Below are positions 1 through 24,105 of a DNA stretch of 24,105 nucleotides, piece by piece (within the stretch, counting starts at the first letter, position 1; each line of letters opens with the position of its first letter). The DNA is taken from IMG/VR virus record IMGVR_UViG_3300017989_005280, positions 1 to 24,105 of that record. One strand, given 5' to 3'. The stretch comes from a virus. The position numbers and the translations under genes were made by a program. The notes under the pieces were generated by a model, which saw only the letters and a list, made by a program, of their open reading frames with translations, made no database searches and was not told the origin of the DNA.

Positions 1-1569
1 GAATTGCATCTGCTTCTGCGTTGTGGTATTAAGACCTTCTTCAACAGCTGAATCATATCTACCGAAAGCTTTGTTATAAAACTGCGGAGACGGATCTTCT
101 TCGATAATCCTTTTTACTTTTCCTGGAGTAAAATTACTTTGTACAATGTTCAACATCAATTTACCAAGTAACTTTTGAGATCGATCTAACTGATCAAAAA
201 GTTTTTGTAGCGTGGTCAGCCCGGCACCCTGGCGCAACATAGCAAGTATACCGGCTTTCTCATCAACAGCTGAACCTAGCAACTCCTCGTTAACACCAGA
301 AATCTCTTGCACTTCACGCGCTAATATTTCAGATATCTGTACAATGGAGGAATCAAACGCTGCGGGTGGTATACGCTCAACATCGGTCATTTGCGCTTCT
401 TGCTTGAGAGCCAAACCTCTACCTTGTCCGCTAAGAAATACATCTTTAGGATTAACAAGAGAATCTTCTTTATACTTCCAACCGGAATTAATCTGACTTT
501 CGAGTATATCAAGCTCAATAGCCTTTCTACGGTTATATAGAAACTGTGCATCTCTCAACCCTCTGACAACCCCTTGAACACGCCAAGGAAAATAAGGTAT
601 TTCAGGTGAATAATACGCAAACACTGGCACAAAAGGATAATTATCGATACCCATCGGATTAGGTCCATTGTACATCACCCTACCTTGTACGACGATCGCA
701 ACGTTAACCGTCGGAACTTCCTGGTCAATAATTGTGACTTGAGGGTAAACCCTTAGAAATTCTTTTAAAGCGTCATCATTATCTACTTTCCACTCGAACG
801 TTTCTCCGGTTTGAGAATCAACCAGTACTTTTTGAGTGCGATAATCTCTGTAGTAATACTCATCGTATGCTAGAAGATTTTTAACTCCGGAATTATAATT
901 TTCTGGCATAAACTGAAATTTATTATCTTTTGTATCGTTCCCTGAAAGACCTGCTATTTCATCTTTATAATCAGGGAGCAGAGAAATGCATTCTGATTTT
1001 GTTAGGAAAGAACGCTTCCAAAGACCCCTACAATCAGACAAATCTTGTTTTCTAAAAAATGGATCAATTAAAAAGCTATTGTAGCTACAATTATCAACTT
1101 TTATATTCCCAGAAACAGGATCAGAACGATAATCTACCCATACCTGTAGTAAATTCATACCTGTTATAAGCGCACCTTCGAATGCATTCGATATTGTATC
1201 GAGTGTGCCTTCTTGCTGATTAATCCACATCATAATTTTTGTAAACTGATCAGCTGTTAATTCGTCGCCGTTCTCAACCGGTACAACTATAGTAGATTTT
1301 CTATTCTTTCGCTGATAACCAGATATCATGTTTTTAACACGTTTTATACGGTTAAAGTTAAATTGTCTTCGCTTATTTAGCGGTAGATTACCATATAGAT
1401 CATTCCACAGGGTTTGATCTCCAGCTTCGAACCTTGTATCTGTATCAGCCTCTGACCAAAAGGCCTGATTGATGGATATCGCCTCACTATAAAAGGCCTC
1501 CATCTGCTCCAAGACCCCTCTATCTTTTGAATCGTAATACTGAGGCCCTATTTGAGGAAATAATGCCAT
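1..1569 (-). CDS. Portal (head-tail connector) protein, P22-like, C-terminus beyond the window
   Basis: My translation of the complement from the ATG at 1567-1569 stays open for 523 codons to the left edge, so the gene is partial. The portal ring forms the DNA entry and exit channel at the special capsid vertex and docks the terminase. Recognisable P22-family features are an N-terminal segment with NRIKRVKNMISGYQRKNR at about residues 80-100, a central DEYYYRDYRTQKVLV and GETFEWKVD strand pair, PYFPWRVQGVVRGLRDAQ, a long helix with NRRKAIELDILESQINSG, and near the edge FGRYDSAVEEG followed by TTTQKQMQF, close to the YDAVVEEG...TPTQR pattern of these portals. An AGGAAGGA ribosome site lies just before the start. 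A portal next to terminase genes is usual, but here an accessory island and groES lie between them. Family assignment is by my recognition of motifs. Confidence 0.9.
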   Translation of the reverse strand, partial: MALFPQIGPQYYDSKDRGVLEQMEAFYSEAISINQAFWSEADTDTRFEAGDQTLWNDLYGNLPLNKRRQFNFNRIKRVKNMISGYQRKNRKSTIVVPVENGDELTADQFTKIMMWINQQEGTLDTISNAFEGALITGMNLLQVWVDYRSDPVSGNIKVDNCSYNSFLIDPFFRKQDLSDCRGLWKRSFLTKSECISLLPDYKDEIAGLSGNDTKDNKFQFMPENYNSGVKNLLAYDEYYYRDYRTQKVLVDSQTGETFEWKVDNDDALKEFLRVYPQVTIIDQEVPTVNVAIVVQGRVMYNGPNPMGIDNYPFVPVFAYYSPEIPYFPWRVQGVVRGLRDAQFLYNRRKAIELDILESQINSGWKYKEDSLVNPKDVFLSGQGRGLALKQEAQMTDVERIPPAAFDSSIVQISEILAREVQEISGVNEELLGSAVDEKAGILAMLRQGAGLTTLQKLFDQLDRSQKLLGKLMLNIVQSNFTPGKVKRIIEEDPSPQFYNKAFGRYDSAVEEGLNTTTQKQMQF

Positions 1570-1598
1570 TCTTCTTCCTTCCTAGTTAATTTTATAGG

Positions 1599-1635
1599 CT
1601 CGAGGGGATCAAAGGAGGAATTAAAACCCCTCGAG
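1599..1635. other. Perfect 9-bp hairpin upstream of portal, loop resembling anti-Shine-Dalgarno
   Basis: CTCGAGGGG (1599-1607) and CCCCTCGAG (1627-1635) form a perfect 9-bp stem with a 19-nt loop. It sits between the stop of the leftward accessory operon (1684) and the portal start (1569). Read leftward, the loop contains CCTCCTTT, matching the conserved 3' end of 16S rRNA; read rightward, it contains AAAGGAGG. There is no clean T-run after the stem in either direction, so it is not a textbook intrinsic terminator. It could separate the accessory operon from the portal transcript or affect portal translation. Confidence 0.5.
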
Positions 1636-1683
1636 ACCACTTAAACATAACTAGTTTAGAATGGTCAATTAATCAATACAAGG

Positions 1684-1902
1684 TTAATTGTTTTCCTTCC
1701 TCTTAAGATATGCGGCAGTCATGAACTCAATCGCTACAGCAGATATTGCCAATTTATGATAGTTAGCCGCTATTCTGATAGCCTCTGCTATATTTTTACC
1801 GTCATTTTCTACCATGTGCACTACAAAATTTAAAGCTTTAAATAACGTCGGATCACCGACATAGTGGCCACGCCATTGACCTTTATTTGTCTCATCGATC
1901 AT
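1684..1902 (-). CDS. Small hypothetical protein, third gene of leftward accessory operon
   Basis: A 72-residue protein beginning MIDETNKGQWRGHYVG. I chose the ATG at 1900-1902 over a longer in-frame start because GAGGATAGCAAAA gives a good ribosome site directly before it, and because it then overlaps the previous gene's stop by only 11 bases, as expected in a coupled operon. The protein looks alpha-helical, with a middle ALNFVVHMVENDGKNIAEAI and an AISAVAIEFMTAAYLKRK tail. There is no signal peptide and no convincing membrane segment. I do not recognise a family. It is likely co-transcribed with the two genes at 1892-2319 from the promoter at 2354-2382. Its helical character and the head-gene regulator would be compatible with a toxin-antitoxin-like or regulatory operon, but nothing in the sequence proves this. 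Confidence 0.6.
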   Translation of the reverse strand: MIDETNKGQWRGHYVGDPTLFKALNFVVHMVENDGKNIAEAIRIAANYHKLAISAVAIEFMTAAYLKRKENN

Positions 1903-2116
1903 TTTTGCTATCCTCACTATGAGCTGTATAAAATTGCAACCATACTCTATCGATATCGATAAAATGCACATACTTCATAACATATACTGCTAGCCACCAA
2001 TCATAGCCACAATAAGCTTCGAAGAAATATCCATTTGCATATGATTTATTGTCACCTTCTTCCCATGACCATATATTTCCATGCCATTTTTTGAATTTAG
2101 GTAATTTTAAGCTCAT
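1892..2116 (-). CDS. Small aromatic-rich hypothetical protein, second gene of leftward accessory operon
   Basis: A 74-residue protein unusually rich in Trp, Tyr and Phe: KFKKWHGNIWSWEE, YANGYFFEAYCGYDWWLAVY, and a VWLQFYTAHSEDSK tail. Its ATG overlaps the stop of the upstream ribbon-helix-helix-like gene by ATGA (2113-2116), a translational-coupling arrangement. No family is recognised. The aromatic richness suggests a compact beta fold, and the length excludes most enzymes. Overlap on both sides supports that it is a real member of the operon. Confidence 0.6.
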   Translation of the reverse strand: MSLKLPKFKKWHGNIWSWEEGDNKSYANGYFFEAYCGYDWWLAVYVMKYVHFIDIDRVWLQFYTAHSEDSKNDR

Positions 2117-2319
2117 TTTTCCATATCCTTAAACTCTTTTTCGAACAACTCTTCGACAGCCTGGCACAAGATATCAGATTTTGTATCCTTGCTGCCCGCC
2201 ATCACACGAAATGCAAATATTTGATTAAACTTCTTCTCTACTTCCTTTGTCATATACAGCGTAAATTTACCTTTAGGCTCTAAAAGCTCTTTAGGTCGAC
2301 CAATCTTCTTATTTTCCAT
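2113..2319 (-). CDS. Ribbon-helix-helix-like DNA-binding protein (CopG/Arc type), head of leftward accessory operon
   Basis: A 68-residue protein. After a basic N-terminus (KKIGRPKE) comes a short strand-like segment KGKFTLYMT at about residues 16-24. A first helix follows, EVEKKFNQIFAFRVMAG, then a second helix opening with KDTKSDILCQAVEELFEKEF. This strand-helix-helix layout and the size match dimeric RHH repressors, in which the strand pair reads the major groove. Such proteins often head the operon they repress, and here the ATG lies 35 bases from a divergent promoter pair with a GTCAA/TTGAC inverted repeat, a plausible operator. Autoregulation is inference. A CTTCTCCGG complement gives a CCGGAGAAG ribosome site. 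The family call rests on pattern only. Confidence 0.65.
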   Translation of the reverse strand: MENKKIGRPKELLEPKGKFTLYMTKEVEKKFNQIFAFRVMAGSKDTKSDILCQAVEELFEKEFKDMEK

Positions 2320-2353
2320 AACTTCTCCGGCTTAAATATTTATTACTATTATT

Positions 2354-2382
2354 ATAATAACACTATGTAGCCATACAGTCAA
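2354..2382 (-). promoter_or_regulatory. Leftward sigma70-type promoter of the RHH operon
   Basis: On the complement, TTGACT (2377-2382), a 17-base spacer, then TATTAT (2354-2359). It lies 35 bases upstream of the RHH-like gene start. Its -35 box is back to back with that of the rightward promoter at 2390, separated by 7 bases. Confidence 0.75.
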
Positions 2383-2389
2383 GTAGCTG

Positions 2390-2417
2390 TTGACATTATA
2401 TATTATATATATATAAT
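2390..2417 (+). promoter_or_regulatory. Rightward consensus sigma70 promoter of the exported-protein unit
   Basis: TTGACA (2390-2395), a 16-base spacer of nearly pure TA, and TATAAT (2412-2417): both hexamers are perfect consensus. It would give a transcript starting near 2424 with a structured leader of about 145 bases before the gene at 2569. This is the strongest promoter-like sequence I found in the window. Confidence 0.85.
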
Positions 2418-2436
2418 TGTTTATGCTTACTAAGTT

Positions 2437-2470
2437 GGAGCGCCTGCTTAACTCGATTCATAGGCGCTCC
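2437..2470 (+). other. Stable hairpin in the 5' leader of the exported-protein unit
   Basis: GGAGCGCCT (2437-2445) pairs perfectly with AGGCGCTCC (2462-2470) around a 16-base loop. It begins about 13 bases after the predicted transcription start. It is not followed by a T-run, so it is more likely a 5' stabilising stem, a protein-binding site or part of a small RNA than a terminator. Further structure is possible downstream at the GTGCGCAC palindrome near 2491-2498. Confidence 0.5.
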
Positions 2471-2568
2471 TTCTAGAAGTTAGTACATTGTGCGCACGAT
2501 GTTTTGCAAGGAGAGCGTAACGGATACGCAAGTAGATGTATTTTTAACTTCATTACGGGAGGATTCCT

Positions 2569-3045
2569 ATGAAACGTATTGTATTATTAAGTGTATTTTT
2601 ACTGGTATCAGCACCGGCCATGGCCATGATGATGCAAGAGGAGCAACAGCAATCTAGCTCTATAGAGTTTGATTTTGCAAATTCCCCTGCAGCTAAGATG
2701 CTATCGGCGCCATTTAAGATAGCTTGGTCTGCGGTTAAGACAACATGTTTACTTACAGGTGATTTATATCGATGGGCTACAAAACCAACACCACCAGCGC
2801 CACCCAAAAAGCCTAACACACCTAATACACCATCGATAGAAGACGTGCTGGGAGCTAACAAAGCGCAAATGGATAAGGTGCAAGCGCAGGTCGCGGCATC
2901 CGGAATGCTTGCTCGAGCTACATCAGCTAGATATACTGCTGATAACGCAGGTGCCGAGCTTATAAGAAGAGGTACTGTAAAAAGAGGCATGCGTGAAATT
3001 TGGAAACAAAAACCAATAAGTAAACGCGTAGGTCTACGAAAATAA
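2569..3045 (+). CDS. Exported accessory protein with Sec signal peptide
   Basis: A 158-residue protein starting at an ATG preceded by GGGAGG. It has a textbook signal peptide: KR, a hydrophobic IVLLSVFLLVSAP core and an AMA cleavage site at about residue 19. The mature part begins with a Met/Gln/Glu-rich stretch, has a proline-rich TPPAPPKKPNTPNTP linker at about residues 74-88, and ends in a helical, basic tail. No enzyme motif is recognised. It is transcribed against the surrounding packaging genes from a consensus promoter, together with a second exported protein, and the pair ends in an intrinsic terminator. This is the arrangement of a phage moron, a self-contained gene cassette often acting on the host cell envelope. 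The specific role is unknown. Confidence 0.75.
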   Translation: MKRIVLLSVFLLVSAPAMAMMMQEEQQQSSSIEFDFANSPAAKMLSAPFKIAWSAVKTTCLLTGDLYRWATKPTPPAPPKKPNTPNTPSIEDVLGANKAQMDKVQAQVAASGMLARATSARYTADNAGAELIRRGTVKRGMREIWKQKPISKRVGLRK

Positions 3046-3055
3046 AAGAACCGCT

Positions 3056-3078
3056 GGGGCTGTCGTGTTGGCAGCTCC
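3056..3078 (+). other. Intercistronic hairpin between the two exported-protein genes
   Basis: GGGGCTGTC (3056-3064) and GGCAGCTCC (3070-3078) form a 9-bp stem, including two G-U pairs, with a 5-base GTGTT loop. It lies 11 bases after the first gene's stop. No T-run follows, so partial termination, processing or protection of the upstream message are all possible. Confidence 0.45.
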
Positions 3079-3108
3079 GCTTTAACCCCTTAAATGAAAG
3101 GTTATATT

Positions 3109-3621
3109 ATGAAGAAGCTATTACTAACGTTACTAGTAAGTGCCAATATTGGCGCATCAGTTGTGCCAACTCGCGCAACACTAGACCCTAAACAATCACC
3201 AACAGTGTTTTTCAGCAAGGAAAACAAGGAAAAGCTCTATAGAGCACGTGAAAGAATGAGAAAAGCTGTAGAGAAACTAGATAACTTGCTAGCTAAAACC
3301 ACCTGTCCTACATGTCTAGTATACCTAAAAGCAATAAGAGAATGCGTCGCAAACATATGTAACTGTGTTCATGCGAGATATGAATTCTTTAGAGTATACT
3401 CAGACACCGCAAGAAGTAATGTTATAACTAGAACATCTCTATGGAATTTTAAAGTAACAGCAAAACGCAACTTTCTCGAGATTAATGCTATGCTTAATCT
3501 CGAAGAAAAAACTGCGTTTGATAAGTTAGACTACATCGTGAGAAATGGAAAAGATGTAGAACCTGGCATAATCGCACGAATCCAGAGAGCGATAAAACGC
3601 GCTTGGAGATATATCAAATAA
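3109..3621 (+). CDS. Second exported accessory protein, helical, with cysteine cluster
   Basis: A 170-residue protein. I chose the ATG at 3109 (MKKLLLTLLVSANIGASV) over the in-frame ATG at 3094, because AAAGG lies 8 bases before it and the product then starts with a clean signal peptide; cleavage is probably near residue 17-19. The mature protein is highly helical and basic (YRARERMRKAVEKLDNLL). It has a cysteine cluster at about residues 67-88 (CPTC, then ECVANICNC) that could form disulphides after export or bind metal. It has no recognised domain. It shares a transcript with the gene at 2569 and is followed 22 bases later by a strong terminator. Confidence 0.7.
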   Translation: MKKLLLTLLVSANIGASVVPTRATLDPKQSPTVFFSKENKEKLYRARERMRKAVEKLDNLLAKTTCPTCLVYLKAIRECVANICNCVHARYEFFRVYSDTARSNVITRTSLWNFKVTAKRNFLEINAMLNLEEKTAFDKLDYIVRNGKDVEPGIIARIQRAIKRAWRYIK

Positions 3622-3643
3622 TATCGCATACTATTTTGCTTTG

Positions 3644-3664
3644 GGGTCCTAACGGGCCCTTTTT
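3644..3664 (+). terminator. Intrinsic terminator of the exported-protein unit
   Basis: GGGTCC (3644-3649), loop TAAC, GGGCCC (3654-3659), then TTTTT (3660-3664). This is a GC-rich stem with a G-U pair followed by a U-tract. It closes the rightward unit before the leftward groES gene. Confidence 0.8.
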
Positions 3665-3752
3665 CCGTGTTCAAAGCTTTACAATTAAGTATAATCTGTA
3701 TAAAATTTTATGCGATAGTATCTCAATAATCATTACAACCGAGAAGAATTAT

Positions 3753-4043
3753 TTATTGTACAATTCCTACAATTTCATCTTCACGTAATATTAGATGATC
3801 GCTATCAAACGGCAGGCCTGCATGCTTGTTGTATAAAATTTGGTCACCAGTTTTTACCTCCAACGGTATTAATTCGTGGCCATTTGTTTTTCTGCCTTTT
3901 CCAACACTTATTACTATCCCTACCTTAAGGCCGGTGGCCATATCAGCAGCACTTTCAGGAATAATTATGCCACCTGCAGTCTTATCTTCCTCTGCAACTT
4001 TTTTAATTAAAACTTTATCGTACAGCGGGGTTAACGTTTTCAT
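3753..4043 (-). CDS. groES: Co-chaperonin GroES (Cpn10)
   Basis: At 96 residues it has the usual length of GroES. GroES forms a seven-membered cap on GroEL and closes the folding chamber. The family signature is clear: PLYDKVLIKK at residues 6-15, a mobile loop around residues 17-32 with TAGGIIIPESA (the GGI(V/I)(L/I) triplet that docks on GroEL), VGIVISVGKGR, then VKTGDQILYNKHAG and the C-terminal LREDEIVGIVQ. AAGGAGT precedes the ATG. No groEL is in the window, so it would work with the host GroEL, as T4 gp31 does for the T4 capsid protein. It lies 50 bases downstream of terL, within the packaging gene group, which fits a role in folding phage capsid or other virion proteins. It could alternatively be a captured host copy. 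Confidence 0.93.
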   Translation of the reverse strand: MKTLTPLYDKVLIKKVAEEDKTAGGIIIPESAADMATGLKVGIVISVGKGRKTNGHELIPLEVKTGDQILYNKHAGLPFDSDHLILREDEIVGIVQ

Positions 4044-4093
4044 ATAATACTCCTTGTAAAATAGAAGTTATAACTTCAAATTTTCAATGTAGG

Positions 4094-5458
4094 TTAATAT
4101 CCAGGTAAATCATCTCTAAAGACAGCAGGCATATGGCTCTGATCGCCATACATCGCTTCTCTGTAACGTTTCTCTAATTCCTCTGGCGACGTGCCATCTT
4201 TAACTTTATTTAGCGATACAGCCAAATATCGCATTGCGTCTGCAAAATTTGAAAATACATCGTGAAACGGCTTCTCTTTGTACACTTTTCTTTTGCTATC
4301 ATACTCTTGACGGTAATTCTCAAGCGCCTTGATAAGCGGTTCACAACGTAAGGAATCGAACCACATAAGGGGAAGCTTAGATCTTACAGCCTCAATTCCA
4401 TCCATGATTCCAATTTTGTCAGCGACTGTAAAGGTGACACCCAACCTTCGAGCTTTTTCCCAGCGCGTAATTCCCGTACTAAATTCCATGTTCCGAATAT
4501 CATGAGGACCAATATGCTTCCCATACGTATAATCCTTCGCCTTAAGGATCTTGATATAATGCTCCAAACCTTCTTTATTCTTCTCGTAACAATCGATTAT
4601 CTTGATAGCTTGTCCCTCAATCTGGAAGAAGATAATAGACGTCATATCTCTAACGCCCAAATCCCATGCTGTATGTACTTTCCTTGTCGGATCCCATGGT
4701 ACATGGCCAATCTGATTTTTAAGCTTAAGCTGATCAATATACTTGGTGTAATACGAACCTTCAACACCCATATCAAACGACGTCCAGTACTCTTGTAACT
4801 GAAGATCTTCAGACATCTCACCAGTTCTACGATCTAATGCCAATTTTTCATGAGAAACATGCTTGGTATCATCAACCGTTAACTTAGAAACATACCAAAT
4901 ATCAGGATTCTCAAGCGCAACGTTATACATGTCATACATAAAGTTCTTGCCTCTGGGAGTAGAAACAACTAAGGCCCACCCATCTGATACAGATAGAATG
5001 GGCAAAGAAAGAGAATACGATTGAGGTTCACTGACTGCAAATTCTGAAAATACCATACCGTGCGCGTTAGTACCGATCATAGATTTATCAAACTTATCAG
5101 ATCCAACTATCTGAAAAAGAGATCCATTCTTAAGCTTTATACGCATGAGTTGTTCATTTTTAGATTCAACTAACTCTTTTGGCAGATAATCTAGGATTCT
5201 ATCTCCGTCAATAGTAAGTGCATCCCAGAGAATTCTTCTTCCTAAAGCAAAAGTAGGAAATACATAAAATATCACACATGTTTTACGTAACAATTGCTGT
5301 ATGCATATGTTCCAAGCGCACAAATCCTTTCCACTCCTTCGGGGCCACACCGCCATAACTTTCTTAAAGTTTAGGTTGAATATAGCGTCAAATAAACACT
5401 CCTGGTACCCTCTTGGAACAAACTTATCCAGTCGTATCTCGAGTGGCTTTTCTATCAT
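4094..5458 (-). CDS. terL: Terminase large subunit (packaging ATPase and nuclease)
   Basis: The motor that drives DNA into the procapsid and cuts concatemers. From the chosen Met start the protein has 454 residues. The ATPase domain has Walker A WPRRSGKD (about 38-45), Walker B MVFSEF (135-140) and a coupling motif VSTPRGKN (165-172). The nuclease domain has three acidic positions expected for an RNase H-fold terminase: D266 in WDLG, D319 in GPHD and D407 in FADAMRY. I chose the ATG at 5456-5458, with GAGAG before it, over a TTG 16 codons upstream that lacks a ribosome site. With this start the gene overlaps the small gene upstream by 35 bases. It follows terS and two small genes and precedes groES. 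Confidence 0.95.
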   Translation of the reverse strand: MIEKPLEIRLDKFVPRGYQECLFDAIFNLNFKKVMAVWPRRSGKDLCAWNICIQQLLRKTCVIFYVFPTFALGRRILWDALTIDGDRILDYLPKELVESKNEQLMRIKLKNGSLFQIVGSDKFDKSMIGTNAHGMVFSEFAVSEPQSYSLSLPILSVSDGWALVVSTPRGKNFMYDMYNVALENPDIWYVSKLTVDDTKHVSHEKLALDRRTGEMSEDLQLQEYWTSFDMGVEGSYYTKYIDQLKLKNQIGHVPWDPTRKVHTAWDLGVRDMTSIIFFQIEGQAIKIIDCYEKNKEGLEHYIKILKAKDYTYGKHIGPHDIRNMEFSTGITRWEKARRLGVTFTVADKIGIMDGIEAVRSKLPLMWFDSLRCEPLIKALENYRQEYDSKRKVYKEKPFHDVFSNFADAMRYLAVSLNKVKDGTSPEELEKRYREAMYGDQSHMPAVFRDDLPGY

Positions 5459-5630
5459 ATCTCTCTTTAGCTCTTTTAGTTGCTTCTTGCCGCGCAACTT
5501 CCTCAATTGTTTTTTTTACTTCTTTGCGTATTTTTTGCCATTCCTTCTTATCGTACATTGGTCCATAAGATCCTGAAAGAGGGAAAATGAGAGTTGATAC
5601 TGCTATGAGTATCTTAACTTTCTTTTGCAT
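5424..5630 (-). CDS. Small exported or membrane-anchored protein between terS and terL, possible lysis component
   Basis: 68 residues: a basic start (MQKKVK), a hydrophobic stretch ILIAVSTLIFPLSG, then a strongly charged coiled-coil-like tail (KEWQKIRKEVKKTIEEVARQEATKRAKERY). The N-terminus is a signal peptide or anchor; there is no cysteine, so it is not a lipoprotein like Rz1. It overlaps the membrane protein gene upstream by 17 bases and terL by 35. Pairs of small overlapping membrane genes near packaging genes are often holins or spanins, but no diagnostic residue settles that here. Confidence 0.55.
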   Translation of the reverse strand: MQKKVKILIAVSTLIFPLSGSYGPMYDKKEWQKIRKEVKKTIEEVARQEATKRAKERYDRKATRDTTG

Positions 5631-5838
5631 CTTTCTTTTTCTTTCGCGTTATAGGTTTTGACTTACGCGTCATAACATCAACTTTAGCCTTAAGTAGCTC
5701 ATGATCAATACTTATTTTTCTAAGTTTTGTGCAGATATCGTTCATCTCTCGTTGGTTGGACTTGTAGGTAAAAATAGTTATTACCATGTCTACTAATATT
5801 AATCCCATAATTACAAATAGTAATGACATTTGATACAT
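5614..5838 (-). CDS. Small bitopic membrane protein with cytoplasmic or periplasmic coiled coil, spanin- or holin-like
   Basis: 74 residues. One transmembrane helix at about residues 4-24 (SLLFVIMGLILVDMVITIF) is followed by a helical heptad-like region (MNDICTKLRKISIDHELLKAKVDVM) and a very basic tail. This is the topology of an i-spanin (Rz-type) or a small single-span holin, though it is shorter than most Rz proteins. The start overlaps the terS stop as TAATG, with AAGGAG inside terS, so the two are translationally coupled. Function is inferred from topology and position only. Confidence 0.55.
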   Translation of the reverse strand: MYQMSLLFVIMGLILVDMVITIFTYKSNQREMNDICTKLRKISIDHELLKAKVDVMTRKSKPITRKKKKDAKES

Positions 5839-6320
5839 TATTCGTCTCCTTTTTCGTTGATATTGATTACTCTTTTATTTTCTGGAAGGTGTACGTGTAT
5901 AGGTTGCTTCGAATCGTCTTGTTCTGCCTTTTTTAGCTCTGATTGGTATTTATCGTCGTCTCTCCAAGCTTGGCCGAATCGGTGCTGCGTATGAAAAATA
6001 ACGTTTTTATCAAAATGGCGCGTAGCAGCTGCTCTATATCGACCATATGCTATATCTTCTTTAGCTTCTTCCACGGCTTCTTTAAGTTGGGGATGTGCGC
6101 GGCATAAGTCGAACCATGTGCTTTTGGGTATACGCATTTCTCGTCTAAAATCCTCGATAAATAGGGCGTCTTTAGATGCGGCGTAGTCTCTGAGTTCGTC
6201 GCATATGTACTCTATCATGTGTGGTGTTATTGGATTTTCTTTAAGGAACCGATGTGTTAGTTTGGTGCGAAAAATTGATGGTAAGCGCTTCTTTTTGGTA
6301 GTTTGTTTTGTTTTGCTCAT
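5838..6320 (-). CDS. terS: Terminase small subunit
   Basis: 160 residues. TerS recognises the packaging site on the phage DNA and hands it to TerL. The N-terminus is basic. A helix-turn-helix-like stretch follows (IEDFRREMRIPKSTWFDLCRAHPQLKEAV, about residues 58-85), then a helical segment with EAKEDIAYGRYRAAATRHFD, a pattern I associate with small terminases. KNVIFHTQHRFGQAWRDDDKY follows, and the tail is polar and charged. The start overlaps the upstream RusA-like gene's stop as ATGA (6317-6320). Position two genes before terL supports the call. Confidence 0.8.
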   Translation of the reverse strand: MSKTKQTTKKKRLPSIFRTKLTHRFLKENPITPHMIEYICDELRDYAASKDALFIEDFRREMRIPKSTWFDLCRAHPQLKEAVEEAKEDIAYGRYRAAATRHFDKNVIFHTQHRFGQAWRDDDKYQSELKKAEQDDSKQPIHVHLPENKRVININEKGDE

Positions 6321-6700
6321 GACAGTCTCTTGATTTTAATTTTTGTTCGTGGGTGTTTATCTTTTATTTTTTTTAACTTAACTTCTAAAATTGTGCAATT
6401 ATTTTTGAAAATAACTCCTTTAAGGCTATTGTAGGTGAAATTGAATAGATTGATTGTTTTTTGGGTACAGGATGGCATTACGTAGTAAATTGTTTCTATT
6501 TGTATGGGCCCATCGACAGGTTGTCTACACTTGAATTGGTTTTTAATATTTTGCATGAAGTTGAATCGGGCTTGTTTGTATTGGTCCCATATGGTTGGTA
6601 CGGTCTCGGTTACTTTCTTTGCGGCAATGGGGTCTCCGTATACCTCAAATTCAAACGATATGCCATCTCTCGTGCAAGGTTTTGATCTTTTCATGGTCAT
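6317..6700 (-). CDS. RusA-like protein, catalytic aspartates apparently lost
   Basis: 127 residues, the size of RusA (about 120). RusA dimers resolve Holliday junctions and are often carried by phages to debranch DNA before packaging. The N-terminal strand ISFEFEVYGDPIAAKK, the middle GPIQIETIYYVMP and the C-terminal LKGVIFKNNCTILEVKLKK followed by RTKIKIKRL match the RusA fold order. In the family the metal-binding site is D-x-D-N-L...D...DD; here the same stretch reads TINLFNFTYNSLKGVIFKNN, with no Asp between residues 64 and 114, and the spacer before it is shortened. It is therefore probably inactive as a resolvase or repurposed, perhaps for DNA binding. AGGGAG precedes the start. It lies just before terS, a common position for phage RusA. 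Confidence 0.6.
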   Translation of the reverse strand: MTMKRSKPCTRDGISFEFEVYGDPIAAKKVTETVPTIWDQYKQARFNFMQNIKNQFKCRQPVDGPIQIETIYYVMPSCTQKTINLFNFTYNSLKGVIFKNNCTILEVKLKKIKDKHPRTKIKIKRLS

Positions 6701-6747
6701 AGTGCTCCCTTGATTTTCATCTCTCTATGTCCAAATTTGACACATAT

Positions 6748-7425
6748 CTACAAGGGTAAGACTTGAGGTTCGAGTATAGCATCTGGATGCACCTCTAGGT
6801 CCTTGGTTAGATATGCATCGATAACGTTGGTTAATTCAGCATTAATGCTGCACACTGCTTGTAGAAATTCTAACCCTTTTGGATCTATTTTTCCACTATT
6901 GATTGCTTTTTGGAGTTCTTCTGCAGGAGAAATGGTAAACCTACTGGGGTCTTGTTGACCAAGACGTGGCCGCCAAGATGGGTCTTCCTGGCAAGGACAA
7001 GATTCATTATCGATTGCAGCATCTGGGTATGAGTACCATTGTCCGTGTTTCCAATACTGTCCGGACTTACTGAAAGAAACGAACTTCTTAGTAGACTTAC
7101 GTCGTACCCCTTTTAGGAAGTTATTACATTTCTTCATATCAAACTTTTCCCCCTTTAGAGTTGCATCACTCTGCGTGTTGTATCCTGGGAAGTTAGCTAA
7201 AACAGACCAGTCAGGCTCTAACTGTAGTCTCTTAGACTCAGCAAGGCAATATGCATAGTATGTGTTGAATGGATTAGCTGGTATATCTTTGTGATTGCGT
7301 TGAATCTTATTTAGGGCATGATATAACACTTTGTCCTGAAAGACAGTGAGACTTATCTTGCCCATTCTTGTTAGCTTTAAGAAGCTGAGTTTATTTTCTA
7401 TAACTTTGGATATTTGGTTATTCAT
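6748..7425 (-). CDS. Hypothetical protein, first gene of the leftward packaging operon
   Basis: 225 residues, AGGAG before the ATG, leading the run toward terS. The N-terminal half is basic and helical (KVIENKLSFLKLTRMGKISLTVFQDKVL), and residues 110-140 are rich in Lys, Ser and Trp (SKSGQYWKHGQWYSYPDAA). A CPCQ pair and the acidic C-terminus (TKDLEVHPDAILEP) follow. I do not recognise a domain. Its place directly after the control region and before RusA-like and terS genes suggests a DNA-related role such as replication or late control, but this is position only. Confidence 0.6.
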   Translation of the reverse strand: MNNQISKVIENKLSFLKLTRMGKISLTVFQDKVLYHALNKIQRNHKDIPANPFNTYYAYCLAESKRLQLEPDWSVLANFPGYNTQSDATLKGEKFDMKKCNNFLKGVRRKSTKKFVSFSKSGQYWKHGQWYSYPDAAIDNESCPCQEDPSWRPRLGQQDPSRFTISPAEELQKAINSGKIDPKGLEFLQAVCSINAELTNVIDAYLTKDLEVHPDAILEPQVLPL

Positions 7426-7576
7426 AGAGTTTCTCCTTGCGAACTTTTAAAATTATTTAAAAAAATAAACGTTTCGATGGTAGAAACTGTTGGACGGATA
7501 GAAGATATGTTTCTCGCGCGCGCACTGTAGCGCACGCATAACGGTAGGTACTTAGAGTAACTTATATTAAAGTTCC

Positions 7577-7592
7577 AACTTAGTACTAAGTT
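7577..7592. repeat. Perfect 16-bp palindrome, candidate operator
   Basis: AACTTAGTACTAAGTT is identical to its own reverse complement. It lies about 50 bases downstream of the leftward promoter's -10 box and 150 bases before the first leftward gene, a fitting place for a dimeric repressor to act as a roadblock. Confidence 0.5.
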
Positions 7593-7641
7593 TATATATA
7601 GAGAGAGAGATAAGAAGAGAGGGGGACCCAAGACTCTTCTT

Positions 7642-7670
7642 AGTTTATCAGTGATATCGAGATCCGTCAA
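7642..7670 (-). promoter_or_regulatory. Leftward sigma70-type promoter of packaging operon
   Basis: On the complement, TTGACG (7665-7670), a 17-base spacer and TAAACT (7642-7647). It would give a leader of about 210 bases before the gene starting at 7425, containing the 16-bp palindrome. Confidence 0.5.
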
Positions 7671-7924
7671 CAGCCTATTTTGATTCTTTGTGAAAATAAT
7701 TTGTAACTTTTTTTTAACTGTAACTTGGCAACTTGAATAAGAAATAAAACTTATTGAAGATTTTTCTTGACCCGGAGCCAAAAGACATGATAACCTACCT
7801 AAGTCTTGCCAATTAGAACCCAGTTCTAACCTTGCGCAAACATGTACAGGTAAGGCAACAAAGAGAAAATGGTGCCCTCGAGGCGCCCTTTCTTTTCCTA
7901 TCATTAGTAAACTCCAATAAAAGC

Positions 7925-7970
7925 GTACCCAGTAGGATTAAAGCCTGAAAGAATTAAGCCTACTCGGTAC
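7925..7970. repeat. Large imperfect inverted repeat in the control region
   Basis: The arms GTACCCAGTAGGATTAA (7925-7941) and TTAAGCCTACTCGGTAC (7954-7970) match at 15 of 17 positions as an inverted repeat, around a 12-base loop. It lies 120 bases upstream of the rightward -35 box. It could be a regulator binding site, a cruciform at an origin, or a folded RNA. No T-run follows. Confidence 0.55.
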
Positions 7971-8089
7971 ACTTCACAAACGTCTAAAACAATCTATCAA
8001 ATTTGAGCTAAGAAGGAACTGCAATAGCGCGTTGTTAATTACACACAATATAGCACATCTATATATAAAAACAAATCTTTTTATATCCC

Positions 8090-8118
8090 TTGACTTTCTA
8101 TATTTATGCTGGTATCAT
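8090..8118 (+). promoter_or_regulatory. Rightward sigma70 promoter of the early operon
   Basis: TTGACT (8090-8095), a 17-base spacer and TATCAT (8113-8118). Transcription would start near 8125, about 35 bases before the first gene, whose AGGAG ribosome site is at 8150-8154. Confidence 0.75.
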
Positions 8119-8160
8119 GATAGTGAAGTCAGTAGAACAACCACTATTTAGGAGTCAAAA

Positions 8161-8400
8161 ATGACCATAGAAAAATTAGCAGCACAACTACAAGAACAAA
8201 TAGACCAAAAAATGGAAGAGTTCTCTAAACTAGGTAAACAAGCCAAAAAACTTAGAACACAAATTGATAAAGCACACCAAGATATGTCAGCTATCCTTTT
8301 AGAATTACAACCTGTAGACTCCCTCATAAGAGCACAACACCCAGATAAATGCGAACTGTTCGATGTATTACTCGAGTACCAAAAGGATAAAAATGAATAA
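8161..8400 (+). CDS. Small coiled-coil protein, first gene of the rightward operon
   Basis: 79 residues, ATG with AGGAG 6 bases before. Residues 3-50 form a heptad-rich helix (KLAAQLQEQIDQKMEEFSKL and then KQAKKLRTQIDKAHQDMSAIL), likely a coiled coil, followed by a short C-terminal segment. There is no signal peptide, membrane segment or recognised domain. It could be an early regulator or an adaptor; the sequence does not decide. Confidence 0.65.
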   Translation: MTIEKLAAQLQEQIDQKMEEFSKLGKQAKKLRTQIDKAHQDMSAILLELQPVDSLIRAQHPDKCELFDVLLEYQKDKNE

Positions 8401-8662
8401 AGATAATAATAAAGATATTAACATTCCGTCGACGGTTAAATACATTGAAGATGAGCTAGTAGGTAAAATACCTCCAGCTCAAGTTGCGCAACTGTTAATA
8501 GCTTATTTAGACCATATTCTAGAAAACTATAATTACCGATTTAAGCAAATTATAGGCTGGAAATTTGACCCTAGGTGTGTGCAAATTGAATTGGATAATT
8601 GTAAATATTTAAATTCAGAAATTATTGCTATAGCAGAACTAGAGAGGAAACTTAATGAATAA
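8393..8662 (+). CDS. Small hypothetical protein, second gene of the rightward operon
   Basis: 89 residues from the ATG at 8393-8395, preceded by AAGGA (8383-8387) and overlapping the previous stop by 8 bases. An upstream in-frame ATG at 8363 lacks a ribosome site, so I rejected it. The protein has a helical core (VAQLLIAYLDHILENYNYRF) and two cysteines (RCVQIELDNC). No family is recognised. The next gene overlaps its end by 8 bases in the same style, pointing to tight coupling. Confidence 0.65.
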   Translation: MNKDNNKDINIPSTVKYIEDELVGKIPPAQVAQLLIAYLDHILENYNYRFKQIIGWKFDPRCVQIELDNCKYLNSEIIAIAELERKLNE

Positions 8663-8831
8663 CTTGAGGATTTTCATGAAAGCACTTTGCAAATCATTGC
8701 AATCACAATTTATGTGGCTCGCTATTTGCGTATTAGCGTCATCGTATTTTTTTAGCAAAGGAGCTATATTCTATGGATGCGTATGGGGCTTTCAGGCGCT
8801 CATAATGATAAATATTATAAGCAGAGGATAA
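8655..8831 (+). CDS. Small two-span membrane protein
   Basis: 58 residues, found by reading the strand between its neighbours. The ATG at 8655 is preceded by GAGG and overlaps the previous gene's stop (8660-8662). Two hydrophobic segments, FMWLAICVLASSYFF (about 19-33) and IFYGCVWGFQALIMINII (about 38-55), are separated by a short SKGA turn: a helical hairpin. Two-span hairpins of this size occur among holins and small phage membrane proteins that alter the host envelope, but position in an early operon argues against a late lysis role. The function is not identified. Confidence 0.6.
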   Translation: MNNLRIFMKALCKSLQSQFMWLAICVLASSYFFSKGAIFYGCVWGFQALIMINIISRG

Positions 8832-8836
8832 TTAAA

Positions 8837-9199
8837 ATGCTTAAAGCAATAATATTCATTGGCGTTGCAGTACTAGCTATAGCCGCTAACTGCAATGCCA
8901 TGAAACGAAATATAGGATGGGATGAAGAAGACTTTCGTAATGCTAGAGTTATAGCAGAAAGAACACAAACACCTCCACCACCAAAAACATTACCTGCATC
9001 AGCAACTCGTAAAAAAGTATTAACAGAGTGGGGAAACGAAGAAGCACAATTTGCATGTCTCAAAGTACTTAATAGAATACGTGACGAAGAGAGACGCAAG
9101 CTTGACCACTCACGCATGCTTGCTAAAAAAATAATGGATACAATAGAAAAAAGAAAAAAAGCTCACAAAGAACGAAATACATTAGAATGGGATTACTAG
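8837..9199 (+). CDS. Small exported protein with basic helical mature part
   Basis: 120 residues from the ATG at 8837, preceded by AGAGGA. A longer in-frame start at 8777 would hide the signal peptide and lacks a ribosome site. MLKAIIFIGVAVLAIAANCNA is a Sec signal peptide with cleavage near residue 21. The mature part has a proline segment (TPPPPKTLP) and a long charged helix rich in Arg, Lys and Glu. It is similar in design to the exported protein at 2569: a signal peptide, a short proline-rich linker and a basic tail. It is unusual for a protein sitting directly before a recombination gene. Confidence 0.65.
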   Translation: MLKAIIFIGVAVLAIAANCNAMKRNIGWDEEDFRNARVIAERTQTPPPPKTLPASATRKKVLTEWGNEEAQFACLKVLNRIRDEERRKLDHSRMLAKKIMDTIEKRKKAHKERNTLEWDY

Positions 9200-9849
9200 T
9201 GAAAAACAAAGAAAACACATTCGAACAAGATTTTTTAAGCCTACAAAAAGATATATACGAAGCAGCTATTAAAACAGATTCAGAATCTAAAGGCGGTAAA
9301 TTTAGATTTAAATATCTATCCCTTCCAGGACTCCTAGAAGCTGTGGTTCCAATATGCCACAAACACAACTGCTCATTACGCCAAGATTTCGAAATACTAA
9401 AAACCGGAGACGCAATCTGTGAAATCATGGTTATCGAATTACGACACAAATCAGGTGAAACCATAAACAGCAAAGTTATAATCGATCAAAACTGGAGCGA
9501 TATAAAAGAATGGGGCAGCTGCACAACCTATAAAGCCCGATACGCCATCATGAGACTTCTCGGAATCCATCAAGACTCAGATGACTCAGAAGATAGACAA
9601 GTTAAGAAGCCAAACTTCAATTCTAACCAACGAAACTATAAATCAACAAGTAACGAGTCACCCTATATAACAAGCGAGCAATATGACCTAATATGTGACG
9701 CACTGAGAGACGACCCAGAATACGCAGCGGAACTTAAAGAAAAACTGAAACTCTCATCTTTTAGATATATGAAAAAAGAAGACTTTCTACGAGCAAACAG
9801 GAGAATAAACGAAATACTCACAATCAGAAGAGAAATCAATAAAAAATAG
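9187..9849 (+). CDS. erf: ERF-family single-strand DNA annealing protein
   Basis: 220 residues. ERF proteins (named from phage P22 Erf) pair complementary single strands and help circularise or recombine phage DNA. The ERF core spans about residues 12-134: GGKFRFKYLSLPGLLEAVVP, an H-K-SGE-I-NS-K strand, then the signature WGSCTTYKARYAIMRLLGIHQDSDD. A disordered Asn/Ser-rich linker follows (about 140-160), then a helical C-terminal domain (ITSEQYDLICDALRDDPEYA). The ATG at 9187 lacks a ribosome site and overlaps the previous gene by 13 bases; a GTG at 9199, overlapping the previous stop as TAGTG, is an equally possible start. It is the last gene of the rightward operon, in the place where P22-like phages keep recombination functions. 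Confidence 0.88.
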   Translation: MGLLVKNKENTFEQDFLSLQKDIYEAAIKTDSESKGGKFRFKYLSLPGLLEAVVPICHKHNCSLRQDFEILKTGDAICEIMVIELRHKSGETINSKVIIDQNWSDIKEWGSCTTYKARYAIMRLLGIHQDSDDSEDRQVKKPNFNSNQRNYKSTSNESPYITSEQYDLICDALRDDPEYAAELKEKLKLSSFRYMKKEDFLRANRRINEILTIRREINKK

Positions 9850-9899
9850 AGCAATAAACTCCTTCTAGTGGCCACTACTTAAGTGGCACTGCTTACTTC

Positions 9900-9929
9900 G
9901 GGCCCGATGTTTGGTTATTGATCGGGCCC
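9900..9929 (+). terminator. Hairpin terminator after erf, between converging genes
   Basis: GGGCCCGAT (9900-9908) pairs perfectly with ATCGGGCCC (9921-9929) around a 12-base loop, followed by ACGAGTTTCTT, a broken U-tract. It lies 50 bases past erf and 10 bases before the end of the leftward gene at 9939, so it may serve both. A second short inverted repeat, TAGTGGCCACTA (9866-9877), precedes it. Confidence 0.6.
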
Positions 9930-9938
9930 ACGAGTTTC

Positions 9939-10157
9939 TTACGTTTTAACAACTTTCCCTTTAATAAAAGCATTTTCTAACGGAGCATACGTATCACCAA
10001 TGCCAACAAACTTGCTGCACTTGATCAACTTATGCTCCTTTGGTGGAAAACCTTGTATCTCTGTAACACCATCCCATTCAATTACGCTAACAACCGCAAA
10101 CTTCTCGTCAACCTGAGCCCAGCGATTATCTTTAATTTCAAATTCATGCTCAATCAT
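9939..10157 (-). CDS. Small hypothetical protein after the glycine-rich fibre
   Basis: 72 residues with beta-rich character (HEFEIKDNRWAQVDEKFAVV, FVGIGDTYAPLENAFIKGKV). It starts 2 bases after the stop of the 601-residue fibre gene, so it is the distal gene of that unit. An AGGGT lies before the ATG. No family is recognised. Small genes directly after a fibre gene are sometimes fibre chaperones or capping adhesins, but nothing in this sequence shows it. Confidence 0.6.
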   Translation of the reverse strand: MIEHEFEIKDNRWAQVDEKFAVVSVIEWDGVTEIQGFPPKEHKLIKCSKFVGIGDTYAPLENAFIKGKVVKT

Positions 10158-10159
10158 AG

Positions 10160-11965
10160 TTACCCTAGATATTCAATGATAACAATTTCACCACGAGCGC
10201 CAGAACCACCTGCTCCAGAGTTAGTTCCATTTAGAGAACCTCCTCCTCCGCCGCCTCCGCCGCCGGGTATGCCACCATCACCGCCATCACCTGCAGCAGC
10301 TCCAACAGATTGGCCACCTCCGCCTCCACCTCCGAGGCCGCCACTAGGTGTTCCAACAAGAGTTGCGGTATTTGCAGCACCAGCCGCTCCATTAATTCCT
10401 GTGGATTCCAAGCCACCAGCTGCTCCAGCTAGCAGTAGATTGCTATTTGATGAATACACTGCAGATCCAGCCCCTCCAGCACGCTCAGTAACAGCATCAG
10501 CGCCGCCTCCGCCACCACCAGGACCACCAAAATAGTATCTCCAGTAAGCAGCTCCAGTGTTAATTCCAAGAGAACCTGCATTTGTACCTGCGGTTAAATT
10601 TCCTGCTCCTGCACTAAGAGAGCCTAAATAAGGACTTGTATACCAATTAAGTGTAAACGGACCCGTAACACCTCCTGCAGCAACACCATTCGTACCAGCC
10701 GTTCCCGCTATTATAAAACCTAAAGGAGAACCGTCAAGACCTAAAAATGATGTGGTAGCAGCAGGAGTCGCCCCTGCATTTCCGTCAGTATTATCGACTG
10801 TTTGTGCAACACCTCCAGCTCCACCAGCAGCTATCACAACAGGAGCTGTAGCAGGAAATAAATAAGCGGGCGCCTGCCATGATAAAAATCCACCTCCGCC
10901 GCCGCCTCCGCCGCCACCGGCAGCAGTACTAGCTCCACGTCGGCCAGATCCTCCACCTGATCCAGCATCCCATACAAGTACTTGAATATTCTGAGCGTCA
11001 GCATCTTTAGTCCATGTACCAGAAGAAGTAAACTTAGTGACCTTTGTGCCACCTGCCCCAGCCGTTGTTTCTAGGTTTATAGTATTGGCACCATTAGTAA
11101 TTGCTATGGTCCCCCCAGTAGAGGTAATATTTGCATATGCTGAAGTAGCACCCGTTGCACCTATTATGACTTGTCCGTCAGTTCCTCTATCTAGATTTGT
11201 CGTAACAGTATTACCCGCTCCGGATGTATTTATCACTTCTCCACCAAGCACATTAAGTACTCCAGCAGCATCGGGTGTAGCTGTTCCAGAATCAGTAGGA
11301 AATGAAGCAGCTAAATTACTAGCATCAACATCAATAGTGACAGTATTACCTGCACCTGTAGTACTACACCGAGTACCACCCAGCACATTCAGCACTCCAG
11401 CAACGGGAACTGCGTTTCCAACATCACACGTATAGGTATCAGCCCATGCATCAGGTGTAAAATTAATTGTTATAGTATTGCCTGCACCAACGGTATCTGT
11501 ATATGTACCATCACCGATAATATTAAGTATATTTGCAGCAGGAACAGCTGATCCAACATCTGCATCGTATTGTGTGGCTACCGTACCGTCATCAGAAAGC
11601 GTTAACGTATTAGTACCGGGATTTCCTGTAAATAGATATGCGCCTGACCCAAGTATATCGATATTTAACGCACCGTCAGGACCAACCGCTCCACCAAAAT
11701 CACCAGTTAATGTTTGAATACCGGACAAACCAGTTAAAAACTGAATCCAGCGAGCAACATTATTGTCTTTGTTAACCAATATCCAGAGCTCTTCATTTGG
11801 AGCAGTAGCTCTATTTATCCACCAGGTGCCAACATTAAAATTATCATAATCATTTGCTGTAGGAGCTCTATTGTCCGTCAACAGCAACACAGGAGCAACC
11901 GGCTCAACACCCATATAGGCTAAAGGCCAAATGCCACTACGCCTCGTATCTTTACGTGTAGCCAT
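10160..11965 (-). CDS. Tail fibre/adhesin with repeat shaft and glycine-rich C-terminal domain
   Basis: 601 residues, AAGGA before the ATG. The N-terminal module NRAPTANDYDNFNVGTWWIN (32-51) and ELWILVNKDNNVARWIQF resembles the start of the 837-residue fibre. A shaft then repeats a unit of about 45 residues three times (about 133-169, 178-214, 223-259), each with a VGSAVPA-type turn, LNVLGG and GAGNTVTI. Next is a GTDGQVIIGATGA module (261-300) shared with the other two large fibres. The C-terminal half (311-601) opens with KFTSSGTWTKD and is packed with Gly runs, ending GARGEIVIIEYLG; such Gly-rich tips are known in phage adhesins that contact the host surface. Its function as a receptor-binding fibre is inferred. 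Confidence 0.8.
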   Translation of the reverse strand: MATRKDTRRSGIWPLAYMGVEPVAPVLLLTDNRAPTANDYDNFNVGTWWINRATAPNEELWILVNKDNNVARWIQFLTGLSGIQTLTGDFGGAVGPDGALNIDILGSGAYLFTGNPGTNTLTLSDDGTVATQYDADVGSAVPAANILNIIGDGTYTDTVGAGNTITINFTPDAWADTYTCDVGNAVPVAGVLNVLGGTRCSTTGAGNTVTIDVDASNLAASFPTDSGTATPDAAGVLNVLGGEVINTSGAGNTVTTNLDRGTDGQVIIGATGATSAYANITSTGGTIAITNGANTINLETTAGAGGTKVTKFTSSGTWTKDADAQNIQVLVWDAGSGGGSGRRGASTAAGGGGGGGGGGFLSWQAPAYLFPATAPVVIAAGGAGGVAQTVDNTDGNAGATPAATTSFLGLDGSPLGFIIAGTAGTNGVAAGGVTGPFTLNWYTSPYLGSLSAGAGNLTAGTNAGSLGINTGAAYWRYYFGGPGGGGGGADAVTERAGGAGSAVYSSNSNLLLAGAAGGLESTGINGAAGAANTATLVGTPSGGLGGGGGGGQSVGAAAGDGGDGGIPGGGGGGGGGSLNGTNSGAGGSGARGEIVIIEYLG

Positions 11966-11974
11966 AATTAATCC

Positions 11975-12121
11975 TTACTTATTTTCAGAAGCGTAGCGAG
12001 CGCGAACACTAGCCTGCGCTTTATTCTTACTGTTCGAATACCCAACAACCCTCCAAGAGCCACCAACTTTCTTAAGTATAGGCCAACCCTTTTTTCTCTT
12101 AGTTCCTATTTTCCAAGGCAC
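11975..12121 (-). CDS. Small basic protein with GTG start
   Basis: 48 residues, read from the complement: start GTG at 12119-12121, GGAG 7 bases before it, stop TAA at 11975-11977. The product is VPWKIGTKRKKGWPILKKV, then GGSWRVVGYS and a basic SKNKAQASVRARYASENK helix. Small proteins with a strand pair ending in a KxKAQAxxRARYA-type helix recur in phage genomes; I recognise the pattern but know no function. It fits the gap between the fibre gene and the gene upstream, overlapping the latter by 23 bases. Confidence 0.6.
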   Translation of the reverse strand: MPWKIGTKRKKGWPILKKVGGSWRVVGYSNSKNKAQASVRARYASENK

Positions 12122-12503
12122 TAGATTCTCCTATTTTATCAGCTATAGAATCCCTTGCGCTTCTATCTTTATAATCAGGCTGAGCAAAAACTAATTCAGC
12201 AAACTTATCTTCATCAACTGGTATAGATTCTACGCCAGCCTTAGCTAATTTAGGTTCCCATTTAGCCTTAAGACGCTTATAACATTCACTATAAACCTCA
12301 TTTACAACCCAATGTATACGCTTTTTAATGTACTCATCATCTCCAGGTTTAAACGCTTTAGCTTTATCGATTGCCCAATTGATACGGCGCCCTAAGTCTT
12401 TATTGCACTCATCAAAGTCTTTGCAGCATTTAGAATCCATAATAACGCGCTTCTGTATATCACTTATCTCAAATAAAAAATCATCTTTCCATACAATTTT
12501 CAT
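12099..12503 (-). CDS. Hypothetical phage protein with helical, basic core
   Basis: 134 residues from the ATG at 12501-12503 (MKIVWKDDFLFEISDIQKRV), which has AGGA before it and lies 8 bases after the previous stop. A longer in-frame start would overlap the upstream fibre gene by 50 bases and is less likely. The middle is helical (DLGRRINWAIDKAKAF, INWVV-type helix, CYKRLKAKWEPKL), and the end has a conserved-looking VDEDKFAELVFAQPDYKDRSARD. I believe this last motif recurs in short phage structural-locus proteins, but the role is unknown. Confidence 0.6.
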   Translation of the reverse strand: MKIVWKDDFLFEISDIQKRVIMDSKCCKDFDECNKDLGRRINWAIDKAKAFKPGDDEYIKKRIHWVVNEVYSECYKRLKAKWEPKLAKAGVESIPVDEDKFAELVFAQPDYKDRSARDSIADKIGESSALENRN

Positions 12504-12510
12504 AAAAATC

Positions 12511-13173
12511 CTAACAAACCAAAAAACCTGTAAGGCCACCACGAACTGTTGTACCATCATTGTACCCTATATCAACTACCTTTGTTCCCCCTGAAACTTT
12601 ATCAACCATGGTTGCAGTGTCAGATGCATCCATATCAGCTAAAACAGACACAAACCCAAATGCTCCCTGATCAGAACCACCTTGAACTTGTGCCCATGGA
12701 TTTTGAAATATCCTATACGTCCTATTAGAGGTAACAATATAAAGTTCTTCCGATGTGTGCGATGAGGTAAGGTCATTTTTCCATGTAAATCCACCTAGCC
12801 AATATTTGCCACTAACAGGAGCAGTAAAAGTGGTAGATGTAAAATTACCTCCCTGGTCAAACTGCTCTTCATATTCAACGGTGAATGCGGTTCCGTCTCC
12901 TGTTGCATTCGCACCAGGGGTTTGAAACGCCTCTCCATTGAATGCGGGTTGCTTAGGCTTTGTAATCTCCCCATTTTCAGTAACAACAAATACATCATCG
13001 GTACCTAGAGCTCCGCCAACTGATATTTTAAATTTATCAGAGTCCGTATCATCCACACCAATTTTAAACTCTGCAGTACCATTTATAGAAAACTGTAACG
13101 CCGAATCTCCTGAGACACCTGGATCTATTGTAAGTTCTGACGACTTATTATTTATACTATTTATTTTACTCAT
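12511..13173 (-). CDS. C1q-like fibre protein, paralogue 1
   Basis: 220 residues. Residues 1-75 form an attachment-type module (KINSINNKSSELTIDPG, GDSALQFSINGTAEF, DSDKFKIS, FVVTENGEITKP) nearly identical in layout to that of the next gene. The C-terminal domain has the C1q/TNF-like jelly-roll pattern: a GDGTAFTVEYEEQFD strand, TFTAPVSGKYWLGGFTW, and VSVLADMDASDTATM. C1q-like tips trimerise and are common in phage and bacterial adhesins. A weak AGG precedes the start. Together with the gene at 13183 it is a tandem duplication in which the N-terminus is kept and the tip has diverged. Confidence 0.75.
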   Translation of the reverse strand: MSKINSINNKSSELTIDPGVSGDSALQFSINGTAEFKIGVDDTDSDKFKISVGGALGTDDVFVVTENGEITKPKQPAFNGEAFQTPGANATGDGTAFTVEYEEQFDQGGNFTSTTFTAPVSGKYWLGGFTWKNDLTSSHTSEELYIVTSNRTYRIFQNPWAQVQGGSDQGAFGFVSVLADMDASDTATMVDKVSGGTKVVDIGYNDGTTVRGGLTGFLVC

Positions 13174-13182
13174 ATAACTTGC

Positions 13183-13842
13183 CTACACTGCTAGATACCC
13201 GCTAAACCAATTATATGGATCAGTTGACCCATTTGTTATAATGTCAACAACCTTGCTTGCGTTTCCTATTGTAATAGTAACAGTAGCTGTATCAGATGCA
13301 TCCATATCAGCTAAAATTGAAACGCTTGCTCCAAATTGACTTGATGAATCTTCAACGGCATCTGGATTATTTTGCACAAAAAGATAATCCCTATTACTTG
13401 TCCTCAAGTAAAATAACCCAACTGTTTGAGAGGCTATTCCGCCAATAGAAATCCCCACCTGAAAGCAGTATTTGCCACTAACAGGCGCAGTAAAAGTTGA
13501 AGTGCCATCAAAATCACTATTTAAATCAAAAACCTCTGTATCATACACCAATGTATATGACGTATTGTCACCCGTGACATTGCTAACTTGTGATGTAACA
13601 GTGGCTAAAAAGGCAGACTGAAGAGGCTTTGTGATTTCCCCAGAATCAGTAACAACAAAAGTATCATTAGTACCTAAAGCAGACCCAGTACTTATCTTAA
13701 ATTTATCACTATCGTTATCATCAACGCCTATGATAAATTCCGGTGTACCATTGATACTAAACTGTAACGCTGAATCTCCCGAGGCACCAGGATCTAGCGT
13801 AAGCTCAGAAGACTTATTGTTTATACTATTTATCTTCGCCAT
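13183..13842 (-). CDS. C1q-like fibre protein, paralogue 2
   Basis: 219 residues, AGGAG before the ATG, ending 9 bases before the start of paralogue 1. The first 75 residues repeat the module of the other copy with few changes (INSINNKSSELTLDPG, QFSINGTPEFIIGVDDNDSD, GEITKPLQSAF). The C-terminal half keeps the C1q-like pattern (TGDNTSYTLVYDTEVFD, STFTAPVSGKYCFQVG, SVSILADMDASDTATVTI) but differs in surface loops: NRDYLFVQNNPDAVEDSS against NRTYRIFQNPWAQVQGGS. It probably assembles at the same site as paralogue 1 with different binding specificity. Confidence 0.75.
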   Translation of the reverse strand: MAKINSINNKSSELTLDPGASGDSALQFSINGTPEFIIGVDDNDSDKFKISTGSALGTNDTFVVTDSGEITKPLQSAFLATVTSQVSNVTGDNTSYTLVYDTEVFDLNSDFDGTSTFTAPVSGKYCFQVGISIGGIASQTVGLFYLRTSNRDYLFVQNNPDAVEDSSSQFGASVSILADMDASDTATVTITIGNASKVVDIITNGSTDPYNWFSGYLAV

Positions 13843-13851
13843 ATTTTACTC

Positions 13852-16770
13852 CTAAGTAACGGAAATATTTCCTTTAGATGATAACACTGACCAACCATTA
13901 TTCGTTACTGTACAAAGCAATTCAACTGCATCATGATCATCAGTAGAATCTAATGAGCCACCTACACCTGTTGTTGTAACTGTTGATTCGTCCCATCGTA
14001 TGTACTGAGAAGCATTTTGTGCTAATTTCCAACCGCCTGCACCTAGACCAATAATACGAACTACTGATCCTACAGTTGCGGTTGCTGGCAGGGTAATTGT
14101 TACTAAAGCCGCATTATTTGCGATGTAGCCGTTATTTACAGAAGCAGATTGAGACGTGCCAGTAACCTCGTTCCATACAAGAGGATACGCAGCTATTGTA
14201 CCAAGCTGACCATTAGAATCGATAATAACATTGCCATCATTTCCACCAGCTGGAGTTGTATTATAAATCCCTGCTATAAAACATTTATTTTGTTGGCCAT
14301 TTCCAGTTCCCTGAGTCCCTATGTGAATTTCGTTATTATCACCAGCTGTACCGGAATTCATCAGATAAATATTGTCACTATCACTTGTTGTAAGATTAAA
14401 TCCAGCGTTATTACCAAGTGCAAGATTATATCCTCCGGAAACCACATTCTGTAATGCATCAGAACCAATAGCAGTGTTTTTTATTCCTGTGGTGCAATAA
14501 AATGTTGAACTTTGCCCAACTGAAGTATTGTTCGATCCAGAAGTAACTTTTGTCAATGCAGCCGCACCCATAGCAACGTTTAATGAACCATCTTGAACAG
14601 ATTTTAACGCATTATTACCAAGCCCCATATTATAGTTACCGCTAGTTAATGATTGAAGCACATCTGGACCTATTCCAGTATTATAAGATCCGCTTAAAGT
14701 ACCGTTTCCAGCGTCCGGACCAATAAATATATTATCAGTGCCATAAGCATGGAACTGCCTAACACTATTTATCTCTATAACACCCTCAGTTAAGGCTGCA
14801 TTGGTTGTTGGTAGGTTTAGATTACCAGCTGATATTGTTGCATCATTAGCCGTAACCGTCAACCCTGTTGCTGCCGTTACAGAACCTGGAAATTGTGGAC
14901 TAACCAAACTTAGGTCTTGGTCACACATAGTGATTGTACGCGTAGTAGCAGCGCTAATGGTGCTACACTCAAATGCCAACTCTTTTGTTACATCACCGTT
15001 ATCTAGGATTCTAAATACATTATCCTCAAACTCTGTTGCAAATGAAGTAGATCCACCTGCTGATAAAGAAGGGAATAACCCTCTTAGGTCTAGATTTTGA
15101 ATTGATGTCCATGTACCGCTAGCAGCTACTTGATGTCTAAGATCCATTTGATAGATCAAAAATCCCGTACCCTTAAAGTCTGATGGAATTGTATAATTTG
15201 CGTAACCCTCTGCATCTGCTTCTAATTGCGCTTGTGTTCCATAAGACCCAGCTGGTAAATTAACCATTAACTTGCAATCAGCTGAAGCCTCACTAACAAC
15301 ACCCCAAACAACGAGCGAAAAATATCTGCCAGACATTGAAACACCGGCAGAGTCTGTTAACAGCGCATTAAGATCTGTTACCACATTATATGGGGTTACA
15401 GAGTCATTAACAGTGTATACATCAGGGGTTCCCGCAAATGCCGGAAATGTGTGATCATGCAACTGAAGCACTGTTCCTGATCCGCAGGTAAATATCACAT
15501 TGTCAGCAGCTCCACCATTTGGAGTTATAGTTAGGGTTGGAGCAACGCCGGATATCCATGTTGCATTTTGATTTCTTATCCATTCATTAAGATGCGCAAT
15601 ATGCCCCATATCATCAGTAGTATTCACAACATGGTCCGTCCATGCATGAACTTTATAGGCACCATCAGTCTGCAAAGAGGCTGCACTTTGACACAAGACT
15701 GTAGCTAAAGGCGCATGCTCTGTTGCTGGCCAGCTAACCGCGCTAGCAGTCAATGTTTTTGTTGACTGTAAAAAGTAAACATAATTAATTTGTGGACTAG
15801 TATCAGATCCAGCAGTTAATGACACAGTATCTGCAGGTGTTGTATCCCAATCATAAAATCCATCAGAAAACACAACAGTTAAATCACCACCGCCGCTTCT
15901 TTCTACAGAAAATGTGATTGTTACACCGTCAGAAGTAACTGTAACAGCAGGAGATTCTAAAATTGCACCATTCCAACCATGAATTCCTGTCACTTGAACA
16001 TCAGCTGACAAGTCTAAATCTAATGTTCCAGCACCTCCAGTTATATCTATTGTGCCATCTGTAGAGGATATAGTTGCAAACACAGGATCAGCACCCGTTG
16101 ATCCAACTATAACTTGGCCATTCGTACCTACAGCTAGTGGTGTAACTGCACCAGCTCCAGATCCGACCATAACTCCGTGATCAGTAATAGTCGAAAGCCC
16201 GGTACCACCATTTGCAACGGGTAGAATACCAGTAACATCAGTAGTTAAATCTACTGCACCCCAAGAAGGATTCCCACCAGTGTTACCCAAAAGAACCTGG
16301 TTTGTAGCGCCAACAGCCAAAGAAGCTATTCCCCCAGTAGCATCCCCTACTTGTACACCGTACTGCGTTGTTCCACTAATAGCCACTGTAACGGTAGACC
16401 CTGCACCAGAGGTAGAAATATCATTTCCTCCAGCTATGGTTAACGCTCCTGCTGCAGGTGTTGCCGTTCCAGCGTCTGTTGGAAATGAAGCCGCAATAGT
16501 TCCTGCTGTTTCTATATTAAGTGTTCCTGCGCCACCTGAAATTGTTATTGTCGCACCTGAAGACGTTAATGCAGCCCATACAGGATCAGCACCTGTTGAC
16601 CCTATCAATAATTGACCATCAGTACCGGGACCAACCGGTGTAACCGGAGAAGTTCCAGAACCGACCATCACCGCATGATCTGTGATAGTAACAAGACCTG
16701 TACCACCTTGATTAACTGGAAGCGGGACAGCTATACTCCCCCCACCTCCGGCACCTAATATTTGTGACAT
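13852..16770 (-). CDS. Large tail fibre with two N-terminal repeats and YadA-like head repeats
   Basis: 972 residues, GGAGG before the ATG, with a TAATG overlap to the gene upstream. Near residues 19-66 and again about 186-233 is a repeated unit NQGGTGLVTITDHAVMVGSG with IGSTGADPVWA. Between them lies the PTDAGTATPAAG...TSGAGSTVTV unit shared with the other fibres. A central beta region includes FYDWDTTPADTVSL and a HAWTDHVVNTTDDMGHIAHL segment. Residues about 675-800 hold head-like repeats of about 22 residues (SGSYNTGIGPDVLQSLTSG, GNYNMGLGNNALKSV, SLNVAMGAAALTKV, KNTAIGSDALQNV) typical of trimeric adhesin heads. The C-terminus (VTITLPATATVGSVVRIIGL) is a compact beta domain. There is no peptidase S74 self-cleaving domain. 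Host-binding role is inferred. Confidence 0.82.
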   Translation of the reverse strand: MSQILGAGGGGSIAVPLPVNQGGTGLVTITDHAVMVGSGTSPVTPVGPGTDGQLLIGSTGADPVWAALTSSGATITISGGAGTLNIETAGTIAASFPTDAGTATPAAGALTIAGGNDISTSGAGSTVTVAISGTTQYGVQVGDATGGIASLAVGATNQVLLGNTGGNPSWGAVDLTTDVTGILPVANGGTGLSTITDHGVMVGSGAGAVTPLAVGTNGQVIVGSTGADPVFATISSTDGTIDITGGAGTLDLDLSADVQVTGIHGWNGAILESPAVTVTSDGVTITFSVERSGGGDLTVVFSDGFYDWDTTPADTVSLTAGSDTSPQINYVYFLQSTKTLTASAVSWPATEHAPLATVLCQSAASLQTDGAYKVHAWTDHVVNTTDDMGHIAHLNEWIRNQNATWISGVAPTLTITPNGGAADNVIFTCGSGTVLQLHDHTFPAFAGTPDVYTVNDSVTPYNVVTDLNALLTDSAGVSMSGRYFSLVVWGVVSEASADCKLMVNLPAGSYGTQAQLEADAEGYANYTIPSDFKGTGFLIYQMDLRHQVAASGTWTSIQNLDLRGLFPSLSAGGSTSFATEFEDNVFRILDNGDVTKELAFECSTISAATTRTITMCDQDLSLVSPQFPGSVTAATGLTVTANDATISAGNLNLPTTNAALTEGVIEINSVRQFHAYGTDNIFIGPDAGNGTLSGSYNTGIGPDVLQSLTSGNYNMGLGNNALKSVQDGSLNVAMGAAALTKVTSGSNNTSVGQSSTFYCTTGIKNTAIGSDALQNVVSGGYNLALGNNAGFNLTTSDSDNIYLMNSGTAGDNNEIHIGTQGTGNGQQNKCFIAGIYNTTPAGGNDGNVIIDSNGQLGTIAAYPLVWNEVTGTSQSASVNNGYIANNAALVTITLPATATVGSVVRIIGLGAGGWKLAQNASQYIRWDESTVTTTGVGGSLDSTDDHDAVELLCTVTNNGWSVLSSKGNISVT

Positions 16771-17105
16771 TACGATCCTCCATAAAAGCTACTTACATAT
16801 ACTGAACCAGTTGTTGGAGTTCCAGAACGTTTAACATATATAGTTGTACCTTTAGCTATAGAGAAGCCATTGGAAGATGTTTTATTTGCTGTTATATCTA
16901 TCACGACCGATGTTAACGTATTTAATATCAAGTGATCGTTTGTTCCATCAAATGAAAAAAGTAATATTGCATCAGTTAAATTTTGAATAATTAAAATACG
17001 GGATGGCTCTGTAAGTGCTGTGCCGACTGCTGCATAGCTAGCACCTATCGAGCCAAACGCTAGAGAACGCAACGTTTCTGGGGTTAGTCTTACATCTAAA
17101 CTCAT
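16770..17105 (-). CDS. Small beta-rich structural-locus protein
   Basis: 111 residues, coupled on both sides: its ATG overlaps the upstream stop as ATGA and its stop overlaps the 972-residue fibre start as TAATG. The pattern is beta-rich (RILIIQNLTDAILLFSFDG, HLILNTLTSVVIDITANK, GTTIYVKRSG, GSVYVSSFYG). It reads like small virion proteins that cap, decorate or join tail components; I do not recognise a named family. Confidence 0.7.
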   Translation of the reverse strand: MSLDVRLTPETLRSLAFGSIGASYAAVGTALTEPSRILIIQNLTDAILLFSFDGTNDHLILNTLTSVVIDITANKTSSNGFSIAKGTTIYVKRSGTPTTGSVYVSSFYGGS

Positions 17106-17299
17106 TTTTTATCCTTCGAATCTTTCTTCTCAGGAGTACCTGGACTTAGGTCTACATCTGCTCCTGTTTGTTTCTTAATAACTTCTTCAGCAATCTCTTC
17201 AATAGGATTATCTTTTTTAAGTTTAAAATAATATGTAGATCCTACGCCAATTATCACTGATAACACAACAAGGATCACTTTATATATACTAAATCCCAT
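17102..17299 (-). CDS. Small membrane-anchored phage protein
   Basis: 65 residues, AGGAG before the ATG. One N-terminal transmembrane helix (IYKVILVVLSVIIGVGSTYY, residues 5-24) is followed by KLKKDNPIEEIAEEVIKKQTG and DVDLSP, and a charged Lys-rich tail. The NPIEEIAEEVIKKQTG-DVDLSP pattern recurs, as far as I remember, in small membrane proteins in phage structural loci. A role in lysis or envelope penetration is possible but not shown. Confidence 0.65.
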   Translation of the reverse strand: MGFSIYKVILVVLSVIIGVGSTYYFKLKKDNPIEEIAEEVIKKQTGADVDLSPGTPEKKDSKDKK

Positions 17300-17342
17300 A
17301 AACGTCTCCTAAATTAATTCCTCCTTATTTCAGGAGAATCAA

Positions 17343-17597
17343 TTACTCTTTTTCTTCTACATCATCATCAGTCTTAATCTCTACTGAATCTTCTTTTCCT
17401 TCATCCTCTTCAACCATTTTAAGCTTACCTTCTTCATCAAGCTTTTTATTATAGTCATCGAGTCTTTTCTTCATAACCAAATAAAAATGCATTGCTGCAT
17501 CAACACCAGCAGAAATTGGAGCATTATAAGGCATATTAAACGAAAAAATACCTTCGTCTATTTTGAGCTCTATACTGTACTTTATCTCTTCTTTCAT
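17343..17597 (-). CDS. Small acidic hypothetical protein
   Basis: 84 residues, AGGGAAA before the ATG. The N-terminal 50 residues suggest a small alpha-beta fold (KYSIELKIDEGIFSFNMPY, then AAMHFYLVMKKRL). The last 30 residues are extremely acidic (EEDEGKEDSVEIKTDDDVEEKE) and probably disordered. No family is recognised. Acidic tails are found in DNA-mimic and chaperone-like proteins, but this is no more than a note. Confidence 0.6.
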   Translation of the reverse strand: MKEEIKYSIELKIDEGIFSFNMPYNAPISAGVDAAMHFYLVMKKRLDDYNKKLDEEGKLKMVEEDEGKEDSVEIKTDDDVEEKE

Positions 17598-17681
17598 GTT
17601 TTCCCTACATGTAATGAGGTTGTTAATATTGTCTTCCTATAACAGGATAGCAACTAAGAATATGGCATACAATTATTTAAA

Positions 17682-17708
17682 TGGACTCCAGCATATTACC
17701 AGAGTCCA
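17682..17708 (-). terminator. Weak hairpin after the 837-residue fibre gene
   Basis: TGGACTC (17682-17688) and GAGTCCA (17702-17708) form a 7-bp stem with a 13-base loop, 27 bases past the stop of the fibre gene. Leftward, AT-rich sequence follows but no clear U-tract, so termination would be partial at best. Confidence 0.35.
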
Positions 17709-17734
17709 CCATATGGATATGTTAGTTATATTAA

Positions 17735-20248
17735 TTAAGGAGTTAGAACCCAGAATGCTATATAGCAATCCCCGTTGCAAGCCGCCCCACCATTGTTCTG
17801 TGTATCAACGGTGAACGACCCTGCAGCAGGCTTCACTCTTTCAAGTGTTAATCTACAGTCATTCGATCCAATGTTGTTAACTGTTACAAATATTGCTGAT
17901 GTTGCAGACACCTCACTGTTTGTAATAGTGAATGTTTGTTGCGCCCCGGAAGCTGTTGTAATACCGGTATGTGTACATACACCAAATTTTGCATTTAATG
18001 TAAGGGCAGCGCCAGCGCCACTTACTGTTGCTGGATTTGGATCAATATCACCGGCTGCTACAAATGATAAGCCGCCTGTACCCGCATTAATTATTGTGTC
18101 AGACGTTGTATTTGTTGAACCTACAGTCGTTGTGTGAGCCGTTGCTGAAGCACCGAATGATGCGCCACCGGTACCACAATCAACCACTGCTGAAGAAGCG
18201 CCTGTTACATTACCGATTGTAACCGTTCTAGCTGCAGCTCCTGTTCCAACATTAATATTCTGAGCAACTGCGTCGTTTCCTATTCCTATAACACCACCAG
18301 AAGAATTGATTTCCAACACACCTGTAGCGTCAAGAAGTATTGCACCTGTAGATGTTACTGATGTATTACCTGAGCCAGATTGAATTAACGTAGCTGCTAC
18401 ACCGGTTGTGCTACCCACTGTAACGGTTTTTGCAACAGCGTCAGTTCCTATGCTGATTGCTCCTGTTCCAGTTTGAAGTGTAAACGCACCATTGGTAGCA
18501 TCAATTGTCATTCCACCGGTGCCATAATCGATATCTATACCACCAGCTGCATCGGATGCATTAATAACTATAGAATTTGCAGCTGCAAGACCTGCTGTCA
18601 TTGCACAACCACCAACATCAGATTGCATATGCACAGATGTTGAAGATGTTCCTTGGTCAGAGTGCATACGAATTGTTTCAGTTGTACCTGCATTTGCATG
18701 TAGGTATATACAATCTGCTACGTCTTCTGTTGAATTTAAGATAACCGAACCTAGTGTTGCTGTTGCAGTAATATCTCCGGAACCGGAGTTAATAGCAACG
18801 GCTGTTGCACCGGTTGCATTTCCTAATGTTAAGGTTCTAGCTGCAGCTCCAGTTGCTATATTGATATTCTGAGCAACTGCGTCATTACCAACACTAATAA
18901 TGCCACCTGAAGAATTAAGCTCGAGAACACCAGTAGCATCAAGAAGAATAGCATCAGTGGACGTAACACTTACATCTCCTGTTCCAGACTGTATTACTGT
19001 TGTCGCTGCGCCAGTTACACTACCCACAGTGACAGTTTTAGCTGCAGCATCCGTACCCACATTAATTGCTCCTGTACCAGATTCGATTGCAACGGTACCA
19101 TTTCCACAAACTAAGCTAAATCCACCTGTACCACAATCAACATCAATACCACCGGCTGCATCTGTAGCATCAATTGTAATTGCATCAGCAGCAGCTTCAC
19201 CAGCGGTTAGATTTAATGACCCAAGAGTTGTACCTACATCTAGATCAAAAGCTCCGATAACGCTTAAATTTGAAGCTGCATTGGCGTCTATAGACACTGA
19301 ACCGGTTGTAAGTACATCAAATCCACCTGTTCCAGAGTCTATATCAATACCACCAGCTGCATTAGAAGCAACAATATTAATTGCATCTACCGTTGATAAG
19401 CCAGACTCAATATCGATACCACCAACATCAGCATGAATGTCAATAGCGCTAACACCAGTCCCTTGATCGGAATGAATATCAATAGTTTCATTGGTTCCCG
19501 CATTTGCATGTAAATAAATACACTGTGCAACATCATCATCAGCGGTGATTGTGCAGGTACCGGTTGACATTGTCAAGCTATCACCCGCTGTAAGAGAGCC
19601 AGTAACAGAAGGACTAGCATCTAAGTCTATGGTAATAGTATTTGCTACTGTACCGTCAGTGGTAATATTTAAACCACCGAGCACATTAACCGCTCCAAGA
19701 CCTGTAGGCGTAACAGGTCCAGCAACATCGGTTGGATAATTTACTGCAGTTGCACCTGTTGCATCTATTTGAATAGAGCCTGCGCCATTAGTAACATTAA
19801 TACCTGCGCCAGCCGTAATAGTTGCCCATGCCGGTGCTGCGGCACCTGTTGAGGCTATTAATACTTGACCATCAGTACCATCAGAAGATGTAAGTATACC
19901 GGCTGCACTTGACTGTACAACGCCAAGACCCGTATTCAATGTCGTGTTTCCTAGTACCGCTAAAGTTGTGCCGACTACAAGAGATGTTCCGCACGTGATG
20001 CTACCAGTTGTTGTAACTGTTGCAAATACACCGGATCCACCACCAGCATTAATCCACGTAGCGCTTCCAGAAACTACTCTTGTTAGGATATAATTATCAT
20101 CATTAGGCTGATCTACCCAAATTTGACCGGGTAGTGCGGTATCAGAGGTTGTTGGAGCTCTTTGAGCTATAATTGGGTATGGAGGCATTTCAATTAAATT
20201 ATCTCCCATACCGTAGATATACGTACGTATTCTATTGCGTGCAGGCAT
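17735..20248 (-). CDS. Large repetitive tail fibre
   Basis: 837 residues, AGGAG before the ATG. Residues about 28-70 hold the shared N-terminal module (QRAPTTSDTALPGQIWVDQP, YILTRVVSGSATWINAGG), the likely virion attachment part. Residues 124-168 hold the shared GTDGQVLIASTGA unit, and 171-210 a YPTDV...LNITTDG...NTITIDLD unit. The shaft (about 238-690) is made of Gly/Ala/Thr/Asp repeats such as NAAGGIDIDSGTGGF, TDAAAKTVTVGSVTGAAT and LLDATGVLELNSSGG, and includes a large internal duplication. The C-terminal 90 residues (KFGVCTHTGITTASGAQQTF, IFVTVNNIGSNDCRLTLERV, GDCYIAFWVL) form a distinct beta domain, probably the receptor-binding tip. Function inferred from architecture. Confidence 0.82.
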   Translation of the reverse strand: MPARNRIRTYIYGMGDNLIEMPPYPIIAQRAPTTSDTALPGQIWVDQPNDDNYILTRVVSGSATWINAGGGSGVFATVTTTGSITCGTSLVVGTTLAVLGNTTLNTGLGVVQSSAAGILTSSDGTDGQVLIASTGAAAPAWATITAGAGINVTNGAGSIQIDATGATAVNYPTDVAGPVTPTGLGAVNVLGGLNITTDGTVANTITIDLDASPSVTGSLTAGDSLTMSTGTCTITADDDVAQCIYLHANAGTNETIDIHSDQGTGVSAIDIHADVGGIDIESGLSTVDAINIVASNAAGGIDIDSGTGGFDVLTTGSVSIDANAASNLSVIGAFDLDVGTTLGSLNLTAGEAAADAITIDATDAAGGIDVDCGTGGFSLVCGNGTVAIESGTGAINVGTDAAAKTVTVGSVTGAATTVIQSGTGDVSVTSTDAILLDATGVLELNSSGGIISVGNDAVAQNINIATGAAARTLTLGNATGATAVAINSGSGDITATATLGSVILNSTEDVADCIYLHANAGTTETIRMHSDQGTSSTSVHMQSDVGGCAMTAGLAAANSIVINASDAAGGIDIDYGTGGMTIDATNGAFTLQTGTGAISIGTDAVAKTVTVGSTTGVAATLIQSGSGNTSVTSTGAILLDATGVLEINSSGGVIGIGNDAVAQNINVGTGAAARTVTIGNVTGASSAVVDCGTGGASFGASATAHTTTVGSTNTTSDTIINAGTGGLSFVAAGDIDPNPATVSGAGAALTLNAKFGVCTHTGITTASGAQQTFTITNSEVSATSAIFVTVNNIGSNDCRLTLERVKPAAGSFTVDTQNNGGAACNGDCYIAFWVLTP
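18197..19537 (-). repeat. Intragenic duplication in the 837-residue fibre gene
   Basis: In protein terms, residues about 238-484 and 508-684 are copies. Both start DDVAQCIYLHANAGTNETI or EDVADCIYLHANAGTTETI, both have HSDQGT, and both continue through AAGGIDID-GTGG, AKTVTVGS-TG, VTST-AILLDATGVLE, GNDAVAQNIN and GAAART-T-GN-TGA. Copy 1 carries about 70 extra residues, an additional GIDVDCGTGGF-type unit. In DNA the copy starts lie near 19537 and 18727. Confidence 0.75.
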
Positions 20249-20323
20249 ATTTTTCTCCTATATAGGGTTAATCTTTATATCATCAAGACAATAACAGCTA
20301 TAATTAACAGATAATAGAACCCA

Positions 20324-20353
20324 TTTACAATGCGTACACACATATGGTATACT
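20324..20353 (+). promoter_or_regulatory. Rightward promoter of RHH/membrane mini-unit
   Basis: TTTACA (20324-20329), an 18-base spacer and TATACT (20348-20353). The RHH gene starts 23 bases after the -10 box. It lies just upstream of the leftward 837-residue fibre gene and points away from it. Confidence 0.65.
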
Positions 20354-20375
20354 ATATGAAAAGAAAGGTGAAAAT

Positions 20376-20531
20376 ATGCCTAGAAAAGGGCGAAAAAGAC
20401 TTTCAATTGATTTGCCAACCGTTATATATAACCAACTTAACCTATTAGCACAACGAAGAAATATAACATTAACAAGGTTAATAATACGCTTAATAATAAC
20501 AGCAATGCAAAGAGAGCGAGAATTAGAGTGA
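20376..20531 (+). CDS. Ribbon-helix-helix DNA-binding protein (Arc/CopG type)
   Basis: 51 residues, read directly: MPRKGRKRLSIDLPTVIYNQ, then LNLLAQRRNITLTRLI and a second helix ending QRERELE. KRLSIDLP is the DNA-contacting strand, TVIYNQLNLLAQRRN helix A, and TLTRLIIRLIITAMQRE helix B: a minimal Arc-like dimer. AAAGGTG precedes the ATG. Transcribed against the structural genes with its own promoter, it probably acts as a small repressor, perhaps of itself or of the adjacent leftward fibre promoter; the target is unknown. It resembles the RHH-like protein at 2113 in class but not in sequence. Confidence 0.72.
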   Translation: MPRKGRKRLSIDLPTVIYNQLNLLAQRRNITLTRLIIRLIITAMQRERELE

Positions 20532-20550
20532 TTAGCTATATGGAGGAAAA

Positions 20551-20670
20551 ATGACACAAGAAATTATATTACAAATACTGCTCATGCCAATTTTAATTTA
20601 CGTAATCTACTGGATGCACCCATTTGTATGGATTTACAAAATTGTAAAATTAATTAGTAAAAACAATTAA
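20551..20670 (+). CDS. 39-residue membrane protein downstream of RHH gene
   Basis: The ATG at 20551-20553 has a strong GGAGG (20542-20546). The product MTQEIILQILLMPILIYVIY continues WMHPFVWIYKIVKLISKNN: essentially one long hydrophobic helix with a basic end, so a single-span inner membrane protein with cytoplasmic C-terminus is likely. It starts 19 bases after the RHH gene and is in the same unit. Small size and hydrophobicity next to an RHH protein recall type I-like toxins or toxin-antitoxin modules, but there is no further evidence. Confidence 0.55.
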   Translation: MTQEIILQILLMPILIYVIYWMHPFVWIYKIVKLISKNN

Positions 20671-20686
20671 TCAAATCATTATCTTT

Positions 20687-22126
20687 TTAATTAATTCCCG
20701 CTGTAGGTATACCAAAAAATTCACGCAAAGCTGTGCGTTTTTCTGTTCCTATAGGTTGATTAGCAAACACTTTTTTAATCGTCTCTAATGCTGGTGTCAT
20801 ACGCTTTTCGATCTTTGCTTCCATGTTTTTCGGGCGTTGGCCTTTGTTTTCTGTTATAAGATCATTCATAACATTAAAACGCGCCTTAGCAATGTCATTA
20901 AATAGTTGTAAGTTTCTTATAACTTTTGCTCTACCATCCCTACTTTGCATAAGAGTCGGAATTCGCTTAAGGTACATCTTAACTTCTTGTTGCGTAACAC
21001 GTGCACCAAATACATCTTTAACATTTTTAAGGAAGTCGGTACTCAACTTATCAAATTCTTGAGCATCTGCCGTTCTCAAAAATCCAAGATCTATACCAAA
21101 ACCAAATATTCCTTCACTTGCTGCTTTAACGACAGAATTTGCAATGCTACTGCCAAAATAGCCCTTATCGTTAAGCTCTTTCATTCTTGCAAGCCTAATT
21201 TCATCATCATTAGCAGCTTTATGTTGTTTTACAACTGACTTATAAGTATCTTTTGTTTCCGCGTCTATTTCTTTTTGCTTCTTGGCTTTTTCAGCTCGCT
21301 CTTTAGCAGAGAATTCATCTAGATACCTTCTTTCTTGCAATTTAAATTGTTTTTCTTTTAATTTTTGTTTCGCATCAAACTGTTTTTTAGATCTTTCATC
21401 TTGCTTCTCTGCTGTTAATAACTTTCCTAGTGCACGTTCTTTTTGCGTAAGAATATTATTAGCTGTGGTTAACTGCTTAGAGTTTAAAACTCCACGCCCT
21501 ATAACGTTTCTTATGCGATCAATATCATTAGTTAATCTATCAGCCTGCCTCTTAAGAGGGGATATATCTGTTGCATCCGATTTTTTAATTGTTTTTAGTA
21601 CCGGTTTAATTGGAACATCTTCGGTAGTAATTTGAGGCTCTATTTCCTTTTCAAACACTTCTTTTTGTTTAATTCCAACAGCCTTGGGAACTTCTATTTT
21701 TTCGACAACAGGAGAAACTTCTCTAGTCGGAGTAACCATGGTAGGAGATGGAACAGCTTCTATGGGAGCTTGAGCTAACGTTGGTTGCATACCGGTTATC
21801 GGGCCCGCTGGAGGTGCACCTAACGCTTCTGCTAGAGCTGTTTGTCCAGGAGCTTCCATTTCCAGCTTCAGTAAATTTCCTAATACTTGAGGATTTTCAG
21901 CACCTAATTCAGAGTATAACTGTGCTTTTTCCGGTCCCACCAACGGAGCCAAGCTTCCTTGCAAACTTTGCTGTTGCTGTCTTTTCTGCATATTTTGAAG
22001 CTTCATATTGATAATATTAGATATTCCAGCTCCAAGGCCTTGACCGAATCCTGCTAGTCCACCACCCATAGCTTGACCGATTGCATGTCCGGCGGTTGGT
22101 TGCGATGGTAACGTTATTATAGCCAT
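20687..22126 (-). CDS. Candidate internal virion / DNA ejection protein
   Basis: 479 residues, AGGAAAGGA before the ATG. The N-terminus has a Gly-rich amphipathic stretch (QPTAGHAIGQAMGGGLAGFG then QGLGAGISNIINMKLQ). It is followed by Gln-rich and Pro-rich regions (to about 180), a long Lys/Glu/Gln coiled coil (about 190-300, for example EKQDERSKKQFDAKQKLKEK), and a helical C-terminal domain (TADAQEFDKLSTDFLKNVKD, VTQQEVKMYLKRIPTLMQSR). Together with the next gene, it has the alanine/glutamine-rich helical make-up and position expected of podoviral ejection proteins (P22 gp7/gp16/gp20-like role), which leave the head with the DNA and help it cross the envelope. Assignment by composition and context. 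Confidence 0.6.
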   Translation of the reverse strand: MAIITLPSQPTAGHAIGQAMGGGLAGFGQGLGAGISNIINMKLQNMQKRQQQQSLQGSLAPLVGPEKAQLYSELGAENPQVLGNLLKLEMEAPGQTALAEALGAPPAGPITGMQPTLAQAPIEAVPSPTMVTPTREVSPVVEKIEVPKAVGIKQKEVFEKEIEPQITTEDVPIKPVLKTIKKSDATDISPLKRQADRLTNDIDRIRNVIGRGVLNSKQLTTANNILTQKERALGKLLTAEKQDERSKKQFDAKQKLKEKQFKLQERRYLDEFSAKERAEKAKKQKEIDAETKDTYKSVVKQHKAANDDEIRLARMKELNDKGYFGSSIANSVVKAASEGIFGFGIDLGFLRTADAQEFDKLSTDFLKNVKDVFGARVTQQEVKMYLKRIPTLMQSRDGRAKVIRNLQLFNDIAKARFNVMNDLITENKGQRPKNMEAKIEKRMTPALETIKKVFANQPIGTEKRTALREFFGIPTAGIN

Positions 22127-22138
22127 TATTTTCCTTTC

Positions 22139-23119
22139 CTATTTAAACATTCCTGTTTTACTACCACCAAATAACCATGATCCCGCTGCCTGACCTAATC
22201 CACCCATAAGTCCTCCAAGACCTGCACCAATTCCAGGAGCCATTCCTTGTAAAAATGAAGGACGAGCCGGCTGAACAGCAGTATGATAAGGAGACGCCAC
22301 ACCGCCAGTTAATATATTAGCTAATAAGCTTTGCCTGAATTGTGCAGGACCTTGAGCAGCTTGAGCGCGTTGCAATGCCATCTGAGCCTCATTAAATCCC
22401 TGCCTTCTTTGAGCCATACCTAAATTAGCCATTAATTGACCACGTTGAAGACCCAAAACATTCTCTGTCTGACCACGCTGCAATCCAAGTTGGCCTAGTA
22501 CCGCTCCAAGTTTGCCTCGTTCTAGACCGTATTGTGCTCGCTTAAGAGCATATTCTGGTTCCATTGTTGCGCGAAGTGCAGCTAGATTTTCCTCTAATTC
22601 GCTACCAGCTTGTGCTTTTTGTCTTTCAAATGCTCCTGCTCTTTGTCCTCCGCCGGTAAGAGCGGTAAACCTTTCAGCAATTGACGGAAGCGTTTCTTGT
22701 GCAAATTGTCGACGAGCTCGAGCTTCTATAGGGCCAAAATCTAATTCTTTTAAATCTGCTTCTGGTGGCATTTCTGGAACAGGTGGAAGATCTTTTAACT
22801 CTGGAACCATTTGTTCAAATTCCATAGGACCAAAAGTATCACGCGCTTGCTGCACAAGCTCAGCTAATTCTGGAAACTTTTGTGGCTCAGCCTTAAATTC
22901 TTGTAGTATTTGCGGCATAAGGCTCTCTAATTCTCTTTGCGCCGCAGGTGGCAACGTAGGAATGTTAGCAGCTGTACCCCCTCCTGGTAACTCCATGCCG
23001 CCCTTTGCTGCTCTTCCCTTTTTTCCTCTTTTTCTACCAAACAACTTACTAGCAACAAATCCTGCTAGTGGAATAGCGCCATATTTTGCAGCTGCTCCTA
23101 ATATTGCACCTAAAGCCAT
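22139..23119 (-). CDS. Candidate internal virion / ejection protein, Gln/Ala/Gly-rich
   Basis: 326 residues. I chose the ATG at 23117-23119 (MALGAILGAAAKYGAIPLAG) because GAGGAAGGA lies directly before it; an upstream TTG in frame would place that ribosome site inside the gene. A hydrophobic N-terminal segment and a basic LFGRKRGKKGRAAKGG precede a proline-rich part (to about residue 125). Then comes a helical middle with RRQFAQETLPSIAERFTALT, GGGQRAGAFERQKAQAGSEL and LEENLAALRA, repeats of LGLQRGQ at about 210-235, and a Gly-rich end (GMAPGIGAGLGGLMGGLGQA). The pattern fits membrane-active proteins released with phage DNA. The gene lies 12 bases from the 479-residue gene, and both follow the tail genes. 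Confidence 0.6.
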   Translation of the reverse strand: MALGAILGAAAKYGAIPLAGFVASKLFGRKRGKKGRAAKGGMELPGGGTAANIPTLPPAAQRELESLMPQILQEFKAEPQKFPELAELVQQARDTFGPMEFEQMVPELKDLPPVPEMPPEADLKELDFGPIEARARRQFAQETLPSIAERFTALTGGGQRAGAFERQKAQAGSELEENLAALRATMEPEYALKRAQYGLERGKLGAVLGQLGLQRGQTENVLGLQRGQLMANLGMAQRRQGFNEAQMALQRAQAAQGPAQFRQSLLANILTGGVASPYHTAVQPARPSFLQGMAPGIGAGLGGLMGGLGQAAGSWLFGGSKTGMFK

Positions 23120-23151
23120 AATAAATCCTTCCTCAGCCAACCATCTTTAAT

Positions 23152-23180
23152 TTGTTAATAACAAATACCACCTATATCAT
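23152..23180 (+). promoter_or_regulatory. Rightward promoter overlapping a 15-bp inverted repeat
   Basis: TTGTTA (23152-23157), a 17-base spacer and TATCAT (23175-23180). The -35 box lies within TTTGTTA-A-TAACAAA (23151-23165), an inverted repeat that may be an operator. The gene at 23226 starts 45 bases downstream. Confidence 0.55.
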
Positions 23181-23225
23181 ATCAATAGTAGCATAACGTT
23201 ATTAAATAAAAAAAAGGTAATCAAG

Positions 23226-23771
23226 ATGGCAGTCCAAGAAAGAATAGGCGCTTTTGTCCCTACAACAGAAGAATTTGAAATTGAGAACATAGAAGATATT
23301 AATATTAATAGCCCTGAATTTAGAGATTTCTTAATAAGGCTCCGTCTTATGCTTAATAACCATGCAAACACTTTAAATATTAAAGATACTGGCATATATG
23401 ATCCGCAAGAATTTGTTAACGGACAAGTATGGTTTCCAGACCCAACATTAGGAAGTAGCACTGCACAAAAACCTGTAGAGAGACAAGTATATAGAACTGT
23501 AGTTAACTTTGGTGCGCTCACAAATACCGCTACAAAAACGGTAGCTCACAATATTACATTTCCGACAATAAGCACACTAACAGCAACGCGCATATATGGA
23601 GCATCAACAGACCCAGTAGCACAAATACAGATCCCTCTTCCATATTCATCTCCAACATTAGTTAATAATATAGAACTTTATTTTAACGCAACAAATGTAG
23701 TAATCACTACAGGCGCAAACTATTCAGCGTATACTACAACATATATTGTGCTAGAATATATAAAAGAATAA
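23226..23771 (+). CDS. Beta-rich candidate virion protein on the opposite strand
   Basis: 181 residues, AAGG before the ATG. An acidic helical N-terminus (FEIENIEDININSPEFRDFL then RLRLMLNNHANTLN) precedes a beta-rich part: QKPVERQVYRTVVNFGAL, TNTATKTVAHNITFPTIST, RIYGASTDPVAQIQIPLPY, NNIELYFNATNVVITTGANY and TTTYIVLEYIKE. I recognise the V-F-G-L-N...KTVAHNI...ATRIYGAS layout from small structural or tail-associated proteins of environmental phages; the exact role is unknown. It runs against the neighbouring virion genes with its own promoter, and ends before a long hairpin. Confidence 0.68.
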   Translation: MAVQERIGAFVPTTEEFEIENIEDININSPEFRDFLIRLRLMLNNHANTLNIKDTGIYDPQEFVNGQVWFPDPTLGSSTAQKPVERQVYRTVVNFGALTNTATKTVAHNITFPTISTLTATRIYGASTDPVAQIQIPLPYSSPTLVNNIELYFNATNVVITTGANYSAYTTTYIVLEYIKE

Positions 23772-23831
23772 ACTACTAAAGAAGTTATTAGTACTACTGC
23801 TAGTGTGCTTAGTTCATTAGTGGCTTCATTA

Positions 23832-23890
23832 CTCTCCTTTTTTGCGAGAAGCTGTGATTTTTTGTCACAGCTTCTCGTATTAAAGGAGAG
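23832..23890. terminator. Long two-part hairpin between converging genes, likely bidirectional terminator
   Basis: The inner stem CGAGAAGCTGTGA (23845-23857) pairs perfectly over 13 bp with TCACAGCTTCTCG (23865-23877) around a 7-base TTTTTTG loop. An outer stem CTCTCCTTT (23832-23840) pairs with AAAGGAGAG (23882-23890), separated from the inner by a small internal loop. Neither direction has a long U-tract after the inner stem, but leftward or rightward stop signals are possible here because genes converge from both sides (ends at 23771 and 23899). Confidence 0.6.
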
Positions 23891-23898
23891 AATAATGA

Positions 23899-24105
23899 TT
23901 ACAAATCTTGAGATGGAGAGGTATGAAATAAAATAGCGTGAATATCAAAAGGATTAAATGATATAGCGCTATCTTCCATTTGATCATCCGACCAATACAT
24001 TCGAAGTTGTATTGACTCGCCAGTAGCTTGTAAATATACTGCATGCCAAAATCGTTCCTGTGTCGCTTGATACGTTACCGTTGGATATGCTCCAAATTCT
24101 AATAC
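23899..24105 (-). CDS. C-terminal 68 residues of a virion protein, partial at the window edge
   Basis: Read on the complement from 24105 to the TAA at 23899-23901, the frame is open for 68 residues: VLEFGAYPTVTYQATQERF, WHAVYLQATGESIQLRMYWS, DDQMEDSAISFNPFDIHAIL and FHTSPSQDL. This is a beta-domain ending that I associate with tail or head-completion proteins of podovirus-like phages (the HAVYLQATG...IQL pattern). The rest of the gene lies to the right, so the family is uncertain. Confidence 0.7.
   Translation of the reverse strand, partial: VLEFGAYPTVTYQATQERFWHAVYLQATGESIQLRMYWSDDQMEDSAISFNPFDIHAILFHTSPSQDL

What the first reader, a model, noticed from the sequence alone, without database searches (positions are those of the whole stretch)
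2390..3664. Moron-like cassette of two exported proteins inserted between portal and groES/terminase
Seen: a perfect consensus promoter, a structured leader, two signal-peptide proteins and an intrinsic terminator form a self-contained unit running against the packaging genes. This is the known design of phage morons, which often alter the host envelope or protect against other phages. Neither product has a domain I recognise, so the effect is new or in an uncharacterised family. A third exported protein of similar design lies in the early operon at 8837.
Basis: partly seen in the sequence, partly recalled or inferred. Interest (0 to 1): 0.62.

Follow-up and report, generated by a model that had tools for sequence, protein, structure and literature searches.

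The report
Swappable exported-protein cassette in phage
Between its DNA-packaging genes this uncultured phage carries a small backwards-facing gene unit, with its own strong start and stop signals, that makes two secreted proteins of unknown function; related phages keep the start switch and a neighbouring control-like gene but carry different genes behind it, so the site looks like a slot for interchangeable cargo.

Summary
In detail: a 12/12 sigma-70 promoter (0.04 expected by chance in the window), a structured leader, two genes with signal peptides and an intrinsic terminator, antisense to the portal/terL cluster. The block is variable, as predicted. The nearest relative keeps promoter, leader and gene 1 but lacks gene 2; the gap lies in an almost identical tract, so the gain or loss was recent. 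A distant relative has a gene-1 homologue at the same place with a different exported partner. Over 74 non-redundant relatives the terL-portal interval runs from 72 to 6,979 bp and is enriched for exported genes (11.4% vs 5.0%, p=1.6e-4). The cassette is therefore probably a regulated cargo slot, not an isolated insertion. No integrase or close prophage relative was found, so a lysogeny role lacks support. The proteins have no detectable family. Envelope modification or superinfection exclusion is the likeliest role, by inference only. New variant of a known kind (phage accessory cassette).

The parts
2390..2417 (+). cassette promoter, TTGACA-N16-TATAAT
   Evidence: also perfect in the relative L002/L003
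2354..2382 (-). divergent promoter of the RHH-like gene, TTGACT-N17-TATTAT
2377..2395 (.). inverted repeat AGTCAA-N7-TTGACA made by the two -35 boxes; possible shared operator (inferred)
   Evidence: same layout in L003, L008, L098
2424..2568 (+). structured 5' leader, 90% identical in the relative against 74% for gene 1
2437..2470 (+). leader hairpin 1, 10 bp, with one compensatory pair change
2485..2502 (+). leader hairpin 2 (palindrome), pair-preserving changes
2515..2529 (+). leader hairpin 3, 5 bp
2569..3045 (+). gene 1: exported 158-aa protein; signal peptide, PFK-containing helix, Pro-rich linker, basic C-terminus
3053..3080 (+). intercistronic hairpin
   Evidence: z -2.05; an analogous hairpin in L098 (z -4.2)
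3054..3648 (.). segment present here and absent in L002; contains gene 2
3109..3621 (+). gene 2: exported 170-aa protein, predicted helical bundle with five cysteines; no homologue found
3643..3665 (+). intrinsic terminator
2113..2319 (-). 68-aa RHH-like protein, divergently transcribed from the cassette
   Evidence: weak family hits
3753..4043 (-). groES (context)
4094..5506 (-). terL (context)
1..1569 (-). portal (context, cut by the window end)

Best explanation
The feature is an accessory cargo cassette in a lytic-looking, P22-portal-type phage of unknown host. SHOWN by sequence: a consensus sigma-70-type promoter, conserved leader hairpins, gene 1 with or without a partner gene, and a terminator, placed antisense in the hypervariable terL-portal interval, with the promoter back-to-back with that of an RHH-like gene. 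INFERRED: host RNA polymerase transcribes the cassette soon after DNA entry; the 5' hairpins stabilise or tune the mRNA; the RHH-like protein binds the shared -35 region and shuts the cassette down, probably also its own operon. The products leave the cytoplasm by Sec. Gene 1 attaches to a membrane through its PFK helix, with a Pro-rich linker and basic tail in the periplasm; gene 2 is a soluble, disulphide-containing helical protein. The likeliest purpose is to change the envelope of the infected cell, first candidate blocking superinfection by competing phages, which would explain fast change and partner swapping. Architecture and variability are about 0.85 likely to be right, RHH control about 0.5, superinfection exclusion or envelope modification about 0.35.
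For: Promoter, leader and terminator. Six stem substitutions between two genomes all keep pairing, permutation p=0.0027. Gene 1 dS about 1.0 and dN about 0.33, so it is selected as protein, yet it changes fast (59% aa identity) beside 88-100% for RHH, groES, terL and portal. Gene 2 was gained or lost inside a near-identical tract: 76 bp exact on the left, 2 mismatches in 150 bp on the right. L098: gene-1 homologue antisense at the same site behind a different exported gene. Interval 72-6,979 bp, exported genes enriched, 74 representatives. Back-to-back promoters in W, L003, L008 and L098, with L008 carrying unrelated cargo.
Against: No transcription or export data. The RHH assignment is weak (Pfam RHH_1 E=0.011 in 2 of 7 members; PHROG repressor E=0.01). 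Two RHH relatives (L006, L154) lack a divergent cassette, and L116 shows only a weak divergent promoter. Gene 1 is known from three genomes and gene 2 from one. Fold searches give nothing specific. Exported phage proteins with quite different roles would look the same.
Confidence: 0.5

Rival explanations
1. The exported proteins act in lysis: an antiholin, a lysis-inhibition factor or an envelope-disruption helper, made from a separate promoter so that lysis timing is set apart from the late operon.
For: No lysis gene was recognised among the window proteins that I scanned. Gene 1 has a membrane-prone helix, and gene 2 is a helical exported protein like known antiholin periplasmic domains (from memory).
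Against: Gene 2 is missing in the nearest relative, and the site holds unrelated genes in others, which is odd for a core lysis function. Gene 1 of the window has no lipobox, so it is not an Rz1-type spanin.
Confidence: 0.15
2. A classic moron that serves a prophage: made in the lysogen to change or protect the host.
For: Own promoter and terminator, antisense in the late region, variable; the same layout as described for prophage accessory loci (PMC7067206).
Against: No tyrosine or serine integrase in 11 and 12 related records of up to 42.6 kb; best terL identity in 84,980 species genomes about 41%. The records may be incomplete.
Confidence: 0.12
3. Exported factors that act beyond the bacterium, for example on a eukaryotic cell if the host bacterium lives inside one.
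For: Many small signal-peptide genes in this lineage. Signal peptides ending ..AM resemble those of some intracellular bacteria (memory only).
Against: The host is unknown and no eukaryote-like domain was found.
Confidence: 0.08
4. Orphan ORFs of little or no function at a recombination hot spot.
For: Gene 2 is in one genome only and has near-neutral codon usage. Hot spots gather passengers.
Against: Gene 1 shows purifying selection, and the leader keeps its pairing. The promoter architecture is kept across diverged genomes.
Confidence: 0.13

Closest known systems
Phage morons (Hendrix type), as described in PMC2147016 and PMC7067206
   Same: Extra genes with own promoter and terminator, antisense to the late genes, absent or different in relatives.
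   Different: Back-to-back promoter with a conserved RHH-like gene; no sign of lysogeny; partners swapped behind a kept leader and gene 1.
Promoter early stem-loop (PeSL) shuffling cassettes of T4-like phages (Arbiol 2010; Comeau 2014, cited in PMC4503421)
   Same: Lytic phage; early-type promoter plus stem-loops bordering interchangeable ORFan modules.
   Different: A single site in a podovirus-like genome; the promoter is paired with that of a regulator-like gene. The repeated PeSL motif was not tested, and the one original paper that I looked up was not held.
T4 Spackle (gp61.3), PMC7677548
   Same: Exported small helical protein with cysteines, made by a lytic phage, there from an early gene.
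   Different: No sequence or specific fold match to gene 1 or gene 2; the target here is unknown.

Membership tests
Phage moron | own promoter and transcription terminator | tested here: met
   (sequence level only)
Phage moron | inserted between genes that are neighbours in relatives; comes and goes | tested here: met
Phage moron | foreign base composition | tested here: inconclusive
   GC 0.417 against 0.397 for the window; gene 2 0.378 with near-neutral codon score
Phage moron | expressed from a prophage and dispensable for lytic growth | tested here: inconclusive
   no integrase in related records; expression not testable
T4-type PeSL cassette | shared promoter-plus-stem-loop motif repeated between shuffled modules | not tested
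   only the single hot-spot site was examined
Ribbon-helix-helix regulator (2113-2319) | RHH domain by profile | tested here: inconclusive
   Pfam RHH_1 E=0.011 in 2 of 7 members, PHROG repressor E=0.01, no significant PDB match
Superinfection-exclusion periplasmic proteins (Spackle type) | sequence or fold relation | tested here: inconclusive
   no family hit; helical bundle, no significant fold match
Superinfection-exclusion periplasmic proteins (Spackle type) | blocks secondary phage infection | not testable with these tools
   needs experiment

The most novel reading that the evidence does not exclude
The terL-portal junction of this uncultured lytic phage lineage holds a dedicated cargo slot: a conserved divergent promoter controlled by an RHH-type switch, behind which unrelated gene sets, often secreted proteins, are exchanged while promoter and regulator stay, giving non-integrating phages a regulated counterpart of prophage morons.
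Probability: 0.35. Interest if true: 0.55.

Novelty: new variant of a known kind. Interest (0 to 1): 0.38.

Why it matters
Morons are mostly discussed for prophages. A kept promoter-regulator pair with exchangeable exported cargo in a phage lineage without detectable integrases would show how lytic phages carry and control envelope-acting genes. It also gives a fixed place, between terL and portal, to mine for new secreted phage proteins.

Tried and rejected
Family searches with both proteins (Pfam, PHROGs, NCBIfam) and tblastn against 50,697 phage records: no homologue. Gene 2 against IMG/VR: none. Gene-1 alignment search: no new member. AF2 of gene 1 (pLDDT 57) was too poor to search. Gene 2 model (pLDDT 68): fold hits to PMEI, maquette and other helical bundles at E 0.03 or worse; Z 9-11 is common for helical bundles, so no family is claimed. 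Spackle and RI antiholins were not in the listed rows, which excludes nothing. A coding role of the leader ORF (GTG 2490) was rejected: no Shine-Dalgarno seen, no coding signal in its codon score, and most of its few codon changes are non-synonymous. Rfam: nothing at the cassette. Portal scan of bacterial genomes: nothing. Literature search for a Dependentiae link: nothing useful; that host idea rests on memory only.

Full report
OBSERVATION. The unit is present as described. The promoter at 2390-2417 matches the sigma-70 consensus at all 12 positions with a 16-bp spacer; such a match is expected 0.04 times in shuffles of the whole window. Leader 2424-2568, gene 1 (2569-3045), gene 2 (3109-3621) and terminator (3643-3660 plus T-run) follow on the + strand. 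Portal (P22-type, Pfam E 5e-62), groES and terL are on the - strand. The window is a 24,105-base virus record.

RELATIVES. Gene 1 has one close homologue, in IMGVR_UViG_3300017989_000239 (L002/L003, 59% identity), and one distant one in L098 (30-34%). Gene 2 has none in the sets searched. terL finds 46 related contigs with a single query and many more with an alignment. The best terL identity in 84,980 bacterial and archaeal species genomes is about 41%, and in deposited phages 42%.

VARIABILITY. In L002 the order is promoter, leader, gene 1, terminator; gene 2 is missing. The 76 bp left of the gap are identical and the right side has two mismatches in 150 bp, while synonymous divergence in the RHH gene and in most of gene 1 is about 1 or more, so the gain or loss of gene 2 happened in a recently shared tract. 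In L098 the gene-1 homologue is second in an antisense pair; the first gene is a different exported, Cys/His-rich protein of 122 aa. Across 95 contigs, collapsed to 74 representatives, the terL-portal interval runs from 72 to 6,979 bp; 15 have an antisense ORF of 60 aa or more and 5 an antisense exported gene (L003, L042, L112, L116, L165); exported genes are 32 of 280 inside against 72 of 1,437 short genes outside, p=1.6e-4. The signal-peptide call is a home-made heuristic.

LEADER. It is 90% identical between window and L002, above gene 1 (74%). All six substitutions in the stems of three hairpins keep pairing (p=0.0027; one double compensatory change). Hairpin 1 gives z -3.8 and -4.0 in the two genomes; it is not significant in L098 or L008. 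With two related sequences this is moderate evidence for RNA structure.

DIVERGENT REGULATOR. The 68-aa gene at 2113-2319 is transcribed away from the cassette. Its promoter's -35 box lies 7 bp from that of the cassette. The same back-to-back TGTCAA-N-TTGAC layout, a few bases apart, is present in L003, L098 (37% RHH identity) and L008 (46-49%), where the cassette holds several unrelated genes. L005 has divergent ORFs and promoters in another layout; L116 has divergent ORFs, one of them exported, but a weak promoter; L006 and L154 have no divergent cassette. The family resemblance to ribbon-helix-helix proteins is weak. Control of the cassette is therefore an inference from layout.

PROTEINS. 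Gene 1: signal peptide, a PFK-containing hydrophobic helix kept in three homologues, a Pro-rich linker, basic C-terminus; dN about 0.33, dS about 1.0, with residues 20-70 changing fastest. Gene 2: signal peptide, helical bundle, five cysteines, net charge about +15. No fold match is specific. The 8837 protein shares a W-D-E-E-x-F-x-x-A-R-like motif with the exported protein at 5424-5630 and with proteins of L005, L006 and L116: 6 matches against 0.2 expected, but the motif was chosen after looking, and two of the six are orthologues.

LIFESTYLE. No Phage_integrase (11 records) or Resolvase (12 records) match. A lytic cycle is likely but not proven, since records may be fragments.

VERDICT. Function stays inferred; envelope modification or superinfection exclusion is the leading guess.

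Noticed in passing
L003:8783-11245, also L009, L011, L038, L042, L045: terL reading frames are enlarged; in L003 an intein-like insertion (CLSGDTHI...VVHN) interrupts the WPRR-GKD ATPase motif.
   Followed up: no
window 5424-5630 (-) and 8837-9199 (+): Two further exported small proteins share a W-D-E-E-x-F-x-x-A-R-like motif with proteins of L005, L006 and L116.
   Followed up: partly
window 20376-20531 (+) and 23226-23771 (+): Two more antisense ORFs in the late region, 93-94% conserved in L173, one of them RHH-like by eye.
   Followed up: no
window 23763-23882 (+): Rfam rli61 match at E=0.0049, below the gathering score; probably chance or a terminator-like hairpin.
   Followed up: no
window 2978-3053: 76 bp identical to L002 although most of gene 1 upstream is about 60-73% identical: recombination tract or DNA-level constraint.
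   Followed up: partly
L042:12362-13830, L165:7323-7961, L112:12893-14959: Antisense ORFs at the same hot spot include exported proteins of 104-275 aa; those scanned have no Pfam match beyond a weak chance hit.
   Followed up: partly
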